In this document: positions 1-64,000 of the stretch, one piece after another
How the letters are laid out: every line of letters begins with the position of its first letter
Numbering within the stretch: the stretch's first letter is position 1
Assembly: GCA_013003715.1 (NCBI GenBank)
Contig: JABDIN010000050.1
Coordinates: 1-64,000, forward strand
Reading direction: 5' to 3'
DNA: 64,000 nucleotides
Source of the DNA: Desulfobacteraceae bacterium
Lineage (GTDB): Bacteria; Desulfobacterota; Desulfobacteria; Desulfobacterales; Desulfosarcinaceae
Program-made: the position numbers and the translations under genes
The notes under the pieces: model-generated
The model's database searches: none
What the model saw: only the letters and a program-made list of their open reading frames with translations
Told to the model about the DNA's origin: nothing

Positions 1-942
1 CCCCACCAGTGACCCCCATGATGCAAATGGCGCAGAGATGCCCAAGCCCAGAAATGACAAAAACGCTTCGATCATGATGTAATGGGGAATTTCAAGTGTG
101 GCGAACACGATGATGATGCCAAGCGTATTGGGTACCATGTGCTTGAAAATAATCCGCGGCGTGCTCGCACCAATGGATCTCGCTGCTTCCACGAACTCCG
201 AGTTTTTCAGGGATATGATCTGCCCCCGCACGACTCGGGCGACCGTCAACCAACTCACCAAAGCAATGGCCAGGAAGAGATTAAGGATACGCTGTCCGAA
301 CATTGCCATAAAAATGATCACCATCAGAATATATGGTAATCCGTACATGATATCCACCACCCGCATGATCAGATTGTCGACCCGTCCCCCTGCATACCCG
401 GCAATAGCACCAACGATGATGCCGATGAGAACCGAGGTAAACGTGCCCACCAGGCCGATGGCGATGGAAATCTGGCCGCCATAGATGATTCGAGCCAGCA
501 TATCACGGCCATGGTAATCCGTTCCGAAATAGTATTTCCGCTCATGCACCTTTATGGTCTTACCGTTGACTTCAAGCGTTTCGGTTTCAATCTGATGCTT
601 TAAATCGGTGAGTTCCTGGAGTTCTTCCGCATTGAGTTTTTCACGCCCATTTCTTTCGGCTTTACGGTATTGTCGGGCTTCGGTTTTCTCATACAACAGT
701 TCACCGGAGGTCCTCGTGAGCGAAGGCGGCAGGTGCTGATGATCGAGGATTATCTTTTTATAGGAATGGATCGGTAGAATAGTGGCGAGCAATGAAATCA
801 ACGCATATAAAACGATCACATACAGACTGCCGATGGCCATTTTGTTTTTTTTCAATCGCCGCCAGGCGTCCTTGTTCAGACTGACACCTTCAACGCTTTG
901 ATCAAATTGATTGGTTGCTTTGTTTTTTACAGTATTGCCCAT
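1..942 (-). CDS. oppC: Oligopeptide ABC transporter permease OppC (3' end cut by window edge)
   Basis: Second membrane permease of an oligopeptide importer; with OppB it forms the inner-membrane channel. The ATG at 942-940 opens a reading frame that runs unbroken to base 1, giving 314 codons, so the last few residues lie outside the window. The N-terminus is short and charged, with one membrane segment (residues ~35-55), then a periplasmic stretch, then the BPD permease domain. The EAA-type loop reads EAARSIGASTPRIIFKHMVP, and the last visible residues PFASWGSLVG match the usual OppC end region FLGLGxxxPxxSWG. It follows oppB by 13 bp, so the two are co-transcribed. The ATPase genes oppD and oppF would be expected beyond base 1. 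Family identity is strong; the transported substrate cannot be told. Confidence 0.93.
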   Translation of the reverse strand, partial: MGNTVKNKATNQFDQSVEGVSLNKDAWRRLKKNKMAIGSLYVIVLYALISLLATILPIHSYKKIILDHQHLPPSLTRTSGELLYEKTEARQYRKAERNGREKLNAEELQELTDLKHQIETETLEVNGKTIKVHERKYYFGTDYHGRDMLARIIYGGQISIAIGLVGTFTSVLIGIIVGAIAGYAGGRVDNLIMRVVDIMYGLPYILMVIIFMAMFGQRILNLFLAIALVSWLTVARVVRGQIISLKNSEFVEAARSIGASTPRIIFKHMVPNTLGIIIVFATLEIPHYIMIEAFLSFLGLGISAPFASWGSLVG

Positions 943-955
943 TTTGAAAAGCCTT

Positions 956-1885
956 TTATTTGTACGTGACTCTAGGGTCGAGGAATGAATATGCGATATC
1001 AACGAGAAAATTCATGATTACCAGTATGCCGGCATATACGATAACCGTTCCCATAATCAAGGTGTAGTCCCTGTTAAAAGCGGATTGTACGAAAAACTTG
1101 CCCAGCCCGGGAACCCGGAATATTTTTTCGACAACCACCGATCCGGTGACGATTCCGGAAGCCGCAGGCCCTAAATAACTGACCACAGGCAATAAAGCAC
1201 CTTTGAGGACATGTTTAAAGATGACTACAGATTCCTTCAATCCTTTGGCTCGCGCCGTTCGCACATAATCACTTCGCAATATCTCAAGTATACTGGCCCG
1301 GGACAACCGTGCGATATAGGCGAAATAAGGCAGCGAGAGTGTGATGGCAGGCATGATGATTGTTACCCAACCGTATCTGCCGGTAATCCAGCCGGATGTG
1401 GGCAACAATTTCCACTTCAAGGCGAGAAAATACATCATCACCGGCCCCACCACAAACAAGGGTATGGAAATCCCGACAACGGCGATCCCCATGGGGATAT
1501 AATCCAAGTAGGTGTTTTGCCTCAAGGCGGATATCATACCGGCGGAAATACCGAAAATAATGGCGATGGTCAGGGAAATGCTGCCAAGCAGGATCGAATT
1601 GGGCAGGCTTTGACCAATATAATAGTTCACGTCGTGATCCTGGTATCGATAGGAAGGGCCCAGGTCACCACGTGCTATATCGAACAAATACCGTCCATAC
1701 TGCATCAACAGCGGTTCATCCATATGATATTTTTTTTCAATATTGATGCGAATCTGCTCGGGGAGTTCCTTTTCCAGCATGAAGGGGCCGCCGGGGGCCA
1801 ACCGGATGAGGAAAAAACTGATGGTAATGAGAACAAACATGGTCGGGATCAACCCGAGTAGTCTTCTGATTATAAATTTAGTCAT
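956..1885 (-). CDS. oppB: Oligopeptide ABC transporter permease OppB
   Basis: Integral membrane permease of 309 residues, the usual OppB/DppB length. It starts with the family's N-terminal membrane helix (residues ~7-28), followed by the periplasmic segment with LAPGGPF, five further membrane segments, and the ATPase-docking EAA loop at ~209-233 (RTARAKGLKESVVIFKHVLK). The C-terminus ends FLDPRVTYK, like other OppB proteins (DPRxRY). It lies between oppA and oppC and is transcribed with them. The 105 bp between oppA and oppB hold a strong stem-loop that probably lowers oppBC expression relative to the binding protein. Upstream of the ATG only a weak GAGAAC is seen as ribosome binding site. 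Confidence 0.94.
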   Translation of the reverse strand: MTKFIIRRLLGLIPTMFVLITISFFLIRLAPGGPFMLEKELPEQIRINIEKKYHMDEPLLMQYGRYLFDIARGDLGPSYRYQDHDVNYYIGQSLPNSILLGSISLTIAIIFGISAGMISALRQNTYLDYIPMGIAVVGISIPLFVVGPVMMYFLALKWKLLPTSGWITGRYGWVTIIMPAITLSLPYFAYIARLSRASILEILRSDYVRTARAKGLKESVVIFKHVLKGALLPVVSYLGPAASGIVTGSVVVEKIFRVPGLGKFFVQSAFNRDYTLIMGTVIVYAGILVIMNFLVDIAYSFLDPRVTYK

Positions 1886-1937
1886 GGAATATGTGTTCTC
1901 TTATGATTTCAGGATAAAAAATGCATTGCCGAATACA

Positions 1938-1967
1938 AAGAAAGAGCCGGCTTCCCGGCTCTTTCTT
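1938..1967 (-). terminator. Stem-loop between oppA and oppB (attenuator or processing site)
   Basis: A perfect 13-bp inverted repeat: AAGAAAGAGCCGG at 1938-1950 and its complement at 1955-1967, with a 4-base loop. On the minus strand the right arm ends in CTTTCTT, followed by TTGTATTC, so the T-tract is short. Its place after the binding-protein gene suggests partial termination or 3'-end protection of oppA mRNA, as seen in many periplasmic-binding-protein operons. The role is inferred. Confidence 0.65.
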
Positions 1968-1990
1968 AAGTAAACCTGAACAACAAATGA

Positions 1991-3559
1991 TTACTTCAGG
2001 TATATGTGCTTCATCGGATGATAATCCATTGTATTTACGTACCAACCACCCCATTTTTCAGTATCGATGAGGTTTTTAGTCACATAGTGGTAGATGGGAA
2101 TAACGCCCTGATCCTGAGCGATAAAAATTTCTTCGGCTTTTCGCAAAGTATCCATTCTGGTATTTCCGGCAGCCATGGTGGCCGCTTTACGGACCAGCTT
2201 GTCATATTCGGCGCTGTTATATTTTCCGCCGTTCATGGCGGCGCCGGAGATGAACATATCGAGGAAGGTATTGGGATCCTGATAATCGCCGATCCATCCG
2301 GCCCGGGCAACCTGGAAGTCACCGGCACGACGGGTGGCCAGATATGTTTTCCATTCCTGGTTCATGAGCTCAACGTCTATACCGAGGCCTTCAGACCACT
2401 CCTGCTGAATATACTCGGCAATTTTTTTATGGTTCTCATTGGTATTGTAGAGGATTTTGAATTTCGGAAAACCTTTGCCGCCGGGGAAGCCGGCATCCGC
2501 CAACAATTTTTTGGCCTTATCAAGATCCGACACATTGCCATCAATTGCTGTGTAGCCGGCCATTTTCGGGACCATGGCCCCGGTGGCGATCTCACCTGCC
2601 TTGGATATCTTTTTCACCAGTTCTTCTCGGTTGATGGACATGGCCAGGGCTTTTCGGACACGGACATCGTTGAACGGCGGCACTTCATTCTGAACCGTAT
2701 AGTAGTATGTTCCTAAATACGGTCCCACCTTGAAATCATCACGGAATTCGACCGACCGGATCTGATCGATGGGAATGTCTCTATTCCAGTCCGACTCGCC
2801 GTTTTCATACATCTGAAAGCAGGTATTCTGATCATCATTGGAGTAAAATACGATCCGTTTCAGCGTTACGGCTTTTTTATCCCAGTATTTCTCATTGGGG
2901 ACAACGGTCAGTTTGTTCTGTGGTTCCCAGGTTTCCAGTTTGAAAGGGCCGTTACAAACAAAATTTTCGACATTGGTCCATGCGCTGTCATGTTTTTCGA
3001 TGACATGCAGGGGGACAATGGCAAAAGAGTAATGCGGCAGGGCGCCAAGGACGTAGGGCAGCGGTCCGACCAATTCCATCTGAAAGGTGTAGTCGTCGAG
3101 GGCCTTGATTTTTACGGCATCCGCGCCTGCTTTTCCCTGGTTGAAATCTTCAGCACCGGCCAGAAACATGGAGGGGAACCATGCATATGGCGCCGCGGTT
3201 TTGGGATCGAGCATGCGGAGCCAGGATTTTACGACGGTGTCGGCCGTAATTGCAACGCCGTCGCTCCAGGTGGTTTTCCTGAGTTTAAACGTATAGGTCT
3301 TGCCATCATTGGTAATTTTCCAGCTTTCGGCCAATCCGGGGATGGGATCGGCGGTTTTCGGATCATAGGTCATCAGACCTTCGGAAATAGCCATGTATAT
3401 CTGGTGTTCGGGAACACCTGAAATCAGATGCGGATCCAATGTTTCAGGTTCGGCCATGTTGTTGATAATAAATTCGCCCCTATAAGCTGCAACTTGAGCG
3501 ACCGGTATCAGGGTAATGGCTAAAAACAGTGCCGCAAAGATTAGCGTAAACCTTTTCAT
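1991..3559 (-). CDS. oppA: Periplasmic oligopeptide-binding protein OppA
   Basis: Family 5 extracellular solute-binding protein, 522 residues. An N-terminal signal peptide (MKRF, hydrophobic core, then VAQVAA before YRGEF) indicates export to the periplasm; no lipobox cysteine is present, so it is a soluble protein as in Gram-negatives. Family signatures include MAEPETLDPHLISG near the mature N-terminus, YTFKLRKTTWSDG, and a C-terminal region with GWIGDYQDPNTFLDMF. It is the first gene of oppA-oppB-oppC. An AAGGAGG ribosome binding site lies 6 bp before the ATG, and a sigma-70-like promoter is about 80 bp upstream. Peptide uptake is the family role; a nickel or dipeptide variant cannot be ruled out. 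Confidence 0.93.
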   Translation of the reverse strand: MKRFTLIFAALFLAITLIPVAQVAAYRGEFIINNMAEPETLDPHLISGVPEHQIYMAISEGLMTYDPKTADPIPGLAESWKITNDGKTYTFKLRKTTWSDGVAITADTVVKSWLRMLDPKTAAPYAWFPSMFLAGAEDFNQGKAGADAVKIKALDDYTFQMELVGPLPYVLGALPHYSFAIVPLHVIEKHDSAWTNVENFVCNGPFKLETWEPQNKLTVVPNEKYWDKKAVTLKRIVFYSNDDQNTCFQMYENGESDWNRDIPIDQIRSVEFRDDFKVGPYLGTYYYTVQNEVPPFNDVRVRKALAMSINREELVKKISKAGEIATGAMVPKMAGYTAIDGNVSDLDKAKKLLADAGFPGGKGFPKFKILYNTNENHKKIAEYIQQEWSEGLGIDVELMNQEWKTYLATRRAGDFQVARAGWIGDYQDPNTFLDMFISGAAMNGGKYNSAEYDKLVRKAATMAAGNTRMDTLRKAEEIFIAQDQGVIPIYHYVTKNLIDTEKWGGWYVNTMDYHPMKHIYLK

Positions 3560-3638
3560 ACTTCCTCCTTGTGTTGGTGTGAATGTGGGTACAAATTGGT
3601 AAATATGTGCCGCAAAATATATGTTATCTGGATTACGG

Positions 3639-3668
3639 AATATAAAAGCAAATTGTCTGGTGAGTCAA
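3639..3668 (-). promoter_or_regulatory. Probable sigma-70 promoter of oppABC
   Basis: On the minus strand TTGACT (3668-3663) and TATATT (3644-3639) are separated by 18 bp. The predicted start near 3632 would give a leader of about 70 nt ending in the AAGGAGG site before oppA. It is the best -35/-10 pair in the oppA upstream region. Confidence 0.5.
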
Positions 3669-4014
3669 GTTAAAACTCTAACCATGGTCTAATAAAAAGT
3701 CCAATCGGATTCTCATAAAAAATGAAACCAGTCATAATAATTATTAACCATCTGTTAATGTTTACTTTTACGATCACCGTGCTCCCATCCCAATCCATAT
3801 TCAAGGCCAATCATTACGCTTTTCTGCCATTAAATGCCCGGCAAACGGTCTCACAACACACACACGGTATTTTTTCTGTAAAAATGCTTTTATTACTGTT
3901 GAAGCGCCTGTTTGCCTGCTTTTTCTTTTCAAACATCTCAACCTCTGGTAGGTAAACGGTGCGATGTAAATGAAGTGATCATCAAAGCCGGACATTCTTT
4001 CCAGAAAGCGAGAC
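3669..4014. other. AT-rich intergenic region between divergent oppA and phosphoesterase genes
   Basis: The oppA promoter lies at its left edge; the rest must hold the promoter of the plus-strand phosphoesterase-kinase pair. A 77-codon frame at 3722-3955 is present, but it has no ribosome binding site and low-complexity hydrophobic content, so it is not called as a gene. I see no RNA gene or repeat. Confidence 0.5.
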
Positions 4015-4743
4015 ATGAAAAAGGCCGTCATATCCGATGTACATGGGAATCTTGAAGCTTTTCAGCAGGTGTTGGCGGATATCGACCGCCATAACATAAG
4101 AGAAATCTTCTGTTTGGGCGATGGTATCGGTTACGGCCCTGATCCGGAAGCCGTCATCCAGACGATGGTAACGCGAAAGATCAGAATGGTGGTGGGTAAC
4201 CATGAATTGGCGGCAATCGATCCGGCATATCGCCGCCGACTGAATCCGGATGCATTCAAGGCCCTGATGCTGAATCTCGCCCGGTTATCGGCACCGTCCA
4301 TGCGATTCATCGAAAATCTTCCGCTGTTTATCACCAAAGGCAATTGCCGTTATGTGCACGGATTTCCACCGGACAGATCCAGCACCTATTTGTTTCAGGT
4401 TACACCGAAAAAGCTGGCGCAATCCATGTCGGCTCTTCCGGAGCGATATTGTTTTATCGGTCATACCCACGAACTGAAACTGGTGTCTTACGAAAAGAAC
4501 GGTATAACTCGCATGAATCTGACGGAAGATACGATACCTCTCAAACCGGAATCAAAATACATTTTTAATGTGGGCAGTGTCGGCCAACCCAGAGACGGGG
4601 ACAGCAAAGCGAAATATGCCATCTTCGATGATTCGGCGAATACGATGGTCATAAAATTCATCGACTATGATATCGGGAAGACGGTCAGGAAGATGGAGGC
4701 CGGCGGATACCCGCAAAACCTCTCACGACGACTCTGGTGTTAG
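4015..4743 (+). CDS. Calcineurin-like metallophosphoesterase
   Basis: A 242-residue soluble protein with all the metal-binding blocks of the calcineurin-like fold: DVH at residues 8-10, GD at 35-36, GNHE at 61-64, His115 and GHTH at 149-152. It belongs with the short YfcE/Pfam12850-type phosphodiesterases or phosphatases, which use two divalent metals. The gene ends 13 bp before the start of a Ser/Thr kinase in the same direction, suggesting one transcript. A role as the phosphatase opposing that kinase is attractive because related enzymes can act on phosphoproteins, but this is inference; cyclic or nucleoside phosphodiester substrates are also possible. Confidence 0.85.
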   Translation: MKKAVISDVHGNLEAFQQVLADIDRHNIREIFCLGDGIGYGPDPEAVIQTMVTRKIRMVVGNHELAAIDPAYRRRLNPDAFKALMLNLARLSAPSMRFIENLPLFITKGNCRYVHGFPPDRSSTYLFQVTPKKLAQSMSALPERYCFIGHTHELKLVSYEKNGITRMNLTEDTIPLKPESKYIFNVGSVGQPRDGDSKAKYAIFDDSANTMVIKFIDYDIGKTVRKMEAGGYPQNLSRRLWC

Positions 4744-4756
4744 GACGGATCAATCC

Positions 4757-6166
4757 ATGCGGACAATCGGAAAATACATTGTCAGAGGTCTTTTAGGCCG
4801 GGGCGGTATGGGAAAGGTGTATAAGGCGGAACACCCCATTCTCGGGAAAATGGTCGCGCTGAAATGCCTTGAACCTCCGGAAATTCTGACCGAATTAGTG
4901 GGGAAAAAACGGCTTGAGGAGCGCTTCATGGCGGAGTCCGTCACCATGGCCGGATTAAACCACCCCAATATTGTGGACGTTCTCGATATCGAAACAACTG
5001 ATGAGAACATTTTTTATGTCATGGATTATTATTGCAACAATTTGGGGATCATGATCGGAGAAACCTACCGAACTGAAACGCCATCCAGACCTCTCGGCGT
5101 TGACAAAACCATTCACTACGCCACCCAGACACTCAAAGGCTTGAACCGATTACACCATGCCGGTATCATTCACAGAGATATCAAGCCGTATAATATGATG
5201 GTCACGGATCAGGATGAGGTAAAAATATGTGACTTCGGATTATCCATATATCGCGGTGAGACCACAGCGGGACCGGCGAATCTGAACATGGGATCGCCTT
5301 ACTATGCGGCTCCCGAGCAGGAACAAAAGACGGCCGATGCCACCTTTTCCACGGATATATACTCACTTGGGGTCATGATCCACCGAATGTTGACCGGTAT
5401 GCTGCCGGGCGGTCGGAACAAAGATAAAAACGGCTCCTTGCTAAACCTTATCCATCCGGACCTCGATGATTCATGGGATGACTTCTTATTAAAAGCAATA
5501 GCCACCGAACCGGATAGACGATTTACGGACGCAAATGAAATGCTGAACCGGTTAATGGCACTGAAACATCAATGGGATGAGAAAAAAGAGGCCTTATGCC
5601 GATTGAATCCGGCGCCCTCTGCATCTCCTGACACGGCAACAGGGGAACAAAAGCGTCGCAACCGTCAACCAAGAAGGACGCCTGTTAAAATCAATACCAA
5701 AATGGCACCCGCCGTATTCCCGGTTGATTCGCTCTGGCGACCGAAATCATACCACGAATCTGAATTTCATAAGGTGAACGATAAGGTAATTCGTGATTGC
5801 AGTACAGGTCTGTTTTGGCAGATTGCCGGATCATCCTATCCAGTGTCATTCGGGGATGCCCGGGAGTACATTGCGGATTTGAATATCTCGAATTTCGGGA
5901 ATCTTAACCATTGGCGCCTGCCCACCGTGGATGAGTTGTTGTCGATCATGATGCCGGTGCCCCTGGGTCGCAACCTCTGCCTGGCGTCGGTATTCGATCA
6001 TCTGCAGCAATGGTTATGGAGCATTGACCGGAAATCATTCACCGCCGCCTGGTATGCCAGCATGGATCTGGGATTCATTCACTGGCAGGATTTCACGGCT
6101 CGTTATTATGTAAAAGGTGTCTGCACCGGATCAGACGAGCCGGACAGGGTGTCAGGATCGGTTTGA
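4757..6166 (+). CDS. Ser/Thr protein kinase fused to a DUF1566 (Lcl C-terminal) domain
   Basis: Hanks-type (PknB-like) protein kinase of 469 residues. Residues ~7-265 form the kinase domain, with a glycine loop GRGGMGKVY at 14-22, VALK with Lys36, the catalytic loop HRDIKPYN at 139-146 and DFG at 159-161, so it should be active. A basic linker follows (~285-325). Residues ~327-460 form a DUF1566/Lcl domain recognisable by CSTGLFWQ and HWRLPTVDELLSI. No membrane segment separates the two parts, so the protein appears cytoplasmic. I chose the ATG at 4757 because MRTIGKYIVRG is the normal kinase start; the frame is open further upstream to 4667 but overlaps the preceding gene. The kinase-to-DUF1566 fusion is unusual. 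Confidence 0.88.
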   Translation: MRTIGKYIVRGLLGRGGMGKVYKAEHPILGKMVALKCLEPPEILTELVGKKRLEERFMAESVTMAGLNHPNIVDVLDIETTDENIFYVMDYYCNNLGIMIGETYRTETPSRPLGVDKTIHYATQTLKGLNRLHHAGIIHRDIKPYNMMVTDQDEVKICDFGLSIYRGETTAGPANLNMGSPYYAAPEQEQKTADATFSTDIYSLGVMIHRMLTGMLPGGRNKDKNGSLLNLIHPDLDDSWDDFLLKAIATEPDRRFTDANEMLNRLMALKHQWDEKKEALCRLNPAPSASPDTATGEQKRRNRQPRRTPVKINTKMAPAVFPVDSLWRPKSYHESEFHKVNDKVIRDCSTGLFWQIAGSSYPVSFGDAREYIADLNISNFGNLNHWRLPTVDELLSIMMPVPLGRNLCLASVFDHLQQWLWSIDRKSFTAAWYASMDLGFIHWQDFTARYYVKGVCTGSDEPDRVSGSV

Positions 6167-6197
6167 CACCGCTATTCGGCTCGAGAAAAAAGCGACA

Positions 6198-7043
6198 TCA
6201 CGCCATGAGTTTTGACATTCTATCGGAGATATCGCCAAACGCCTTGCTCACCGCCGAATCGGAATATTCCGACTGATAGGATACCCCGGTGTCACCGCAG
6301 GCCACAAATTGAGGGTCGAATGGAATTTTACCGAGAAAGTGCAATCCCCAAGCTTCCGCGGTTTGTTGGCCGCCGCCGCTACCGAATAAATCCACCTTAC
6401 AATCACAATGCGGACAGGTGAAACCGCTCATATTCTCGATGAGTCCAAACACTTCCAGTTTTACCTGTGTGCAGAAATTGATGGATTTTCGCACATCCGC
6501 CAATGCCACTTCCTGAGGTGTGGTCACAATTATGGCCTTTGCATCGGTAATGGTTTGTGCAATGGTCAATGGCTCGTCCCCGGTCCCCGGCGGTGCATCA
6601 ATCAACAAAAAATCCAGTTCTCCCCAGGCAACCTCACCTATAAATTGCTGAAGCGCGGCATATTTCAAGGGCCCGCGCCATATTATGGCGTCGTCTTTAC
6701 CTTCGGTAAGGGATTCGACCGAGATAACGGATAGATTCTCGGAATATCTGACCGGTATCAGTTTCCGATTTTCATTGAGTTCCGGCATACCGCTCAGGCC
6801 TAACATCCGTGGGACATCAGGACCGTGGAGGTCCGCATCAATGAGACCGACCTTATATTTTTTGTGGGCAAGGGCACGGGCCAGATTGACCGTGGTGCTG
6901 GTTTTACCGACGCCCCCCTTCCCGCTCATGATGATAAACTTATGTTTAATCCCTTCGAGTGATTTTTTGACGGCCTCTTCCTGACGGCGTTTTGGATCGG
7001 CGTCCACTTCTGCCGCCTGAACATTCTCATGAATCTCAACCAT
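6198..7043 (-). CDS. Mrp/NBP35-family P-loop ATPase (Fe-S cluster carrier)
   Basis: 281-residue Mrp/ApbC-type protein that holds and transfers iron-sulfur clusters in an ATP-dependent way. It shows the deviant Walker A GKGGVGKTSTT at 41-51, DADLHGPD at ~70-76, IDAPPGTGDEP at ~148-157 and the cluster-binding cysteines C210 and C213 (TCPHC), with a further Cys215. It lacks the N-terminal DUF59 domain found in longer Mrp proteins; the N-terminus is instead a short charged stretch. A GGGAG site precedes the ATG. The DUF134 gene just upstream on the same strand is a common companion in anaerobes. Client apoproteins are unknown. Confidence 0.88.
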   Translation of the reverse strand: MVEIHENVQAAEVDADPKRRQEEAVKKSLEGIKHKFIIMSGKGGVGKTSTTVNLARALAHKKYKVGLIDADLHGPDVPRMLGLSGMPELNENRKLIPVRYSENLSVISVESLTEGKDDAIIWRGPLKYAALQQFIGEVAWGELDFLLIDAPPGTGDEPLTIAQTITDAKAIIVTTPQEVALADVRKSINFCTQVKLEVFGLIENMSGFTCPHCDCKVDLFGSGGGQQTAEAWGLHFLGKIPFDPQFVACGDTGVSYQSEYSDSAVSKAFGDISDRMSKLMA

Positions 7044-7161
7044 GTTTAGTATATCTCCCTTTGTTTAACGATTTCCGCGTCATGTTATCGACCATTGGTC
7101 GCGTTCCAGGCCGATCTTAATTTTTCGGAAATGTGTGATGGTTTTATAATTACGGCTAACT

Positions 7162-7578
7162 TCACTGTTTGGAAATGCGATGAAAAGTGTCCTTGCTGCA
7201 TTCCGGACAGCCCTCGGGGCGTCCCGTACCCCTCGGTTCCTGCCACTCGTGATAGCATGCTTCGCATTGAAAGCAGCGGGAATCTTCAACGATCCTGAAA
7301 TTCCCCCCTTCCACATTGATGGCCTTGCCGTGGATCAATGCATCCGCTACAATCTTTCGGGCCCTTTGTACGATTCTGCCGAATGTGGCACGGGAAACCC
7401 CCATGCATTGACCGGCCTCCTCGTGGGACAATCCCATGAAATCCGCGAGGCGAATAGACTCTCTTTCATCGACGGTGAGGCATACCTCTTCCAGGTCGAA
7501 CATTGGAATGCCACGGGGTTTAAAATAGCTGATATCCGGATTATAACCGACAATTCTATTCTTTTGCGGCCTGACCAT
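7162..7578 (-). CDS. DUF134 family DNA-binding protein
   Basis: 138-residue UPF0251/DUF134 protein, likely a transcriptional regulator. The N-terminal part carries the family's KPRGIPM (residues ~21-27) and a sigma-70-region-4-like helix-turn-helix at about 50-80 (LSHEEAGQCMGVSRATFGRI). The C-terminal part is a zinc ribbon (CFQCEACYHEW followed by GCPECSK). A strong GGAGGGG site lies just before the ATG. The gene precedes the Mrp ATPase by ~120 bp on the same strand. DUF134 proteins are often found near Mrp ATPases and iron-molybdenum-cofactor proteins in anaerobes; the regulated genes are not known. Confidence 0.85.
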   Translation of the reverse strand: MVRPQKNRIVGYNPDISYFKPRGIPMFDLEEVCLTVDERESIRLADFMGLSHEEAGQCMGVSRATFGRIVQRARKIVADALIHGKAINVEGGNFRIVEDSRCFQCEACYHEWQEPRGTGRPEGCPECSKDTFHRISKQ

Positions 7579-7735
7579 CGCCCCTCCTCACCGGCAAATT
7601 ACCGGTTGAGCAACTCTGCGATCCATCTATTCCAGAACAGGCTATACCTGAACCGGTGGATAATCGACTTCATAAATTCCAGACAATGCGATTAAAACCG
7701 GGTTGCTTTCGAACCGCTGAAGCAAATAAATTCGC

Positions 7736-8242
7736 TTATTGCGATCGTTTTTCTTTTTCGAGTTCTTCAGGCGTCAATGACCAAAAGGGGGTACCGTCAT
7801 TGGTCAACCGAACTTTAAGTTCGTAATAATCCCCCTTCTTGATTTTGGATACCATCAGCACATCGGCCCCGTTGATATGGGCCCAGGAACCCTTTATTTT
7901 TACCCGGTCTCCTTTTTTCAGGGCAAGTTGTTGCTTTTCCATATACCAGGTGGGGCATAAATGGGCAATTATGCTTTCATCATCATCTTTGTCTTCCTTG
8001 ATTTCCAATGCCAGTGCCGGCGTCATTCCGGGCAAGGGTACAATGGATTTGATTTTCACGACCCAGGCATAGAAATAGTCCAGTTCCCTTGGATTGTAGT
8101 ATGAATTATATTTGCCATCCTTTTCCCAGCCATCCATTTTTTTGGCACCTGCACCAAAACTCTGATCCGCACCCCATGAAATGACGAATAAAAGGGTTGC
8201 AATGGCAACCATACGACCGATTCGACAACAGGACAAAGTCAT
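7736..8242 (-). CDS. Small exported protein with OB-fold-like pattern, function unknown
   Basis: 168-residue protein. I place the start at the ATG 8242-8240 because GGAGGTAAA sits directly before it; the open frame continues upstream to 8386 without such a site. Residues 1-~30 look like a signal peptide (hydrophobic core VAIATLLFVISWG, then FGAGA). The mature part includes HLCPTWYMEKQ, GDRVKIKGSW and GTPFWSLTPEE. This order (HLxPxWY, GDxVxxxGS, GxPxW) recalls a family of secreted OB-fold-like proteins common in Desulfobacterota. I cannot give a function. It is divergent from the large sensor kinase gene, with ~330 bp between them. Confidence 0.7.
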   Translation of the reverse strand: MTLSCCRIGRMVAIATLLFVISWGADQSFGAGAKKMDGWEKDGKYNSYYNPRELDYFYAWVVKIKSIVPLPGMTPALALEIKEDKDDDESIIAHLCPTWYMEKQQLALKKGDRVKIKGSWAHINGADVLMVSKIKKGDYYELKVRLTNDGTPFWSLTPEELEKEKRSQ

Positions 8243-8570
8243 TTTACCTCCAGGTTCTATTATCCGTTTTAATTCATTTTTTCCCGCTAATGAATAAGAA
8301 ATACGCATTGGGACCCTGATTTGCAAGTTACATTTGCGATAATGTTCCAATTGAAGCGACAGTGCATCAGGGTCACAGGCGTTCATGCAACCAGCCCAGC
8401 GGTCACACTCCTATCGGGTTCCAATGGTTGAAAATTTAAGTTTTTCCATTTCCGGTCGATCCCTAAGCAAGAATACCTCCCAGTACTCGTTCGTGGGATT
8501 TTAGTTTTCACGTGTACCGGATGCCATCGGATATGGCTGTTTTTATACAGGTAATAAGGCACTATTATCA
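8243..8570. other. Intergenic region between divergent genes
   Basis: 328 bp between the exported-protein gene (minus) and the hybrid kinase gene (plus). It must hold both promoters, but I see no convincing -35/-10 pair, repeat or RNA gene in it. Confidence 0.4.
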
Positions 8571-11500
8571 ATGAAAAATCGCGGCGACAGCAGGGAAACG
8601 GCTACCGGTACTATTGAACCGGTGTACGATCGTGTCACAAAAGATGAATGGGGTCTTGAACTGGAAGGGCTTTCCGTCCATCATGAACTTATAAGTGGAT
8701 TCATCATACATGTCATCATTCGAGGTTCGGTGCACCAAGACCATGTACCAATCATCTTTGAAAAATACGACCTCCTTTACCGCGCACTGAAAAGCAAAAA
8801 AGGTCCTCATTATTTTATACGCAATATATCAGAAGTTTCCGCAATCGGCATGCAAGCACGCCGCCGGTATTTTAAACATGCGAAAAAGTGGTTTGCGGGG
8901 CACCCCACGGTTAAGGGTGTCATTTTCTACGGTGCCAACAGATGGAACCGCGCCGCCTTGAATTTATCTCGTCATTTTCTACCGTTCGATCTGCAGATCG
9001 CTGAAAACCTGGACGCATCCTTTAATCTGATCCCCGAACTAAACGCTGAAAATGCGCCTGAACCCATCATCGAATCACCTGATCATAAAGGGAGAAGAGG
9101 CCCCGACAACCTTAGCGGTTACAATGAGGAAATAATATCCTGGCTTTCCAGGGTGAACTGGACGCTTGGCGGGGATAAAAAAAGCAGCCCTACGGAACCG
9201 GGGACGGAACATCCATTTTTTCCGGTATTCGAAGTCATTGATATCGTGCACCGGGATTCCCTGGAGTTGCTGAAAGCGGAAAAACATACGAATATCGTCA
9301 ATAAAACGCTTTATGGTATTGCCAATGCCGTTAATACCACCTTTGATTTGGACGAGTTATATTCATCAATTCACAGGTCCCTGGGCGACCTTCTGGACGC
9401 ATCGAATTTTTATATCGCCATATACGATCAAGGCGAGGATCGAATTTCCTTCCCTTTTGATTCCGATCTTGTGGATGAAAAAATCGAGGAAATTCATAAT
9501 GCCAGCAAAAGCAGCAGCCTGACGGCAGAGGTAATCCTGACCGGTGCCCCCCGGATTTTCTCACGTCAGGATATGATAGACCGGGCTATAAAACAGGGGT
9601 TGCAGCAGATTGGGAAACCATCGGAAATATGGATTGGTGTTCCCCTCAGAACCAATGAGGGCATCATCGGGGCAATCGTCATTCAGAGTTATGTTGACCC
9701 GAATCGATTTGACTATCGTGATGTGGAAATCCTTAGCTCCGTATCAGACCAGATCGCAATGGCTATCGAGAGAAAACGGACCCAGCAGTCCCTGTTGATC
9801 AGTGAATCCAGATACCGGAATCTGGTTGAAAACATCAACGATGTCATTTTTTCCACCAATGCCGACGGTGTTCTGACTTATGTAAGTCCTGCGGCTGAAC
9901 GTGTGCTGGGCCGTAACCAAAGCTATTTTATCGGAAAAACCGGCGCATTTGCAGACAAATCGTCTTGTGGCACTTCAGAAAGTTTTGACGCCATCATCTA
10001 TCCGGAAGATCGTCAGATAAATTACGATCACGTCAACAACGCAATCAACAATTTGTCGAATTACAGTATCGAGTACCGGATCGTTAAGCGTGACGGCAGG
10101 ATCCGCTGGGTTCATGAAAAGGGATATGTGGTTGAAGAGAAGGAGGACCATCGCCGAATTGAAGGGATTATCTCCGATATCCATGAACGAAAACATGCAT
10201 CTGAGATTAACAAAACCCTTTACAGCATATCCAATGCGGTGAATGTCACCTCAAACCTGGATGAACTCTATAAATCCATACATCAATCATTGGGCCGCAT
10301 CATTGATGTCACCAATTTCTACATCGCGCTATATGATCACGAAAAACACAGCATCACTTTCCCCTATTTCGTCGATGAAATAGACGATCACTATATAAAA
10401 AGCTTAGACCTGAACGAGACAAATACGCTCACCGGTGAAGTAATCGCCCTACAAAAACCGCTTTTTATAACCAAAGAAGACCTTATTAACCGGTCTAAAC
10501 ATCGGAAAATCATTGGCACACCGTCCGAAATATGGATTGGTGTCCCACTGATGCTCAAATCCGAGGTCATCGGAGTGATGTCGCTCCAGAATTACACCAA
10601 TGCCCGGCAATATGATCGAAGCGATATTGAAGTATTGACTGCTGTTTCGGACCAGGTGGCCATTGCCATCGAAAGAAAGCAGTCGGAAAAAGCACTGCAG
10701 GAAAACGACAGGCAGATCAAATCCCTTTCCCAGCAAACCGAGCAATTCAGCCTGGTGGCGGCATCCATAATTTCCCTGAAACACGAACAGGAGATTTTCG
10801 ACCGGATAAGCCGGGCTATTGTCGAGCACTCCGATTATCATCGGGTATTGATATCCTTGTTTACAGATTTTTCGCCATACCGGGAAATCGTCAGTTTCCG
10901 AAATTTGCCCCCGGAGAAGGTCGCCGAAATACGAGGCATTGAAATTCCGCCGAATTATTATCAGAATCTCTTCGAACATGGGACCAAACTCGGGCAATTT
11001 TCATATTATATCCCACACGACAAAAAGGGTGAACTCTTTGAGAAGGTGGCCATTCAGGGGGATGGGTCAATTCCCGAAGACGATGACGCATGGCATCCCG
11101 ATGACAATCTGCTCGTCGGTATGAAGGATAAGCAGGGGAACTTGATTGGTGTTATATCCGTTGATGAATCAAAATCCGGCCAGCGGCCGTCGGATGAGAC
11201 CGTGCGACCATTGGAGATATTTTCCAGCCTGATCTCTCAGATAATTCATTTGAAAAAAGCACAGGATGAAGTTGTAAACACTAAAGCGAAGGTGGAGGCG
11301 GCAAACACCGAACTCATCAGTGTCAACACCCGACTCGGCAATGCCATTCAACGGGCGAATGCCATGACCCGTAGGGCTGAAACGGCAACTAAGGCGAAAA
11401 GCGACTTTCTGGCTAACATGAGCCATGAAATCCGCACCCCCATGAATGCCATAGTGGGATTCGCGGAATTGGTCCTGAAAACCACATTAACCGGAAAACA

Positions 11501-13682
11501 ACGCGAATATTTGATGACCATCCAGAATTCAAGCCATTCACTTCTGCATATCCTCAATGATATCCTCGATCTCTCTAAAATCGAGGCCGGGAAGCTTGAA
11601 ATCGAAAATATTGATTTCAAGCCTCACATGGTAATGGACAACTTGTCGGACATGTTTTCCGATCAGGCTGAAAACAAGGGTATTGAGCTGATGATATCCA
11701 TCTCTTCCAGCATCCCCATGGCACTTCGGGGTGATCCGCTGAGACTCCAGCAGGTGTTGGTGAACCTCACCGGCAATGCCATCAAATTCACGGATCATGG
11801 TGAAATCGTCATTCAAGGGGCGGCTGTATGGCAGAATGATGAGAGAATCATGCTCGAATTCTCGGTATCCGACACCGGCATCGGTATTTCACCCGAAATA
11901 CGCCCCACCCTCTTTGAGTCATTCGAACAGGCAGATGGCTCCACCACCCGGAAGTTCGGCGGCACCGGCCTGGGGTTGGCCATTACAAAACGGCTGGTGG
12001 AAATGATGAAGGGGGAAATCTGGGTTGAAAGTGTGGCAGGTGGCGGTAGCAAGTTTTATTTTACAGCAGAATTGGAAGTACCGTCACAGCAGGCGGACAA
12101 ACATCAAATTGTTCCCCAATCCTTGTATGAAATGAACGTCCTGCTGGTGGATGACAGTGCGGCTTTCCGCCATATCATGCGGGAAACCCTGGAGGCGTTT
12201 TCTTTCAACGTCACAACTGCGCATTCAGGGGAGGAAGCCCTTCGTATTTTGAGTGCTGAGGATACCAAAATACGATTTCAATTGATTTTCATGGACCTGA
12301 AAATGCCGGGGATGGATGGTTTGGAAGCCACACGACAGATTCGGTTGAATAAAGACTTAGGTGATATCCCCATCATCATGTTAACCGGATACGATCAGGA
12401 TGGTTTCTTCCGGGAGGCTCAACGCGCGGGGGTTGACACTTACCTCAGAAAACCCCTAAAACAATCAATCCTGTTTGATACCATCATGGACATTTTGCAG
12501 AAGCGTGACGGTAAAACGATTGTAACGCCAAACATACATGATCAAAATGATGAAGACATACAGGCATCATTACAGGGAATCAGAATCCTATTGGTTGAAG
12601 ATAATCCCATCAATCAGAGAGTTGCCCAGGAAATATTAATATTGGCCGGTACCGAAGTTACAACCGTGGAAAATGGCAGCCAGGCAATAGAGGCTGTAAA
12701 ATCGACTGATTTTGATGCCGTGCTGATGGACATACAAATGCCGGAAATGGATGGTTACGAGGCCACAAAACGGATACGCCAGCGCGAAAAATCACGGCGC
12801 TCTGTGATTAAAGAAAGTCCGGAATCTGACGAAAAAGCGAATGCAGATATACCCGAACGTTTACCGATCATTGCGATGACAGCCCATGCAATGAAGGGAG
12901 ACCGCGAGAAATGCCTCAGCGCCGGGATGGATGACTACATAACAAAGCCAATTAAAATAAAGACCCTATTCGCCATGCTGGTAAAACGTATTCACCTTAA
13001 CCAAAGCGATCTATCACCAATGGATAGGCCAAACCCAAGCGGAAAGTTAAGGCCGGTTGATCAACCACCGACACCGGTTACCGATATTATCGATATCGAT
13101 TCAGCCCTTGCAAGGCTCGGCGGTAATTTTGATCTCTTTTCCATTCTGGTGAAAGAGTTTGTAAAAGATTATGGGAATTCAGCCGTAAACATCAGAAATC
13201 TCCTGCGAAACAAAGACCTGATCCATGCCAGGCAATTGACACATTCCGTAAAGGGAGTGGCGGCGAACTTGTCCGCTATCCGATTGTTTGATACGGCAAT
13301 GGCGCTTGAGACGGCCTTGGCTGAGAATGCAGACGACCGATTCCCTGATTTGATCGATTCGCTGGAAACCGGTTTTCGGAAACTGCAGGACTGGCTCATA
13401 TCCGATGACTGCGAGCTTGCCGGTGGGGAGATATCCCGGGACCATACGGATCGTGATGGCATCAATATCGTTTCACAGTTGAAAAAGCTGTTCGACCATA
13501 TTGATGACAATGATCTGGAGGCCTTGGCGTGCTGGGAACAATTGAAACCCCGGATCGACCCAGGGCGATTCAAAACACAAATAAAAAAAATCGATGAATG
13601 TCTTAATTCATTGGATTTCGACAAAATGAAAGATTACGTCCACGCCATTGTCGAACATTACACCGTCCGGGTCACCAAATGA
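8571..13682 (+). CDS. Large multi-GAF hybrid sensor histidine kinase with two receivers and Hpt domain
   Basis: 1703-residue soluble phosphorelay protein. Rough order: N-terminal domain I do not recognise (1-~160); GAF1 (~254-400); PAS (~408-541, starting [16 protein letters not shown]); GAF2 (~551-700), very similar to GAF1; GAF3 (~724-895); coiled coil (~895-945); HisKA with phospho-acceptor His952 in [12 protein letters not shown]; HATPase (~1055-1170, with GGTGLGLAI); receiver 1 with Asp1242 ([10 protein letters not shown]); receiver 2 with Asp1387 ([10 protein letters not shown]); and an Hpt domain with His1558 (HSVKG). All relay residues are present, so a His-Asp-His chain can run within one chain. 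No membrane segment is apparent, so it senses cytoplasmic signals. No output regulator gene is adjacent. The ribosome binding site (ATAAGG) is weak. Confidence 0.92.
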
Positions 13683-13707
13683 AAGATCTGAAGTGGTTTC
13701 ACTATTT

Positions 13708-14385
13708 TTACCGGGCGATTACCAATTTCTGGCCCGGTTGAATAACCGGATTGGATGCTAATCCATTCATCCGGATTAAGGCCTCCACTTTCACCTTATA
13801 CAATACACTGATCCGATAGAGTGTTTCACCTTTCTTGACGATATGGTACTTGGCCCCGGCTTTTTCCATTTCCATCGCAACCGGTTTGGCGGCAGGCGTT
13901 TTATCTGTGACAACGGGCGGTTTCATGGCGGTTTGAGTTTCCGCCAGCTTCTTCTGTATTGTATCAAGACTCATGGCAATGTGGTCCATTCGCAAAGACA
14001 TGGATGCTTCGGAACGGTCAAACCGGTCTTTAAATTTTTCGAAGGTTTTGGCCTGGCCCCATATCTGAGTCACCTTCGTATCAACGCCTTCAAATTCCTG
14101 CAGTTTCTGTTCAAGGGCGGCTATCCGATTTTCAAGCTCAACCGTCTTTCCCGTGCCGGTTCTTGAAAACAACCCCGGTGTAAAAAGCACAACAAGAATT
14201 ATAACGATAATAAACCCGACGACTATTATTTTAAGGGAACCATCTGTGCGCTTGTGACCATCCGGACCTGCGCTAATGTTTCCCGAATTCTCAGCGCTTA
14301 AAGCAGAGTATTGTTCTTCATCGAAATAGCTGTCATCCGGTTTTTCATCGATTTCCCGATTTTTTTGAGTATTTTTCCATTTCAT
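13708..14385 (-). CDS. Membrane-anchored LysM domain protein
   Basis: 225-residue protein with a cytoplasmic, charged N-terminus (1-50), one membrane segment (~51-70), a predicted coiled coil (~82-150, ENRIAALEQKLQEF and onward), a proline/alanine linker, and a C-terminal LysM domain (~180-223: YHIVKKGETLYRISVLYKV ending PGQKLVIAR). LysM binds GlcNAc-containing polymers, so it probably sits in the inner membrane with its tail on the periplasmic peptidoglycan. It converges on the hybrid kinase gene with 25 bp between stops. Role unknown beyond peptidoglycan attachment. Confidence 0.82.
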   Translation of the reverse strand: MKWKNTQKNREIDEKPDDSYFDEEQYSALSAENSGNISAGPDGHKRTDGSLKIIVVGFIIVIILVVLFTPGLFSRTGTGKTVELENRIAALEQKLQEFEGVDTKVTQIWGQAKTFEKFKDRFDRSEASMSLRMDHIAMSLDTIQKKLAETQTAMKPPVVTDKTPAAKPVAMEMEKAGAKYHIVKKGETLYRISVLYKVKVEALIRMNGLASNPVIQPGQKLVIAR

Positions 14386-14514
14386 CGGTATGTCTCCAAA
14401 AGAGAGGGTTTAACGGTATGATGTCAAAAAATTTCATAGATGATTTAAAAAGAATGAACAGGACTTTTACTATAAACCATCTGTAACCATAACATCAAGC
14501 ACAATCAGATGACG

Positions 14515-14548
14515 AGATTCAGGAATTCCGTTAATTCAGGATTCTTTT
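14515..14548. repeat. Two direct copies of ATTCAGGA, 17-bp period
   Basis: ATTCAGGA occurs twice, 17 bp apart start to start, between the LysM gene (minus) and the small plus-strand gene. It could be an operator half-site pair or chance; I see no further copies. Confidence 0.25.
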
Positions 14549-14555
14549 TGATGCC

Positions 14556-14580
14556 TTGACCGCTCTACCCAATTGGACTA
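14556..14580 (-). other. tRNA D-arm-like fragment (possible remnant)
   Basis: Read on the minus strand, this stretch gives TAGTCCAATTGGGTAGAGC and then GGTC, which closely resembles bases 8-26 of a bacterial tRNA (TAGCTCAATTGGxTAGAGC). No acceptor, anticodon or T-arm can be built around it, so it is at most a decayed fragment. Confidence 0.25.
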
Positions 14581-14663
14581 TGTTCAACAACATCCGACTT
14601 ATCGCCATCGGTTATCCGGACGGAAGGATTTTGATACATCTCATAACGGAAGGGAAACGGGTC

Positions 14664-14924
14664 ATGTCCCCACACACGCATAATTTCATTGAAACATATG
14701 ATGGGCTGGTCGGCTTCGGCATGGATCGAACCACTGATGAAAATACGCTAAAGTACTACCTCCAGAAATTTTCGGATGATACACTATTGGACGTGATCAT
14801 TGGAAGGCTGTCCGATGAACAATTGTCAACACTGTTCGATACGATTTCCCACCTGTTGAAGAAACACTTGAGTGAACCCGAGTACCATCGGCTTTTTCTG
14901 AAGGAAGACAGGCAGTCTGAATAA
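14664..14924 (+). CDS. Small cytoplasmic protein, function unknown
   Basis: 86-residue helical protein with no signal peptide or membrane segment. I chose the ATG at 14664 because GGAAGGG lies 9 bp before it; an open frame extends upstream to 14556, but that part runs across the tRNA-like fragment and is unlikely to be coding. Visible features are IETYDGLVGFGMD near the N-terminus and EPEYHRLFLKED near the C-terminus. It resembles small 'cytoplasmic proteins' of Desulfobacterales, but I know no function. It precedes the M29 aminopeptidase gene by 11 bp and is probably co-transcribed with it. Confidence 0.65.
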   Translation: MSPHTHNFIETYDGLVGFGMDRTTDENTLKYYLQKFSDDTLLDVIIGRLSDEQLSTLFDTISHLLKKHLSEPEYHRLFLKEDRQSE

Positions 14925-14935
14925 AGGAGACTTGA

Positions 14936-16135
14936 ATGTTGAATGATAGATATCTATCGAGATACGCAGATGTCCTCATATGGGGTTTGAAAACCGCGCG
15001 AAAAGAAAGATATAAAAAAGGAGATATAATTCTCGTAAGGTTCAATCTGCCGGCCATTCAGCTTGCACAAATAATTGATGCCAAGCTCTTGAAACTCGGT
15101 ATGCATACGATTGTCCGGCTGATGCCCACCCCGGAAATGGAAAAAAACTTTTATTCGATAGCCAACACCAAACAGCTCAAATTCCAGATACCCGGGGATA
15201 AAGAGATGATCAGCAGTATCAACGGCGGCATTTTCTTGTTTGCGCCGGAATCCCTGACCCACCTGTCGGACATCGACCCACGAAAAATAAATACTTTTTC
15301 CATGGCCAGAAAACCATTCAACGACATTCTGGATAAGCGTGAGGAACAAGGTGCCTTTGCATGGACGCTATGTGTCGTGCCGACCAACGCTCTGGCTAAA
15401 CATGCCGGACTCGACGTGGATGAATACTCACGCCAGATTGCACGGGCATGTTTTCTGAATCGAAATGCACCGGTTGATCACTGGCGTCGAATATACAAAA
15501 GGGCCAATACCCTGAAGTTGCGCCTGAACAAATTGAAAACAAGGTATTTCCACGTTGAATCGGCTTCCGTTGATTTAAACATCACGCCTGGAAAAGACAG
15601 ACGATGGGTCGGTATTTCCGGCCACAACATCCCAAGTTTCGAATTATTTTTATCCCCTGACTGGCGCGGAACCAGCGGTATTTACTATGCTGATCAACCC
15701 TCCTATAAAAACGGCAACTATGTGGAAGGCGTGCGCCTTGAATTCAGGGAAGGCGAAGTCGTGGACGTAAAGGCCAAAAAGGGCGAAGCATTTGTAAAAA
15801 CGCAGATTACCATGGACAAGGGTTCCAATAAAATAGGAGAATTCTCCCTAACGGACAAAACCTTTTCGAGCATAAACCGGTTTATGGCCAACACGCTGTT
15901 CGACGAAAACTTTGGCGGGAAACAGGGCAATTGTCATATTGCCCTGGGATCATCTTATTCGGAAACGTACGCCGGCAATCAGAAAACGTTGACCGAAACA
16001 AAAAAAACCAAGCTCGGTTTCAATGATTCCGCACTGCATTGGGATCTGGTGAATACCGAGAAAAAACGTGTGACGGCATTCGGCCAACAGCATGAGAAGC
16101 TGGTAATTTATGAAAATGGGAAATTTAAGATCTGA
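14936..16135 (+). CDS. M29 family metalloaminopeptidase
   Basis: 399-residue protein of the thermophilic-aminopeptidase family (AmpS/PepS, MEROPS M29), which removes N-terminal residues from peptides using two metal ions. Recognisable parts are NIPSFELFLSPDW (the family's N-P-x-x-E-x-F-x-x-P block), the metal-ligand regions IGEFSL and GNCHIALGSSYSETY, and the C-terminal HWDLV. An AAGGAG site lies 7 bp before the ATG. It follows a small unknown gene by 11 bp. Cytoplasmic peptide breakdown fits with peptide import by Opp, although the genes are ~12 kb apart. Confidence 0.85.
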   Translation: MLNDRYLSRYADVLIWGLKTARKERYKKGDIILVRFNLPAIQLAQIIDAKLLKLGMHTIVRLMPTPEMEKNFYSIANTKQLKFQIPGDKEMISSINGGIFLFAPESLTHLSDIDPRKINTFSMARKPFNDILDKREEQGAFAWTLCVVPTNALAKHAGLDVDEYSRQIARACFLNRNAPVDHWRRIYKRANTLKLRLNKLKTRYFHVESASVDLNITPGKDRRWVGISGHNIPSFELFLSPDWRGTSGIYYADQPSYKNGNYVEGVRLEFREGEVVDVKAKKGEAFVKTQITMDKGSNKIGEFSLTDKTFSSINRFMANTLFDENFGGKQGNCHIALGSSYSETYAGNQKTLTETKKTKLGFNDSALHWDLVNTEKKRVTAFGQQHEKLVIYENGKFKI

Positions 16136-16143
16136 CGCTTAAT

Positions 16144-16338
16144 TCATCTCCCATCATCACACGGCTCACCCAAATCTTCCATTCGTGAATGCTCGGCAGT
16201 GACGGTTGTTTCACAAACCGGCAAGTCGGATTTTTGCTTCATCGGCTGTTCGCAACATTCCGGAGCACAATCCGGTGATGTGGCCACTTCCTTCGTTGTA
16301 CCGCAGACCTCACAATTAAAAATGCAATTTTCGACCAT
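16144..16338 (-). CDS. Small cysteine-rich zinc-ribbon-like protein
   Basis: 64-residue protein. AGGAGG lies just upstream of two consecutive ATGs; the second (16338) has the better spacing. Cysteines are arranged as C-x6-CEVCGT at the N-terminus, then DCAPECC and a later LPVC, consistent with a small zinc ribbon. The frame extends upstream to 16455, but that part has no ribosome binding site and reads as untranslated leader. It converges with the aminopeptidase gene, with 8 bp between stops. Function unknown. Confidence 0.6.
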   Translation of the reverse strand: MVENCIFNCEVCGTTKEVATSPDCAPECCEQPMKQKSDLPVCETTVTAEHSRMEDLGEPCDDGR

Positions 16339-16540
16339 CATATCCTCCTGATTACCAAAATAGTTGAAAAAAACTATGGATAGTCCTAACACAATTTTTT
16401 TGACGAATATGTGTACAAAGTAAGATTTTATCGCTGCGGTGTCAATGCCGGTCATTCAGCGGATTCAAGCGTTAGTCCATACGTCAAGCTAACATGGTAA
16501 CCGCCTGTAAAAACGGCATGGCCAAGGGATTTGGAACCGC

Positions 16541-16900
16541 CTAACAGTCCGATGCCTGGTTGGTCAGACTCTTTGCGGTATCCAGGAGGGATTTTATGGT
16601 GAACGGTTTCGGTAATACGGTATCGAATTCGGTATTGTTCAACAACCATGGCGTACCCGAAATGCCAACGACCGGTGTGGTGTGCTTGGTGGACTTTCGG
16701 ATATGATGTACGACGTGGTTGCCATCCGTGCCGGGCATGCAGATGTCCGTAATAACGAGATCATATGTTCCGGTATTGAATTTCCGGATGGCTTCATCAC
16801 CGGCACCGGCAGTATCAACATTAAAATTAGCTTTGGTCAGGGCTGCCTTGACCAACATAAGCACCATTGTTTCATCGTCGACCACGAGGACTGAGTTCAA
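16541..16900 (-). CDS. Single-domain response regulator (CheY-like)
   Basis: 119-residue stand-alone receiver. It has the acidic pair DD at 8-9, phospho-acceptor Asp52 (ITDICMPGTDG), Ser81 in place of the usual Thr/Ser switch residue, and Lys98 in LPKPF, so it should be phosphorylatable. There is no output domain. The nearest histidine kinase in the window is the large hybrid kinase ~3 kb away on the other strand; pairing cannot be decided. Upstream lie ~400 bp without a gene. Confidence 0.85.
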   Translation of the reverse strand: MNSVLVVDDETMVLMLVKAALTKANFNVDTAGAGDEAIRKFNTGTYDLVITDICMPGTDGNHVVHHIRKSTKHTTPVVGISGTPWLLNNTEFDTVLPKPFTIKSLLDTAKSLTNQASDC

Positions 16901-17301
16901 ATTCAGGCTCCAAATGATATAATAGAGGTTTTTTGGGAATCATTACGCGATGGAACAAAACGAGAGCGGTAACCGGTGTGGGATATTTAGAAGCAAAGGA
17001 AGCGCAAGTCAAACCAGAATCCGCGCTTTTTTATGAATGAAGTGCAATGAGATATGCACAATCTTCAACGTTCTGTTTTTATTCTATTTCGTTCAGTTTA
17101 AAAATCTAACCATTTAAATTTTCATCAAATTCAGGAAACCCGGAAAATGATTATAAAATCCATGAATTACCTAATAGGCGGGAACATGTATTTTTTTGGT
17201 CAGAATCAAAAATTCTACGATTATCTTGCGAATTCATCAATTTTTGAAATCTTATCACACGAAAACACGAAAAAACATGGTCTCGGCATTCTCAGAATCG
17301 A
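16901..17301. other. AT-rich intergenic region
   Basis: 401 bp between the DUF151 gene end and the response regulator start. A plus-strand frame at 17147-17443 mostly overlaps the DUF151 gene antisense and has no ribosome binding site. I see no RNA gene, terminator or repeat that I can support. Confidence 0.4.
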
Positions 17302-17799
17302 TTATACCTTGTATTTACCAAAATCTTCGGGCGAAAGTTTTTCAAGATATTCAGCCCACTTTTTTCCTTCCTCGCTATTGTCGAATGCCTCTATAGTTTC
17401 ATTGCCAAGTTTTGATTTCTCGATCACCTTTTCATCCACATAAATAGGTGCACCGAATCTGAGCGCTATGGCTATCGCATCACTGGGCCTGGCATCCATT
17501 GAAAACTGTTCATTTTCGGAGCCGAAATATATTTGTGCAAAAAAAGTATTATCACGTAAATCACAAACCTCTACTTTTGATACGTGCACTTTGATCCGTT
17601 CTGAAAAATTTTTAAACAAATCATGTGTCATTGGGCGATCAAATTTTATTTTTTGCAGAGCCGACGCAATGGATGTGGCTTCCAATAAACCGATCCATAT
17701 GGGTATGGCCTGATCATCCACCTCCGATTTCAGAATAATGATGGGGGTATTGGTTGTCGGGTCGATGGTTAAGCCGGCAATGTTGACTCTATGCAGCAT
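17302..17799 (-). CDS. Bifunctional nuclease family protein (DUF151)
   Basis: 165-residue DUF151 protein. Members related to plant BBD proteins have been described as nucleases. Signatures are PIIILKSEVDDQAIPIWIG at the N-terminus, then DRPMTHDL and the conserved ARPSDAIAIALR; the C-terminus is a charged helix. Its ATG lies inside the end of miaB (11-bp overlap), so translation is probably coupled. A miaB-DUF151 order is common in Desulfobacterota. Physiological role unsettled. Confidence 0.85.
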   Translation of the reverse strand: MLHRVNIAGLTIDPTTNTPIIILKSEVDDQAIPIWIGLLEATSIASALQKIKFDRPMTHDLFKNFSERIKVHVSKVEVCDLRDNTFFAQIYFGSENEQFSMDARPSDAIAIALRFGAPIYVDEKVIEKSKLGNETIEAFDNSEEGKKWAEYLEKLSPEDFGKYKV

Positions 17800-19225
17800 A
17801 AGATCGTTCTCCTTCCCTTTTTAGGGTTTTAATGCTGACCGGATAGCCCCACAGGCTATGCGGAAAAGCACGTTTGATTAAAATCTTCGCCAGTATGCCG
17901 TTTTTAAGCTCGAACTTTTCACCATCCGCGGAACAATCATCGAAATTTACAATTTTATTATCAGCTGTCCGCCCCGTCCATTGAATTCCCTGGGTGCCAG
18001 CGGGTATTGAGGCTGCCTCATTCGCATCAATATTCTTTTTGCTCATGCCTTCAACCAGGACCTCCTGGACCGTCCCCACCCGTTTCAGATGTTTTTTCAT
18101 CGTCACTTCTTTTTGCATGCCCAGCACCACTTGCAATCTTTCACTTTTTACCGCTTCCGGTATCTTGTCATCAAAGCGTGCTGCCGGTGCGTTCGGCCGG
18201 TCGGAATACATAAATGCAAACAGACCGTCATATTCGACCCGTCGAATGAGACTTATGGTATCTTCAAAATCGGCATCCGTCTCACCGGGGAAACCGACGA
18301 TAATATCCGATGTGATGGCGATATCCGGACATTTATCTCTGAGGCCTGCCACTTTTTCCAGATAATCATCTCTGGAATACTTGCGATTCATTCGTTTCAG
18401 AATTTGTGTCGAACCGGATTGTACGGGCAAATGGATATGATTACACAGTTTATCGATATTTTTAAAGGCATCGACAAGTTCATCGGAGAGGTCTTTGGGA
18501 TGTGACGTCGTAAACCGGATACGCTTCAGACCGGCAATTGTATTCACCCTCTCAAGCAATTGAGAAAACGAACACAACCCCTCTTTCTTCCCGTAACTGT
18601 TTACATTCTGACCCAGTAGGGTGACTTCACGAATCCCCTTTTTAACACCGGCCTTAATTTCTTCCACAATCGATTCAGGATCCCGGCTGGACTCCCTCCC
18701 CCGCACAAATGGCACCACACAATAGGTACAATAGTTATCACACCCTCTCATGATGGTGACGAAGGTCGATACGCCGGCGGCGTCTGCATTTTTCTTTGTG
18801 GCATGGACATAGTCCCCGGTGGAAATGCGTTCCTGTTGTCCGATATCAACGATACGTGTCCTGTTCTTTTCTATACGACGAACCAGAGCGGGTAATCTGC
18901 TAATGGCATGTGTTCCGAAGACCAGATCGACAAAGGGCATTCGCGACAGAATTTTTTTCCCTTCCTGCTGCGCAACGCAACCGCCAATGGCGACAATCAG
19001 TTGAGGTTTGTTCCTTTTCAGCTGCGACAGCCTGCCGAGGAAACTGAACGCCTTCTGCTCTGCTTTCTGGCGTATGGAGCAGGTATTCACGACAATCATA
19101 TCCGCACTGTCCAGGTCATTGTTCTCCGCATAACCTGTAGATCCCAAGAACTTCGCGATCTGAGAGGAATCATAGGTATTCATCTGACAGCCGATAGTGT
19201 AAATATAAAGGTGCTTGCTATCCAT
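17789..19225 (-). CDS. miaB: tRNA-2-methylthio-N6-dimethylallyladenosine synthase MiaB
   Basis: 478-residue radical-SAM methylthiotransferase that adds the ms2 group to i6A37 of tRNAs. The N-terminal UPF0004 domain holds Cys13, Cys49 and Cys83 for the auxiliary 4Fe-4S cluster; the radical-SAM cluster is C162-x3-C166-x2-C169 (GCDNYCTYCVVPFVRGRE). A TRAM domain follows (~380-440). About 30 residues beyond TRAM form a tail that overlaps the downstream DUF151 gene. The sequence GRESSRDPESI after the radical-SAM motif and IHLPVQSGS favour MiaB over RimO or MtaB. Confidence 0.94.
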   Translation of the reverse strand: MDSKHLYIYTIGCQMNTYDSSQIAKFLGSTGYAENNDLDSADMIVVNTCSIRQKAEQKAFSFLGRLSQLKRNKPQLIVAIGGCVAQQEGKKILSRMPFVDLVFGTHAISRLPALVRRIEKNRTRIVDIGQQERISTGDYVHATKKNADAAGVSTFVTIMRGCDNYCTYCVVPFVRGRESSRDPESIVEEIKAGVKKGIREVTLLGQNVNSYGKKEGLCSFSQLLERVNTIAGLKRIRFTTSHPKDLSDELVDAFKNIDKLCNHIHLPVQSGSTQILKRMNRKYSRDDYLEKVAGLRDKCPDIAITSDIIVGFPGETDADFEDTISLIRRVEYDGLFAFMYSDRPNAPAARFDDKIPEAVKSERLQVVLGMQKEVTMKKHLKRVGTVQEVLVEGMSKKNIDANEAASIPAGTQGIQWTGRTADNKIVNFDDCSADGEKFELKNGILAKILIKRAFPHSLWGYPVSIKTLKREGERSYAA

Positions 19226-19338
19226 AAATATTCAATCTGCCTTTCATCGGGTAACTGCGAAATGGAACTACAGGGAAAAACCCACCGGAATCAACTCGAA
19301 TGCAATGCATACCACTGTCTACGGCAACCTCGCCGTCA

Positions 19339-19593
19339 TTACCTGCGACAACCCCGAATATCTTCATTACCGGTAACCGGTTCCATGATTATATTCCTGC
19401 CTATATCCATGAGAACGTCTTCAACGATAGATTGGCATCCCGGCGCAATACTCAATTCAATGACGCCCTTTTGGGCGTCCAGGGTCGTTAACACCGCGAT
19501 ACCGTCATAGGCTTCGAAGATAAACTTCACAAATGCGATCTTCTTCCGGTCTATCCGCAATTTCAATTTGGTTGTATATGAATTTTGTACCAT
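19339..19593 (-). CDS. DUF4911 domain protein
   Basis: 84-residue small protein. I place the start at the ATG 19593; the frame continues upstream to 19743 but would overlap the recJ start. It has a compact alpha/beta pattern: KLKLRIDRKKIAFVKFIFEAYDG, then AVLTTLDAQKGVIELSIAPGC, which match the DUF4911 domain seen in Desulfobacterota. It lies between miaB and recJ, 74 bp from and divergent to recJ. No function is known. No good ribosome binding site is seen. Confidence 0.62.
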   Translation of the reverse strand: MVQNSYTTKLKLRIDRKKIAFVKFIFEAYDGIAVLTTLDAQKGVIELSIAPGCQSIVEDVLMDIGRNIIMEPVTGNEDIRGCRR

Positions 19594-19667
19594 CTTACAA
19601 TTTACATGATCAATATTAAAGTATTTTGAACTTGCCCGACTAAAGCCATCAATGTTATGGCGCACCC

Positions 19668-21392
19668 ATGAATGCACAATGGGAAATTCAGCGGCCTGAC
19701 GAAGGTCTTGTCCACTCCATAAAAACGGCATTGAACTGCACAAGCATTACCGCCACAGTACTTGCGAACCGGCAAATTGAATCGGCCGAAGAAGCAATGT
19801 CCGTCTGGCACCCCGGCTTGGATCAACTTCGCTCGCCCTTTTCCATGAAAGGTATCGCTGAAGCCGTTGATCGGCTGCACCATGCCATCACAAAAAAAGA
19901 GCGTATACTGATATTCGGCGATTATGATGTCGACGGTATCACCGGGACGGTGATCAGCTATGAATTCCTTCGCAATTTAGGTGCCGACGTTTCATTCTAC
20001 ATCCCCCACCGCGTCTTGGAGGGATATGGATTACGATCATCCCACATTACCGAGGTAGCCTGCCCGAAAAAGGTTAATCTGATTTTCACCGTGGATTGCG
20101 GTTCATCCGGACATGAAGCCGTGGCTGCAGCAAATAATGCAGGAATTGATGTTATTATAACAGATCACCACAATATATCCAACCATCCTCCGGAAGCCGT
20201 CGCCGTGGTTAACCCGAAACAATCCGATTGTACCTCCGGATTGAAAGAATTGGCGGGGGTGGGGGTCGCTTTCTGCATTTTGATTTGTTTACGAAAAAAA
20301 TTACGTGATGCCGGGTTCTGGAAACAAGGTAAGGAGCCCAATCTGAAGCGCTATGCCGACCTTGTGGCATTGGGCACCATCGCCGATATGGTTCCCCTGA
20401 AAAAGGACAATCGTATTCTCACAAAAACCGGGATCGACGTTATCAACGAAGCGCTTCGGCCCGGTCTGAGAGCGCTGATTGGCTCCTGTGGCATCACTCC
20501 CGGAAACCTCACTGCCGAGGATATTGCGTTTAAGATCGCACCACGTTTGAATGCGGCCGGCCGTGTCAACCATGCATCCGAAGCCGTAAAACTCTTATTG
20601 GCAAGTGATAGATATACCGCTGAAAACCAGGCCCGACGGCTAAACGAGTTCAACGCCGAGCGTCAGGAAATTGAAAAGAAAATCGTGGACCGGATCCTGT
20701 CCGACATCAGGGATGAAGGTGATGAATACAGCACAAATACCATTGTCCGGGCCGAACCCGGCTGGCACGAAGGTGTATTGGGTATCGTAGCATCTAAAGT
20801 GATGAACCGATATTACAAACCGGTGATTCTACTCTCGATACGAGATGGTATTGCCATTGGATCAGCAAGAAGCATTCCCGGAGTGGATATTTATCAGGCG
20901 CTGTCAAACTGCTCATCGCACCTATTGTCATTTGGCGGCCATGAATCGGCAGCCGGTCTGAAATTGTCGATTGATTCACTTGAAGAATTCAAGGCGGCGT
21001 TTGAAACCGCGGTCGATAACATGTGCGCTGAAGAAGATATCGTACAGAAAATTATCATCGATTATGAATTGTTTTTTGCGGATATTTCACCGAACCTCAT
21101 CACCGAATTGGAAACGCTCCAGCCATTTGGTACTGGAAATCCCGCACCCTTATTCATGACAGCCGATGTGGATGTACTATCCTCGAAAATTGTCGGTGAT
21201 CACCACCGCACCATGTTTCTGAGCCAAAAAGGAGATCACCGGATCAGAATTCCAGCCATCGCATTTAACGTGGACCCTTTGACGGAATGTCCGGCACATT
21301 TTGCACGGATCGCTTATTATTTGCAATGGAATCGATGGAATGGCCGAAAGAACACTCAACTCGTGATTAAAGCATTCGGCGCTCCCGGATGA
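19668..21392 (+). CDS. recJ: Single-stranded-DNA-specific exonuclease RecJ
   Basis: 574-residue 5'-3' exonuclease acting in recombination and mismatch repair. The DHH-family motifs are present: DYDVDG at 85-90, VDCGSSGHE, TDHHN at about 164-168, and ADMVPL; the DHHA1 domain has GGHESAAGL, and a C-terminal OB domain includes QPFGTGNP. Length is normal for RecJ. The gene stands alone between a divergent DUF4911 gene and a small unknown gene. Confidence 0.95.
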   Translation: MNAQWEIQRPDEGLVHSIKTALNCTSITATVLANRQIESAEEAMSVWHPGLDQLRSPFSMKGIAEAVDRLHHAITKKERILIFGDYDVDGITGTVISYEFLRNLGADVSFYIPHRVLEGYGLRSSHITEVACPKKVNLIFTVDCGSSGHEAVAAANNAGIDVIITDHHNISNHPPEAVAVVNPKQSDCTSGLKELAGVGVAFCILICLRKKLRDAGFWKQGKEPNLKRYADLVALGTIADMVPLKKDNRILTKTGIDVINEALRPGLRALIGSCGITPGNLTAEDIAFKIAPRLNAAGRVNHASEAVKLLLASDRYTAENQARRLNEFNAERQEIEKKIVDRILSDIRDEGDEYSTNTIVRAEPGWHEGVLGIVASKVMNRYYKPVILLSIRDGIAIGSARSIPGVDIYQALSNCSSHLLSFGGHESAAGLKLSIDSLEEFKAAFETAVDNMCAEEDIVQKIIIDYELFFADISPNLITELETLQPFGTGNPAPLFMTADVDVLSSKIVGDHHRTMFLSQKGDHRIRIPAIAFNVDPLTECPAHFARIAYYLQWNRWNGRKNTQLVIKAFGAPG

Positions 21393-21444
21393 GGGAAGAA
21401 CTTATAATTCATATTTGTTGCTTTTTCCTTGCAAACCAATGGGG

Positions 21445-21472
21445 TTGACACTATTATTACGGGATTAAAAAT
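21445..21472 (+). promoter_or_regulatory. Possible sigma-70 promoter upstream of the 139-aa unknown gene
   Basis: TTGACA at 21445-21450 followed, after 16 bp, by AAAAAT (4 of 6 to TATAAT). It lies in the 228-bp AT-rich gap after recJ and would give a leader of about 140 nt before the next gene. Only the -35 is strong. Confidence 0.35.
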
Positions 21473-21620
21473 GTTTGGTAAAAATTGTTTTTAGGTATTA
21501 AATTATCTTTAATTTAAGGTAGTTAATCGTTGCGTTGCATTGGTTTCGCATCCAACACGAACGATTACCGGGTTAAAAAAATAATCCCTGAAAAATTCCA
21601 AAGGTCAAAGGTGATAATCC

Positions 21621-22040
21621 ATGGCAAAAGTATTTCGACCGAGCAATCGTGAATCCAACATCCTGTCGAAAATCGAGTCTTCGAAGGAGTATGCCCGTCG
21701 GCAGGCGATAAGCAACACCCGGGATCATCTGGATGTGCTGAGCAATACCATTTCCATGAAACTGGTGGAAAACCAGTTGGTTGAGACCACAAATAAAAAC
21801 CAATTGGAAGAACAGATTTTAAAATGTCTTGAAACACTGTGCCGTTCCGATGATTTCGATATCGACTACCGGGTGGCTCCCTTTAGAAACCTGGTGACTC
21901 AGCCCCATGTTGTCAGTCTCTATTTAACAGCATTTATCATTGAAAATCTGATCAATCATAAATCAGTAGTGGATATTTTCGGATCGGATGAAGATATTTA
22001 CCGTTGTGTTCATCAACAAGTCATGAAGACGCTTCCCTGA
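21621..22040 (+). CDS. Conserved-looking hypothetical protein
   Basis: 139-residue soluble, mostly helical protein; I do not recognise its family. It starts MAKVFRPSNRESNILSKIE, which is basic, followed by two likely helical blocks (~20-75, and ~95-139 with LYLTAFIIENLINH). It ends 2 bp before the start of a metallo-beta-lactamase-fold gene, so the two are almost certainly co-transcribed and probably translationally coupled. Nothing in it points to catalysis. Confidence 0.65.
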   Translation: MAKVFRPSNRESNILSKIESSKEYARRQAISNTRDHLDVLSNTISMKLVENQLVETTNKNQLEEQILKCLETLCRSDDFDIDYRVAPFRNLVTQPHVVSLYLTAFIIENLINHKSVVDIFGSDEDIYRCVHQQVMKTLP

Positions 22041-22042
22041 AG

Positions 22043-23053
22043 ATGGCGTCAACCGTTCAGGCACGTCTGGTCAATGCACCCGGTGACGACCCTTGTCTTT
22101 TCATATCTTTTCCCTACGCCGGCCAGGCGATTTTATTCGATGTGGGAGACATTCATTCGCTTTCCCCCAAAGACATCCTCAAGGTTGACCACGTATTCAT
22201 CACTCACACCCATATGGATCACTTCATCGGTTTTGATCACCTCCTGAGGCTGATCCTCGGTCGTGAAAAAACAATACATTTTTACGGTCCTGACGGCTTT
22301 ATTCAAAATATAGAAGGCAAACTTGCCGGGTATTCGTGGAATCTGGTGAGAGATTTTAAAAACACCTTGATCATTAAGGCTTCTGAAATTTCAGCAGGCC
22401 GGATAAAGACAAAAACATATTCCTGCCGGGATGGTTTCCATCCGGAAGAAGCTGTTGCGGTTGACTGCTTCTGCGATACTCTCCATCAAGGGGGATCATG
22501 GTCGGTTCAAGGCATCATCCTGGATCATGATATCCCGTGCCTTGCCTATTCACTTGTGGAACGGTATCGCATTAACTTCCGGCGGGACAGTATCGAAAAA
22601 CTTGGGCTCACTGTTGGTCCGTGGCTCACCGGGTTTAAAAATAAAGTATTTAACGGAGAAGATCCCCAATCTCAATTCATGGTCAAAAATGTCGCCAACA
22701 ACCTGGTGTCGTTCACATTGGATGAGCTGTTGCATGAAATTGCCATCATCACACCCGGTCGAAAAATTACCTATATTACGGATGTGGCCTATCATCGGGA
22801 AAACAAGGCAAAATTAGTCACCTTTGCAAAGGGCGCCGACCATCTCTTCATCGAGGCGGCCTTTCTGGATGAGGATAAGAAAATGGCCTTGAAGAAAAAG
22901 CATCTCACCGCCGGACAGGCCGCATACATTGCCAGAGATGCCGGTGTAAAGAAATTCAGCCTGTTCCATCATTCTCCAAGATACACCGGCATGTTTCATC
23001 GATTCAGAACTGAAGCAGAGCAGGTATATCGCCCACCGGACCTGTCGACGTAA
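22043..23053 (+). CDS. Metallo-beta-lactamase-fold hydrolase (RNase Z-like)
   Basis: 336-residue protein with the MBL metal motif HTHMDH in VFITHTHMDHFIGFDHLL, a central FEAT-like region, and further ligands in the C-terminal LKKKHLTAGQAAYIARDAGV and LFHHSPRY, the arrangement of RNase Z-like hydrolases. It differs from tRNase Z proper by a long central insertion. I start it at the ATG 22043, directly after the preceding gene; an alternative start at 22004 overlaps that gene. Substrate unknown: tRNA 3' processing or a small-molecule ester are both possible. Confidence 0.78.
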   Translation: MASTVQARLVNAPGDDPCLFISFPYAGQAILFDVGDIHSLSPKDILKVDHVFITHTHMDHFIGFDHLLRLILGREKTIHFYGPDGFIQNIEGKLAGYSWNLVRDFKNTLIIKASEISAGRIKTKTYSCRDGFHPEEAVAVDCFCDTLHQGGSWSVQGIILDHDIPCLAYSLVERYRINFRRDSIEKLGLTVGPWLTGFKNKVFNGEDPQSQFMVKNVANNLVSFTLDELLHEIAIITPGRKITYITDVAYHRENKAKLVTFAKGADHLFIEAAFLDEDKKMALKKKHLTAGQAAYIARDAGVKKFSLFHHSPRYTGMFHRFRTEAEQVYRPPDLST

Positions 23054-23146
23054 AAGCTCCCCTTCACCCGCTTGTGAACAGCCCCTCCGGGTCATGAAGG
23101 GTGAAGACCTTCAAGGAAATGGTTCCATAATGCCTCGCCGCAGGGA

Positions 23147-24925
23147 TCAGGAGATTTCATATCCATGCCAGTCTGCCGCGACTTTTTTGGCGAGTGCCGG
23201 ATCAAATTCAACCGGTTTGGGGTAGCCTTTTTTCCACCGGGCGTCGATCAGTATGGGGGGCTCGAAAACAATCCGGTTGCCGGCAATACGTCGTTGAGCC
23301 GGATGTAAGTCACGATTGGGATCGAATCGCGTAAACCAGCCCCACAGCGTCATGACATCATCCGTTAATGGCACATCCTCGGAAGCCAGTATATGGAAAA
23401 GGTATTGGCGAGTTATGCTGTTGGCGGCAAGTGCGGATTGAACCCTGTTAATGTCCATGACGTCATCCCGTGTTTTCACCATGAGAAAGGCTGGTCCCAT
23501 TGTCGACAGGCAGATTATATTCTCATCGACTTCTCTACCAGGTGGCGGAGAAGGCGGAAGTATGCGGTTGCGGTTGCCCGGGGTATCATGCCGGTTGGCC
23601 AACAGGATCAGCCGGCTCCCGACGTTCATTCGCGGACCGGTGAAATCGAGGGTATCCTGAGCCGTGGGAGATATGAGATGGATATCACTTTCGGGATCCA
23701 GATACTGCCAAACCGCCCGGCTTACAGCACGAAAATCCTTAACATCCACCTCCTCACCGACGGCGATCATTACCTTTGTAAGGGACACCTGCCCTTCTCC
23801 CAGCATCCCCATGACATGTTTCAACGCTTCGTATTCATAGGATTGCCGAACGGATATTACCGCCAGAGGATGAAAGCCGGTTTCAGGATATGCCCATAGA
23901 TCATACACTGCCGGGCGAATCAGTTGCAGCAGCGGCAGCGCCATTTTCTGGAGCGCTTCCCCGATATAGTAATCTTCCTGCACCGGCTTTCCCACGATAG
24001 TGGCAGGATAGATGGCGTTCTTCCGTGCATGGATACTGCTCACCCGGAATACAGGATATGAGGCTGCATTGGAGTAATAACCCAGATGGTCGCCGAAAGG
24101 CCCTTCCATCTGTTCATCCCCTGCCGTAACCGTCCCTTCGATTAAAAATTCCGCTCCGGCCGGAATTCCATGGCCGGTTCGCTGGCGTATAATGACCTCC
24201 AACGGTTCTCCCATGATCAGTGCCGATAATAACCGTTCATCGAGACCTTCCGGCATGGGAGCAATGGCGGCAATGATAAGTGACGGCGGTCCGCCCAATA
24301 TGACACTGACCGGTAACGGTCTACCAAAACCGGCAGCACGGTGAAAATGAAACCCCCCGCCCTTTTCGATCTGCCAATGCATACCCGTTGATTGGGCGCC
24401 ATATCGCTGAAGCCGGTACATGCCGATATTCGCGCGGCCATCTTCAGGATCAACGGTTTGAACGATGGGGAGGGTAATAAAGGGTCCACCGTCTTCAGGC
24501 CAGCAGGTCAGAACCGGCAGTCGGGTAAGGTCAGGCGGCATCATCCGGTTTTCGAGAACAGGTCCGGACCGACCTTTCTTCAATCGCGCCGCTGTGAGGG
24601 AGATCAATTGACGCCGGACACGCCACAAACCGGAAATGGAAGGCGGCATGACCGCATGAGCCAATTCGACGATTCGCTCGCCAACCGCTTCCGGCTGCCC
24701 GTGGAATACCATATTGACCCGCCGGCGAGTACCAAACAGATTGGTCACAATCGGAAACGATGATCCCTTTACGTTCTCAAATAACAGCGCCGGGCCTTTC
24801 TCGGCGATAACACGGTGTTGAATGATGGTAATTTCCTGATCCGGGCTTACCGGTTTGCGAATTCTTACCAGTTCATTGTTCGCTTCCAGGTGATCGATAA
24901 ACTCGTGTAAGTCTTTAAAACCCAA
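23147..24925 (-). CDS. UbiD family decarboxylase (likely menaquinone biosynthesis)
   Basis: 592-residue UbiD-family decarboxylase, which uses prenylated FMN to decarboxylate aromatic or unsaturated acids. Typical parts: FKDLHEFIDHLE at the start, then GPALLFENV, GPFGDHLGYYS and GKPVQEDYYIGEALQ. The start is a TTG at 24925 with GGAG 8 bp upstream; no nearby ATG fits. It is the last gene of the guaB-to-UbiD run and lies 28 bp after a UbiA prenyltransferase. In anaerobes lacking ubiquinone such a pair acts in the futalosine menaquinone pathway (MqnP/MqnL-type), which I take as the likely role. The flavin prenyltransferase partner is not in the window. Confidence 0.86.
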   Translation of the reverse strand: MGFKDLHEFIDHLEANNELVRIRKPVSPDQEITIIQHRVIAEKGPALLFENVKGSSFPIVTNLFGTRRRVNMVFHGQPEAVGERIVELAHAVMPPSISGLWRVRRQLISLTAARLKKGRSGPVLENRMMPPDLTRLPVLTCWPEDGGPFITLPIVQTVDPEDGRANIGMYRLQRYGAQSTGMHWQIEKGGGFHFHRAAGFGRPLPVSVILGGPPSLIIAAIAPMPEGLDERLLSALIMGEPLEVIIRQRTGHGIPAGAEFLIEGTVTAGDEQMEGPFGDHLGYYSNAASYPVFRVSSIHARKNAIYPATIVGKPVQEDYYIGEALQKMALPLLQLIRPAVYDLWAYPETGFHPLAVISVRQSYEYEALKHVMGMLGEGQVSLTKVMIAVGEEVDVKDFRAVSRAVWQYLDPESDIHLISPTAQDTLDFTGPRMNVGSRLILLANRHDTPGNRNRILPPSPPPGREVDENIICLSTMGPAFLMVKTRDDVMDINRVQSALAANSITRQYLFHILASEDVPLTDDVMTLWGWFTRFDPNRDLHPAQRRIAGNRIVFEPPILIDARWKKGYPKPVEFDPALAKKVAADWHGYEIS

Positions 24926-24953
24926 AGGACACGCTCCATAATCGAATTTTCAA

Positions 24954-25793
24954 TTATCCCAGGATTGGCACCATGGCGCCGGTAATACCGGCAAATGTCG
25001 AGATGGGAAAAAATCTGAACGGCAAGGGGATTTGCGGTACATACATCAGGATGAAGATGAGGCCGGCAATTGCCATGGCCGACCATGCCGCCGGACCGGC
25101 ATTTATGATCACCAAAATCAAGATCATGCATGAGACCGCCATGCCATGTACCATGGCAGCCGTTCGCTGAGCCCATGCGGATCCCAGACGCGCGGGTAGA
25201 CTGTAGATGTGATGTTTACGGTCACTGTCAATATCCATGACGGCGTATATAATATCGGCACCACTCATCCAGAAAAAAACAAAGAAGGAAAATAAAATGA
25301 TAGGCCCATCAAATGCGATCCCGCCGGACGCCGCCACAAAAGCCCCCAGGGGCGCAATTGCAAGGCATAATCCGATACCGAAGTGGCAAAGCCAGGTGAT
25401 ACGCTTGAGAAGTGAATACCCGATGAGCGGGATGATCGGAATCGGGGATAGCACCAGGCACCACCCGCCCAGAAAAAAACAGGAGGCGACATAAACGAAC
25501 AAGCCGGCACCGGCGATTTTCAATGCAGATGATACCGCCATGGATCCACTCGGCAATTCCCGATCGGCTGTCCGCGGATTCACGGCATCTATGTTCCGAT
25601 CAAAAATCCGGTTGAAGCTCATTCCGCAAATCCTGGCACCGATCGCAGCCGATAGGATGAAGGCCAATACCATGGTGGACGGAGGCCGTCCGCCGGCACC
25701 CATCCACGCCCCTGAAAAAATAAGGGGGATACTGAAGGCCGTGTGTTCGATCTTGGTAAACCGCAATATCTTCTTTACCGGTTCAATATCCAA
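24954..25793 (-). CDS. UbiA-family polyprenyltransferase (MqnP-like)
   Basis: 279-residue membrane protein with about eight hydrophobic segments. The two prenyl-diphosphate-binding aspartate motifs are visible: NRIFDRNIDAVNPRTADR in the first half and MDIDSDRKHHIYSLPARLG in the second. The NPRTADR wording is typical of the UbiA-like enzymes of the futalosine pathway. The start codon is TTG (25793-25791), with GAGG ~11 bp upstream; no ATG is available. It sits between the DegT aminotransferase gene (35 bp) and the UbiD gene (28 bp). Confidence 0.86.
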   Translation of the reverse strand: MDIEPVKKILRFTKIEHTAFSIPLIFSGAWMGAGGRPPSTMVLAFILSAAIGARICGMSFNRIFDRNIDAVNPRTADRELPSGSMAVSSALKIAGAGLFVYVASCFFLGGWCLVLSPIPIIPLIGYSLLKRITWLCHFGIGLCLAIAPLGAFVAASGGIAFDGPIILFSFFVFFWMSGADIIYAVMDIDSDRKHHIYSLPARLGSAWAQRTAAMVHGMAVSCMILILVIINAGPAAWSAMAIAGLIFILMYVPQIPLPFRFFPISTFAGITGAMVPILG

Positions 25794-25828
25794 CGGTATT
25801 GTACCTCTTGTCTTTAGTGATCAGGTGT

Positions 25829-26965
25829 TCAACCTTTATAAAAAGCAGCGATACGATCCACCACGCAGGTTTGCTGGTCCACCGTCAATTCAGGGTAGAT
25901 GGGAATGGCGATGGTATTGACCGCCGCATCCTCCGAAACCGGGAAATCACCGGATTTATACCCCAGCCCGCTGAAACATTCCTGAAGGTGAAGGGGTACG
26001 GGATAATAAACCTCGCTGCCGATTTCATGCTCAGCCAGATATTGTCGCAAGTCATCTCTTCTGTCGGGGACTCTGACCACAAACTGGTTGTAAATATGCC
26101 GGTTCTCTTTTTCCACCGGTAGTTTACATATCTTATCAAGACCGGCGGTTCCGAACATTTCGCGATATTGTGCCGCGTTTTCCTGCCTTGCGTGTGTCCA
26201 TGCATCCAGATATTTGAGTTTGACACTGACGATGGCCGCCTGCAGGGAATCCAGCCTGAAATTACCACCGACGATTTTATGGAAGTACTTGGGTTTAGAC
26301 CCATGTGCCCTTAAAATGCGCAGATTTTCGATCAGTTCGTCGGACCCCACCGTTACGATGCCGCCGTCTCCGAATGCACCTAAGTTTTTAGAGGGGAAAA
26401 AAGAGAAACAACCGAAATGGCCCATGGAACCGGCCCGGCAATTTTTATATTCCGAACCGATGGCCTGTGCGGCATCCTCAATGACGGTTAACCCATATTT
26501 TTCGGCCAGGTGCATAAGCGGGTCCATATCCGCACATTGTCCATACAGATGCACGGGAATGACGGCTTTAAGCCGTGCCTTCTGATCGGCGGTCATTTCG
26601 CCGATGACCTTATCCGCTGACTCCGGAGAAAGATTGTAAGTATCCGGATCTATGTCCGCAAATACGGGTATGGCCCCCAGCCTTGCAATACATCCGGCTG
26701 TTGCAAAGAAAGAATAGGGCGTGGTCAAGACCAGATCGCCATCTCCGATGCCGGCCGCCATCAGCGAGATGAGAAGCGCATCGGTTCCGGAGGAGACCCC
26801 CAATGCATAGGAAGAGCGGGTATAGGTCGCGATTTCGGTTTCAAGGGTCGCCACCTTGGGCCCGAGGATGAAGTGTTGGGATTCCACAACATCTTTGATC
26901 GCATCATGAATCTCTTCGGATATGGCTCGGTACTGTGGTTTTAGATCCAGAAGGGGAACTTTCAT
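25829..26965 (-). CDS. DegT/DnrJ/EryC1/StrS family aminotransferase
   Basis: 378-residue PLP-dependent sugar aminotransferase. The PLP lysine is Lys193 in FSFFPSKNLGAFGDGG, with EDAAQAIG at ~163-170 and VSSGTDALLISL at ~58-69. I start it at the ATG 26965 (MKVPLLDLKPQY), preceded by AAAGGA; the frame is open 8 codons further. It lies directly downstream of a mannose-1-phosphate guanylyltransferase gene (20 bp), which suggests formation of an aminated nucleotide sugar for surface polysaccharide. The exact sugar is unknown; related enzymes include PglE, WecE and WbpE types. Confidence 0.88.
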   Translation of the reverse strand: MKVPLLDLKPQYRAISEEIHDAIKDVVESQHFILGPKVATLETEIATYTRSSYALGVSSGTDALLISLMAAGIGDGDLVLTTPYSFFATAGCIARLGAIPVFADIDPDTYNLSPESADKVIGEMTADQKARLKAVIPVHLYGQCADMDPLMHLAEKYGLTVIEDAAQAIGSEYKNCRAGSMGHFGCFSFFPSKNLGAFGDGGIVTVGSDELIENLRILRAHGSKPKYFHKIVGGNFRLDSLQAAIVSVKLKYLDAWTHARQENAAQYREMFGTAGLDKICKLPVEKENRHIYNQFVVRVPDRRDDLRQYLAEHEIGSEVYYPVPLHLQECFSGLGYKSGDFPVSEDAAVNTIAIPIYPELTVDQQTCVVDRIAAFYKG

Positions 26966-26985
26966 GTTATTCCTTTCATTATTAA

Positions 26986-28386
26986 TCAACTTGTAATTTT
27001 GGGTGATGGATCTGCAGCGGGTGTTTTGAACGAAACACGAATCCGAACAATGGAAACCGGTTTGTCCGCATCATTGGTGAGCAGGATATCGGTGGGGTGA
27101 TCAAGGTGCACATCGCTGCCCAACTCCAGAATTCCTTGCTCACCGCCGTTCTCGAAAGCCACCTGCCCTTCGGTGACCAGAAGGTGAACCGTCTTGTATC
27201 CGTATGAGTTTTCCGGGCATTGACATGAGGGATATATCTCCAGCCGATCCACCTGATACCCCGGTCGATGCTCCAGCCGGGTGATGCTCCCCCATGGGAA
27301 ATGCACGGTCCGGTGGTGGTGATATTCTTCACGACCCCCTTTTTTCAGTTCCGATACGATGGATTTCACATCGCGGCTGCTGTCGATATCGGAGATGAAC
27401 ACGGAGTCCGGTGTATCCACAATGACCAGATTATCAACATTATTGGTGGCCACAAGGCGGCCGGCGCCCATGATAAAACAATTCTTCGTATTTTGGGTGA
27501 TAATGTCACCGTCCAACACATTAGCGTTTTGATCTTTGGCCAGAAAATCGTACAGGGATTTCCATGAGCCGATGTCACTCCAGGTAAAGTCGGACGGCAG
27601 CACCACTCCTCTTTCGGTATTTTCCATGATGGCGTAGTCGATGGAAATGTTTTCCAGCCGCCGATAATCAACAGCGCTGATCTGGCTGCCCTGTTCCAAT
27701 ATGGACGTCAGTTTTTCACAGAGATCGGATTGATGGAGGCGGAACTCTTCCAGCATCACGGAGGCCCGGAAGGTAAACATACCGGCATTCCAGAAAAATG
27801 ATCCGGCCTCGATATACTTCTCGGCGGTGGCTTTGTCCGGTTTTTCCACAAATCTCTTCAGTTTCAGCGCGCCATGGTCCATTGCCGACTCTCCCTCAAT
27901 GTAACCATACCCGGTTTCCGGATAACCGGGTTGGATACCGAAGGTGACGATGTGCCCTTGCCGGGCCAGGGAAATTGCGGCATTCAATTTGTCATGGAAC
28001 TTGGGAATATCCCCGATAACATGGTCCGCCGGAAATATGCACAGAATGGCGTCCTTGTCGGATTTCAAAATCTGCAGAACAGCGAACAATATGGCCGGTG
28101 CCGTGTTTCTGCCGCAAGGTTCACTGTAAATTTTTGACGCCGCGGAAATGCCGATGAGTTCAAGGTGCCTGGCCATCTCGTGGTAATGCTCTTTACCGCA
28201 GACAATCCGGACATTCTCCGGATCAAGAACAGGCGTCAGGCGTTTCACCGTGTTTTGTACCAGTGAATCCTGGCCGATGAATTTGACCAGTTGTTTCGGA
28301 AACAGCTCTCGTGATACCGGCCAGAGCCGTGTACCCGAGCCACCCGCCAATAACACCGGGTAGATCGTCATTTTCTTATCTGTCAT
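26986..28386 (-). CDS. manC: Mannose-1-phosphate guanylyltransferase with degenerate C-terminal cupin
   Basis: 466-residue protein of the ManC/AlgA (type II PMI-GMP) family. The N-terminal nucleotidyltransferase is intact: GGSGTRLWPVSRELFPKQ, FVEKPDKATAEKY and FFWNAGMF. The C-terminal cupin begins with the normal HHHRTVHFPWGS, but where the family has the metal-binding QMHHHRAEHW this one has PENSYGYKTVH, so phosphomannose isomerase activity is doubtful. GDP-mannose formation should remain. The chosen ATG (28386) overlaps the dnaE stop by 11 bp and has AAGGGG ~10 bp before it; an ATG at 28371 is an alternative. Confidence 0.87.
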   Translation of the reverse strand: MTDKKMTIYPVLLAGGSGTRLWPVSRELFPKQLVKFIGQDSLVQNTVKRLTPVLDPENVRIVCGKEHYHEMARHLELIGISAASKIYSEPCGRNTAPAILFAVLQILKSDKDAILCIFPADHVIGDIPKFHDKLNAAISLARQGHIVTFGIQPGYPETGYGYIEGESAMDHGALKLKRFVEKPDKATAEKYIEAGSFFWNAGMFTFRASVMLEEFRLHQSDLCEKLTSILEQGSQISAVDYRRLENISIDYAIMENTERGVVLPSDFTWSDIGSWKSLYDFLAKDQNANVLDGDIITQNTKNCFIMGAGRLVATNNVDNLVIVDTPDSVFISDIDSSRDVKSIVSELKKGGREEYHHHRTVHFPWGSITRLEHRPGYQVDRLEIYPSCQCPENSYGYKTVHLLVTEGQVAFENGGEQGILELGSDVHLDHPTDILLTNDADKPVSIVRIRVSFKTPAADPSPKITS

Positions 28387-31300
28387 TGCGAAACTTGCCC
28401 CTTCGCCGGTTGCTATTCTGACCTCTTTTTGTTGAACTTCGTTCCGCCGCGCTGCTAAAGGTGTCCACGGCATTTTTTCCAATCAGCCGATTGATTTCAC
28501 GTGTCAAACTACCGCAGGACCGAAAGCCTTCATCCTCTGAAATGGCAATGACGGTTTCACCTTTATCCGGCGCTTGAAAATGGATAAATCCCTTGCATGA
28601 CCCGGGATATCGCATCAAAATGGTGCGCAGCTTTTCAAGCGCCTCCCGGTCGGTCCCGGTGATGTCCATATTAATGTGAATCGAGGCTGTCCAGCTCTCT
28701 ACGACCTTTTCCACCGGCAATATGGAATCGGCCAAAATCTTGACCAGATTTTCTTCCTGCTGGACCACGCCTTGAATAAAAATGGTATTGTCGCTCGATA
28801 GAATATCGCCGGCTTGATGATAAACCGATGGAAACACAACCACCTCAACCGTTCCCTGCATGTCCTCCAAGGTCAGAAATGCCATGAGCTCATCCTTTTT
28901 AGTCCGGATCGTTTTGACATTGCTGATCATGCCGCCGATTCGAATGACACGGCCATCATACGCGTCCTTAATGGTGGTGGTGTCAACACTTCCGTATTTC
29001 TCGATGAGATCCGCATGCCGATCCATGGGATGGCCGGTTATGTAAAAACCCAGGGACTCTTTTTCAAGGGATAATTTCTCTTTTTCGTCCCACTCATCAA
29101 TCTGGGGTATGGGCGGCAGATTGATGGCCGTATCGGACGAGCAGCTCATATCGAAAAGTCCCATCTGCGGATCATTGCGTTCCTTCTGAACCCGCTGCCC
29201 GAATTCCAGGGCATCTTCAAGCACAGCCATCATACGGGATCGATATTCTCCGAAGGAATCAAAACCACCACAGGTGATCAGACTTTCAATTACCCGCTTA
29301 TTCACCCGCCTGGAATCGATCCTTTCGCAGAAATTAAACAGGGAAGTGAATTTCCCGCATTTTTTCCGTTCATCGATTATGGTTTCGATTGCGCCTTCAC
29401 CAACGTTTTTCACGGCAACAAGTCCAAAACGAATTTTGTGACCCGTCACGGTGAATTCAATCTCACTCTCATTGATATCAGGTGGGAGTACATCGATCAG
29501 GTGTTTCCGGCATTCATTGATATACTTTACCACACCGTCGATGGAGTGCATTTCACTGGTGAGTAAAGCCGCGATAAATTCAACCGGGAAATGGGCTTTG
29601 AGGTAGGCGGTCTGGTATGCGATCAGCGCATAGGCCGCACTATGGGATTTATTGAAACCGTATCCACCGAATTTTTCCATCAGGTCGAAAATCATTTTCG
29701 ACCGGTCTTCGGGAAGCCCGTTTGCCTTGGCGCCTTTCATAAAGAATTCACGTTGTTCAGCCATCATCGAAGCGATCTTTTTCCCCATGGCTTTTCTCAG
29801 GCCGTCCGCTTCTGCCATGGAGTATCCGGCGAGAACACTGGCAATTCTCATGACTTGTTCCTGGTAGACGATCACACCATATGTCTCTTTGAGAATAGGT
29901 TCCAGCTCGGGCAGCAGATACTCGACCTTCTTGCGACCATGCTTCCGTTCCACAAAATCATCCACCATACCGCTGTCCAAAGGTCCCGGGCGATAGAGCG
30001 CTACCAGTGCGATGACATCGTCGAAGCACTCGGGCTTCAATCGAATCAGCAGATCCTTCATGCCGGAGCTTTCAAGCTGGAACACCCCGGTAGTGTCGCC
30101 TGCATCAAGGACCGCATAGGTATCCTTGTCATCCATGTCCAGGTTAACAAGATCCGGTGCGGATTTATCCTGCTGTTTAATGAGGGAAAGCGTTTTGTCG
30201 ATAACCGTCAGGTTTCGAAGACCCAAAAAATCGAATTTCACCAGTCCGATCTTTTCAACCAGTTTCATATCCAGTTGAGTGACCACTTCACCTTTTTTAC
30301 CGCGGTATAGGGGAAGGTAGTCAACCAGGGGACGGTCACCAATCACCACACCGGCCGCATGTGTGGATGCATGGCGGGGAAGGCCCTCCAGGACCTTGCA
30401 GATTTCGATCAACTCCATATAATCCGGACGGCTGTTCACCAGCTCCGACAATCGTGGTTCTTTCTCCAGCGCATCGGCAAGCTTAATATTCAAAACGTCC
30501 GGTACCAATTTGGCGATGGTATCGACCTCATTCAAGGGAATGTCCAGGGCGCGGCCGACGTCCCGAATTACCGCACGGGTTTTTAATTTCCCGAAGGTGA
30601 TGATCTGGGCCACATATTCCCCGCCGCCGTAACGTTTCGTCACATATTTGTAGACACTGTCCCGGCCGTTAATGCAAAAGTCGACATCAATATCCGGCAT
30701 GCTGATGCGGGATGGATTCAGAAACCGTTCGAAAATCAAACCATGTTCGATGGGATCCAGATCCGTGATTCTCAATGAATAGGCCACAAGGCTTCCCGCA
30801 GCTGAACCCCGGCCCGGACCGACGGGGATACTCTTGTTTTTCGCGTAATTAATGAAATCGGCAACGATCAGGAAATATCCGGGGAATCCCATGTCGTTAA
30901 TCACCAAGATTTCATAGTCCAATCGTTCATTATAAACCGCCTCGTCGATATCCGGATGTTTCTTCTTGATGTTTTGAAGCCGGACGGCAAATCCGGCCCG
31001 GACCTGCTGTTCAAATATTTTGTCCGTGGAGAGATCCGATCCGGCATCGAATTTGGGGAAATGATAGGTATTGAAATCGAACTCCACATGGCAGCGTCGC
31101 GCAATAGAAAGCGTACTTTCAAGGGCACCATCGTAATCACTGAAATACGTGGTCATCTCTTCGGGAGATTTGAAGTAGAGTTGATCGGTGCTGAATTTGA
31201 ACCGGCCGGGAGATTGAACCGTGTTCCCGGTTTGGATACAGAGCAGAACATCGTGGGCGCGAACGTCCGATTTATCCAGGTAATGGCAGTCGTTGGTGGC

Positions 31301-31921
31301 CACCAGTGGAATGGACAACCTCCGGCTCATGTCCGTCAGGGCTTCATTCACCTGCTCCTGGGCATCTATTCCATTGCATTGAATTTCCAAGAAAAAGTTA
31401 TCTTCTCCGAATGTTTCAAGGTAAAATCGGGCGGCTGTCTCGGCTTTTTCCATCCGGCCGGCTTTAATCCACATGGGGATTTCACCGTGAAGGCAGGCCG
31501 ATAGCGCTATCAGCCCTTTACTGTGTGCCTGCAGGACCTGCCGGTCTATGCGGGGTTTATAATAAAACCCGTCGAGTTGGCCGATGGTGGCCAGCTTGCA
31601 GAGGTTGCGGTATCCTTCCTGGTTTTCGGCCAGCAACACGAGGTGCCGCAGTCCCTTGGCATCCTCGGGTGTCCGATCGGAGAGCGTCCGGGGGGCCAGG
31701 TAGGTTTCGCATCCGATGATCGGCCGGATACCGGATTTTTTGGCTTTTTCATGGAGTTCGACCACACCGAACATGGTACCGTGATCGGTAATGGCAACGG
31801 CTTCCATACCATACTCTTTTGCCCGCTTGAGCAACGGATCGATGCGAATGGCCCCATCCAGCAAGCTGTACTGGGTATGAACGTGCAAATGGACGAAGTT
31901 GGCGGTAGATGTAGAATTCAT
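28376..31921 (-). CDS. dnaE: DNA polymerase III alpha subunit DnaE
   Basis: 1181-residue replicative polymerase of the DnaE1 type. The N-terminal PHP domain starts FVHLHVHTQYSLLDGA; the catalytic aspartates are in PDIDVDFCINGRD; then come HASTHAAGVVIG, the helix-hairpin-helix region and a C-terminal OB domain (VIRIGGMISNVKT). Length matches E. coli DnaE. I use the ATG at 31921, with a TTG two codons upstream as alternative; neither has a clear ribosome binding site. It is 21 bp after guaB and overlaps manC. Confidence 0.96.
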   Translation of the reverse strand: MNSTSTANFVHLHVHTQYSLLDGAIRIDPLLKRAKEYGMEAVAITDHGTMFGVVELHEKAKKSGIRPIIGCETYLAPRTLSDRTPEDAKGLRHLVLLAENQEGYRNLCKLATIGQLDGFYYKPRIDRQVLQAHSKGLIALSACLHGEIPMWIKAGRMEKAETAARFYLETFGEDNFFLEIQCNGIDAQEQVNEALTDMSRRLSIPLVATNDCHYLDKSDVRAHDVLLCIQTGNTVQSPGRFKFSTDQLYFKSPEEMTTYFSDYDGALESTLSIARRCHVEFDFNTYHFPKFDAGSDLSTDKIFEQQVRAGFAVRLQNIKKKHPDIDEAVYNERLDYEILVINDMGFPGYFLIVADFINYAKNKSIPVGPGRGSAAGSLVAYSLRITDLDPIEHGLIFERFLNPSRISMPDIDVDFCINGRDSVYKYVTKRYGGGEYVAQIITFGKLKTRAVIRDVGRALDIPLNEVDTIAKLVPDVLNIKLADALEKEPRLSELVNSRPDYMELIEICKVLEGLPRHASTHAAGVVIGDRPLVDYLPLYRGKKGEVVTQLDMKLVEKIGLVKFDFLGLRNLTVIDKTLSLIKQQDKSAPDLVNLDMDDKDTYAVLDAGDTTGVFQLESSGMKDLLIRLKPECFDDVIALVALYRPGPLDSGMVDDFVERKHGRKKVEYLLPELEPILKETYGVIVYQEQVMRIASVLAGYSMAEADGLRKAMGKKIASMMAEQREFFMKGAKANGLPEDRSKMIFDLMEKFGGYGFNKSHSAAYALIAYQTAYLKAHFPVEFIAALLTSEMHSIDGVVKYINECRKHLIDVLPPDINESEIEFTVTGHKIRFGLVAVKNVGEGAIETIIDERKKCGKFTSLFNFCERIDSRRVNKRVIESLITCGGFDSFGEYRSRMMAVLEDALEFGQRVQKERNDPQMGLFDMSCSSDTAINLPPIPQIDEWDEKEKLSLEKESLGFYITGHPMDRHADLIEKYGSVDTTTIKDAYDGRVIRIGGMISNVKTIRTKKDELMAFLTLEDMQGTVEVVVFPSVYHQAGDILSSDNTIFIQGVVQQEENLVKILADSILPVEKVVESWTASIHINMDITGTDREALEKLRTILMRYPGSCKGFIHFQAPDKGETVIAISEDEGFRSCGSLTREINRLIGKNAVDTFSSAAERSSTKRGQNSNRRRGKFRNDR

Positions 31922-31942
31922 TTTCAATATTGTATTTTCAAT

Positions 31943-33406
31943 CTAATCCATACGGTAATTGGGAGCTTCCTTGGTGATGATAACATCATGTACGTGGCTT
32001 TCACGCATGCCGGCGGCGCTGATTTTCATAAACCTGGCTTTTTCCCTGAGTTCGTCGACGGATCGGCATCCCACGTATCCCATGCCGGCCTTCAATCCAC
32101 CGATAAGTTGATGGATATTTGCCGCCAATGACCCGCGATACGGTACTCGCCCGACAATGCCCTCAGGTACCAGTTTATCGTCGGATTCCTGTTCGGTTTG
32201 ATAATACCTGTCCTTGCTGCCCTTTTTCATCGCCTCGAGAGATCCCATCCCTCGGTAGACCTTGTAGCTTCGGCCCTGATACAGAATGGTTTCCCCCGGA
32301 CTCTCCTCCGTGCCGGCAAACAACCCGCCGATCATGATGGAGTGAGCCCCGGCACCAATGGCCTTTGTCAGATCCCCGGAATATTTTATGCCGCCGTCCG
32401 CTATGAGCGGTATACCGGTTTTTTCTGAGATCGCTTTACAATTCATAATCGCGGTAACTTGCGGAATGCCGATACCGGCGATGATTCGGGTCGTACAAAT
32501 GGAACCGGGCCCGATGCCGATCTTGACGGCATCCACCCCCGCCTTTATCAGATCCTCGGCGGCTTTTTCCATACCGACATTTCCGGCGATCAACTCGATA
32601 TTTTTAAAGGTGTTTTTCAGACGGATGACGGCATCAATGACATTTTTGGAATGCCCATGACTGGTATCGATCAATATCACGTCGGCTCCGGCCTTCAGGA
32701 GTGCTTCGGTGCGTTCCTCCATATCGACGCCGACCCCGATGGCGGCACCAACACGAAGCCGCCCGATATGGTCCTTGCAGGAATTCGGGTACTTCTTTAT
32801 TTTTTCAATATCCTTGATGGTAATCATGCCGGTGAGCCGGTCTTTGCTGTCGGTAACCAGTAATTTTTCGATACGGTGCTGGTGCAAAAGCTTTTTGGAC
32901 TCTTCAAGCGATATGCCCTCGGAAACCGTAATGAGGTTGTCTTTGGTCATTACCGCTGATACCGGCTTCTCCAAATCCGTTTCAAAACGAAGATCCCGGT
33001 TTGTAACGATCCCCACCAAATGATCATCTTTTATGACCGGGACACCTGAAATCCGGTACTTTGACATCAGTGCCAGGACTTCGTGAACCCGCTGATCCGG
33101 ATGAATCGTTACCGGGTCTATGATCATGCCGCTTTCTGACTTTTTCACCTGATCAACTTCCACCGCCTGGTTTTTAATGCTCATGTTGCGGTGGACGAAT
33201 CCCAGCCCACCTTCCCGCGCCATGCTGATGGCAGTATGCGATTCAGTAACCGTATCCATGGCCGCACTGATGATGGGAATATTGAGTTCGATATTTCGGG
33301 ACAGCCGGGTTTTTGTATCCACATCCTTGGGCAGAACGTCGGAATAATTCGGAACCAATAGTACATCATCAAATGAAAAGGCCTCTTCGGGTTGGATTGT
33401 CTTCAT
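31943..33406 (-). CDS. guaB: IMP dehydrogenase GuaB
   Basis: 487-residue enzyme that oxidises IMP to XMP, the committed step of GMP synthesis. It has [10 protein letters not shown] at 11-20, two CBS domains at ~95-205, the active-site loop [11 protein letters not shown] with Cys304, and the C-terminal flap region [10 protein letters not shown]. It is the first gene of the guaB-dnaE-manC-aminotransferase-UbiA-UbiD run. A possible promoter lies ~90-115 bp upstream. Confidence 0.97.
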
Positions 33407-33492
33407 CGAAAATCTCCGATTACACGTTGTTACGTTTGATAGGTAAAAAAGGTTAATTCCATAGACGGTGAACCAGAACGATAAATTCTACA

Positions 33493-33522
33493 TGAATACC
33501 ACATGGGATACAATTGAGTCAA
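33493..33522 (-). promoter_or_regulatory. Possible promoter of the guaB run
   Basis: On the minus strand TTGACT (33522-33517), 18 bp, then TATTCA (33498-33493). The -35 is good and the -10 only fair. It would drive the guaB-to-UbiD genes. Confidence 0.3.
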
Positions 33523-33659
33523 CAGGCTACCACATATTGTGCATCACCAGGTCAAGTGATCAGGGAAGAGATGAAAATGGATACCGGATAACTGGTGTAT
33601 TGAAAAGCTGGGTCCCGGATAGCAAAAGGCGGCTCAAAGATCAATCTTAATCTGACAAC

Positions 33660-33687
33660 TTGACAGAATAAGCCGGCATATCATAAG
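33660..33687 (+). promoter_or_regulatory. Probable promoter of the Sua5/YrdC-family gene
   Basis: TTGACA at 33660-33665, 16 bp, then CATAAG at 33682-33687 (4 of 6 to TATAAT). The start would be ~33694, leaving a ~63-nt leader. Confidence 0.4.
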
Positions 33688-33756
33688 AGATACTCTTTTC
33701 GTCTACCTTTCGTATTTGTTCTGTTCAAAACACGAACCTTGCGATAGAATCATCGT

Positions 33757-34365
33757 ATGATACTAAAAATCAACCCCATCAATCCTCAGCAGCGACTAAT
33801 CGACAAGGTTGCCGGCATCCTCAAACAGGGTGGGCTGATTGCCTATCCCACGGACACCTATTACGGCATCGGTTGTGATATCATGAACAAAAAAGGCATC
33901 GAAAAAATTTACCAATTAAAACAACGCCGTAAGGACAAACCGTTCAGTTTCATCTGTTCAGGGCTGAAAAATATCAGTGAATACGCCAAAGTTTCAAATT
34001 ACGCGTATAAGACCATGAAAAGGCTCCTGCCCGGTCCGTACACGTTTGTTCTTGGCGGATCCAAACTTGTTCCCAAAATAATGCTCGCAAAACGCAAAAC
34101 CGTCGGTATCCGGGTCCCGGACCACCAGATTTGTATCGCTTTGATGGAGGCGATGGGAAGACCGATCATATCAACCAGTGCGACATTGGGCGACAGAGGT
34201 GTCCTGCATGATCCATCATTTATCGATGATCAATTCGGGCACGCATTGGAAGTCGTCATTGACGGTGGCGCGGTACCGGACGAACCCTCCAGTATAATCT
34301 CTCTGATCGATGACGTGCCGGTGGTCATCCGGAAGGGGCTGGGTGATGTGGGTATCTTTGAATAG
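33757..34365 (+). CDS. L-threonylcarbamoyladenylate synthase (Sua5/YciO/YrdC family)
   Basis: 202-residue YrdC-domain protein. YrdC/TsaC enzymes make threonylcarbamoyl-AMP for the t6A37 modification of ANN-decoding tRNAs. It shows GGLIAYPTDTYYGIGCD at ~27-43, KQRRKDKPFSFIC with the conserved K-R-x-x-K-P block, PGPYTFVL and TVGIRVPDH. The wording is nearest to the YciO branch, so the t6A role is likely but not certain. It is a single gene converging with sppA. Confidence 0.85.
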   Translation: MILKINPINPQQRLIDKVAGILKQGGLIAYPTDTYYGIGCDIMNKKGIEKIYQLKQRRKDKPFSFICSGLKNISEYAKVSNYAYKTMKRLLPGPYTFVLGGSKLVPKIMLAKRKTVGIRVPDHQICIALMEAMGRPIISTSATLGDRGVLHDPSFIDDQFGHALEVVIDGGAVPDEPSSIISLIDDVPVVIRKGLGDVGIFE

Positions 34366-34387
34366 AGCCGAAGAGGCGGAGATCTTG

Positions 34388-35284
34388 TTATTTGGGTTCA
34401 GGGGACAGTCGGTAATCGATATAAAAATGGTTTTCGAGGAATTGACTGAAAAACGGATTCAATGCGGACGACAATAAATACCTGAGCAACGGCAGTTTTT
34501 CCTTTTCCGGATAGACAGTACTGATTTCCCCCTCTATTCCCCCGAGGCTACCAGCCCATTCCACCGCATCTTCAAGGTTCCCCAGGCGATCCACCAAACC
34601 GAGTGAAAGCGCCGCCTTACCGGTAATTAAACGACCATCGGCGATGGGTTCGATGCGGGCAATTTCCATTTTCCGTCCATCACTTATGGCGGTGATAAAT
34701 TGTTGGTGAATATCATCGATTACATTTTGCAGCAGTTGCTGCTCCGCAGGCGTCATTTCTCTTGCCGGAGAGCCGATGTCTTTAAATTCACCGCTTTTTA
34801 TGACCACGGGAACCAATCCGATTTTCTCAAGTAGTTGTTGAAAGTTGGTGAATCCCATGATCACACCGATACTCCCGGTGATGGTCCCGGGATTGGCGAC
34901 GATACCATTGGCACCGGCGGCAATATAGTACCCACCCGAAGCGGCCAAGGCCCCCATGGACACGATAACGCTTTTCACCTCGGTTGTTTTCCGGACCTCC
35001 TGATAAATTTCCTGAGAGGGACCCACCGCACCTCCGGGAGAATCTATTCTCAGAACAATGGCCTTGATGGCATCATTTTCACGAAACGCCTTTAAATTAT
35101 CGATAATATTTTTTGATTCCGAGATGGTGCCTATAATTTCAATGATACCGACGTTTTCTCCGGCGATTTTCCGATCGGAAACACCGACAAAGGAGATCAC
35201 GATGGTAAGGCTGATAACGGTTACGGACATAACCGTCACAATGAGGATCATAAAAAAAAGATATGGGTGTCGGCGGGAAAACAT
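34388..35284 (-). CDS. sppA: Signal peptide peptidase SppA
   Basis: 298-residue short-form SppA (S49 family), a membrane protease that degrades cleaved signal peptides. One membrane segment at ~8-33 anchors it, with the catalytic domain in the periplasm. The nucleophile is Ser116 in GALAASGGYYIA, and the general base is Lys168 in SGEFKDIGSPAREMT. It follows rpsA by ~94 bp with a terminator-like hairpin between, so it may depend on read-through or its own promoter. Ribosome binding site weak (GGAA). Confidence 0.92.
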   Translation of the reverse strand: MFSRRHPYLFFMILIVTVMSVTVISLTIVISFVGVSDRKIAGENVGIIEIIGTISESKNIIDNLKAFRENDAIKAIVLRIDSPGGAVGPSQEIYQEVRKTTEVKSVIVSMGALAASGGYYIAAGANGIVANPGTITGSIGVIMGFTNFQQLLEKIGLVPVVIKSGEFKDIGSPAREMTPAEQQLLQNVIDDIHQQFITAISDGRKMEIARIEPIADGRLITGKAALSLGLVDRLGNLEDAVEWAGSLGGIEGEISTVYPEKEKLPLLRYLLSSALNPFFSQFLENHFYIDYRLSPEPK

Positions 35285-35301
35285 GTCAATTCCAATAAAA
35301 A

Positions 35302-35348
35302 GCTCGGATACGCTGGGGCAAAAGTCGCCACAGTTGCCGTATCCGAGC
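35302..35348 (-). terminator. Rho-independent terminator after rpsA
   Basis: Perfect 11-bp arms (GCTCGGATACG at 35302-35312 and its complement at 35338-35348); the loop contains an inner GGCAA/TTGCC pairing. On the minus strand the stem is followed by TTTTTATT. It lies between rpsA and sppA, ending only 18 bp before the sppA ATG. Confidence 0.7.
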
Positions 35349-35378
35349 GCATGGTCTCTTATAAGTTATATGGACGGT

Positions 35379-37211
35379 CTAATCTTCGTTCAGTTTTTCC
35401 TGCAGGTTTTCCCGGAGAATTTCACCAAACGATGAAGTGGCCGGTCCCATGCTGTTGACGTAATCGGATAGCAGCGACTTGTCATCCTCGATTTCCATTC
35501 TCTTGATGGAAAGCCCGATGCGACGTTCATCACTGTTAATGTTCATCACCCTTGAGGTGATAACATCACCGACATTGTACATGCCCACAGGTGTTTTTAT
35601 TTTCTCTTTACTGATTTCGGATACGTGAACCAACCCTTCAATGCCCTCTTCGATCTCAATGAATACACCGAAGTCGGTTACATTGGTAACTGTTCCGGTG
35701 ATTTCCTTTCCGACTTCATAGCGTTCACTGACAGTCTCCCAGGGATCGAGCTGGAGTTGCTTGACACCTAGTGAAAATCGTTCGTTTTCTTTGTCGATTT
35801 CCAGGACAATGGCTTGAACCAGATCACTCTTTTTATACAACTCCGACGGATGCTTGATCCGCTTGGTCCAGGACAGGTCCGAAATGTGTACCAATCCGTC
35901 AATACCTTCGTCAATCCCGATGAAGAGCCCGAAGTCGGTAATATTTTTAATTTTACCTTCAATGGTTGTCCCCACAGGGTACTTGTCACTGATGACATCC
36001 CAGGGATTGGGAACCACTTGTTTCATCCCTAGGCTGATCCGGCGATTTTCCGGTTTGATATCGAGAACCACGGCATCAACCTCTTCACCAACGGATACGA
36101 CCTTGGATGGGTGCCGGATTTTTCTTGTCCAGGACATCTCCGAAACGTGGATCAGCCCTTCTATTCCCTCCTCGAGTTCAACAAATGCACCATAATCCGT
36201 CAGGCTGACCACCTTGCCGGTAACTTTTGAATCCACGGGGAATTTGTCCGTAGCCGTTGCCCACGGATCCTGTGTGAGCTGTTTCATTCCAAGCGATACC
36301 CGCTCTCTCTCTAAATCGAGATTAAGTATCTTTACCTCTATTTCGTCACCCACATTGTATAACTCGGAGGGATGTTTGACACGGCCCCAGGAGATATCGG
36401 TGATATGTAAAAGGCCGTCCACACCACCAAGATCGACGAAAATTCCATATTCAGTGATATTTTTGACCGCGCCCTGAACGACTTTGCCTTCATGGATGGA
36501 TTCCAGTGTGGCCGCACGTTTCGACTCGCGCTCTTCTTCCAGAATTACGCGGCGTGACAGGACGATATTGCTTCGTTTCCGGTTATATTTAAGAATCTTG
36601 AATGTGAAGGTCTGGCCCACCATTTCATCCAGATTTCGGATGGGCCGCAGGTCCGCCTGTGAGCCAGGCAAAAAAGCCTGTACCCCGATATCAACGGAAA
36701 ATCCGCCTTTGACACGGTTGACGATGACGCCTTCGATGCTTTCATCGGCCTCATGGATCTTTTTAATTTCTTCCCAGACCTTGACCTTTTCAGCCTTTTC
36801 CTTTGACAGGACGACCACCTCATTCTCGTCATCCCACCATTCAACCATGACCTCAACAGAATCACCGACAGCGGCGGCTATGATGCCCTCATCATTTCTA
36901 AATTCTTCGATTTGAATCTGACCTTCGGATTTGTACCCGATGTCCACCAGCACATGGTCTTTATCAACCGAAATGATTTTACCGGTGACGACTTCGCCCT
37001 CCGCAAACCGTTTGAAGCTCTCTTCATAGAGATCCATCAGGCTTTCCATGCTTTCTTCGACGTCGTCTTCCGCGTTAACCTCGTCGTCCTGATCCCCGGA
37101 ATCGTCCGCTGCGAAAGATTCTTCAGCGGCAGTATTCTCGGATACTGCTTCGCGTTCGGGCTCGTTGTCGTTTAAAGTTTCAGAATTGTTGTTCTCAGCA
37201 ATGTTCTCCAT
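35379..37211 (-). CDS. rpsA: 30S ribosomal protein S1
   Basis: 610-residue ribosomal protein S1, which helps bind mRNA to the 30S subunit. Six S1 repeats begin near residues 72, 157, 240, 327, 414 and 500; repeats 3-6 are the most regular (DFGxFxxxxEGIxGLxHxSxxS). Before the first repeat is a strongly acidic stretch of ~55 residues rich in Glu and Asp, which makes the protein longer than E. coli S1 (557). The neighbour cmk lies 179 bp upstream on the same strand, the classical cmk-rpsA pairing. AAGGGGGA lies ~12 bp before the ATG. Confidence 0.95.
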   Translation of the reverse strand: MENIAENNNSETLNDNEPEREAVSENTAAEESFAADDSGDQDDEVNAEDDVEESMESLMDLYEESFKRFAEGEVVTGKIISVDKDHVLVDIGYKSEGQIQIEEFRNDEGIIAAAVGDSVEVMVEWWDDENEVVVLSKEKAEKVKVWEEIKKIHEADESIEGVIVNRVKGGFSVDIGVQAFLPGSQADLRPIRNLDEMVGQTFTFKILKYNRKRSNIVLSRRVILEEERESKRAATLESIHEGKVVQGAVKNITEYGIFVDLGGVDGLLHITDISWGRVKHPSELYNVGDEIEVKILNLDLERERVSLGMKQLTQDPWATATDKFPVDSKVTGKVVSLTDYGAFVELEEGIEGLIHVSEMSWTRKIRHPSKVVSVGEEVDAVVLDIKPENRRISLGMKQVVPNPWDVISDKYPVGTTIEGKIKNITDFGLFIGIDEGIDGLVHISDLSWTKRIKHPSELYKKSDLVQAIVLEIDKENERFSLGVKQLQLDPWETVSERYEVGKEITGTVTNVTDFGVFIEIEEGIEGLVHVSEISKEKIKTPVGMYNVGDVITSRVMNINSDERRIGLSIKRMEIEDDKSLLSDYVNSMGPATSSFGEILRENLQEKLNED

Positions 37212-37390
37212 TATAGACTTATATCCCCCTTACCGATTTTGTACGATACCCTGAAAAGGGCCGCATAACGTGTGAACATACAGAACAAAGGTTGATAAAG
37301 CAATGATTAATTTCCGAAATTATTCTGAATTTTATAATCGGTATTCAGTTCGGGATATACGGTGGATGCTGGGAGCAGAAAATGGATCAG

Positions 37391-38128
37391 CTATCTGGAA
37401 TTATAGTCAATAATGATAGTCAGCATTTTTTCCACGACCTGGTGTGGATTCAATTGGGTGGAATCTATGATGTGTGCTTCCGGTGCCGGCTTCAGCGGCG
37501 CGAGGATACGGGTACTGTCATTGGTGTCCCGGTGGTGCATTTCCGTTTCAACCTCTTCGAGGGATTGGGTGCTCACCCCCAGATGCTCATTAAACCGACG
37601 GAGAGCACGGGTTTTCAGAGAAGCATTCAAAAAAAATTTGATGTCGGCGTCCGGGAAAACGACGGTTCCCATATCCCGACCTTCTGCGACGATGCTTTTT
37701 TGTCTACCGATATTGCGCTGGATTTCCATTAGAAAGTCCCGCACCACCGGTTTGGCGGATACAGCTGACGCCAGCATCGAAATTTCAGGCATCCGGATCG
37801 CGTCCGTGATATCCGTGTCATTGCAGATGAGGCGCATACCGCTATCAACAATTTTCAATTTGAATTCAAGCCTTTGCAATAACCGAGACAAGCCATCCGC
37901 ATCTTCCAACGACACGCCGAATTGCTTAAATTTCAATGCAACGCCGCGGTAAAGCGCTCCGGTATCCAGGTATCGGTATCCCAGCAGATCTGAAAGTTCA
38001 CGGCTGATGGTTGTCTTTCCGGCACCGGCAGGGCCGTCAATGGTGATCAACAGCGGTCGGATGCCCTCCAGGTTCCTGCGTTTCAACAGCCCATCATCGC
38101 TACGATGCGTTATATTTTCATCAGCCAT
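37391..38128 (-). CDS. cmk: Cytidylate kinase
   Basis: Phosphorylates CMP and dCMP. The P-loop GPAGAGKTT, then YRYLDTGALYR and the lid/base-binding AEGRDMGTVVFPDA are diagnostic. I place the start at the ATG 38128 (MADENITHRSDD), giving 245 residues; the frame is open upstream to 38212, with further ATGs at 38152 and 38212 and no clear ribosome binding site for any. The N-terminus before the P-loop is ~25 residues, longer than in E. coli. It pairs with rpsA downstream. Confidence 0.92.
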   Translation of the reverse strand: MADENITHRSDDGLLKRRNLEGIRPLLITIDGPAGAGKTTISRELSDLLGYRYLDTGALYRGVALKFKQFGVSLEDADGLSRLLQRLEFKLKIVDSGMRLICNDTDITDAIRMPEISMLASAVSAKPVVRDFLMEIQRNIGRQKSIVAEGRDMGTVVFPDADIKFFLNASLKTRALRRFNEHLGVSTQSLEEVETEMHHRDTNDSTRILAPLKPAPEAHIIDSTQLNPHQVVEKMLTIIIDYNSR

Positions 38129-38260
38129 TGGTAATCTCTGGCATTGTTGCATTTGATCAGTCGCTGAATTACCGGTGTCGATGCCACACCATATGGTGAT
38201 CGCAACAATCATACAATACCCAAGATGTTATTGCAATTCAGCAGGTTACGGTCTTTCCGC

Positions 38261-38365
38261 CTTTTCACCGGCGTCGACTACCTATATATTGAGTGGCATC
38301 AGCTTGTTTTCTTGGCCACCTTTTCGCCGGCGTCGACTGCCTTCATGTTGAGTGGAATCAACTTG
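38261..38365. repeat. Diverged 46-bp direct repeat at the 3' end of the oxidoreductase gamma gene
   Basis: Bases 38261-38306 and 38320-38365 match at 39 of 46 positions, offset 59 bp. The right copy encodes the gamma subunit's [14 protein letters not shown] tail; the left copy begins at the stop codon and lies mostly beyond it, encoding a similar LMPLNI-stop-VVDAGEK in another frame. It is a past tandem duplication that has since diverged. Confidence 0.75.
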
Positions 38366-38841
38366 GGTTTTTTACTGAATTCGACTTCAACACAATGCCG
38401 CAATCCATCCATCGTCACCACTCCGGATCGCGCCACAAAGGCGGACAGTGCCACGATGTTGGCAGCCCTGACATTTCCGACTTCCTTGGCAATGTCCACT
38501 GTCGCGACCTTTAATTCATCCACATCGGTGCGGCCGGAATCAACCGGGATCAATGATGTGTTGATCAATATTACACCGCCCGGTTTGACATCCGGGGCGA
38601 ATTTTTCCAGGGATGGGCGGTTCATGGCGATCAAATGCCTGGGATTCTTGATAATCGGGGAGCCGATGGGGCGGTCCCCGATAACCACCGTGCAATAGGC
38701 GGTGCCGCCCCTCATTTCCGGACCGTATGACGGAATCCATGCAACTTCATTGCCCTCTTCCATGGCGGCGTGGGCCAGAATTTTTCCAATGAGTAATATG
38801 CCTTGCCCGCCGAATCCGGCGAACATGATTTCGTTCTGCAT
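38299..38841 (-). CDS. 2-oxoacid:ferredoxin oxidoreductase, gamma subunit
   Basis: 180-residue gamma subunit of a four-subunit 2-oxoacid:ferredoxin oxidoreductase, which oxidatively decarboxylates 2-oxoacids to acyl-CoA with ferredoxin reduction. Signatures are [18 protein letters not shown] at the N-terminus and [17 protein letters not shown]. It is the last gene of the delta-alpha-beta-gamma operon. Its 3' end is odd: a 59-bp-offset tandem duplication starts exactly where the reading frame ends, so the stop codon arises from the frame shift into the second copy. Confidence 0.9.
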
Positions 38842-38880
38842 CCTTCCTCCTTAACCAGAAACACTTAGCTGTCGGGCAAA

Positions 38881-39618
38881 TCAATCCGGTGTCTTGTAGT
38901 CGCCGAGTTTATAGTATGTGAGCAGGTTTTCCTCAGTCCAGGTAATGGCGTCCAGAGGTGTCATCCCCCAATTGGTGGGACAGGTACTTACAATTTCGAC
39001 CAGACTGAAACATTTTTTCTCCACCTGGTAAGTGAATGCTTTCAGGATGGCTTTTTTGGCCTTATTGATGTATTTGGGTTTGATTACCGTCTGCCGGCTG
39101 ATAAAGGCCGGTGTTTGCAAAGCGGAGATCAGTTCAGCCACTTTGATCGGCATACCCACATCTTCCACGTTCCGACCGAAAGGCGAGGTTGTCGTCCGTT
39201 GTTCCGGCATGGTGGTCGGGGCCATTTGTCCGCCGGTCATACCATAGATCGCATTGTTTACAAAAATTGTGGTGAATTTTTCTCCCCGGTTGGCGGCGTG
39301 GATTATTTCGCCCATGCCGATACTGGCCAGATCACCATCACCCTGATAAGTGAAGACAACCAGGTCGGGTCTCACGCGCTTTATCCCGGTGGCCATGGCA
39401 GGTGCCCGGCCATGGGCGGCTTCCTGGAAATCGCAATCGAAATAATTGTACGCCAATACGGCACACCCCACCGGTGCGACGCCCACCGTGCGTTTCCGTA
39501 TCCCGAGCTCATCAATGACCTCGGCAACCAGCCGATGAATTATACCGTGGGTACACCCCGGACAATAGTGGGTCATCGTGTCCGATAGCGCTTCTGGTCT
39601 CTGAAATGTTTTTCCCAT
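38881..39618 (-). CDS. 2-oxoacid:ferredoxin oxidoreductase, beta (TPP-binding) subunit
   Basis: 245-residue thiamine-pyrophosphate-binding subunit. It shows HYCPGCTHGI near the N-terminus, the TPP motif GDGDLASIGMGEI followed by NNAIYGMTGGQMAPTT, and a helical C-terminus. It lies 39 bp upstream of the gamma gene and 94 bp downstream of alpha. Together with the 8-kDa ferredoxin subunit the layout matches branched-chain (VOR) or 2-oxoglutarate (KOR) enzymes rather than pyruvate enzymes of single-chain type; the substrate cannot be fixed from sequence reading. Confidence 0.92.
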   Translation of the reverse strand: MGKTFQRPEALSDTMTHYCPGCTHGIIHRLVAEVIDELGIRKRTVGVAPVGCAVLAYNYFDCDFQEAAHGRAPAMATGIKRVRPDLVVFTYQGDGDLASIGMGEIIHAANRGEKFTTIFVNNAIYGMTGGQMAPTTMPEQRTTTSPFGRNVEDVGMPIKVAELISALQTPAFISRQTVIKPKYINKAKKAILKAFTYQVEKKCFSLVEIVSTCPTNWGMTPLDAITWTEENLLTYYKLGDYKTPD

Positions 39619-39712
39619 GAGAATTGCTCCTCTATGATGGTTACCTGCATTTTTCGATGGTTGTTGCGGCCTTCCGACCCAACCGCCACCGTTTATCCGA
39701 TAGGCTGATTGG

Positions 39713-40783
39713 TTAGTTGATTAGCGACTTGACAACATCCACAACCTCTTCGGGTGTGGGGACATCTCCACCGCATTTACCAAACCAATGGACCGGTTTG
39801 CCCCCCCGGACACTGCGCTCAACGTCCTCAACCATCTGGCCCATACTCATCTCTATGCTGATCACCTGTTTGCAGCTTTCCTTCTGTGCGGCGTCTCTTA
39901 CCGCCTGTTCCGGAAATGGGAATACCGTTTGCGGGCGTACCATGGCCACATCAATCCCCTCTTCCTTCAAGGCATCAATGGCGGTGCGGCAAACCCGGCT
40001 CATGGTGCCGTAACTGACAATGAGGACTTTATAATCCGTATCGGAGTTATAAGACTCGGACCGGACTTCCTCTTTTTTCATTTGATCATATTTCGCTTTT
40101 AACTGCAAATTGTTGTCATTGAGCGCAGTGGGATCCAGGAATAATGACCGTACCAGGTTTCGTTCGCTTCGCTTCCGGTGATCCATTCCGTTTGACGCCC
40201 AATCGTCTTTGTTGGAGGGTTCGGTTTTAAGATGATCCGGGAATTCAACCGGCTCCATCATCTGCCCGATGAGACCGTCCCCTAAAATCATTACCGGGTT
40301 GCGGTACTTTTCCGCCAACGGGAAGGCGTTCATAACCATTTCCACGGCTTCCTGCACACTGGCCGGAGCCATTACCAGCATTCGGCAATCTCCATGGCCG
40401 ATACCTTTTGTGGCCTGGTTATAATCGGCCTGTGACGGTAAAATGCCTCCTAAACCTGGACCGCCGCGCATGATATTCACAAAGACAGCAGGACATTGCG
40501 CGCCGGCAATATAACTGATGCCTTCACTCATGAGACTGATACCTGGACTGGACGAGGTTGTGAAGACCCTTTCACCGGCACCGGCGGCGCCGAAAATCAT
40601 GTAGGCCACCGCCACTTCGCTTTCACCCTGAAGAAAGACGCCGCCGACCTCGGGCATCCGTTTTGTTAGATATTCAGCAACCTCTGACTGGGGTGTTATC
40701 GGATAAGCGAAATAATTCAGACAACCGGCCCGTATGGCTGCCTCGCCGATTGCTTCATTCCCCTTCATCAAAACCTTACCCAT
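39713..40783 (-). CDS. vorB: 2-oxoacid:ferredoxin oxidoreductase, alpha subunit (VorB-like)
   Basis: 356-residue alpha subunit. It begins MGKVLMKGNEAIGEAAIRAGC and has FAYPITPQSEVAEYL, the TTSSSPGISLMSEGISY segment and RGGPGLGGILPSQADYNQ, all typical of the VorB/KorA class. The length (~355) fits the VorB group (3-methyl-2-oxobutanoate), which I favour, but 2-oxoglutarate use remains possible. It is preceded by the small ferredoxin subunit and followed by beta. Expected cytoplasmic complex with the other three subunits. Confidence 0.9.
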   Translation of the reverse strand: MGKVLMKGNEAIGEAAIRAGCLNYFAYPITPQSEVAEYLTKRMPEVGGVFLQGESEVAVAYMIFGAAGAGERVFTTSSSPGISLMSEGISYIAGAQCPAVFVNIMRGGPGLGGILPSQADYNQATKGIGHGDCRMLVMAPASVQEAVEMVMNAFPLAEKYRNPVMILGDGLIGQMMEPVEFPDHLKTEPSNKDDWASNGMDHRKRSERNLVRSLFLDPTALNDNNLQLKAKYDQMKKEEVRSESYNSDTDYKVLIVSYGTMSRVCRTAIDALKEEGIDVAMVRPQTVFPFPEQAVRDAAQKESCKQVISIEMSMGQMVEDVERSVRGGKPVHWFGKCGGDVPTPEEVVDVVKSLIN

Positions 40784-40906
40784 GATTTCCTCCGTATTTT
40801 CAATCCGTTGATATTACAAAGTGCAGGCAATACATCGGTCCACCAATGATGGGCGCTCACCTAATTATCAGTGTATTCGGATATCACACCTGCTCCATAT
40901 GATCTA

Positions 40907-41134
40907 CTAACACTCGGTATCCTCGGCTACTTCTGTGATACTGATGGCAACATCCGGGCACATGGTGCAACAAATGGCACACCGGATACAATCATCCGGT
41001 CTGGCTTGATATGCCGGGAAATAGCCTTTGATGTTTACCTCATTGGAAATTTCGAGAACTTTCTTCGGGCACACCGCCACACAAAGTCCACACCCTTTGC
41101 ATCGGTCTATTTCAATGGAATAACAATAGGACAT
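40907..41134 (-). CDS. 2-oxoacid:ferredoxin oxidoreductase, delta (2x[4Fe-4S] ferredoxin) subunit
   Basis: 75-residue ferredoxin-like subunit with two CxxCxxCxxxCP motifs (CKGCGLCVAVCP and CIRCAICCTMCP) binding two 4Fe-4S clusters that carry electrons to free ferredoxin. I start it at the ATG 41134 (MSYCYSIEID), 7 bp after AGGAG; the frame is open to 41161. It is the first subunit gene of the complex and lies 73 bp downstream of a P-loop ATPase gene on the same strand. Confidence 0.92.
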   Translation of the reverse strand: MSYCYSIEIDRCKGCGLCVAVCPKKVLEISNEVNIKGYFPAYQARPDDCIRCAICCTMCPDVAISITEVAEDTEC

Positions 41135-41207
41135 CACAATACTCCTCTCACCTATTTTCACCGACCGGACGGTAGATCAGGGAAGAAAAAAATCCATCGT
41201 CGGACGA

Positions 41208-41906
41208 TTATTGTTCGAATCGTTCGGTTTTTCGCCATGGTGGAACCATTTGGCGGTATATGGGCAAAACCGGATACGATAGTTTCGCTTTATCAATGGC
41301 GGATAACAAATTATTGCTCACCGTTATGCACAGTACCGGCAATCCGGATTGTCCCGAAAGTTCCTGAATGAACTTCTGTCCATTGTAAATATGATCCGGT
41401 CCTGTATCGTCGATCAGATTGGCATTGCCAATGAGTCCGGTGATTTTTATTTTAGCGGCCGATTCAATCTCTTCTCGAATCTTTTGGCAGCCTTCAAGGG
41501 AATCGGTATAAGGCCGAAACGGATTTATCACCTGGAACACTTGCAGGGGCTTATCCTTCAGGGCATCGGCAAGGGCTGCGATCACAGTGGCGCCGACGTC
41601 GTCACCACCGGCATCGAGAATTGTAAGACCGTTGGAATTTCTTATCATTCCGGAAACTCCCCTGTCGAGAATAGGCAAATCGGCATTCATGTACTGCGGT
41701 GGCGGCAATACGACCTCAATGCCCATCTGTGTCAACACTTCACGCGCCTCACGTGATCTGAAATATGGATTCACCAGATCCAGGTCGGCAAGTCGAACAC
41801 CCATCCCCGTCCGCTTGTGTTGAACGGCTATGTTTACGGCGATTTCGGTTTTCCCGCTGCCGTAGTTGCCCACGATGATTACGATACCGTCAAGGCTAAA
41901 GTCCAC
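41208..41906 (-). CDS. P-loop ATPase of the MinD/CobQ-like group, linked to the oxidoreductase
   Basis: 232-residue soluble P-loop protein. Walker A reads GNYGSGKTEIAVNIA at ~13-27, followed by the conserved ADLDLVNPYFRSREAREVL and LDAGGDDVGATVIAAL. It resembles ATP-binding proteins encoded beside ferredoxin-dependent 2-oxoacid oxidoreductases in Desulfobacterota, but I know of no experimentally set role. Position first in the operon suggests assembly or regulation of the complex. It is divergent from the NamZ-like gene. Confidence 0.78.
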   Translation of the reverse strand: MDFSLDGIVIIVGNYGSGKTEIAVNIAVQHKRTGMGVRLADLDLVNPYFRSREAREVLTQMGIEVVLPPPQYMNADLPILDRGVSGMIRNSNGLTILDAGGDDVGATVIAALADALKDKPLQVFQVINPFRPYTDSLEGCQKIREEIESAAKIKITGLIGNANLIDDTGPDHIYNGQKFIQELSGQSGLPVLCITVSNNLLSAIDKAKLSYPVLPIYRQMVPPWRKTERFEQ

Positions 41907-42312
41907 TTGAAATCGCCTTTGTGTATGGACAGGTCAGTTTATCCAATGGATCCGTCAACTCTTTTTTCAACTTTTCATCTGCTGTCAATGCGTTCGTCGC
42001 CATCCGGAAATGGTGGTTACAGGTTTAAAGCCGGATGTTAAGGGTTCCAAATTATAACGGCAATACAATATTATAGTAGCAATACCTTTAAAAAGGTAAG
42101 CTTTTTCTTCCGATTTTCGAATTGCATACTGTATTTTCAATTGAATAAGGTGTCAAGTTGTTTTCAGGAGGTCCATTTAGGGCTTTTTCCAATGCGGCGA
42201 TTATGGTATCCGGGTATTCGTTGCTGATATGTTTATCCAATATAACAACCGGTTATTTTAAACGGATCATCCACCGGACAACCGACAACTTCAATACGAA
42301 AAAAACAGAGCA
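41907..42312. other. AT-rich intergenic region between divergent genes
   Basis: 406 bp between the P-loop ATPase (minus) and the NamZ-like gene (plus). A short palindrome ACCTTTAAAAAGGT lies near 42085-42098. No gene, RNA or clear promoter can be supported. Confidence 0.4.
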
Positions 42313-43491
42313 ATGATAAATGATGTCAAGGTAAAGACCGGACTGGACATACTGCTTGGTTCTCCGCCGGTATTCCGGAACAAACGACTTGGCCTGCTGT
42401 GCAATCCTGCATCCACCGGCCCCGGTCTCATCCACAGCCGGTCTCTTCTCCAGGAGAGGTTCCCGGATCAACTCAAAGCGCTGTATTCTCCCCAGCATGG
42501 TTTTTTCGCCGAAAAACAGGACAATATGATCGAATCCGGAAATCGGAGAGACCCGGTTTCCGGTCTTCCGGTGTTCAGCCTGTATGGTGGAACTCGTATC
42601 CCTACCCCGGAAATGTTGGATCTGATCGACATTCTGATAATCGATCTTCAGGATGTCGGCACCCGGGTGTACACATTTATTTATACGATCGCCTATTGCA
42701 TGGAAGCCGCTAAAAAATCAGCTAAAAAAGTCGTGGTGCTCGATCGGCCGAATCCCATCGGTGGCAGGCAAATGGAAGGCAATTGTCTGAATCCGGAGAT
42801 GTCGTCCTTTGTCGGTCGCTTTCCCATCCCCATGCGGCACGGGTTGACCATCGGTGAGCTGGCGTTGTTCTTCAACCGTTATTACAAGATGGCGTGTGAT
42901 CTCGAAGTCATACCGATGTCCGGATGGCACCGTCAAATGTACTATAAGGATACCGGTCTCGATTGGATCGCCCCTTCTCCTAACATGCCCACCCCGGTCA
43001 CCGCAATGGTCTACCCCGGCCAGGTGCTATGGGAAGGCACCAACGTGTCCGAAGGCCGGGGGACCACGCAACCTTTCGAACTATTCGGCGCCCCGTATAT
43101 GGATACCGATAAACTGCGTCATCAGTTCAACGACGGTAAGATCTCCGGGGGCATCCTCAGGGCAGTGGAGTTTGAGCCCACGTCAAACAAATGGACGGAT
43201 CAGATATGCAAGGGATTTCAGATCCATGTTACGGATCCGGATTGTTTCAAACCCTACGAAACATCCCTGAGACTGCTGCAGACTGTTTGCCGGAACCACT
43301 CTTCCGATTTCGAATGGAAACCACCACCTTATGAATATGAAATGCAAAAAATGCCCATAGACTTGATCATCGGCGATAAAAACATCCGAAAACAGCTCGA
43401 AGACGGGATGGACGTCAACATCATATGCGAGAGGTGGCAGGATCAGCTTAGTGACTATATATCACTGGCCGAAAATATCATGCTGTACTAG
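42313..43491 (+). CDS. NamZ-like exo-beta-N-acetylmuramidase (DUF1343)
   Basis: 392-residue DUF1343 protein. The characterised member NamZ of Bacillus subtilis releases MurNAc from the non-reducing end of peptidoglycan fragments. Family blocks here are GLLCNPAS, YSPQHGFFAEKQDN, DLQDVGTRVYTFIYT, DRPNPIGG and the later ISPNMPT-like SPNMPTPVTAMVYPG with EGTNVSEGRGTTQPF. No signal peptide is present, so the enzyme seems cytoplasmic, unlike secreted NamZ. It is followed 45 bp later by RNase HI. A MurU-AmgK fusion that would use the released MurNAc is encoded ~4 kb downstream. Confidence 0.87.
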   Translation: MINDVKVKTGLDILLGSPPVFRNKRLGLLCNPASTGPGLIHSRSLLQERFPDQLKALYSPQHGFFAEKQDNMIESGNRRDPVSGLPVFSLYGGTRIPTPEMLDLIDILIIDLQDVGTRVYTFIYTIAYCMEAAKKSAKKVVVLDRPNPIGGRQMEGNCLNPEMSSFVGRFPIPMRHGLTIGELALFFNRYYKMACDLEVIPMSGWHRQMYYKDTGLDWIAPSPNMPTPVTAMVYPGQVLWEGTNVSEGRGTTQPFELFGAPYMDTDKLRHQFNDGKISGGILRAVEFEPTSNKWTDQICKGFQIHVTDPDCFKPYETSLRLLQTVCRNHSSDFEWKPPPYEYEMQKMPIDLIIGDKNIRKQLEDGMDVNIICERWQDQLSDYISLAENIMLY

Positions 43492-43536
43492 CCCTGAATT
43501 TCTTATGCCGGGTGATAACTGATCGCGGAGAAGCAT

Positions 43537-44193
43537 GTGAACACAAAAAAAGAGAATTGGAACAGGGTTCGGTTCAAGGGGAATAAGGTCTGGATGGCCA
43601 TGGAATCCGATCAGAAGCCTTTGGTTAAAAATCATAAAGTATTAATTAAATACCAACTTGAACAGGAACATGAATACTGGGTATTGCAAAAAAACATCCG
43701 GCCCTTGGGAGATAAACCCCACCGTACGAACAACTCAGCAACGTCACGGCATGCACAGAAAATAGAAAAAACGATCCTGGTGGACTGCGCCGGTGCCGTG
43801 TGCATTTATACCGATGGTGCCTCTTCAGGAAATCCAGGACCGGCCGGCATCGGTATATTCTTTAAATATGGCGACAAGGAAAAAAAAATCTCAAAATACA
43901 TCGGGGTTGCCACCAACAATATCGCTGAATTGGAAGCCATCCGGCATGGTTTGAATCACGTTAAAAATCCGCGGTTGCCGGTGAGGGTGTTCACCGACAG
44001 CAGCTATGCAATGGGGTTGCTCACCAAGGGATGGCGGGCCAAAAAAAATCAAACCCTTGTCGAAGCAATTCGAGAACTCATGAGAAAATTTAAAGATCTT
44101 AAATTCATCAAGGTAAAGGGGCATGCCGGTCACCCGGGAAACGAGATGGCCGATTTTCTGGCCACATCCGCTATAAAATCCGCCAAACCCTGA
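43537..44193 (+). CDS. rnhA: Ribonuclease HI with N-terminal extension
   Basis: 218-residue protein. Residues ~86-215 are a complete RNase H domain that cuts RNA in RNA-DNA hybrids: Asp93 (IYTDGASSGNPG), Glu133 (NIAELEAI), Asp154 (VFTDSSYA) and Asp206 (NEMADFLA), with His200-region GHAGHPGN. The first ~60 residues form a separate small domain (RFKGNKVWMAM through LEQEHEYWVLQKNIRPL), followed by a polar linker; this is not the HBD of eukaryotic RNase H1. It is followed by a 10-bp tandem repeat and a bidirectional terminator. Confidence 0.92.
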   Translation: MNTKKENWNRVRFKGNKVWMAMESDQKPLVKNHKVLIKYQLEQEHEYWVLQKNIRPLGDKPHRTNNSATSRHAQKIEKTILVDCAGAVCIYTDGASSGNPGPAGIGIFFKYGDKEKKISKYIGVATNNIAELEAIRHGLNHVKNPRLPVRVFTDSSYAMGLLTKGWRAKKNQTLVEAIRELMRKFKDLKFIKVKGHAGHPGNEMADFLATSAIKSAKP

Positions 44194-44220
44194 ATCTGGT
44201 GATCGATACTCGCGATACCC

Positions 44221-44262
44221 ATAAGATTCCGGAAGATTCCGGAAGATTCCGGAAGATTACGG
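44221..44262. repeat. 10-bp tandem repeat, about four copies
   Basis: The unit GGAAGATTCC is repeated about 4 times (first and last copies slightly altered) directly after rnhA. Each unit has inverted ends GGAA-GA-TTCC, and the 10-bp period is near one DNA turn. Confidence 0.8.
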
Positions 44263-44310
44263 CGCACCTAATTGAAATCCTCCGGAACATCCCTGCTACG
44301 GCATAAAAAA

Positions 44311-44352
44311 GGCGTGCTACCGGACTCGACACGAAATACCGGAACGCACGCC
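44311..44352. terminator. Bidirectional rho-independent terminator
   Basis: GGCGTGC (44311-44317) pairs with GCACGCC (44346-44352), extended inside by CCGG/CCGG. The plus strand continues ATTTTCTT, and the minus strand continues TTTTTTATGCC. It serves rnhA (plus) and the convergent 93-residue membrane-protein gene (minus). Confidence 0.75.
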
Positions 44353-44401
44353 ATTTTCTTCAACCAAAGTGATGAATCAGGAGCCGCGTAACTTTTCTTT
44401 A

Positions 44402-44683
44402 CTAGGCTTTTTCAGACTTAAGGGTTTCGATTTCCTTTTTCAGCGTTTCGATCTCTTCCTGGTACTTTCCCGATTCTTCACCGGTATCGGCATCGGAAAC
44501 GCCTTCATCTTTTTTCCAGGTATCCTTCAATTCATCAAAACCAAGGTAAAGCGCTAATCCGCCGCCAAGCAGCAGCATGACAGGAATAGCACCGGCGAGT
44601 AGCAACAAAAACTCCTTAAACCAGACAGAAAGGCCGATCAGACCAAAAACCGCGGCCACCGCCCCACCAATTAAAGTCTTCAT
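44402..44683 (-). CDS. Small membrane protein with C-terminal coiled coil
   Basis: 93-residue protein. Two hydrophobic segments at ~5-22 and ~26-48 form a hairpin; the remainder is charged, with a predicted coiled coil at ~70-93 made of the repeat EEIETLKKEIETLKSE. A TCCTCC-complement site (GGAGG) lies just before the ATG. It stands alone, facing rnhA across a shared terminator. Function unknown; envelope-stress-type small proteins look similar, but I cannot assign it. Confidence 0.72.
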   Translation of the reverse strand: MKTLIGGAVAAVFGLIGLSVWFKEFLLLLAGAIPVMLLLGGGLALYLGFDELKDTWKKDEGVSDADTGEESGKYQEEIETLKKEIETLKSEKA

Positions 44684-45106
44684 AAAATATTATCCTCCTT
44701 TTATAAAACATAAGTTACTGGATCTAAACGGATTATCAGGATTTGAAATCGCTTGTTTTCCAAAGAAATTCAGGTCATAGCAAATACCATATCACCTGAA
44801 GCAACGCAAGATTATTTTTGGTGTTTTATTCAACAGAGAGAAGCAATTGGGATGGTAATCCACGTCGAGCAAACAACAACTTAACAGCTCATATATCAAA
44901 TAGATTAAGAGATTGCAAACCCTACCTTGTTTTGATATTTCTTATTATTTGGTGCCCATCCATGGATGAACACTATTTGGTTTTCCCTTTTGGTTATGCG
45001 GTAGGATAAATGACAAACGCATTTCGGCGCTATGGTAATTCTGTGTGGCAGATTCTTGATATAAATCGATTCATTCTCCCTGGCCGGACACCCTTGGAAC
45101 ACAACT
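44684..45106. other. AT-rich intergenic region between divergent genes
   Basis: 423 bp between the small membrane protein gene (minus) and plsB (plus). Short frames here lack ribosome binding sites. I see no convincing promoter, RNA gene or repeat. Confidence 0.4.
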
Positions 45107-47743
45107 ATGCCCCGAACAACTGATAATTTCTGGACAATTCTGAAACAGAATCTGAGACGGTTTATCGATCGCCGGATCGATGGTACACATGATCACTATC
45201 TATATCATCAACCGGCGGGAACCGGCCGTTTTTCCTTCTGGCTGCTGCGAAAGTTTTACGCCGGTATCCTTATCAAAACCGAAGAGACCGACATTCTCAA
45301 AAAACTACCGGATGACGCCATTATCGTTTACACAACCAAATATAAAAGCTTTTTTGAATACTTGTTTTACCACACACGCCTTCACCAGGATAAATTGCCG
45401 ACACCGGAATGGGGTTTCGGATATCCCACCTATTGGTGGCAACCCGTGTCGAAGCTATGGAAGGTCCCGCTGGCCAAACTGGATCATTTATATCAGCACA
45501 GATCACTTCCGGACCCATACCAGAGCGGGTTTATGCGTGATTTTTTTCTCAATGGATCCACGGCGCTGCTGTCGCTGATTGAAAAAAAAGGCTTCTACCA
45601 CCGGTTTGTAAAATCCAAGGAAGACCCACTCAGTTATCTTATTAAAATCCAGAAAACCATTGACAGGCCCATATACCTGGTCCCCTTGTTGATGTTTTTC
45701 GGCAAAAGCCCGGATCCTTCCATACCGAGCATAGTCGATATCATTTTCGGTTCCTTGCAGCGTCCCGGGAAATTTCGAAAAATCGTAACCCTATTTAAAA
45801 GTCCCGGACGCGTATTCGTTGAAATTTCGGAGCCGTTGAATTTGCGGCAGTTTCTCGATCAACCGGATATAATGCAACGAAGTGATGAATACCGGTCACT
45901 CATGCTCCGAAGACATCTCGTCCTGAAACACAATCGTCACCGACAAAGTATCACCGGTCCTGTTCTCAAAACGAACGAAGAGCTGAAAGAAAGCATCCTG
46001 GCCAGCGAACGCATGCGACAATTCATGGAGCAGCATGCTAAAAATCGCAAAGAACCGATTCACGAAATTCGAAAACAGGCTGATACCTATATTGATGAAA
46101 TTGCAGCGAAATATAATTTCTTTTTCATCAGAATCATGTCGGGCATCGTCAGTTGGATTACGAACACCATGTTCGACGGCGCCGTCATTGACAGAGAGGG
46201 GCTGCAAAAAGTAAAAACCATGTCCCAAAAAGGCCCCCTGGTGCTTATTCCCTGCCATAAGAGCCATATCGATTATTTGATCCTGTCGTATGTGCTTTAC
46301 AAAAACAATATGCCCTGCCCGCATATCGCCGCCGGAAAAAATTTATCATTCTGGCCCTTGGGGCCCATTTTCCGTGCAGGCGGAGCCTTTTTTATCCGAC
46401 GAACGTTCCGGGGCGCAGTCCTTTACGCCAAGGTTTTTTCCGAATACATCCATAAGTTGCTCGATGAAGGGTTCAATATCTTACAATTCATTGAGGGTGG
46501 TCGCAGCCGAACCGGAAAACTGCTGATGCCCAAATTGGGTTTATTGTCGATCTTGATCAATGCCTATCGGAATGGCGCCTGTGATGACATGATTTTCGTG
46601 CCGGTCTATATCGGATATGACCAGGTTCTGGAGGAATCCGCTTACCTCCACGAGATCGAAGGGGGCAAAAAGGAACCTGAAAACCTGTCCCAGGTCATCA
46701 AGGCCCGCCGGTTTCTTAAAAAAAGATATGGAAAAATCTATATCAATTTTCACGATCCCATATCCTCCAATGAATTACTTGACAACAGCGAAACGCCTCC
46801 TGAACAGATGTCCACCAAGCAAGTAAATGCATTTATCCGGAATCTCGGGTGGCGGGTGATTCGTGCCATCGACAGTGAGACGGTCGTGACACCCCATTCA
46901 ATTATGGCCGCAGCATTGTTGAATTGTCCTAAGGACCGGTTTGCGCATCAGGACCTGATGAGCATATTCGACACATACCTTAATTTTCTGCATAGCCGGG
47001 ACGCATTGCTTTCGGATACGCTGGTCATGGATCCGACCACGGCGGCAGAGCAGGCCATCAATAGTTACCAGCAACGCAAATTCATTGACACGATAAAGAG
47101 TAACAAATCAAACACGGAATCGGCTGATCTGTTGAGTATTAACACCGGGAGGCGTCCGGCGCTGGAATACTACAAAAACAATTGCATTGCTTACTTCATC
47201 CCGGCAGCCCTTACCGCGCTGACAATTCTAGAAAAAGATGCGTTTCAATTCTCAGCTTCAGATCTACATAACCGGTACACTTTTTTACAGGATCTTTTTA
47301 AATACGAATTCGCATTCGATGTGGAGCGCACACCGGAATCCATCATCCGAAAAACGATTAAATATTTCATTGATGACGCGATTCTGATGCCTCATCCGAC
47401 CTTACCAGACACCTACAATATAACATCGTCCGGCTTGAGGAAATTAAATCTCTATGCACGGTTTTTAAAAACATATTTTGAGTCCTATCGGGTAGTACTG
47501 AATTTCTACCAGCAACATGTAAAAACCGGTATCGTCCCCAAGGACAGGCTAAAGAAAATTCAGGCATTGGGAAACCGGATGTATAAAAGAGGCGAAATCG
47601 AACTCAAGGAGTCGCTTTCCAAGGTTAACTATGATAATGCCGTCACCTTTTTCTCATCACAGCGAATCAGGGGGTCTGAAGATGAGGATAAGATAAAGCG
47701 CTTCAGTGACGCTATCAAAACCTACCTGGATCTGCTGGACTGA
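45107..47743 (+). CDS. plsB: Glycerol-3-phosphate 1-O-acyltransferase PlsB
   Basis: 878-residue PlsB, the membrane-bound enzyme that makes 1-acyl-glycerol-3-phosphate, the first step of phospholipid synthesis. The four acyltransferase blocks are clear: PCHKSHIDYLIL with His384 and Asp389, GAFFIRRTFRG, FIEGGRSRTGKLL and FVPVYIGYDQ. It is longer than E. coli PlsB (807) but keeps the same plan, with a long N-terminal and C-terminal part. Its TGA overlaps the ATG of the next gene by one base, so PlsB and the MurU-AmgK fusion are translationally coupled. Confidence 0.92.
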   Translation: MPRTTDNFWTILKQNLRRFIDRRIDGTHDHYLYHQPAGTGRFSFWLLRKFYAGILIKTEETDILKKLPDDAIIVYTTKYKSFFEYLFYHTRLHQDKLPTPEWGFGYPTYWWQPVSKLWKVPLAKLDHLYQHRSLPDPYQSGFMRDFFLNGSTALLSLIEKKGFYHRFVKSKEDPLSYLIKIQKTIDRPIYLVPLLMFFGKSPDPSIPSIVDIIFGSLQRPGKFRKIVTLFKSPGRVFVEISEPLNLRQFLDQPDIMQRSDEYRSLMLRRHLVLKHNRHRQSITGPVLKTNEELKESILASERMRQFMEQHAKNRKEPIHEIRKQADTYIDEIAAKYNFFFIRIMSGIVSWITNTMFDGAVIDREGLQKVKTMSQKGPLVLIPCHKSHIDYLILSYVLYKNNMPCPHIAAGKNLSFWPLGPIFRAGGAFFIRRTFRGAVLYAKVFSEYIHKLLDEGFNILQFIEGGRSRTGKLLMPKLGLLSILINAYRNGACDDMIFVPVYIGYDQVLEESAYLHEIEGGKKEPENLSQVIKARRFLKKRYGKIYINFHDPISSNELLDNSETPPEQMSTKQVNAFIRNLGWRVIRAIDSETVVTPHSIMAAALLNCPKDRFAHQDLMSIFDTYLNFLHSRDALLSDTLVMDPTTAAEQAINSYQQRKFIDTIKSNKSNTESADLLSINTGRRPALEYYKNNCIAYFIPAALTALTILEKDAFQFSASDLHNRYTFLQDLFKYEFAFDVERTPESIIRKTIKYFIDDAILMPHPTLPDTYNITSSGLRKLNLYARFLKTYFESYRVVLNFYQQHVKTGIVPKDRLKKIQALGNRMYKRGEIELKESLSKVNYDNAVTFFSSQRIRGSEDEDKIKRFSDAIKTYLDLLD

Positions 47744-49440
47744 TGAAAGCATTAATTCTGGCCGCAGGCTTTGGCACACGGCTCCACCCCTATTCAAAAA
47801 ATCACCCGAAACCATTGTTCACCTTAAAAGACCGGACCGTGCTCGATCATACCATCGATCATCTGGTGTCGGCCGGATGCACTGATATCATCATCAACAC
47901 CCACTACCTGAATTCTAAAATACAGGCGCATGTGAACGGCCGGGACTATCCGATAGCGGTGAGGACCCGGTTCGAAAAAACCATATTGGGCACCGGAGGT
48001 GCCATACGGAATCTTGCCGATTTTTGGGATGAGCAACCTGTTATGGTCGTCAACTCGGATATTGTTTTCGGTATTGACCTTCGATCAGCCTACCAGTTCC
48101 ATTGCCGGCATGAATCTCCCGTAACCCTGGTACTCACGGACTGGGCACCAGCCAACCTTGTGGAAATCGATGGGAAAGGGTATATTTCCGCCATTCATAA
48201 GGAAGCCAGGGCGGTGCAATCATCCAGTCCATGGTATACTTTCACCGGAATTCACATCATCGATCCGGCCATCATTTCCCGGATTCCATCCCGGGTGTAT
48301 GCCGACATTATCGATACCTACCGGAACTTGATTGATAACAATATAAAGTTGAAGGCCTACACGGTACCAAATGAATATTGGCGGGATATCGGAACACCCG
48401 AACGCTATCGCCGGGCGGTAATCGATCATCTGGCCGCGGATGTTCTTAGAGGCAGCGTATCACAAAAGGGTCCCACGGCATTTTCTCTGCATACACTTCA
48501 GGGGGATGGTTCCGATCGAAATTGGTATCGGGTGGGCCACGGGTCCCACAGCCTGATTCTCGCCGATCATGGTATTGGAGAAAAACCGCCACGGTCGGAA
48601 TTCGATGCTTTTCTTGCCATCGGAGGACATCTTTATACCAAAAAAGTGCCGGTTCCGCGAATCCATGCATCTGATCGTTTCTCGGGGTTGGTGCTCTTGG
48701 AAGATCTTGGGGATCAGCACCTCCAGCGCCTCGTCAAAACCGCTGACACCGAAGCCGAATACCTTGACGTTTATCACATGGTGATTGACGATCTCATCCG
48801 GATGGGCATGAAGGGGGCGGTCTCATTCGAACCGGCCTGGACATGGCAAAGCGAAACATATGACAAGCATCTGATCATGGAGAAAGAGTGCCTTTATTTT
48901 TTTGAGGCTTTCGTCAACGGATATCTCGGACTCGGCAAATCATATGATCAGTATCATGACACCTTTGATCATTTGGCGGATCGCCTGCTATCGTCACCGG
49001 TGGCCGGTTTTATACACCGGGATTTTCAGTCCAGGAATATCATGATCAAAGACGGTCGACCCTGTTTCATTGATTTCCAGGGAGGTCGTCTGGGCCCAAT
49101 CCAGTATGACATGGCGTCGTTGATGATCGATCCTTACGCCGACCTGAGCGCCTCCACCCAGAAATCCTTGTTGGATTATTATCTTAAGACACTCGGGACA
49201 GAACACGATATTGATGCCGCCGATGCCAAACGCGGGTATGAATACTGCACCATCACAAGGAACTTGCAAATTTTGGGTGCATATGGTTTTTTAATTCAGG
49301 TGAAACACAAACCGCAATTCGAGCCATATATTCCAATTGCGGCGAAATCTCTGGTACGAAACCTTTCCGAGTTGGATGACACCCGCTTCATCGCCTTAAC
49401 CGAGCTGTCCACTGAAATTCTGTCGAAGGTATCCGCCTGA
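47743..49440 (+). CDS. MurU-AmgK-like fusion: sugar-1-phosphate nucleotidylyltransferase plus sugar kinase
   Basis: 565-residue two-domain protein. Residues 1-~230 are a nucleotidylyltransferase (LAAGFGTRLHPYSKNHPKPLF, GTGGAIRNL, PNEYWRDIGTPERY) resembling MurU, which makes UDP-MurNAc from MurNAc-1-phosphate. Residues ~240-565 are an aminoglycoside-phosphotransferase-fold kinase (LLEDLGDQHLQ, FIHRDFQSRNIM, FIDFQGGRLGP) resembling AmgK, the anomeric MurNAc/GlcNAc kinase. In Pseudomonas these are two adjacent genes; here they are one chain. The start overlaps the plsB stop by one base. The assignment to MurNAc salvage is supported by the NamZ-like gene nearby but is still inference. Confidence 0.83.
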   Translation: MKALILAAGFGTRLHPYSKNHPKPLFTLKDRTVLDHTIDHLVSAGCTDIIINTHYLNSKIQAHVNGRDYPIAVRTRFEKTILGTGGAIRNLADFWDEQPVMVVNSDIVFGIDLRSAYQFHCRHESPVTLVLTDWAPANLVEIDGKGYISAIHKEARAVQSSSPWYTFTGIHIIDPAIISRIPSRVYADIIDTYRNLIDNNIKLKAYTVPNEYWRDIGTPERYRRAVIDHLAADVLRGSVSQKGPTAFSLHTLQGDGSDRNWYRVGHGSHSLILADHGIGEKPPRSEFDAFLAIGGHLYTKKVPVPRIHASDRFSGLVLLEDLGDQHLQRLVKTADTEAEYLDVYHMVIDDLIRMGMKGAVSFEPAWTWQSETYDKHLIMEKECLYFFEAFVNGYLGLGKSYDQYHDTFDHLADRLLSSPVAGFIHRDFQSRNIMIKDGRPCFIDFQGGRLGPIQYDMASLMIDPYADLSASTQKSLLDYYLKTLGTEHDIDAADAKRGYEYCTITRNLQILGAYGFLIQVKHKPQFEPYIPIAAKSLVRNLSELDDTRFIALTELSTEILSKVSA

Positions 49441-49529
49441 TTGGCATCCTGGATCGGCCGGCATCTTCGTACCTGACATATTGGCCCTGAAAGTGCCCCC
49501 CTGCAAACATCAAGACAAGGAGACCGCTA

Positions 49530-50369
49530 TTGGCAACACCCATAAATATTATGATCAACGGACTTCCCGGAAATGTGGCAACCACCATCAGCCGCCATGC
49601 ATCCATGGAGGATCGATTCGCGATCATCCCGTATTCATTGACCGGCCCTGAAATAACCGCTCGGGAAACGGTTATCAAGGAGTTGCCGATCCGGTTGATA
49701 ACACCGGATAAGCGGGAAGAGATGATCGGCATGCTAAAAAAGGAATTCAGCGGGTTTATCAGCATCGATTTTTCTCACCCCGATGCCGTGAATGAGAACG
49801 CCGAATTCTATTGCCGGCACCGGCTGCCTTTTGTAATGGGAACCACGGGCGGACGTCGGGAGGAGCTCCTGCGAACGGTCCGGGAGTCCGGCAACAGCGC
49901 CGTAATCGCCCCGAACATGGCAAAACAGATCGTTGGCCTGCAGGCTATGGTGGCATATGCCGCCGAAAATTTTCCGGGCCTGTTCACCGGATACACACTA
50001 TCCATCACCGAGAGCCATCAGCAAGGTAAAGCCGATACCAGCGGAACCGCCAAAGCAATGATCGGTTCTTTCAATCAGATGGGAATTCCTTTTTTCCCCG
50101 AAGAGATCGCAAAAATAAGGGACCCGCAGATTCAAAAGGGTGAACTTGGTGTACCCGAAGACTATTTAAGCGGTCATGGGTGGCACACCTACACAATCGA
50201 ATCAAAGGACAAAAATGTCTTGTTTGAATTGAAGCATAATATAAACGGCAGGGAAATTTATGCTGAAGGCACACTGGACGCGGTTCTTTTTCTGACGCGG
50301 CGGATCAGGAAAAATAGTCCGGGAAAAGTCTTTTCCATGATCGATGTTTTGATGAACACGGACGGATAG
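49530..50369 (+). CDS. dapB: 4-hydroxy-tetrahydrodipicolinate reductase DapB
   Basis: 279-residue NAD(P)H-dependent reductase of the lysine/diaminopimelate pathway. It matches the plant-like DapB type: INGLPGNVATTI at the nucleotide-binding site, SIDFSHPDAV, PFVMGTTGG, ESHQQGKADTSGTAKAM and the C-terminal FLTRRI. The start is a TTG at 49530, supported by AAGGAG 7 bp upstream; the first ATG (49551) falls inside the Rossmann motif. It follows the MurU-AmgK gene by 89 bp and supplies meso-diaminopimelate for peptidoglycan. Confidence 0.9.
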   Translation: MATPINIMINGLPGNVATTISRHASMEDRFAIIPYSLTGPEITARETVIKELPIRLITPDKREEMIGMLKKEFSGFISIDFSHPDAVNENAEFYCRHRLPFVMGTTGGRREELLRTVRESGNSAVIAPNMAKQIVGLQAMVAYAAENFPGLFTGYTLSITESHQQGKADTSGTAKAMIGSFNQMGIPFFPEEIAKIRDPQIQKGELGVPEDYLSGHGWHTYTIESKDKNVLFELKHNINGREIYAEGTLDAVLFLTRRIRKNSPGKVFSMIDVLMNTDG

Positions 50370-50516
50370 GTACGCTGCCGCCGGTACTTTTGATTTCATT
50401 CAAGTAATCGAATGACATGCCGATGTAAACATCATGGTTCTTTTGGTCCGGAACCGGAAAGATCCCTGTCACCTAAAAAATACGAGCGGAAATTAGTCCA
50501 CATTGCTGGAGGTAAA

Positions 50517-50975
50517 ATGGATGTAAAGTATATCAACCCTTTTTTGATGGCGATTAAGAACATTTTCGAAACGATGATTGACGTGCCGTTTCAACTCGGT
50601 AAACCGGGTATCAAAAAAGATCGGGTTCCACCTCACGAAATCAGCGGCATCATCGGCCTGAGCGGTGGTGTCAGCGGTTGTGTGGTGATTAACCTTTCCA
50701 GGGAGATCGCCTTACAGCTGGTTTCCGCTTTAATCGGCGAAGAGGTGACGGAACTCAATGATGATTGCACCGATGCCATAGGTGAGATATCGAACATGAT
50801 CGCCGGCAATGCAAAAACGGATTTTCCGGGAGAGACCACCAATATTTCGGTCCCCAGTGTTGTGGTGGGCAAACACGAGGTGTCTTATCCATCAGGCCTG
50901 CCCATCATCACCATTCCATGTAAAACGGATCAGGGAGAGCTTGTCGTGGAAGTGGCCTTAAAAGAAAACAAATAA
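50517..50975 (+). CDS. CheX-like chemotaxis phosphatase-domain protein
   Basis: 152-residue CheX/CheC-family protein. The start is the ATG 50517, preceded by GGAGG with 4 bp spacing. CheX proteins dephosphorylate CheY-type receivers. Visible are MDVKYINPFLMAIKNIFETM, GIIGLSGGVSGCVVINLS, and DDCTDAIGEISNMIAGNAK, which carries the conserved E-x2-N pair of the active site. No che genes are close; the only single-domain receiver in the window is at 16541-16900. A strong terminator follows. Confidence 0.85.
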   Translation: MDVKYINPFLMAIKNIFETMIDVPFQLGKPGIKKDRVPPHEISGIIGLSGGVSGCVVINLSREIALQLVSALIGEEVTELNDDCTDAIGEISNMIAGNAKTDFPGETTNISVPSVVVGKHEVSYPSGLPIITIPCKTDQGELVVEVALKENK

Positions 50976-50994
50976 AGGGTAAAGAGACGTAACA

Positions 50995-51030
50995 GGCGGG
51001 TGCATCGATTGATGTACCCGCCTTTTTTTT
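50995..51030 (+). terminator. Rho-independent terminator after the cheX-like gene
   Basis: GGCGGGT (50995-51001) pairs with ACCCGCC (51016-51022), with inner GCATC/GATGT pairing, followed by eight T residues. It closes the plus-strand transcript facing the convergent alaS. Confidence 0.9.
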
Positions 51031-51087
51031 GATTTCGAAAACATCCGGGATATTCGGACATCCGGCAATCGCCTGCAAACCGGCAAT

Positions 51088-53721
51088 TCATGACGCCGGT
51101 GCTCCCAGCAGATGGTTAATTTTGGCCAACGCTTCATCCAACTTCTCCGGTTTGGTTCCGCCGGCCTGCGCCATATCGGGCCTTCCGCCGCCACCGCCGC
51201 CGACAATGGGAGCTGCTTCTTTAATCAGCTTACCGGCATGAAACTTATTCAGCAGGTCTTTGCTGACCACCACGATCAGTAGCGCCTTATTACCGGAAAT
51301 TGTGCCAAGGGCGACTATTCCTGATTTCAGCTGATCCTTATACTTATCGGCAAGGACTCTCAAGGCCGCCGGATTGTCCACCACCACTTTCCGGATGACC
51401 GCCTGCACCCCATTGATGGACAAAATATCATCACCGGTGCCCCGTGATTCCAATTCAGCGATTTTGGATTTCAGTTCAGCGACTTTTTTTTCCAGAGCTT
51501 TCTGCTGGGTCAGCATATTCTCGATGCGCTGCGTGACATCCGTTGGCTTATCCTTCAATACCCGTGATACCTGTTGCAGTATATCGGCGCTTTCTTGCAC
51601 CCAGGCCACAGCGCCTCTCCCGGTGACTGCTTCGATGCGCCGGATACCCGAGGCTACGCTGGCTTCCGAGATAATTTTAAAGAAACCGATATCACCGGTG
51701 CGTGCTGCGTGCGTACCTCCGCAGAGCTCCTTACTGAAAGCCGCCAGGGAGACAACCCGCACCTCTTCACCGTACTTTTCTTCAAATAGTGCGGTCGCAC
51801 CGGATTTCAGTGCTTCGTCGGCGTTCATTTGCTCGGTGTGAACCATGACATTTTCAAGAATATGCTCGTTCACCAGAGACTCAATGCGATGCAGTTCATC
51901 CTGATCGACCTGGGAAAAATGTGTAAAGTCGAAACGAAGCCGTTCAGGTGCAACAAAGGAGCCGGCCTGTTTGACATGATCCCCCAACACCTCACGAAGT
52001 GCGGCATGGAGAATATGGGTTGCGGTGTGATTTCCGGCCGTGGATCGCCGGGCGTCCTCATCGACCTGAAGGGAGACTTTCTCTCCCTTCCTGATACCCC
52101 CCTCCACCACCGTACCTTTATGGATAATCAGTCCAGTGGGGTCTTTGACCGTATCCGTGATGTCGACCCGCCCGTCGTCTCCGGTGATCGAGCCGGTATC
52201 GCCCACTTGACCGCCGGCGCCGCCATAAAAGGGTGTAATGTCGGTGACGATCTCAATTTCCGTGTTTGCATCCGCAGTCTTCAGTTCTTCTCCATCACGG
52301 ATCAGCATCAGTATCGTGGCCTTCTCGGTGGTGCGGTCATACCCGATGAATTCAACCTGCGCCCCATCGGCTGCGAATTTTTTATAGGCATCGCTGATAT
52401 TGGTAAATGAGACCACCGATTTGGATCTGGACCGCTGGTCGTCCATAAGCCGGTTGAAACCATCCATATCCAGTGTAAATGTCTCATCCCGGACCACGTC
52501 CCGGACAATATCGACGGGGAAGCCATAGGTGTCATATAATTTGAAAATCAGATCCCCGGGTACATGTTTCTGTCCCGCGGCATTTAATTCTTCCAGGGAA
52601 TCATTTAGTATTTTCAGTCCGTTATCCAAAGTATCGCTGAAACGGGTTTCTTCGTTTTTGATCACATTGGTAATGAAGGCCGAGGCCTTGTCCAGTTCCG
52701 GGTAGGCCGCTTTCATGATCTCGAATACAACTGCGACCGTTTCATGGAGGAACGGCTTTGTCAGACCTATATTACGTCCATATCGTATGGCCCGCCGCAT
52801 GATACGACGGAGGACATAACCGCGGCCCTCGTTGGACGGCAGGACACCGTCTCCGATAAGAAATCCGGCGGCCCGGCTATGATCGGCAATGACTTTCATG
52901 GCAATATCGGATTCCCTTCGCTCCCCATAACCGACACCGGATAGTTCTGCTGCCCTATTAATGATCGGCAAAAGGAGATCCGTATCGTAGTTCGTTTCCA
53001 CATTCTGAATCACCGACGCCATCCGCTCAAGCCCCATTCCGGTGTCAATGCTGGGTTTGGGTAGCGGTGTCATTTTGCCCTCGGCATCCCGGTCGAATTG
53101 CATGAACACCAGGTTCCATATCTCCAGAAAACGATCACAATCGCAATCGACACCGCAATCGTCCCGACCGCAGCCATGTGCATCACCTCGGTCCAGATGG
53201 ACTTCACTGCAGGGGCCGCAGGGACCGGTATCTCCCATCGCCCAAAAGTTCTCCTCCTCACCCAACCGGACAATACGCTCTTCAGGTATCCCGATATTAT
53301 GATGCCACAGGTCATAGGCTTCGTCATCATCCAGATACACGGAAGCCCACAGTTTATCACCAGGCAGTTTGTACCCGTTGACCATAAGGTCCCAGGCGAA
53401 TTCAACGGCTTTTTCCTTGAAATAATCACCAAACGAAAAATTACCCAGCATTTCAAAAAAGGTGTGGTGCCTGGCAGTGTACCCGACATTCTCCAGATCG
53501 TTGTGTTTTCCACCTGCGCGAACACATTTCTGGGAAGTGACGGCACGGGCATAATCCCGTTTCTCTTCTCCCAGAAACGTCCTTTTAAACTGTACCATGC
53601 CCGCGTTGGTGAATAGGAGTGTCGGGTCGTCCTGGGGAACCAGCGAAGAACTCCTCACGAGTTTATGATTATGTTTTTCAAAATACTCCAGAAATAGTCG
53701 CCGAATATCGTTGCCTGTCAT
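51088..53721 (-). CDS. alaS: Alanyl-tRNA synthetase
   Basis: 877-residue alanyl-tRNA synthetase. It carries the class II aminoacylation core (SSSLVPQDDPTLLFTNAGM), the editing domain with HTATHILH and CGGTHAARTGDIG, and the C-terminal DHHA1 domain with the glycine run GGGGGGRPDMAQAGG. I use the ATG 53721, which aligns with other AlaS N-termini and has GGAG 6 bp upstream; an ATG four codons earlier (53733) is possible. It follows recA by ~100 bp, a common order. Confidence 0.96.
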   Translation of the reverse strand: MTGNDIRRLFLEYFEKHNHKLVRSSSLVPQDDPTLLFTNAGMVQFKRTFLGEEKRDYARAVTSQKCVRAGGKHNDLENVGYTARHHTFFEMLGNFSFGDYFKEKAVEFAWDLMVNGYKLPGDKLWASVYLDDDEAYDLWHHNIGIPEERIVRLGEEENFWAMGDTGPCGPCSEVHLDRGDAHGCGRDDCGVDCDCDRFLEIWNLVFMQFDRDAEGKMTPLPKPSIDTGMGLERMASVIQNVETNYDTDLLLPIINRAAELSGVGYGERRESDIAMKVIADHSRAAGFLIGDGVLPSNEGRGYVLRRIMRRAIRYGRNIGLTKPFLHETVAVVFEIMKAAYPELDKASAFITNVIKNEETRFSDTLDNGLKILNDSLEELNAAGQKHVPGDLIFKLYDTYGFPVDIVRDVVRDETFTLDMDGFNRLMDDQRSRSKSVVSFTNISDAYKKFAADGAQVEFIGYDRTTEKATILMLIRDGEELKTADANTEIEIVTDITPFYGGAGGQVGDTGSITGDDGRVDITDTVKDPTGLIIHKGTVVEGGIRKGEKVSLQVDEDARRSTAGNHTATHILHAALREVLGDHVKQAGSFVAPERLRFDFTHFSQVDQDELHRIESLVNEHILENVMVHTEQMNADEALKSGATALFEEKYGEEVRVVSLAAFSKELCGGTHAARTGDIGFFKIISEASVASGIRRIEAVTGRGAVAWVQESADILQQVSRVLKDKPTDVTQRIENMLTQQKALEKKVAELKSKIAELESRGTGDDILSINGVQAVIRKVVVDNPAALRVLADKYKDQLKSGIVALGTISGNKALLIVVVSKDLLNKFHAGKLIKEAAPIVGGGGGGRPDMAQAGGTKPEKLDEALAKINHLLGAPAS

Positions 53722-53824
53722 TGCCTGCTCCATTGAAATTGGATCTGTTTTTTGACGTTTTGTGTGAGTCTAAGTTTTAATGAAACCCTACCCGGTGAGG
53801 AGAATTTGCTGATGAACATCAAGC

Positions 53825-54853
53825 TTATTCGGACTCGGCCACCGCCTCCACTTTCTTGCCGGAAAGCCCGACCGCCTCCCGCACCAGCATGTACAACTTC
53901 TCATACATATCGGGATTTTCATTAAAAAACTTCTTGACGTTCTCGCGTCCCTGGCCGATACGCTCACCATTGTAGGAATACCAGGACCCACTCTTATCTA
54001 TGATACCGGCATCAACCCCGTTATCCAGTAAATCCCCGGCTCTGGAGATGCCCTCTCCGTACATGATATCAAATTCGGACTCTTTAAAAGGCGGCGCCAT
54101 TTTATTTTTCACCACCTTGACGCGGGTCTTGTTTCCGATGACCTCCTGCCCGTCTTTAATGGCACCGATGCGGCGAATATCAAGGCGGACGGAGGAATAA
54201 AATTTCAATGCATTACCACCCGTTGTGGTTTCCGGGTTACCGAACACCACCCCGATTTTCATACGGATCTGATTGATAAAAATGATGCTGGTATTGGTCT
54301 TTCCGATGGTACCGGTCAGCTTTCTCAGGGCCTGGCTCATCAACCGGGCCTGCAAACCCATATGGGAATCCCCCATTTCACCCTCGATTTCAGCGCGAGG
54401 TACCAGCGCCGCCACCGAATCGATGACCATGATATCAATTGCACCGCTTCTCACCAGCATGTCGGCGATTTCCAGCGCCTGTTCTCCAGTATCCGGCTGG
54501 GCCACCAAAAGCTCATCACAATTCACACCGAGTTTTCTGGCATAGACCGTATCCAGCGCGTGTTCGGCATCGATAAAAACGGCGATCCCCCCCTGTTTTT
54601 GCGCATTGGCAACAGCATGCAACGCCAGCGTGGTCTTACCCGAGGATTCAGGTCCGAATATTTCAATAACCCTGCCCCGGGGGTACCCGCCGACACCCAA
54701 CGCTTTATCCAGTGCCAATGACCCCGATGAGATGGTCGGCACATCGACGATGGGACGGCTTCCCAACTTCATGATGGACCCTTTACCGAATTGACGTTCG
54801 ATCTGTGTAATCGCAGTTCCGACCGCTTTCTCTTTTTCCGCTGTCATATTCAT
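53825..54853 (-). CDS. recA: Recombinase RecA
   Basis: 342-residue RecA with Walker [10 protein letters not shown] at ~65-73, Walker B region [15 protein letters not shown]-like [13 protein letters not shown] and loop L2 [26 protein letters not shown] lies just before the ATG. It lies 50 bp after thpR, and in that gap I see no CTG-N10-CAG LexA-type box, so SOS control, if any, must act further upstream or use another box. Confidence 0.97.
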
Positions 54854-54903
54854 TCTCCTCCTTGATAGACCTTTTTTCGTGGTGATCCCGGCATTAATTA
54901 AAA

Positions 54904-55488
54904 TTATTCGACGCTGTCCGTTTCAAACGTAACACTGTGCAGCTGAGAATACACCGCCCCTTCGGGCCTCAGTCTGCTTTGGAGCAACAACAACCGCTTC
55001 ACCTCAAACAGAACCGGATCATGGGCGGAGACTTCATTTATGGCCGCCACTATCTGTTTTGGATCTATTCTCCCTTTTATCCTTCCGATGGTTAAATGTG
55101 CCGTGAAACGCCTCGGCTCTTTTTTGAATCCGATTTTTTCCAGAAGCATTTCCAGATCTTTTTGCATCGTCATCAGTCCGGCGGTGTCACCGGCAATTCC
55201 CGACCATATAACACGCGGGCGTTTGATGCCGGGAAACACCCCCAGCCCTTTTATTTCCAATGCCGGCTCACCGCAAGGTAGGGAAATGTTGTCGAGAACC
55301 GTTGCGATGGATGCCACCTGGGCGATGTCGATTTCACCTAAAAACTTCAGGGTGAGATGGATATTCTCCGGTCTGACCCACCGGATATTGTCGATACGTG
55401 TCCTTAACTCCTGTTGCAGCCCATTAAGATAACCTTTTACGGAATCCGGCGTTTCCAATGCAATAAATGCACGCATGGTTTCTGCCAT
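54904..55488 (-). CDS. thpR: RNA 2',3'-cyclic phosphodiesterase ThpR
   Basis: 194-residue member of the 2H phosphoesterase superfamily (LigT/ThpR). The two catalytic HxT motifs are HLTLKFLG (from His44) and HLTIGRIKG (from ~His131). It opens 2',3'-cyclic phosphates and shows RNA-ligase activity in vitro; the cellular role is uncertain. It starts 2 bp after the DUF39 gene and precedes recA by 50 bp; thpR-recA adjacency is known in other bacteria. Confidence 0.9.
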
Positions 55489-55490
55489 GA

Positions 55491-56660
55491 TTAGTCACTG
55501 GGTAAGGTAAATTGCGGTTCGCCGAGAAGAAATGTGCCCTCCGATATCCATTTTTTAAGGATATTGGCTATCTCGCGCGCTTTTACGACACTCGAGAGTG
55601 GAACCGTTGGAATCGATTCATTGTTCAACAGAATAGCCCCGCTCTTGAGCTCTTCGTAGCTGACACGGCCGAGACTTTTGGTTTGCCCGGTCGGGTAATC
55701 CTTACCATAGTCTATGATATTGGTGAAAATCTCCGCATCACTGACCCCCGTATAACCGGCCATTTCCTCATTCAGGATCGGTATCGGTATTCCCAATCCA
55801 ACGGACAACGAGACGCCATACCCTTGAAGAGAAACGCCCACAAGCCAGTCCGGTGACATGTTCTTCAGGTCACCCATTACCCATAAGGTTCCGGCAGGCG
55901 TTATGGGCACACCGGTTTCCGTTCGTTCCACGGTGGGATTGTGTTGGGTTCCGGGCCATGCCACATATCCGACACCACCGCCTAAAAACATGCGCGTGCC
56001 CATTCCAATGGTCTTGTAAAAAGGATCATTGAACAGGGGACTCAATTGCCCGGCTGAACAATAGTTTGCATTGCCGGCTTTGGGTTTCAGCGCTCCCATA
56101 TAAGTATAGACTATTTTATCGGTCAGGTTGACCGCGCAGTTATAGTTCTGGTAACCATTTCGCGGACTGCATAAAGTGGCATTCACCACCGACTCTATGG
56201 TGATTTCTTTTTCAACCGACCGGTTCGGATAACAATCCGTCCCATAGGCCCTGGCTCTCAAATGGATCCGTTTTCCGGCCACCAGGTCCTGGATCACATG
56301 GCCGCCGCCGTAATTAAACTCACCGGGATATACCTTGTTCTCAGGGTCATCCTCACATAATTCCGTGGCCCCCACATAGCAATCCACCGCCGCAATGCCG
56401 GCATAGGCCGGGACATTGTTCAGCCATACCCTGGATGCTTTGATTCCCGGTTGGGAATGCCCGAAATTGATGAAAGCGCCGGAGGAACACATGGGGGCAA
56501 AAGTACCGGTGGTCACCACATCTACATGGCGGGCGGCATCTACCTTACCCTCTTTTTTTACAACGTCGATCATCTCCTCGGCAGTCATCACCACCACATC
56601 GCCGGATTTTATTTTCCGGTTAATCTCAGCATATGATTTATTTACCTTAAATGCCGTCAT
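55491..56660 (-). CDS. DUF39 homocysteine biosynthesis / sulfur incorporation protein
   Basis: 389-residue COG1900/DUF39 protein. In methanogens and sulfate reducers this family converts aspartate semialdehyde to homocysteine with sulfide. Recognisable blocks are KVNKSYAEINRKIKSGDVVV, TTGTFAPMCSSGAFINFGH (with the conserved cysteine) and FLGGGVGYVAWPGTQH. The usual ferredoxin-type partner gene is not adjacent. It sits between an M23 peptidase gene (17 bp) and thpR (2 bp). This is a metabolic marker for anaerobic sulfur metabolism. Confidence 0.86.
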   Translation of the reverse strand: MTAFKVNKSYAEINRKIKSGDVVVMTAEEMIDVVKKEGKVDAARHVDVVTTGTFAPMCSSGAFINFGHSQPGIKASRVWLNNVPAYAGIAAVDCYVGATELCEDDPENKVYPGEFNYGGGHVIQDLVAGKRIHLRARAYGTDCYPNRSVEKEITIESVVNATLCSPRNGYQNYNCAVNLTDKIVYTYMGALKPKAGNANYCSAGQLSPLFNDPFYKTIGMGTRMFLGGGVGYVAWPGTQHNPTVERTETGVPITPAGTLWVMGDLKNMSPDWLVGVSLQGYGVSLSVGLGIPIPILNEEMAGYTGVSDAEIFTNIIDYGKDYPTGQTKSLGRVSYEELKSGAILLNNESIPTVPLSSVVKAREIANILKKWISEGTFLLGEPQFTLPSD

Positions 56661-56677
56661 ATTCCCCCAGTAATTGT

Positions 56678-58048
56678 CTATTCGGATCCAATGGCATTGA
56701 GTTTTTGGGTGATATTGTTATTGATCCAGTTTGGATCCCACCATTCCAGTGGATTTACAAAGGTATTGTGAATGATCATGGAATAGTGGAGATGATCACC
56801 GCCGGCCAATCCGGTCTTACCGGTTTTTCCGATGACATCGCCTATACCGACTGCCTGTCCGACTTCCACCTTGATGGTACTCAGATGTGCATACATACTG
56901 AACAGACCGAAACCATGATCGAGAATAACCGATTTGCCGTAAATCCCCAGAATATCGGCAAACGAGACCACGCCGTTGTTTGCTGCTGGTACCGGTGACT
57001 GTGCAAGTGATGCCAGGTCAACGCCCAAATGGACCTGTTTATCAACGGTTTTCCCCTTGTATAGATAGGACCTGTGGTCGGCAAATTGTGCCCGGGATGC
57101 CGCATTCGGCAAGCGCTGGAATGCGCCCTTCCAGTGCATTTGCGTCTGTGTGCTTTCCGTCACCTTGAAAATATGCTCGGCATTGGCTGTCCGCATATGC
57201 CGGTTAACTTCCAGAAATGAATCGATGGGTTCATTGCCATCCAGATCGATCTGACCGGAAAATTTAGGCAAGGTCACATTCAGAAAGCCGTCGGAAATAT
57301 TGAGATTGTCTCTTCTGAAACTGCGTTTGTTGATGTGATTCGGAAACCCGGCCAGACCTGTATTTCCGGCGAAATCGACGGCCTTCAGCCGAAGCTTCGA
57401 CGATGGCCCCTGCTGGTGGTTCAGGGCGAAAAAAGAGATATAAATCGAGTCGTCCTTGAAGTAACCGGAATGGCCGGGATAAAAGTTCTCGTCTACCACC
57501 ACCCCGCTCACGGGACAATCTTCAGACAACTTGTAAATCGCCAGGCCGCTCCCGCCCTGATTGACATTATGGGAACGGCTCAATACATCGATTTCCGGGG
57601 ATTTGGTGTCTATAAGCACCGCTTTTTCCAGGTAAGTTTGATTTCCCTTGCCCCACTTTCGCCAGGAATAATCCCACACAGCGAAACGAAACATGGCTTT
57701 TCCGTCCGTGAGCGACAAGGCCTGGGTATCAATCGATATTTCCACCGATTCGGTTTTGATCAACCCGCCGCCAATGAATCCTGCGGAAGGGTAGTTTTTT
57801 ATCGTGATGGTGTTTTCTTTCCCATCCTTGATTAACCCGACCCATACTTTCCGGATGCCGCTTTTGGCGTCTGAAACTATTATGGTCATGGTATGGGTCT
57901 TGCCGATGGAGGCCGATTTCATTTCCGTCAGAAGCTCCGGTTTTCGACCTTCCATTTTAACGGCCAAAATCCAGACGACAATGATGAGCGCAATCAGCCC
58001 CAGCGACACCCATATCCACGTCCTGTTCTTTTTAACCTTAGTATTCAA
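56678..58048 (-). CDS. M23 family metallopeptidase (LytM/NlpD type)
   Basis: 456-residue protein with a short cytoplasmic N-terminus, one membrane segment (~11-29), a large periplasmic beta-rich region (~35-300) and a C-terminal M23 domain (~320-440). Zinc ligands are present: HLGVDLA (His and Asp) and GDHLHYSM (the HxH), so it should be an active endopeptidase cutting peptidoglycan crosslinks. It is first in a run with DUF39, thpR, recA and alaS and is divergent from kdsA. Confidence 0.88.
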   Translation of the reverse strand: MNTKVKKNRTWIWVSLGLIALIIVVWILAVKMEGRKPELLTEMKSASIGKTHTMTIIVSDAKSGIRKVWVGLIKDGKENTITIKNYPSAGFIGGGLIKTESVEISIDTQALSLTDGKAMFRFAVWDYSWRKWGKGNQTYLEKAVLIDTKSPEIDVLSRSHNVNQGGSGLAIYKLSEDCPVSGVVVDENFYPGHSGYFKDDSIYISFFALNHQQGPSSKLRLKAVDFAGNTGLAGFPNHINKRSFRRDNLNISDGFLNVTLPKFSGQIDLDGNEPIDSFLEVNRHMRTANAEHIFKVTESTQTQMHWKGAFQRLPNAASRAQFADHRSYLYKGKTVDKQVHLGVDLASLAQSPVPAANNGVVSFADILGIYGKSVILDHGFGLFSMYAHLSTIKVEVGQAVGIGDVIGKTGKTGLAGGDHLHYSMIIHNTFVNPLEWWDPNWINNNITQKLNAIGSE

Positions 58049-58172
58049 TAGTTTACAACCTTTCTTTAGATTATGAAGTGATCAAAAACAATATCAGCAA
58101 CCACTGTTGTAATCAAGCTTAGTTTTTCGAATCTTGACTTTTGAAAGGCCCCAATATAGGTTCCCTCATATA

Positions 58173-58997
58173 ATGAAAATACTGAAAAACGACAATATGT
58201 TGGTGGGTTCAAACGCCCCGTTGCTGATAATCGCCGGCCCTTGTGTAATAGAAGATTTTGAAACAACCCGCGGTATTGCCGCTTATCTGAAAGATGTGAC
58301 GGCCGATATGGGTCTCAACTTTGTTTTTAAAGCCTCTTATGACAAGGCCAACCGAACATCCATTTCTTCTTTCAGGGGCCCCGGAATGGACCAGGGGCTG
58401 GACATTTTACATCGCATAAAACAAGCGCTCGGCATCAAATTGCTGTCAGACGTTCACCACCCCGTGGAAGTGGAAGCGGCAGCTGCCATTCTGGATATTC
58501 TGCAAATACCGGCGCTGTTGTGCCGCCAGACCGACCTGTTGACGGCGGCGGCAAATACCGCATGCGCGGTAAATATCAAAAAAGGTCAGTTTTTGGCCCC
58601 GTGGGATATGTGCCATGTTATCGAAAAAGTGACCGCCAGCGGAAATAACCGGGTCCTGGTGACCGAACGCGGATCCCAATTCGGTTATAATAACCTGGTG
58701 GTGGATTTTCGGGGTCTGAAAATAATCCAGCAAATGGGAACGCCTGTAATATTCGATGCCACCCACAGTGTTCAGCTCCCCGGTGGTGCCGGTGAAAAAT
58801 CGGACGGACAACGAGAGTTTGCACCGGTATTGGCCAAAGCCGCGGTGGCGGCAGGTGCAGACGGTGTTTTTCTGGAAGTCCATCCGGAACCGGAAAAAGC
58901 CTTGTGTGACGGGCCGAATTCTCTTCCCCTTGACTGCCTCCCCAAGTTGTTGAAGCAACTCATTGCCATACGCAAAGCCGTCACCACCATTGAGTGA
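58173..58997 (+). CDS. kdsA: 3-deoxy-8-phosphooctulonate synthase KdsA
   Basis: 274-residue Kdo-8-phosphate synthase, condensing phosphoenolpyruvate and arabinose-5-phosphate for lipopolysaccharide. Diagnostic parts are IIAGPCVIEDFE, FKASYDKANRTSISSFRGPG, QIPALLCRQTDLL and DATHSVQLPGG. I start it at the ATG 58173 (MKILKND); an upstream TTG at 58134 is less likely. It begins the Kdo-Lpt-rpoN gene run; its stop is 2 bp before the kdsC start. Confidence 0.95.
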   Translation: MKILKNDNMLVGSNAPLLIIAGPCVIEDFETTRGIAAYLKDVTADMGLNFVFKASYDKANRTSISSFRGPGMDQGLDILHRIKQALGIKLLSDVHHPVEVEAAAAILDILQIPALLCRQTDLLTAAANTACAVNIKKGQFLAPWDMCHVIEKVTASGNNRVLVTERGSQFGYNNLVVDFRGLKIIQQMGTPVIFDATHSVQLPGGAGEKSDGQREFAPVLAKAAVAAGADGVFLEVHPEPEKALCDGPNSLPLDCLPKLLKQLIAIRKAVTTIE

Positions 58998-58999
58998 AT

Positions 59000-59515
59000 A
59001 TGATTACCGATAAATTAAAACAAATCAGACTATTGTTGCTGGACGTTGACGGTGTTCTTACCACTGGTGATATTATCTATAATGACCGGGGTGAAGAAAC
59101 CAAGGTATTCAATGCCAAAGACGGCCTGGGGTTGAGATTACTCATGAAAGCCGGAATCCGGGTCGGTATCGTTACCGGAAGACGATCCGAAGCCTTGAGA
59201 CACCGGTGCAAAAACCTGCAAATCGATCTGGTTTTCGACGGGATCCGGGAAAAAGCCGGCACCTTGTCTGAAATAGAGAAACAATCATCGGTGTCATCCG
59301 CGCACATCGCCTTTGTCGGGGATGACTTACCGGACTTGCCGATAATGCGCAAATGCGGTGTGGCCATTGCGGTTGCCGACGCCCACGAGTTGGTGAAAGA
59401 AGCCGCCGACATGGTAACCCATGCCAAGGGGGGTCGGGGCGCCGTCCGGGAAACAGCGGAAGCCATTCTGAAAGCGCAGGATGCCTGGGACCGCCTGATT
59501 CATTCGTTATTTTAG
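59000..59515 (+). CDS. kdsC: KDO 8-phosphate phosphatase KdsC
   Basis: 171-residue HAD-type phosphatase that removes phosphate from Kdo-8-phosphate. The DVDGVLT nucleophile motif lies at ~14-20; then VTGRRSEAL and the C-terminal FVGDDLPDLPIM are typical. The ATG 59000 follows the kdsA stop by 2 bp; a GTG at 58994 overlapping kdsA is possible. Next gene is lptC. Confidence 0.94.
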   Translation: MITDKLKQIRLLLLDVDGVLTTGDIIYNDRGEETKVFNAKDGLGLRLLMKAGIRVGIVTGRRSEALRHRCKNLQIDLVFDGIREKAGTLSEIEKQSSVSSAHIAFVGDDLPDLPIMRKCGVAIAVADAHELVKEAADMVTHAKGGRGAVRETAEAILKAQDAWDRLIHSLF

Positions 59516-59523
59516 AGGTATTG

Positions 59524-60102
59524 GTGTCATTTCATAATAACAGCAAGTTGATTAAACGAATTCTCCTCGGCACCGGGATCATCGGCATCGGTATTATCAT
59601 ATCTGTCTATATCCTGTATCGCCGGGTCTCGACAAACACGGACCTATTGCTCACAACCGTTGAAAACCAGGCCAGTATGAGCCTTAAAAATGTCAAGCAT
59701 TCAGCTATCAAAGAAGGTTTTAAGCAATGGGATCTTGATGCGGAATCCGCTCAGTTGGTCGAGCTGGGGAAAAAGATGATCCTCGAAAAGCCGTCGGTGA
59801 TATTTTACCTTGAAAATGGTGAAAACATCCGGATGAAGGCTGATGAAGGCATACTGTCCATTGAAACGAACGATATCGGCGTCACCGGGAATGTAGTGAT
59901 TTCCCGGGGGGAAGTCACACTCGAGACCCAGGCATTGCAATACCTGTCCAAAAAAAGAGTACTCTCCATCACCACGCCGGTGGAGATTTCCGGAAGTATG
60001 TTTGATCTTCGGGCCGACGCCATGGAGTATGACCTCGACACCGAAATAACGTCATTTAACGGGAATGTGAAAGGAAATCTGCGTGAAAACGTATCACTGT
60101 AG
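59524..60102 (+). CDS. lptC: LPS export protein LptC
   Basis: 192-residue bitopic inner-membrane protein. One membrane segment (~12-32) is followed by a periplasmic beta-jellyroll (KQWDLDAESAQLVE, IRMKADEGILS, TSFNGNVKG) that receives LPS from LptB2FG. No ATG fits: the GTG at 59524 (or TTG 59521), with AGAGG just upstream, is the likely start; longer frames upstream overlap kdsC. It overlaps lptA by 20 bp. Confidence 0.88.
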   Translation: MSFHNNSKLIKRILLGTGIIGIGIIISVYILYRRVSTNTDLLLTTVENQASMSLKNVKHSAIKEGFKQWDLDAESAQLVELGKKMILEKPSVIFYLENGENIRMKADEGILSIETNDIGVTGNVVISRGEVTLETQALQYLSKKRVLSITTPVEISGSMFDLRADAMEYDLDTEITSFNGNVKGNLRENVSL

Positions 60103-60646
60103 ATCCTCAATTATCACCATCGCACGGTTGATATCCATCGTCTGCTTAGTGGTGTTCAATCCTGTTATCGGCGCCGATGCGGACCCGGCAAAAATCGATG
60201 ACAATTCAGCCGCCGCTCTCCCGATCCATATCACCGCCGACAATTTATCGGTGGACAGGACAACCAATACCGCCGAGTTCAGCGGACATGTGGTTGCCGG
60301 CCAGGGAGACACCCAAATCAAAGCCGATCGATTGAAAATACATTATGTCGAAAACGCAAGCACGCAAAATACCAGCAGCGAAGAGGCCCTGGAAAAAATC
60401 ATCGCTTCCGGAAACGTGGAAATTAAATTTGACAATAGACTTGCCGTTACCAATGAGGCGGTATATATAACCGGGGAAAAAGTTCTGATTCTCACCGGCC
60501 CTGAGACCAAAATCACCAGCGGTAAAGACACGATTTCCGGCGAAAAGATTACTTATTATCGGCAAGATGGACGTGTCCAGGTGGAATCCGGGCAACAAAA
60601 GCGTGTGGAAGTGACTATATTTTCAAGCGAAAATGGATTAAATTAG
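60083..60646 (+). CDS. lptA: LPS transport periplasmic protein LptA
   Basis: 187-residue OstA/LptA-domain protein. A GTG start at 60083 opens a signal peptide (hydrophobic IARLISIVCLVVF, then GADA), followed by ITADNLSVDRTTNTAEFSGHV and GNVEIKFDNRLAVTNEAVY, the repeating strands of the LptA bridge. It starts inside lptC, showing tight coupling. A ~220-bp stretch separates it from lptB and holds a small ORF. Confidence 0.9.
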   Translation: MKTYHCRSSIITIARLISIVCLVVFNPVIGADADPAKIDDNSAAALPIHITADNLSVDRTTNTAEFSGHVVAGQGDTQIKADRLKIHYVENASTQNTSSEEALEKIIASGNVEIKFDNRLAVTNEAVYITGEKVLILTGPETKITSGKDTISGEKITYYRQDGRVQVESGQQKRVEVTIFSSENGLN

Positions 60647-60659
60647 ATGCCGTCCTGAG

Positions 60660-60830
60660 ATGGCGGATTTTGATTCAGGTCACCACCAGGACTTGACATC
60701 ATATCTGATCGCAAATCCGGCGTCGAATATGGCCGGGGCACTACAGATCAATATTAAACGGCTGTTTCTTAATTCTGGAGAACGCGGTTTTTCACGAGAA
60801 GATGTTTTCCGATGGATGGACATGAATTAA
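60660..60830 (+). CDS. Possible small protein in the lptA-lptB spacer
   Basis: 56-codon frame from the ATG at 60660 to TAA at 60828-60830, filling most of the gap between lptA and lptB in the direction of the operon. The product is polar, starts MADFDSGHHQDLTSYLI, and ends RGFSREDVFRWMDMN, which reads like a real helical domain end. No good ribosome binding site is visible, and I do not recognise the protein. It could also be spacer with chance coding. Confidence 0.4.
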   Translation: MADFDSGHHQDLTSYLIANPASNMAGALQINIKRLFLNSGERGFSREDVFRWMDMN

Positions 60831-60870
60831 TGGTCGCAGGGAAAAGGGCGATATTATAGTAGAGTACGGT

Positions 60871-61593
60871 ATGACCACATTATCACTGCGAAACCTGGTA
60901 AAAATATATCGCAGCAGAAAAGTAGTTAACGCGGTCAATCTGAATGTAAACAGCGGAAGGGTGATCGGTCTCCTGGGTCCCAATGGGGCAGGTAAAACCA
61001 CCACTTTTTACATGACCGTGGGTATGATAAAACCTGACAAAGGGTCGGTTTTCCTTGATGATGTGGATATCACCGAGTTTCCGATGCACCTCAGGGCAAG
61101 AAAAGGCATTGGGTATCTGCCACAGGAAGCATCGATATTCAGGAAGCTGACCGTCAAACAAAACATTCTCGCCATCCTGGAGACGCTATCTTTCTCCAAG
61201 GCGGAACAAGAACGACGGACGGTAAAAATCCTGAAAGAACTGGGAATAGATCATTTGATGGATCAAAAGGCCGGCGTGTTATCCGGCGGGGAACGCAGAC
61301 GACTTGAAATATCGAGGGCATTGGCCACCAACCCATCCTTCATGTTATTAGATGAGCCATTCGCCGGTATTGACCCATTGGCCGTGATCGACATAAAAAA
61401 AATTATCGGACATCTGAAAAAAAAAGGCATCGGCATATTAATATCGGATCATAATGTCAGGGAAACTCTTGAAGCTTGCGATGAAGCCTATATCCTGAGC
61501 GATGGACAGGTGATCGAATTCGGATCACCACAAAAAATCGCATCCAGTGAAATCGCAAGACGCATCTACTTGGGAGACGAATTCAGGTTATAA
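60871..61593 (+). CDS. lptB: LPS export ABC transporter ATPase LptB
   Basis: 240-residue ABC ATPase powering LPS extraction with LptFG. Walker A is GPNGAGKTT, the Q-loop region is LPQEAS, the signature is LSGGERRRLEI, and Walker B is MLLDEPFAGID. The wording around ADPxxF-like YLGDEFRL at the end is typical LptB. lptF and lptG are not in the window. It is 1 bp from rpoN. Confidence 0.95.
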   Translation: MTTLSLRNLVKIYRSRKVVNAVNLNVNSGRVIGLLGPNGAGKTTTFYMTVGMIKPDKGSVFLDDVDITEFPMHLRARKGIGYLPQEASIFRKLTVKQNILAILETLSFSKAEQERRTVKILKELGIDHLMDQKAGVLSGGERRRLEISRALATNPSFMLLDEPFAGIDPLAVIDIKKIIGHLKKKGIGILISDHNVRETLEACDEAYILSDGQVIEFGSPQKIASSEIARRIYLGDEFRL

Positions 61594-61594
61594 A

Positions 61595-63031
61595 ATGGCG
61601 ATCGAACTCAGGCAACAGCTTAAACTGACACAGCAGCTTATCATGACGCCGCAGCTACAAATGGCTATCAAGCTGTTGCAATTATCACGTCTTGAATTAA
61701 TGGAGCAAATCCGTCAGGAACTGGAGGAAAATCCGGCGCTGGAAGAAGTACAGGAAGTTTCCACTAAAGATGATGATAGCACCCCTGCCGAAGCGGAACC
61801 GCAAGCAACTGCCGATACCACCAAGGAAGTCACCATCGACGAAAAGGTCAATGAGGATATTGACTGGAGTAATTACATGGATGAATACAGCTCGGTGGGA
61901 AGAACAAGTTTTGAGTCGGAAGCCAGGGATGCGCCGCAGTATGAAGCCTTTGTCTCCAGCCAGAAAACCCTGAGTGATCATCTGCTCTGGCAGTTGCTCA
62001 TGACCTCACCGAATAGCACGGAAAAAGAAATCGGCAGTTTGATCATCGGCAATCTGAACCGCGACGGTTACCTTGAGATATCTGTGGAAGAACTGGCCGA
62101 GACCAATGGCATACTCGTCGAAAACATCGAGCCCGTTCTGTGTTTGATGCAGACGTTTGACCCCATCGGGGTCTGCGCACGGAATCTTCAAGAGTGCCTG
62201 CTTATTCAGGCAGCCCACCTGGGCATCGACAATCCGCTGGTATCCCGGATGATTTCCGAGCATATGAATCACCTGGAGAACAAGAACTACAAAGCCATAT
62301 GCCGGGCATTGAAGGTCAGTCTGGACGAAGTGATAGCCGCCGTCAATGTCATACGCGGCCTGGAACCCAAACCCGGCCGGCAATTCAGCGTGGAAGAACC
62401 TCAGTACATCACACCGGACATTTACGTCTATAAGAATGACGATGAGTTCATCATCATGGTCAATGACGACGGCATGCCCAAGCTTCGCGTCAACTCGTTC
62501 TACAAACAGGCGGTCACCCGTGGTAATGACGTCAGCGGACATGCCAAGGACTATATTCAGGACAAGCTCCGTTCGGCGGCTTGGCTCATACGCAGCATTC
62601 ATCAGCGCCAAAAGACGATATACAAGGTGATGGAAAGCATATTGAAATTCCAGCGGGACTTTTTTGACAAGGGAATTTCCCAATTAAAACCAATGGTATT
62701 GCGTGATGTCGCCGAAGACATCAATATGCATGAATCCACCATCAGCCGGGTCACCACAAATAAATATGCCTATACACCCCAGGGCATTTTCGAGCTGAAA
62801 TATTTCTTCAACAGTTCCATTCAACGCGTCCACGGAGAGGCCATCGCCTCAGCGAGTGTCCAGGATAAAATCCGGAAACTCATCGAAAGCGAGGACCCCC
62901 GCAAGCCACTCAGCGACAGCAAAATGGCTGATATGTTGAAAGCCAAAAATATCAATATCGCCCGAAGAACGGTTGCCAAATATCGAGAAATGATGGGTGT
63001 GCTCTCATCAAACAAAAGGAAACAATTTTAA
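61595..63031 (+). CDS. rpoN: RNA polymerase sigma-54 factor RpoN
   Basis: 478-residue sigma-54. Region I is the glutamine- and leucine-rich activator-binding part (LRQQLKLTQQLIMTPQLQM), followed by an acidic region II, the core-binding region and the DNA-binding C-terminus with the RpoN box ARRTVAKYREMMG. I take the ATG 61595 (MAIELRQQ), 1 bp after the lptB stop; the frame is open upstream inside lptB. The lptB-rpoN-hpf-ptsN order is conserved among proteobacteria. Confidence 0.96.
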   Translation: MAIELRQQLKLTQQLIMTPQLQMAIKLLQLSRLELMEQIRQELEENPALEEVQEVSTKDDDSTPAEAEPQATADTTKEVTIDEKVNEDIDWSNYMDEYSSVGRTSFESEARDAPQYEAFVSSQKTLSDHLLWQLLMTSPNSTEKEIGSLIIGNLNRDGYLEISVEELAETNGILVENIEPVLCLMQTFDPIGVCARNLQECLLIQAAHLGIDNPLVSRMISEHMNHLENKNYKAICRALKVSLDEVIAAVNVIRGLEPKPGRQFSVEEPQYITPDIYVYKNDDEFIIMVNDDGMPKLRVNSFYKQAVTRGNDVSGHAKDYIQDKLRSAAWLIRSIHQRQKTIYKVMESILKFQRDFFDKGISQLKPMVLRDVAEDINMHESTISRVTTNKYAYTPQGIFELKYFFNSSIQRVHGEAIASASVQDKIRKLIESEDPRKPLSDSKMADMLKAKNINIARRTVAKYREMMGVLSSNKRKQF

Positions 63032-63200
63032 TCCCTGTCCAACCCATAAACTAGAATACAACCCGAAAAACAACCACCTATGCCCAATTTTCGGCGACCA
63101 TCATCCACCACATATCCCCCTTACACCAAACCCACGGGTTGCATCATTACCCGCAGCCCGGGGGCCAACATACCCAAGAGACACCAAGGAGGTTTCATCT

Positions 63201-63737
63201 ATGCAAACATCTGTTACATTTAAGAAAATTGACCCCTCCGATCCATTGAGAAAATATGTCAGCGACAAACTCGACCGGATGGACAAATACCTTAACAACC
63301 CGGCGGAGGCCAGCGTGGTCCTGTCTGTGGAAAAATTTCGTCATTGTGCGGAAATTAATATCGTGGGCGATCGGTTGAACATCTTTGGTAAAGAAGAAAC
63401 GGAAGACATGTATTCCGCCATCGATATGGTGTTGGACAAGCTCGAAAAACAGATCAAAAAAAGTAAGCAGAAAAACAGGGAGCGCAGAGGTGGGGGACAT
63501 CTCAAAGCACAGGGTGAAGCCATAAATGAAGCACGGGGATTAAGTGAAGATGACCGTGAAAGGGTTGTAATGATCCAAAATATCGAATATAAGCCCATGG
63601 ACATAGATGAAGCGATCATGCAAATGGATCTCGTGAACGACAACTTCCTGGTATTCACAAACGCCAAATCCGATAGGGTCAATGTGCTCTATCGGCGAAA
63701 GGATGGAAATTACGGCCTGATTCAACCCACCGTCTGA
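63201..63737 (+). CDS. hpf: Long-form ribosome hibernation promoting factor HPF
   Basis: 178-residue protein of the RaiA/HPF family. The N-terminal domain (1-~100: TSVTFKKIDPSDPLRKYVSDKL) binds the ribosome; the C-terminal domain (~115-178, ending FLVFTNAKSDRVNVLYRRKDG) drives 100S dimer formation, making it the long type. The ATG 63201 has AAGGAGG 8 bp upstream; upstream sequence in frame is not coding. It lies 169 bp after rpoN. Confidence 0.94.
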   Translation: MQTSVTFKKIDPSDPLRKYVSDKLDRMDKYLNNPAEASVVLSVEKFRHCAEINIVGDRLNIFGKEETEDMYSAIDMVLDKLEKQIKKSKQKNRERRGGGHLKAQGEAINEARGLSEDDRERVVMIQNIEYKPMDIDEAIMQMDLVNDNFLVFTNAKSDRVNVLYRRKDGNYGLIQPTV

Positions 63738-63804
63738 ATTCTGAATTGGGTCTTCGTGATAAGCGCATGTTCAGGCCGGCGTTTCCGTTACTGGTATAAC
63801 TCTT

Positions 63805-64000
63805 ATGAAAATATTGGATGTTTTAGACAAAAAATCGATTCTTGTCGATCTGGCCGCCACCGATAAAAAGAGCGTCTTGAACGAAATGGTCCTGCCGGTA
63901 TCCGAACTCACCGGAATCCGCCGGGAGCAGTTGGTTCAGGTCCTCATGGATCGCGAAAGACTGGGTAGCACCGGTATCGGCAACGGTATCGGCATTCCCC
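63805..64000 (+). CDS. ptsN: PTS IIA-Ntr protein PtsN (3' end cut by window edge)
   Basis: First 65 codons of a PtsN-like protein, starting MKILDVLDKKSILVDLAATDKKSVL and reaching GSTGIGNGIGIP, just before the phosphorylated histidine expected in the next codon (GIAIPH in homologues). PtsN takes phosphate from the nitrogen PTS and acts in regulation linked to sigma-54 functions. Position after rpoN-hpf supports the call. Confidence 0.88.
   Translation, partial: MKILDVLDKKSILVDLAATDKKSVLNEMVLPVSELTGIRREQLVQVLMDRERLGSTGIGNGIGIP

Follow-up and report, generated by a model that had tools for sequence, protein, structure and literature searches.

A metallophosphoesterase (MPE) gene and the Ser/Thr kinase gene lying directly downstream of it form a genuine, old and jointly inherited two-gene unit, which is carried by many sulfate-reducing bacteria. 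The pair is described here taking as reference a stretch of 64,000 nucleotides from a Desulfobacteraceae bacterium (contig JABDIN010000050.1), hereafter the window. As judged from their sequences, there is about an even chance that the two products act as a phospho-switch of two enzymes, co-inherited and probably co-translated. That a kinase gene lies beside a phosphatase gene is known already: Hanks-type kinases are encoded beside, and in many cases co-transcribed with, a metal-dependent phosphatase, of which PPM (PP2C) is the usual dedicated partner, and the available portion of a review on bacterial Hanks kinases credits only the PPM and PPP families with this phosphatase activity (PMC6213207). 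Fusions of kinases with C-type-lectin (CLec) domains are known too, according to the accessible part of their description (PMC7517822). No published account of a kinase-Lcl/MPE pair was found in the open-licence PMC literature. The contrast with the usual PP2C partner, drawn in an earlier note on this DNA, is sound, and elsewhere in the window's genome, on contig C42, PP2C and kinase genes form a cluster of their own.

The features of the locus, all on the forward strand, are the following:
4015..4743, + strand: MPE of the calcineurin superfamily, 242 amino acids, here named A-type (Pfam, structure model, metal-site residues)
4742..4745, + strand: AGGA, sharing bases with the MPE stop codon, possible ribosome-binding site for the kinase (proposed by eye)
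4757..6166, + strand: Hanks-type Ser/Thr kinase, predicted soluble (hydropathy), with C-terminal Lcl_C/DUF1566, 469 amino acids (Pfam, family alignment)
4781..5533, + strand: protein kinase domain (residues 9-259), PknB of M. tuberculosis being the nearest fold (Pfam PF00069; VIA-align 5u94)
5618..5653, + strand: low-confidence linker between kinase domain and Lcl_C, residues 288-299 (pLDDT <50)
5786..6121, + strand: Lcl_C (DUF1566) domain, residues 344-455 (Pfam PF07603, 51.2 bits, cut-off 34.9)

The MPE gene runs from an ATG at 4015 to a stop codon at 4741-4743 and the kinase gene from an ATG at 4757 to a stop codon ending at 6166, with a gap of 13 bp between the MPE stop and the kinase start. 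The earlier note had given an MPE ending 13 bp before a kinase fused to DUF1566/Lcl, and its coordinates, motifs and gap are all correct, the Pfam matches being above their cut-offs. The kinase frame is also open up to an ATG at 4667; of the 19 aligned family members covering position 4757, 18 share the Met there as their start. A scan for promoters and terminators gave matches no more numerous than in shuffled sequence. The window's pair is flanked downstream by a convergent gene for a Mrp/NBP35 ATPase and by a gene for a DUF134 protein, and upstream by a divergent gene for a peptide-binding protein. In the 39 pair loci that have sufficient flanking sequence (window counted), PilD, Lon and TsaB genes lie near the pair in 9 and Mrp in 7; DUF134 and the peptide-binding protein each recur in 2. 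Since the flanks vary, it is chiefly the pair itself that is kept, and a larger conserved operon is ruled out as the cause of the linkage. Chance or an annotation artefact as the source of the pair is ruled out by its conservation.

Kinase-Lcl loci were merged from close genomes, species genomes (best 80 of at least 581 candidates) and phylum genomes, yielding 88 loci, of which 82 were distinct after removal of copies at least 97% identical; L129, which has a kinase without Lcl_C and a PP2C-like ORF nearby (by eye), stands outside this count. In the phylum genomes, profile searches set full kinase-Lcl relatives apart from generic kinases, and likewise A-type MPEs, scoring at least 244 bits (plus the fused, shortened copy in genome G088), apart from a broader B-type group of at most 212 bits. 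In 68 of the 82 distinct loci the MPE immediately precedes the kinase on the same strand, as a separate gene in 67 and as a fused remnant in one (L188/L241), in which an in-frame deletion has linked MPE residues 1-170 to the kinase C-lobe and Lcl_C within a single 456-aa frame. Without the three loci (L035, L037, L121) that begin no more than 377 bp from a contig end, the pairing is 68/79. In the 67 separate pairs the stop and start overlap in 14 and the spacing is at most 60 bp in 60, taking the nearest start codon as the start. The remaining 11 loci are unlinked, each with at least 840 bp of upstream sequence, and 10 of their genomes hold an A-type MPE elsewhere; in G039 the MPE is located about 20 kb from the kinase on the other strand. 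The exception is L086, from MAG G359, in which the MPE was absent from the 840 bp upstream and a genome-wide look also gave none. No substitute PP2C was detected among 10 ORFs scanned near the kinase in seven of the 11 unlinked loci (L031, L038, L095, L101, L102, L120 and L172). L031 encodes a distinct 173-aa calcineurin-like phosphoesterase (13028-13549) 2.3 kb 3' of the kinase; in L093 an MPE match, weak at 52 bits, lies 4.8 kb off on the opposite strand.

At the genome level, 20 of 60 close genomes, the window's own included, have a kinase-Lcl relative matching over its full length (E at most 3.2e-96). Nineteen of these 20 also have the MPE, the exception being G018, while 21 of the 40 genomes with any MPE match are without the kinase. 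In 297 genomes of the phylum (table read by hand; at most 5 and 9 candidates per genome scored in the two profile searches), 24 have the kinase and the A-type MPE, none the kinase alone, 8 the A-type MPE alone and 265 neither (Fisher p 8e-29, a value that ignores kinship); a split kinase (G203) and the fused remnant (G088) are counted with the 24. In the genomes that were searched in full, the kinase occurs without the MPE only in two MAGs, G359 and G018, the latter with its kinase at a contig start and cut by the contig end. The pairing is far beyond chance. The kinase is nearly always accompanied by the MPE, and the converse does not hold. The co-occurrence across Desulfobacterota, for which the earlier note had suggested a search, is clear, and far from being unconserved in related genomes the pair is kept in several families; the species-genome loci (best 80 of at least 581 candidates) come from records that bear the names Desulfobacteraceae, Desulfovibrionaceae, Desulfobulbaceae, Desulfocapsaceae, Desulfonatronovibrionaceae, or their genera.

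Two sets of controls show how specific the association is. An A-type MPE was found near none of 34 kinases from other lineages (L131-L164) in the stretch fetched and near none of 6 other kinases of the phylum (L189-L194; 1.5 kb each side); at 0/40 in the stretches fetched, the idea that any kinase draws this MPE is ruled out. Conversely, a kinase is the next gene in none of 40 loci with B-type or related MPEs, from this and other phyla. In 36 of these no kinase domain is present in the stretch, and in four (L274, L281, L301, L304) one lies 0.7-3.1 kb off, with a single small gene (185 and 193 aa) between MPE and kinase in L301 and L304, so that B-type MPEs are not entirely free of kinase neighbours. 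The idea that any MPE of this fold draws a kinase is mostly ruled out (0/40 as next gene, 4/40 within about 3.1 kb).

The two genes have also descended together. For 63 intact pairs the patristic distances of the kinase and MPE trees (quick trees) correlate at 0.72, in part through species descent, with a maximum of 0.19 in 2000 permutations. Among 21 MPE splits with support of at least 90, 19 are also supported in the kinase tree, and two kinase splits clash with two MPE splits. Six weak or short MPEs (L079-L084) had been removed before the MPE tree was built, and L118, L128, L130 and L187 before the trees were compared. The paired label changes 24 times on the MPE tree (a quick tree with many open forks), compared with a shuffled mean of 34.1, indicating that the pair was broken or formed several times, either direction being possible. 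In L079 and L080 kinases lie close to broken MPE copies. The A-type MPE is without the kinase in 8 of the 32 phylum genomes that have it, and its persistence in kinase-free genomes implies that it does something besides serving this kinase or that it outlives the kinase.

Part of this record would suit an MPE that is an older housekeeping enzyme with the kinase as a later neighbour, their linkage then reflecting common inheritance and expression as an operon and no direct connection between the enzymes. Solo MPEs in L051, L052, L058, L064 and L069 share their lon/pilD-MPE context with some paired copies (tsaB is present in all of these loci except L069, where the contig ends), kinase remnants lie directly 3' of intact MPEs in L067 and L248, and the kinase of L086/G359 has no MPE found in its genome. 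This explanation is nevertheless improbable, as the pair is retained while its flanks change, its genes overlap in a number of loci, kinases devoid of the MPE are confined, in the genomes searched in full, to the two MAGs named above, and the MPE adjoins a second kind of kinase as well. In three loci the A-type MPE is adjacent to kinase-FGE-sulfatase fusions, between two of them in L071 and after one in L073 and L244, the L073 kinase being placed in this type because it clusters with those of L071; the FGE-kinase label changes twice on the MPE tree, one change being forced by well-supported branches. The available text of the respective sources describes FGE as a CLec-fold family (PMC10907252) and DUF1566 as a CLec-fold domain common among targets of diversity-generating retroelements (DGRs; PMC6642488). 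As both tails belong to families so described, the recurring partner of the MPE is a kinase with a lectin-like tail, and this recurrence is judged the most informative part of the result.

The kinase domain (Pkinase, 144.8 bits) is of the Hanks type and, as the earlier note held, its catalytic residues are intact. The alignment of 82 rows shows K36, E60, H139, D141, K143, N146, D159 and G161 in 79 to 81 rows, with gaps in the others, and P186 and E187 in 80, which accounts for the VAIK Lys, the C-helix Glu and the HRD, DFG and APE motifs. Leu replaces the DFG Phe in six rows, and the HRD Arg is replaced in five; HRD is kept in 76/82 (mostly RD type) and Ser/Thr at position 180 of the P+1 loop in 80/82. 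The model is closest to PknB (5u94; VIA-align Z 29.4, rmsd 2.7, 245 residues aligned). The kinase does not belong to the PASTA type, since the NF033483 model scores 197.3 bits (cut-off 450) over residues 5-308 only, hydropathy indicates no transmembrane segment, and Pfam gives no PASTA match. The highest 19-residue hydropathy mean is 1.41, and none of the 82 relatives reaches 1.6; on this hydropathy the kinase is predicted to be soluble and cytoplasmic, without a membrane segment, in agreement with the earlier note.

Lcl_C was matched in all 19 family members scanned, window included (E 0.001). Fold searches with the whole kinase model (Foldseek against PDB and viral structures; VIA-align) returned lists filled by the kinase domain, and in profile comparison with solved chains the sole near match of Lcl_C was HbP1 8q4e, a weak one (E 0.12). 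As a member of the DUF1566 family the tail presumably has a C-type-lectin-like fold, and a role as sensor or docking module is plausible for it. A redox switch via conserved cysteines was considered and dropped, as C281 is present in 78/82 rows but C408 in just 71/82.

The MPE matches Metallophos_2 (57.8 bits, cut-off 27) and Metallophos (40.2 bits, cut-off 21.5). Its metal motifs are complete, as first noted: D8, H10, D36, N62, H115, H150 and H152 are invariant in 67/67 paired copies, the window's included. The Asp-x-His, GD, GNH, His and GHxH motifs together with the fold place it in the calcineurin superfamily. Its structure model (pLDDT 93.5) is best matched by 3rqz from Sphaerobacter thermophilus (Z 32.0, 32% identity), followed by the archaeal proteins 2gju and 1nnw (no name given) and by its nearest named relative, streptococcal SapH (3qfm/3qfn; Z 25.4, 24% identity; Foldseek E 3.7e-16, profile E 1.5e-16), whose structures are titled asymmetric Ap4A hydrolase and phosphodiesterase; PPP phosphatases align at Z of about 16, below SapH. 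The PPP signature consists of GDxHG, GDxVDRG and GNHE; in the MPE the first and third motifs read SDVHGN and GNHE and the second is GDGIGYG instead of GDxVDRG. The NCBIfam protein-serine/threonine phosphatase models PRK11439 and PRK09968, presumably PrpA/PrpB, give 20.1 bits (cut-off 326) and 15.6 bits (cut-off 332), and the phosphodiesterase and Ap4A hydrolase models match weakly, all under cut-off. No PP2C family was found among the Pfam matches (E 0.1) to the MPE or the kinase, which places the MPE outside the PP2C/PPM class. Read from motifs and predicted fold, the MPE is a member of the calcineurin superfamily outside the calcineurin/PPP subfamily and not a classical protein phosphatase. 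We know of no phosphoprotein activity for this type of MPE.

A-type and B-type copies differ most clearly at two positions: E64 (GNHE) is found in 60/67 paired A-type MPEs, in contrast to Asp (GNHD) in 39/39 B-type MPEs, and K200 in 67/67 paired A-type copies, B-types having mainly S or A (39 of the 40 B-type loci were compared, one at 140 bits or less being left out). Further differences occur at P42, V47, P119, R121 (mostly Ser in A-types) and L154. In solo A-type MPEs, compared at E64, P119, R121, L154 and K200 with six distant rows as outgroup, these residues are largely as in paired copies. E64 and K200 were therefore rejected as phosphatase markers of pairing: they distinguish A-type and B-type MPEs but fail to distinguish paired and solo copies, and do not mark a kinase-specific version of the enzyme.

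The kinship with SapH makes it possible, if rather unlikely, that the MPE hydrolyses nucleotides or dinucleotides (Ap4A-type) or acts as a phosphodiesterase, making or removing a small molecule which the kinase senses via Lcl_C or its ATP site; the pair would then consist of a signal-turnover enzyme and a signal-reading kinase and not of a kinase with its phosphatase. SapH as closest named structure, the sub-cut-off matches to phosphodiesterase and Ap4A hydrolase models and the retention of the MPE in genomes without the kinase all point in this direction. On the other hand, the identity to SapH is low, the sequence reveals no nucleotide specificity, and a general role leaves unexplained why only A-type copies adjoin the kinase.

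The earlier note's proposal of a reversible phospho-switch with DUF1566 as sensing or target-binding module is partly supported. According to the phospho-switch reading, the soluble kinase would phosphorylate itself and partner proteins; its Lcl_C tail would bind a ligand or partner, or oligomerise the kinase and so favour trans-autophosphorylation, and the MPE would strip phosphate from the kinase and/or its substrates, in the role held by PP2C in classical pairs. The genes, the active-site residues, the conserved pairing, the co-inheritance and a prediction of solubility are what the data show; which proteins the MPE would act on, what the tail does and which signal is read are inferred. Pairing in 68/82 loci, co-inheritance, intact active-site residues, the GNHE motif, the alignment to the PPP fold and the FGE-kinase neighbours argue for the switch. 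Against it are the greater closeness of SapH than of PPP phosphatases, the missing GDxVDRG, the solo MPEs in a quarter of MPE-A phylum genomes, the 11 unlinked loci, one of them (L086) without any MPE found, and the few B-type MPEs with a kinase in the vicinity. That the kinase hardly ever occurs without the MPE is consistent with a kinase harmful when its eraser is missing, and also with an MPE controlling a nucleotide that the kinase reads. A bolder formulation, to which we give somewhat less than an even chance, is that the SapH/3rqz-type MPE is a dedicated, translationally coupled protein phosphatase for a family of soluble kinases spread across the Desulfobacterota, whose tails (DUF1566 and, separately, FGE) would be lectin-like sensors; this would represent a bacterial phosphoprotein-phosphatase class distinct from PP2C and PPP, the kinase being switched by ligand-driven assembly of the tail.

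The lectin-like tail also brings to mind a module for conflict or phage defence in which Lcl_C would serve recognition, as C-type-lectin domains do in DGR-targeted kinase proteins. The PADLOC PD-T4-6 models match the kinase (193.9 bits), and kinase-CLec proteins are described as DGR targets in cyanobacteria in the accessible part of the source (PMC7517822). Such a function is very improbable: the PADLOC matches listed (25 of 35) all fall on the kinase domain (query residues 2-300) and denote generic similarity, Lcl_C aligns in register among relatives with no hypervariable stretch seen, the only RVT_1 match in the genome is on another contig (C94), and long co-inheritance is atypical of most defence genes.

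A kinase family with a near-constant partner outside PP2C offers a clean test between two readings, a phosphoprotein-phosphatase class that would be new for bacteria and a kinase coupled to the turnover of a nucleotide signal. It recurs across a phylum central to sulfate reduction, and DUF1566, described from adhesins and DGR targets, gains a signalling setting that is predicted to be cytoplasmic. Among known systems, the classical STK/PP2C pairs (PrkC/PrpC, PknB/PstP, Stk1/Stp1) are alike in having a kinase beside a metal-dependent phosphatase gene, and PknB is the closest kinase fold; they differ in that the partner here is a calcineurin-superfamily phosphoesterase, of another fold, and in that the kinase is predicted to be soluble with Lcl_C, whereas theirs carry extracellular PASTA repeats. 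With 3rqz, titled without a function, and SapH the MPE has a compact fold in common over its full length, and with PPP phosphatases (PP5, calcineurin, PP2A; bacterial PrpA/PrpB) the superfamily, the metal site and GNHE, but not GDxVDRG. The cyanobacterial fusions likewise combine an N-terminal Ser/Thr kinase with a C-terminal CLec-like domain, as far as the portion of the report at hand describes them (PMC7517822); in contrast to these DGR-diversified proteins, the kinase described here has no RVT_1 match on its contig and has a constant MPE partner. Legionella Lcl shares the Lcl_C/DUF1566 family with the kinase tail (Pfam). In the available part of its description it is an extracellular trimeric adhesin whose C-terminal domain forms trimers, carbohydrate recognition and/or trimer formation being suggested by its authors (PMC11162425). 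In the present case the domain sits instead on a kinase predicted to be soluble, for which the trimerisation in Legionella makes tail-driven assembly a concrete option.

Among the 82 distinct relatives of the soluble Ser/Thr kinase with C-terminal Lcl_C domain, cysteine C281 is kept in 78 and C408 in 71. The window also carries a further signaling gene:

8571-13682, hybrid sensor kinase of 1703 aa with PAS, GAF, HisKA and Hpt domains and three receiver-domain stretches

Altered copies of the metallophosphoesterase (MPE)-kinase pair occur in two relatives' genomes. A single frame of 456 aa (L241:1133-2503, G088) combines residues 1-170 of the MPE with the C-lobe of the kinase and with Lcl_C; a Pkinase match is absent from this fused frame, which represents either a deletion scar across the pair or an assembly error. 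In G203 (C3:472073-473393) an intact MPE adjoins a kinase gene broken into two frames.

MPEs of the window's type (A-type) also adjoin Ser/Thr kinases with FGE-sulfatase tails (L071, L073, L244), a second partnership with a kinase of lectin-fold tail. Kinase-less MPEs were found directly 3' of the prepilin peptidase gene pilD and adjoining a divergent lon (L051, L052, L058, L064, L069), and a PilB-like ATPase is encoded in the neighbourhood of L054 and L055; a link of the MPE to pili is possible.

Phosphoesterases of the broader B-type group and of another type were located near kinases as well:

L301:4172-7146, B-type MPE, small gene and kinase-domain ORF in that order, ORF on the same strand
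L304:2278-4953, same order, kinase-domain ORF on the opposite strand
L031:10734-13549 (G039), kinase unlinked from MPE, then a 748-aa ORF and a 173-aa calcineurin-like phosphoesterase

The small genes (185 aa in L301, 193 aa in L304) have similar starts and, by eye, appear acetyltransferase-like. The 748-aa ORF has no match in Pfam, and the 173-aa phosphoesterase differs in type from the MPE.

The window's own genome additionally contains the classical arrangement, with FHA and protease assignments read by eye:

L238 (C42), cluster of FHA protein, PP2C, trypsin-like protease and PEGA-domain kinase
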